In this document: piece by piece, positions 1 to 5,503 of the stretch
How the letters are laid out: each line of letters starts with the position of its first letter
Position numbering within the stretch: position 1 is the stretch's first letter
Position numbers and translations under genes: made by a program
The notes under the pieces: model-generated
What the model saw: only the letters and a program-made list of their open reading frames with translations
Databases searched by the model: none
Told to the model about the DNA's origin: nothing
Assembly: GCA_023665245.1 (NCBI GenBank)
Contig: JAMPEH010000173.1
Coordinates: 1 to 5,503 of the forward strand
Length of the DNA stretch: 5,503 bases
From: Muribaculaceae bacterium
GTDB taxonomy: Bacteria > Pseudomonadota > Alphaproteobacteria > Rs-D84
Direction of reading: 5' to 3'

Positions 1-3000
1 TGGAGGGCGCAAGCGCCAGCCGGGGCTATTATCTGAGCAATATCCTGTCCATTTCCGCCGGCGCGGGCCACGTGCTGGCCATCCGCAGCGACGGCGCGGT
101 GTACGGCTGGGGCGACAACCGCTACGGCCAGCTGGGCGTGGGCAAAAACCTGAATAACGCGCTGGACGACGTGCTGGAGCTGACCTGGAACGAGGCTGCG
201 GCACTGGGCGCGACCTTTACCTACCGCGTGCCTGTCCAGGTGCTGGCCGGAAACGACCTGCACCACGAGGACGTGCCCACCGAGATGGAGGGCTTGATGG
301 GCAACGCTATGGTGGTGGCCGCCGGCGGCGATCACTCCCTGGTCCTGATGTCGGACGGGACGGTTCTGGCCTTCGGCAAGGACGATTACGGCCAGCTGGG
401 CACCTACGACGGCGGCGCGAGCGGTCTGGGCAGCGACGTGGGCTGGGTCAGCTACGACACGTCTAAAAACCACGCCGCCACCAGCAATTCCGACGAGGTG
501 ACCGCCTGGACGCAGGTGGAAAAGTACCTGAAGGAGAGCCGGACGGCGAAGCCGACGCTGGTTCAGGTGTCCCAGGGCCGCACGGAGACCACCACCGCGG
601 ACACCGGGGTCGTCTACATGGCTCCCAACCACTATGACGACATCAACGCCGAGGGCCAGGTGGCGGGTACCGTCTACGTGGTGACCCCGCTGAACAACGT
701 GCGGGCCATCGCGGCGGGCGGCAACTCCAGCTCGGCCATCGTGAAGGACGGAGACGGCGCCACCGGCGGCACGGTTTACGCCTGGGGCGACAATATGTAT
801 GGACAATTGGGCTACAACGAGATCGACGAGGAGGCCATTTTTGGCGTGCGCACCGGTTTCGTTGGCTTTGCCATGCCTGTGCACAAGGGCGAAAGCAACG
901 TGCAGGGGTCGGATAACTTCGCCACCGCGATGGTGATCTCGGTGGGCCTGCGGCATATGGGCGCGGTGCGCACGGACGGCTATGTCTGGGACTGGGGCAA
1001 GAACGACAAGGGCCAGCTGGGCAACGGCACCACCACCGACAGCTTCTGGGCGGTGCAGGCCGGCGACGGCGAGAGCAAGACCCTGCTGCTCCAGAAGTAT
1101 TGGAAGTACGACAAGAACGACACGCTGCTCCATGAGTACAGCCAGCTCAAGCCCATGGGCCTGGACAACCCCAACAGCGTCACCCTGGCGGACGGGGAAT
1201 ACCTGATGATCGACCTGAAGGAGATCCTCTACAGCCGCAAGATGGGCTTCAACCTGATCACCGACGGCGAGAGCAAGTCCATCGCCGACGAGCTGCACCT
1301 GGTGGTGGCGGACGTGGCCGATCCCTCGGTGCTCACCGCCACCCGCGGCGTGGGCGGCGACACCACGCTGGTCAAGCTGGGCGCCACCAGCGACAAGCTG
1401 GGGCTGACCAGCCTCTATCTGGACTACGAAAACAAGGCGGAGAACACCAGCAATATGCTGAATTTGCCTGTCTGGGTGCGCCATCGCCAGATGGACTCCG
1501 CCGAGGGCGGGGATGACGACGACGCGCACGTCCTCTCCCTGGCGGCGCCTATGGTGGCCGCCGGGGCGCACCACACCGTTGCGCTGGACTCTCTGGGCCG
1601 CGTTTGGGTGTGGGGCGACAACACTTACGGCCAGCTGGCCCGCGATCCCAGCAACACCGGCACGCGGCGGCTGGACTCGCCCACCCGCGTGACCAACTTC
1701 TTCACTTACAGTGCCAGCGGCGTGACCAACACGCCGTATCAGACGGCGGACGGCAACCCGCTGACCTTCGTGGCGGTGGCGGCAGGGGATAACTTCTCCA
1801 TGGCGCTGGACATCGAGGGCCATGTGTGGGCCTGGGGCCAGAACGCCGGCGGCCAGCTGGGCCGCGGGAACATCAACGCCGCCGCCAATCCCAACTACGT
1901 GCCCATGCAGGTGCGCGCCCGCGTGGAGCGCAGAAGCCCGGTCATCCTGCTGGGCGACTACATGGTGGACAAGGAATACATCCACAAAGAGGGCGACATC
2001 GAATATTACGATCCCTACACGGAGCAGGACCGCATCGTGGCCATCGCGGCGGGCTCCAACCACGCGCTTGCCCTCGCTGAAAGCGGGCAGGTGTACGCCT
2101 GGGGCAGCAATACCTTCACCCAGGGCAATACCATCACCACCACGCTGTGCGGTCAGCTGGGTCAGGGCCCCCTGGGCGAGACGCAGCTCACCACGGCCAA
2201 GCTGGTGCTGAAGGGCAAGACCAGCAGCACCACCACCAACCTGCAAGGGGCGGTGGGCATTGCCGCGGGCGGCGACACCAGCGCGGTGCTGTTCCCCAAC
2301 GGCACGGTGTTCACCTTCGGCTCCAACGCCTATGGACAGCTGGGCGACGGCAGCAGCCGCAGCAACCGCAACAGCGCCATCCGGGTCAGCCTGGGCGAGG
2401 GCGACGGACTCATCAACGTGAACGACCAGGCCAACAAGAGCTTTATGGATAAGGCCATCGCCCTGGAAATGGGCAGCCGCCACGGCGCGGTCATGGCTCT
2501 GAATATCACCAACATCGAAGCGGAGGAGGGCGCCACGCCCTTCACCGTCTCCCCCGGCGTGTACGGCTGGGGCGACAACAGCAACAACCAGCTGGGTGAG
2601 CCCGCCAGCTCTGAGGCGGGCAAAAAGACCACCTTCAACTACCCGGTGCTCATGGAGCCCGCCGGCGCGCAGGCGCTGGCCGCAGGCTTTAACGGCACTA
2701 TGGCGAAGGTGGAGAACCAGGCGCTGAAGCTGGACACCAAGAAGGACGCGGTGCAGCTGAAGGCCTGGGGCGACAACCGCAGCGGCCAGCTGGGCAACAA
2801 GGGCGCCGCCAGCGGCGAGCCCGTTAACTACGACAACACCGTCGCCCGCGACCTGGATGGTCTGCAGGTGGACGACGTGGACTATATGCAGAGAATTTCC
2901 ACCTTTGCCATGGGCGAGGACTTCATGGTCATGTCCCGTGACACAGGTACGGTGTTCGCGGCGGGCGCCAACGGCAGGAGCCAGCTGGGCGACTACGGCA

Positions 3001-5503
3001 ACACCGCTTCCAACTACCCCGTGGTGGTGGGTGAGCTGAGCTACGCCTCCCTCCTGGCCTGGGGCACCGATCACAACACCACCCCCCACGACCTCTCGCC
3101 GCAGATCACCCTGCAGGGCGGGGAGCAGGTCACCTTTATCCTGGACCGCATGGGCTACGTGGAGGAGAAGGGCTATAACCTCCTGGCCCACAAGCCCGCG
3201 CCGGTCATTAACGTGAACGACCTGGAGTTCACCTCCCTGGACGAGAGCATTATTTCCTTCCAGGGCAAGAATACCGCCAACAACACGGTGATGTTCGGTT
3301 CGCCGGACGCACTGAACCCCAAGATGGGCAACACGTTCATCCAGATCTACGAGCGCGCCACCGGCCGCAGCCTCCTGCTGCGGGTGCAGGTGCTGCCTAC
3401 CGCCGCCAGCGGCCGCTTCACCACGCCGAAGCTCGCCGCGGGCAAGGAGCACACCGTGGCGGTGAAGGCGGACGGCACAGCCTGGGCCTGGGGCAGCAAC
3501 CAGAAGGGCCAGCTGGGCGACGGAACCTTCACCAACCGCGCTTACCCCGTCCAGATGCGGGATATGAACGGCAAAATGTTTACCAACGTCATCAGCGCTG
3601 CTGCCGGTGACGGCTTTAGCGCGCTTTTGGTGGACACCGACGGCAATATGCTCACCACCAACGACCGCCAGGTCTATGTGGTGGGTACACTGACCAACGT
3701 GACCACCAATTTGGGCGAGAAAACCAGCTACGAGGAGCAGATGCAGGCCTGGCTGCGCACGCAGCCCCTGGTTCGCTTCCTCTACCGCCGGGGCGGCGAG
3801 TACGCGGAGTTCTCCCAGGAGCAGATCGACGCGGGCATGACCAGCGGCTGGACCTATTCCGGCATTTTGACCCGCGTGACCGAGCAGCGGACGGACGAGG
3901 ACGGCAACACGTACACCTATTACTTCTCCTATTCCAAGTATAGGGACGAGTATGACCGCGACTGCGGCAAGTGGAGCGACATTCCCGAGGTCTGTCCCAA
4001 CCCCAAGCACACCCACAGCGGCGAATATATGGTTCGGGACGGTCAGGTGAACAGCGACAACCGGCTGGTGGTGATCTCCGCCACGGTGGACGTTGACCGC
4101 ATCCACTATGACGCGGCGGCTAACGTGTACCTCTACACCTACTGGGACGACGCGGCGGGCAAATACCAGATGATCTTCTACACGGAGACCTATAAGGATC
4201 CCACCACCAACATGACCTACTTCGTCAGCGACACCTTCCAGAGCCACTATAACCACCTGGGCACCATCAAGAACACGGCGGGCGCGGTGGATAAGTATGT
4301 GAAGGCCCATCTGCCCGAGATGCTGATGCTGCCCGTGGGCAGTCTGACGGCGGACTTCTACACCATCAGCTATATGCCGGTGACCTACACCTACTACACC
4401 GGCACGCTGAGCTGTAAATACAGCTGGGTGGAGGACGACGGCACCGCCGCGGGCAAGGCCAAGACGTGCGGACTGAAGAATTATGACCCCTCCGCGTCCA
4501 AGGACATCCCGCTGGTGTGCGACGATCCCACCTGCGAGCTGCTGGGCCAGCAGTACTTTACCAAGATCTACGACGACAAGACCAACGTTTGGGCCGGCAG
4601 AAGCTCCATCGAGTTTGTGAACCTGCCCGCAAGCGAGCAGCGCTACCGCGTGTGGCAGTGCGCCAACGACCACGTGTGGATCGACTACTATTCCGACGTG
4701 GAGCGGGAAATGGCCGTTTCCCCCGTGGTCCAGCTGGTCACCGGCGCGGGCACGGCGGAGCGCGTGGGCGTCACCAACGTGGTGGAGATCACCGCGGGGG
4801 CGGATCACCTGCTGGCGCTGACTAAGGACGGCAAGGTCTACGCCGCCGGCAACAACGCCCACGGCGAGCTGGGCCAGGGCAACACCGAGCCCACCGAGGT
4901 GGCGGTGGAGGTCAAGGGCTTCAAGGGCCGCAGCCTCCTGAACCACGTGGTGGAGCTGGCCGCGGGCGACGGGTTCACCGTGGCCCTGCGGGCCAACGGC
5001 GAGATGTACGCCTGGGGCCGCAACGACAAGGGCCAGCTGGGCAACGAGCTGACCGCTCTGGTGAGCGCGGGCAGCGCGGTGAACTACGCGACCACCCCCG
5101 TTCAGATCAACTCCGGCGAGTACCGCGTGGACGAGAAGCCGGAATTCCGCAATATTACGGGAGTTTACGGCGTCACCGCAGGCCGCGACCACGTGATGGT
5201 GGTGGCGCGGGACAACCTGTGGGTGCCCGACGTGAGCACGGACGAGGAGCAGGTGACCAAGGCCACCTCCGGCGGCCACTATGACCGGCTGACCACCCTC
5301 TTTGGGTGGGGCTCTAACGCCAAGGGCCAGCTGGGGCTGGCGGATACGAGCAAGATCTACGCCCTGCCTGCCAATGTGGGCCGGGTCAACGGCATTACCA
5401 CCCTCTCGGGCGGCGGGGATCACACCCTGCTCCGGGTGATGCGGACGGTGGACGGCGTCACCCAGACCCGGGTGATGGGCTTCGGCGACAGCGCGCTGGG
5501 CCA
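1..5503 (+). CDS. Giant RCC1-repeat (beta-propeller) protein, partial at both ends
   Basis: Translating from position 3 gives 1833 codons with no stop up to position 5501, so both the start and the stop lie outside the window. About 17 units carry the RCC1 signature: an 'AAGxxH' strand, a 'DGxVYxWGxN' strand, then 'xxGQLG'. This matches the RCC1 / ATS1-like propeller family. In bacteria these are mostly large, probably exported proteins of unknown ligand; the Ran exchange activity of eukaryotic RCC1 should not be transferred. Visible order: repeats 1–4, domain A, repeats 5–11, half-repeat, domain B, repeats 12–13, Cys/Tyr-rich island, repeats 14–17. Only eight cysteines occur in 1833 residues; seven are in the island and one (C716) is in repeat 7. 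No signal peptide, membrane segment or anchor is visible, so a surface location is inference. Codon use is uniformly GC-rich, with no break suggesting a recent fusion. The family call is firm; the molecular function is unknown. Confidence 0.96.
51..1022 (+). repeat. RCC1 repeats 1–4 (first visible propeller block)
   Basis: Four units are visible. Repeat 1 (51–137) reads ISAGAGHVLA… then YGWGDNRYGQLG. Repeat 2 (312–401) has AAGGDHSLVL and AFGKDDYGQLG, with Phe replacing the usual Trp. Repeat 3 (708–812) has IAAGGNSSSAI and YAWGDNMYGQLG, with extra residues (DGATGG) in the hairpin. Repeat 4 (933–1022) has SVGLRHMGAV and WDWGKNDKGQLG. Linkers are uneven: 102 residues separate repeats 2 and 3 (402–707), far more than a normal inter-blade loop, though that stretch still holds a standard 'PTLVQV' strand. 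A seven-bladed RCC1 propeller would need about three more units, presumably to the left of the window. Repeat recognition is secure; assignment to one propeller is inference. Confidence 0.93.
99..119 (+). repeat. 21-bp exact direct repeat, copy 1
   Basis: The bases encoding VYGWGDN in repeat 1 are identical to 2559–2579 in repeat 9. The spacing of 2460 bp is divisible by three. Like the 25-bp pair, this reflects the RCC1 core motif with strongly biased codons. Confidence 0.8.
1002..1026 (+). repeat. 25-bp exact direct repeat, copy 1
   Basis: The bases encoding NDKGQLGN in repeat 4 are identical over 25 positions to 5022–5046 in repeat 15, about 4 kb away. The first and last bases differ from neighbours just outside, so the match is bounded. 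It is probably kept alike by protein constraint and codon bias, but it is long enough to mediate recombination. Confidence 0.85.
1176..1478 (+). other. Domain A: beta-rich, Ig-like-sized domain, first copy
   Basis: Residues 392–492 lack the RCC1 signature but alternate hydrophobic and polar residues as a beta-sandwich would. They begin 'VTLADGE' and end with a strand like 'LPVWV'. The segment aligns without gaps over its first 27 residues with domain B (residues 1034–1060), sharing TL, GE, L, Y, G and NL at the same offsets. After it comes a short acidic linker (EGGDDDD, residues 501–507) leading straight into repeat 5. Ig-like or cadherin-like spacers between propellers are common in large bacterial surface proteins, so a spacer or binding module is a reasonable guess. 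The fold itself is inferred from length and strand pattern only. Confidence 0.6.
1551..2990 (+). repeat. RCC1 repeats 5–11 (seven-unit block)
   Basis: Seven units lie between domains A and B: repeat 5 (1551–1640, ends GQLA, not GQLG), 6 (1770–1862), 7 (2037–2162), 8 (2253–2345), 9 (2454–2597, ends NNQLG), 10 (2673–2795) and 11 (2895–2990, ends RSQLG, with AAGAN replacing WGxN). Seven is the blade number of a closed RCC1 propeller, so this block could be one complete domain. Several units carry insertions. Repeat 7 has about 13 Thr-rich residues, including the lone C716, between WGSN and GQLG. Repeats 9 and 10 have over ten extra residues in the hairpin before the WG strand. Loops of this kind normally sit on a propeller face and would suit ligand contact, which is inference. 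Confidence 0.92.
2559..2579 (+). repeat. 21-bp exact direct repeat, copy 2
   Basis: Partner of 99–119, in the VYGWGDN strand of repeat 9. Just downstream, 2769–2795 in repeat 10 matches 111–137 of repeat 1 at 25 of 27 bases, so repeats 1, 9 and 10 are among the most alike at DNA level. Confidence 0.8.
3051..3077 (+). other. Orphan half-repeat strand (LLAWGTDHN)
   Basis: Residues 1017–1025 look like the 'YAWGxN' strand of an RCC1 unit. The preceding 'AAGxxH' strand and the following 'GQLG' are both missing. It sits just after repeat 11 and just before domain B. It may be the remnant of an eighth unit, or a strand that closes the propeller of repeats 5–11, since RCC1 folds close by sharing strands between first and last blades. 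The match is short, so confidence is modest. Confidence 0.45.
3102..3401 (+). other. Domain B: second copy of the Ig-like-sized domain
   Basis: Residues 1034–1133 begin 'ITLQGGE' and end with the strand 'LLLRVQVLPT'. Against domain A the first 27 residues align without gaps, with nine identities (T, L, G, E, L, Y, G, N, L) and several conservative pairs (V/I, L/V, I/M, F/Y). The later part also matches in pattern: a 'G-x-T-x-[LI]-x-[LI]-x-YE' strand followed by a short turn and a 'V-x-V' strand. As after domain A, an RCC1 unit follows after a short linker. The duplication is seen directly; the Ig-like fold is inferred. Invasin- or BIG-type domains are the likeliest relatives but were not confirmed. 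Confidence 0.62.
3432..3686 (+). repeat. RCC1 repeat 12 and degenerate repeat 13
   Basis: Repeat 12 (3432–3518) is a textbook unit: LAAGKEHTVAV, then AWAWGSNQKGQLGDGT and a 'YPVQM' linker strand. Repeat 13 (3588–3686) starts normally with ISAAAGDGFSALLVDTDGN. It then has an extra LTTNDRQ stretch and ends 'VYVVGTLTN', having lost the Trp and the entire GQLG. The sequence then runs into the Cys/Tyr-rich island. Repeat 13 may be a blade interrupted by the island, or an edge blade that no longer needs the canonical turn. Confidence 0.85.
3963..4016 (+). repeat. Cys motif, copy 1 (CG…DIPxVCxxPxHxH)
   Basis: Residues 1321–1338 read C-G, three residues, D-I-P-E-V-C, two residues, P-K-H-T-H. The candidate ligands are C1321, C1331, H1336 and H1338. 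H1336 occupies the place that C1511 takes in the second copy. A Cys/His exchange at the same position is what a zinc-site ligand would tolerate, but a structural role without metal is equally possible. Confidence 0.5.
4467..4535 (+). repeat. Cys motif, copy 2 (CG…DIPxVCxxPxC)
   Basis: Residues 1489–1511 read C-G, ten residues, D-I-P-L-V-C, two residues, P-T-C. The core D-I-P-x-V-C-x-x-P-x-[C/H] matches copy 1 exactly in spacing. The gap between CG and DIP is seven residues longer here. C1471 upstream and C1553 downstream (WQCANDHVW) could complete a four-ligand site or pair as disulfides. Confidence 0.5.
4779..5503 (+). repeat. RCC1 repeats 14–17 (last one cut by the window edge)
   Basis: Repeat 14 (4779–4874) has EITAGADHLLAL and YAAGNNAHGELG, so GELG replaces GQLG and Ala replaces Trp. 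Repeat 15 (4947–5042) is canonical: ELAAGDGFTVAL and YAWGRNDKGQLG. Repeat 16 (5163–5336) has VTAGRDHVMVV, a long insertion of about 25 residues rich in charged and Thr residues, then FGWGSNAKGQLG. Repeat 17 (5394–5503) has LSGGGDHTLL and MGFGDSALG and runs off the end. More repeats probably follow. Repeats 12–17 may form one propeller into which the island is inserted, which would need confirming with the downstream sequence. Confidence 0.92.
5022..5046 (+). repeat. 25-bp exact direct repeat, copy 2
   Basis: Partner of 1002–1026, in the same reading frame and at the same place in the RCC1 unit. Recombination between the two would remove about 4 kb in frame (4020 bp, divisible by three), deleting domains A and B and the island while leaving the protein readable. 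Confidence 0.85.

Follow-up and report, generated by a model that had tools for sequence, protein, structure and literature searches.

The window considered here, a stretch of 5,503 nucleotides, encodes an array of RCC1 repeats that holds one segment of very different composition, and the question it raises is whether this segment is a domain in its own right or a run of RCC1 blades. As described in the initial annotation, a single frame crosses the window without a stop codon. Pfam recognized RCC1 in 15 stretches over the whole window, and no RCC1 repeat signature was found by Pfam inside the segment. Residues 1229-1589, which had been described as rich in cysteine and tyrosine, contain seven of the eight cysteines of the window (residues 716, 1321, 1331, 1471, 1489, 1506, 1511, and 1553; hypergeometric p 7e-5), and the clustering also holds in a permutation over all 361-residue windows that corrects for the post hoc choice of segment (p 0.0024). 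Tyrosine accounts for 33 of the 361 residues inside (9.1%) and 53 of the 1472 outside (3.6%; hypergeometric p 3e-5). In agreement with the description of the segment as unrecognised and without RCC1 signature, no Pfam or NCBIfam family matched the 361 residues at E<=10, including known enzyme families and zinc families. The features of the frame and of the propeller that houses the segment are as follows.

3..5501, forward strand: very probable fragment of a giant RCC1 protein, 1833 residues, open at both ends, aligning with residues 3447-5310 of a 39,571-residue frame in the Clostridia MAG behind L001.
3078..3440, forward strand: inter-propeller domain, Ig-like by eye only and without a Pfam match; a second one lies at 1122-1535.
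3423..3581, forward strand: blade 1 of the insert-bearing RCC1 propeller, with the hub motif AAGKEHT at residue 1145 and WGSNQKGQLG at 1163 (boundaries approximate, by eye).
3582..3695, forward strand: first half of blade 2 (AAGDGF..VYVVGTLT), similar in form in every insert-bearing relative aligned.
3696..4724, forward strand: Cys/Tyr-rich insert domain, about residues 1232-1574 (boundaries approximate).
4725..5501, forward strand: end of blade 2 and blades 3-6 (blades by eye; the L001 model matches the RCC1 fold).

The inter-propeller domains had been considered by eye as Big_2 domains, a candidate that was dropped for want of a Pfam match.

The segment had been placed between a broken repeat 13 and repeat 14. 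Instead, it lies inside a single blade, the second of a seven-bladed propeller (count by eye), where it occupies the place of the usual WGxNxxGQLG loop, and what had been called a broken repeat is the blade's first half. The host propeller carries the RCC1 repeat signature, with six blades in the window and a seventh beyond its end that is visible by eye in the relative L001. When a model of the L001 propeller was compared with the PDB by Foldseek, 602 matches were obtained at E<=10, and the best 50 of the 602 were all RCC1-like propellers or BLIP-II. The host resembles the seven-bladed propellers of UVR8 (4d9s, 6.1e-18), RCC1 (1a12, 3.5e-16), and RPGR, but it differs from them in possessing an insert of ~340 residues in blade 2 and in being one of many propellers within one chain. 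It also resembles BLIP-II (3qi0, Foldseek 1.6e-9), a bacterial RCC1-like propeller with a protein partner, although BLIP-II is a single small domain while the protein here is a giant. BLIP-II is a secreted beta-lactamase inhibitor, and we know of no comparable insert in it.

Since the segment starts and stops within an RCC1 blade, it might be thought to consist of one or more strongly diverged blades. This reading is hardly credible. In the insert-bearing pieces the RCC1 matches are confined to the ends, where the blade halves lie; the count reaches seven blades without the segment; and such a cysteine pattern is not a feature of RCC1. Additionally, in G798, a distant colinear relative of 29,380 residues, the corresponding blade is intact and lacks the insert, and the propeller at that place has seven blades and no extra length. 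The G798 counterpart of the first half of blade 2 is YAWGDNTSGQLG. The position of this empty site fits the flanks of the insert in G161, where the best G798 match lies at 2523-3405 for the 930 residues before it (368 bits, runner-up 271) and at 3445-5220 for the 1800 residues after it (534, runner-up 475). For G270, the part after the insert fits (3445-5150, 448 vs 406), but the part before it matches best elsewhere, at 6600-7444. For G078, the part before the insert fits narrowly (221 vs 216) and the part after it fits from residue 6004, while the G001 region finds its best local match on the neighbouring propeller and its second best on the right place.

The distribution of the segment among relatives supports its description as a distinct accessory domain. 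The window aligns from end to end with the stop-free frame of the Clostridia MAG at 75-80% identity, and the pairwise dN/dS is 0.31 for the insert and 0.30 for the whole. A profile of the insert is present in 8 of the 400 genomes of the family to which that MAG belongs, and the N-terminal profile of the giant matches exactly those eight of 400 (likely the same 400 genomes, judged from their handles). In all eight, the insert starts 9.3-14.3 kb past the N-terminal match, as obtained by subtraction of coordinates. The family-wide insert scans scored at most four candidates per genome; once all candidates were scored, as was done for the eight insert genomes and G798, each of the eight had one insert match, among matches listed to about E 0.11. 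In G161, G270, G306, and G117 this match spans profile positions of about 128-393, and the start of the profile has a match of its own. The middle of the insert also had one weak match, at G078:C3:82851-83282 (profile positions 166-295, E 0.039). At the genus level, three of six genomes matched. G099, G798, G861, G921, and G981 were rejected as carriers, their matches being confined to the RCC1 edge of the profile. Shared-word homologue searches recovered only the window itself with the insert and two RCC1 proteins, with 17% of the query matched, with the profile. Among viral contigs, the single sequence had no pattern match, and the profile yielded no relative that was confirmed. At the level of sequence, these comparisons show that the segment is a conserved domain, that selection acts on it as on its host, and that it is located in the same blade, matched once per giant, and best conserved at its cysteines.

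The seven cysteines of the segment and H1557 fall into four pairs, or knuckles.

3963..4016, forward strand: knuckle A, C1321 and C1331, with H1336 and H1338 close by; CPxC in L025 and L027.
4413..4469, forward strand: knuckle B, C1471 and C1489; in most relatives the two stand close together, from CxxC to CxxxC or CxxxxC.
4518..4535, forward strand: knuckle C, C1506 and C1511, with L-[LV]-G-Q after it.
4659..4673, forward strand: knuckle D, C1553-x3-H1557; the second ligand is Cys in L026, L027, and L028.

Cysteine is the best-conserved residue of the insert, with a conservation of 0.89 compared to 0.45 for the next residue (10 rows, the near relative L021 excluded). The 11-row alignment contains 326 Cys-Cys column pairs against a permuted mean of 7.6 and a maximum of 17 in 2000 permutations, a contrast that overstates independence because the rows are related. 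Inspection by eye indicates that knuckles B and C, which supply the four ligands of two Cys/His knuckles, are complete in 10 of the 11 rows, as is knuckle D, and that knuckle A retains at least two cysteines in 9 of 11. A ligand is missing in four of the ten other rows, namely one of knuckle B in G015, C1321 in G078, C1331 in P0002, and the second of knuckle D in G161. The canonical CPxCG-type spacing is present in the distant relatives L027 (CPRCG, CSNC, CTVCG, CQNSTC) and L025 (CPVCG, CKNIAC, CPDCG) and absent from the window, where 17 residues separate the cysteines of knuckle B (CxxC in the nearest relative) and 9 those of knuckle A. The observed number of CxxC motifs in the giants exceeds that of random placement in G001 (6 vs 0.18), G270 (6 vs 0.08), G078 (3 vs 0.06), and G161 (2 vs 0.03). 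Part of these motifs belong to the insert, which accounts for the two of G161, three of those in G270, one in G001, and none in G078.

The segment had been suggested to carry the specific activity of the protein, with the propellers as scaffold. No known enzyme family matched it, and its cysteines are arranged more in the manner of structural metal sites than of an active site. The insert is predicted to bind metal at sites of the zinc-ribbon type. It shares with zinc ribbons of the Zn_ribbon_8 or FmdB type, and with the double zinc ribbon, the paired Cys knuckles, the CPxCG form in distant members, and a distance of about 12-20 residues between B and C. In contrast to these, knuckles A and D of the window are >200 residues apart with B and C nested between them, the knuckles are stretched, the scores are below the Pfam cut-offs, and the surrounding fold is a propeller in a protein that is probably secreted. 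All of the Pfam zinc matches come from distant relatives and are under the curated cut-offs, the match of L025 to Zn_ribbon_8 (4.2e-6) reaching 27.1 bits of 34.4. In NCBIfam, whose listing carries no cut-offs, the FmdB zinc ribbon was matched by two of the 11 alignment members (1.4e-5) and the desulfoferrodoxin FeS4 model (desulf_FeS4) by one (7.3e-5). When the B-C part was used for a profile search of the PDB, the only matches were short, weak ones to zinc fingers (best 0.013); of the other PDB sequence searches, one returned RCC1 hubs and another no useful match. AlphaFold modelled the insert alone with low confidence (pLDDT 41.7), and in the propeller model the blocks at the knuckles reached 23-40, so no metal geometry is visible in the model.

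Two other roles for the cysteines can be weighed against this evidence. They might form disulfides that staple an extracellular domain: the N-termini of the giants are signal-peptide-like by eye, so the domain is probably extracellular, and the window knuckles are stretched past the usual zinc spacing. This explanation is nevertheless unlikely given the CxxC and CPxCG spacing in distant relatives, the matches to zinc-ribbon models, and the exchange at knuckle D, where seven of the 11 rows have His as the second ligand and three have Cys. Exchange of Cys and His is usual among metal ligands and unusual for disulfides. Alternatively, the sites may bind iron in the manner of rubredoxin or desulforedoxin, with extracellular redox chemistry. 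While the best Pfam match of L027 is Desulfoferrod_N (5.8e-4, below the cut-off) and the desulf_FeS4 match points the same way, plain zinc ribbons score better for L025, and the histidine ligand at knuckle D also speaks against iron, which makes this reading quite improbable.

Overall, we favour, with a probability of about 0.7, a lineage-specific insert domain in one RCC1 blade of a giant, probably secreted protein, with two putative metal sites and a speculative binding role. The eight likely ligands (the seven cysteines of the segment and H1557) would form two zinc-ribbon-type sites, with knuckles B and C making up the inner site and A and D the outer. These sites would pin a tyrosine-rich loop domain onto the propeller. 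The likeliest role of the insert would be partner binding. Speculatively, it may serve to bind a partner, a surface, or a substrate, and the giant protein itself may be an extracellular adhesin, coat, or scaffold.

The giant-gene family is a larger result than the insert. The window is very probably a 5.5-kb fragment of an enormous secreted protein of Clostridia (about 40,000 residues), the ends of its own gene lying outside the window. Giant frames of 32,325-40,694 residues were found in five of the eight insert genomes, two of them on contigs roughly genome-sized, and RCC1_2 had 138 matches in the single giant scanned. Among the matches listed, no earlier report of this family was found in the literature. 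The nearest likeness in size class is to the giant ORFs of Omnitrophota, among them one of 39,678 aa in V. archaeovorus, for which an extracellular coat or adhesion role was likewise proposed (PMC10066038). According to that study, those ORFs are for the most part poorly conserved and have few annotated domains, whereas the giants here are colinear, RCC1-rich, and from Clostridia; the main text of that paper does not mention RCC1 (PMC10066038). Tentatively, the window may come from a family of secreted bacterial proteins of titin size (about 29,000-41,000 residues) that is anciently conserved and so far undescribed. Such proteins would be encoded next to other large secreted proteins and would build a coat, an adhesin, or a dockerin-linked scaffold outside the cell; their propeller loops would have gained zinc-ribbon-type modules, of which the nested double site is the one shared by every insert-family giant found. 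A gene downstream had a cohesin-like look that Pfam did not support. If this picture is true, conservation across Clostridia species runs along the length of single 97-122 kb genes, two of them on roughly genome-sized contigs, and the limits of bacterial protein size and secretion would become directly testable. Moreover, a metal-pinned domain grafted into one blade, with the blade intact in a distant relative, would be a clear case of repeat proteins gaining (or losing) parts.

The window is a single open frame on the plus strand (3-5501, 1833 aa), and the Cys/Tyr-rich segment described in the initial annotation was confirmed. Residues 1229-1589 hold 7 of the window's 8 cysteines, a clustering with p = 0.0024 in a permutation allowing any placement of a 361-residue window, and tyrosine makes up 9.1% of the segment versus 3.6% of the remaining window. 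Pfam found RCC1 (PF00415) in 15 stretches of the whole window protein and no family in the segment, while NCBIfam found none in either. Two inter-propeller domains (window 1122-1535 and 3078-3440) are weakly alike (E 0.004) and Ig-like by eye, with no Pfam match.

Hub and WG motifs, counted by eye, place the segment within blade 2 of a propeller with seven blades. Six of the blades are in the window, and the seventh was seen by eye in the nearest relative, locus L001 from an uncultured Clostridia MAG. The blades around the insert, placed in the same way, are:

Blade 1: from about residue 1141, plus strand
Blade 2: from residue 1194, plus strand, broken after VYVVG
Blade 3: from about residue 1593, plus strand

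A model of the L001 propeller had a mean pLDDT of 55.9 (244 of 775 residues at 70-90, one above), with UVR8, RCC1, RPGR, and BLIP-II as structural matches. Within it, the insert showed two patches with block means of about 47-78, and the blocks holding its conserved Cys/His pairs, or knuckles, were at 23-40. Modelled alone, the insert reached 41.7. The predicted propeller gives the insert's place, not the insert's fold.

A protein search with the segment returned the window itself as its sole match, and a full-length search listed 119 other proteins, 2 of which contain the insert (P0002 and P0023). L001 was the one relative from the genome-contig scan, matching the whole query with 72% identity in the best segment. 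It sits in a frame that runs for 39,571 residues without a stop, and residues 3447-5310 of this frame align with the window in one piece (74.9% identity by BLASTP; 80% by global alignment, over 1794 aligned residues). Pairwise dN/dS between the window and this frame was 0.31 in the insert and 0.30 overall. That frame, in genome G001, and similar giant frames in related genomes are:

G001:C1:92603-211315 (L003-L015), minus strand: stop-free, 39,571 residues
G161 (L061-L067): stop-free, 32,325 residues
G270 (L068-L074): stop-free, 34,110 residues
G078 (L075-L083): stop-free, 40,694 residues

A four-row profile matched the insert in 8 of 400 family genomes, once in each when all candidates were scored, and a second profile, built on the N-terminal region of the giants, found the same eight of 400. 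By subtraction of coordinates, the insert starts 9.3-14.3 kb downstream of the N-terminal match in all eight. Their frames span 39,571, 40,694, 34,110, 32,936, 32,325, 18,501, 8,036, and 7,968 residues; the contigs carrying those of 32,325 and 34,110 residues are 3.67 and 3.23 Mb long, against stated genome sizes of 3.7 and 3.2 Mb. Additional frames with RCC1 matches share the contig in G015 (30,029 residues) and G117 (13,329 residues). In G161, G270, G306, and G117 the insert match spans profile positions of about 128-393, the start being matched separately. The other matches listed in the eight genomes (to about E 0.11) are weak and nearly all at RCC1 edges. One weak match (E 0.039) to the profile's middle, at another site in the G078 giant (G078:C3:82851-83282), may reflect either a further, distantly related copy or chance. 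At the genus level, 3 of 6 genomes match the profile. Three of 394 order-level genomes scored above threshold, with the insert in two (G001 and G078), as did 5 of 391 class-level genomes, with the insert in one (G001).

A class-level genome, G798, has a 29,380-residue RCC1 frame (L099-L105; G798:C4, from 18119) whose six best blocks keep the order of the G001 giant, at 24-30% identity. This frame has 12 cysteines and no CxxC, it is not matched by the N-terminal profile, and none of the 73 candidates in G798, all of them scored, was an insert. At the expected place there are seven blades with blade 2 intact, reading YAWGDNTSGQLG. Flanks were compared from three genomes, and the assignment is best supported by those of G161, whose pre-insert part matches G798 up to residue 3405 and post-insert part from 3445, both as top matches. 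Both halves of the G078 flanks fit, the pre-insert half narrowly, and for G270 the post-insert half alone fits. With one outgroup, gain in the family and loss in G798 are indistinguishable.

The insert cysteines form 326 shared-column pairs in an 11-row alignment, where permutation gave 7.6 on average and 17 at most. Because the rows are mutually related and aligned on these cysteines, a better control is the conservation of cysteine, 0.89 versus 0.45 for the next residue (near relative L021 left out). The conserved positions make up four knuckles: A (C1321/C1331), B (C1471/C1489), C (C1506/C1511), and D (C1553/H1557). At the second ligand position of D, 7 rows have His, 3 have Cys, and 1 lacks a ligand. 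The knuckles read CPRC, CSNC, CTVC, and CQNSTC in G270 (L027), and CPVC, CKNIAC, and CPDC in G161 (L025). Matches to Zn_ribbon_8 in L025 (4.2e-6) and Desulfoferrod_N in L027 (5.8e-4) fall under the Pfam cut-offs; among 11 members, NCBIfam lists FmdB zinc ribbon (1.4e-5) and desulf_FeS4 (7.3e-5) without cut-offs. Order and spacing suggest pairing of A with D and B with C, which would give two zinc-ribbon-type sites. The window's knuckles are stretched, B holding 17 residues inside and A 9, and a ligand is missing in four other rows, so the window lineage may have changed its metal binding or lost it in part. The knuckle-B pair contains an indel (window 4416-4466), with 15 more residues than L001 (CTYC).

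Pairwise comparison of giants showed colinear similarity for G001-G078, G001-G161, and G161-G270. The G001 frame, scanned completely in fourteen pieces, has 138 RCC1_2 stretches (8+7+15+13+21+16+24+12+15+7) extending to around residue 28,000, a single Big_2 match above cut-off near residue 22,460, and a C-terminal third partly filled by cadherin-like domains, above cut-off. Judged by eye, the giants have signal-peptide-like N-termini, and the C-termini of the four are mutually alike; one C-terminus has Dockerin_1 under cut-off (0.0025). Cysteine is scarce, with 30 among the 32,325 residues of the G161 giant and 85 among the 39,571 of the G001 giant, and CxxC is far above random placement, the insert accounting for part. 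Further zinc-ribbon-like clusters occur in G270 (9182-9208 and 22802-22832), G078 (14383-14407), and G001 (14054-14076); none besides the insert was seen in the G161 giant. Large frames related between genomes lie beside the giants, on the giant's strand:

G001:C1:61873-92402, minus strand
G078:C3:162452-179190
G161:C1:223131-230000
G270:C1:2920002-2924003

The regions examined cover some of these in part. Three that were checked have signal-peptide-like starts, and one, partial in its region, has Dockerin_1 above cut-off (4e-6). The giant and these frames possibly form one operon.

Published papers listed for RCC1 in combination with giant genes, giant proteins, Oscillospiraceae, zinc ribbons, or giant ORFs included no account of such a family, and an earlier mention in bioRxiv preprints is possible. 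PMC10066038 describes a giant ORF of 39,678 aa; 'RCC1' is absent from the main text of that paper and from the text of PMC11573180. The sequences show the insert to be a conserved domain embedded in a blade, with its cysteines mattering most. Taken as a whole, a conserved blade-embedded insert with two putative zinc-ribbon-type sites is the best explanation, with a probability of about 0.7, slightly reduced to allow for knuckle stretching and the cut-offs that are missing. More speculatively, the insert would be a binding module, and the giant that carries it would be extracellular.
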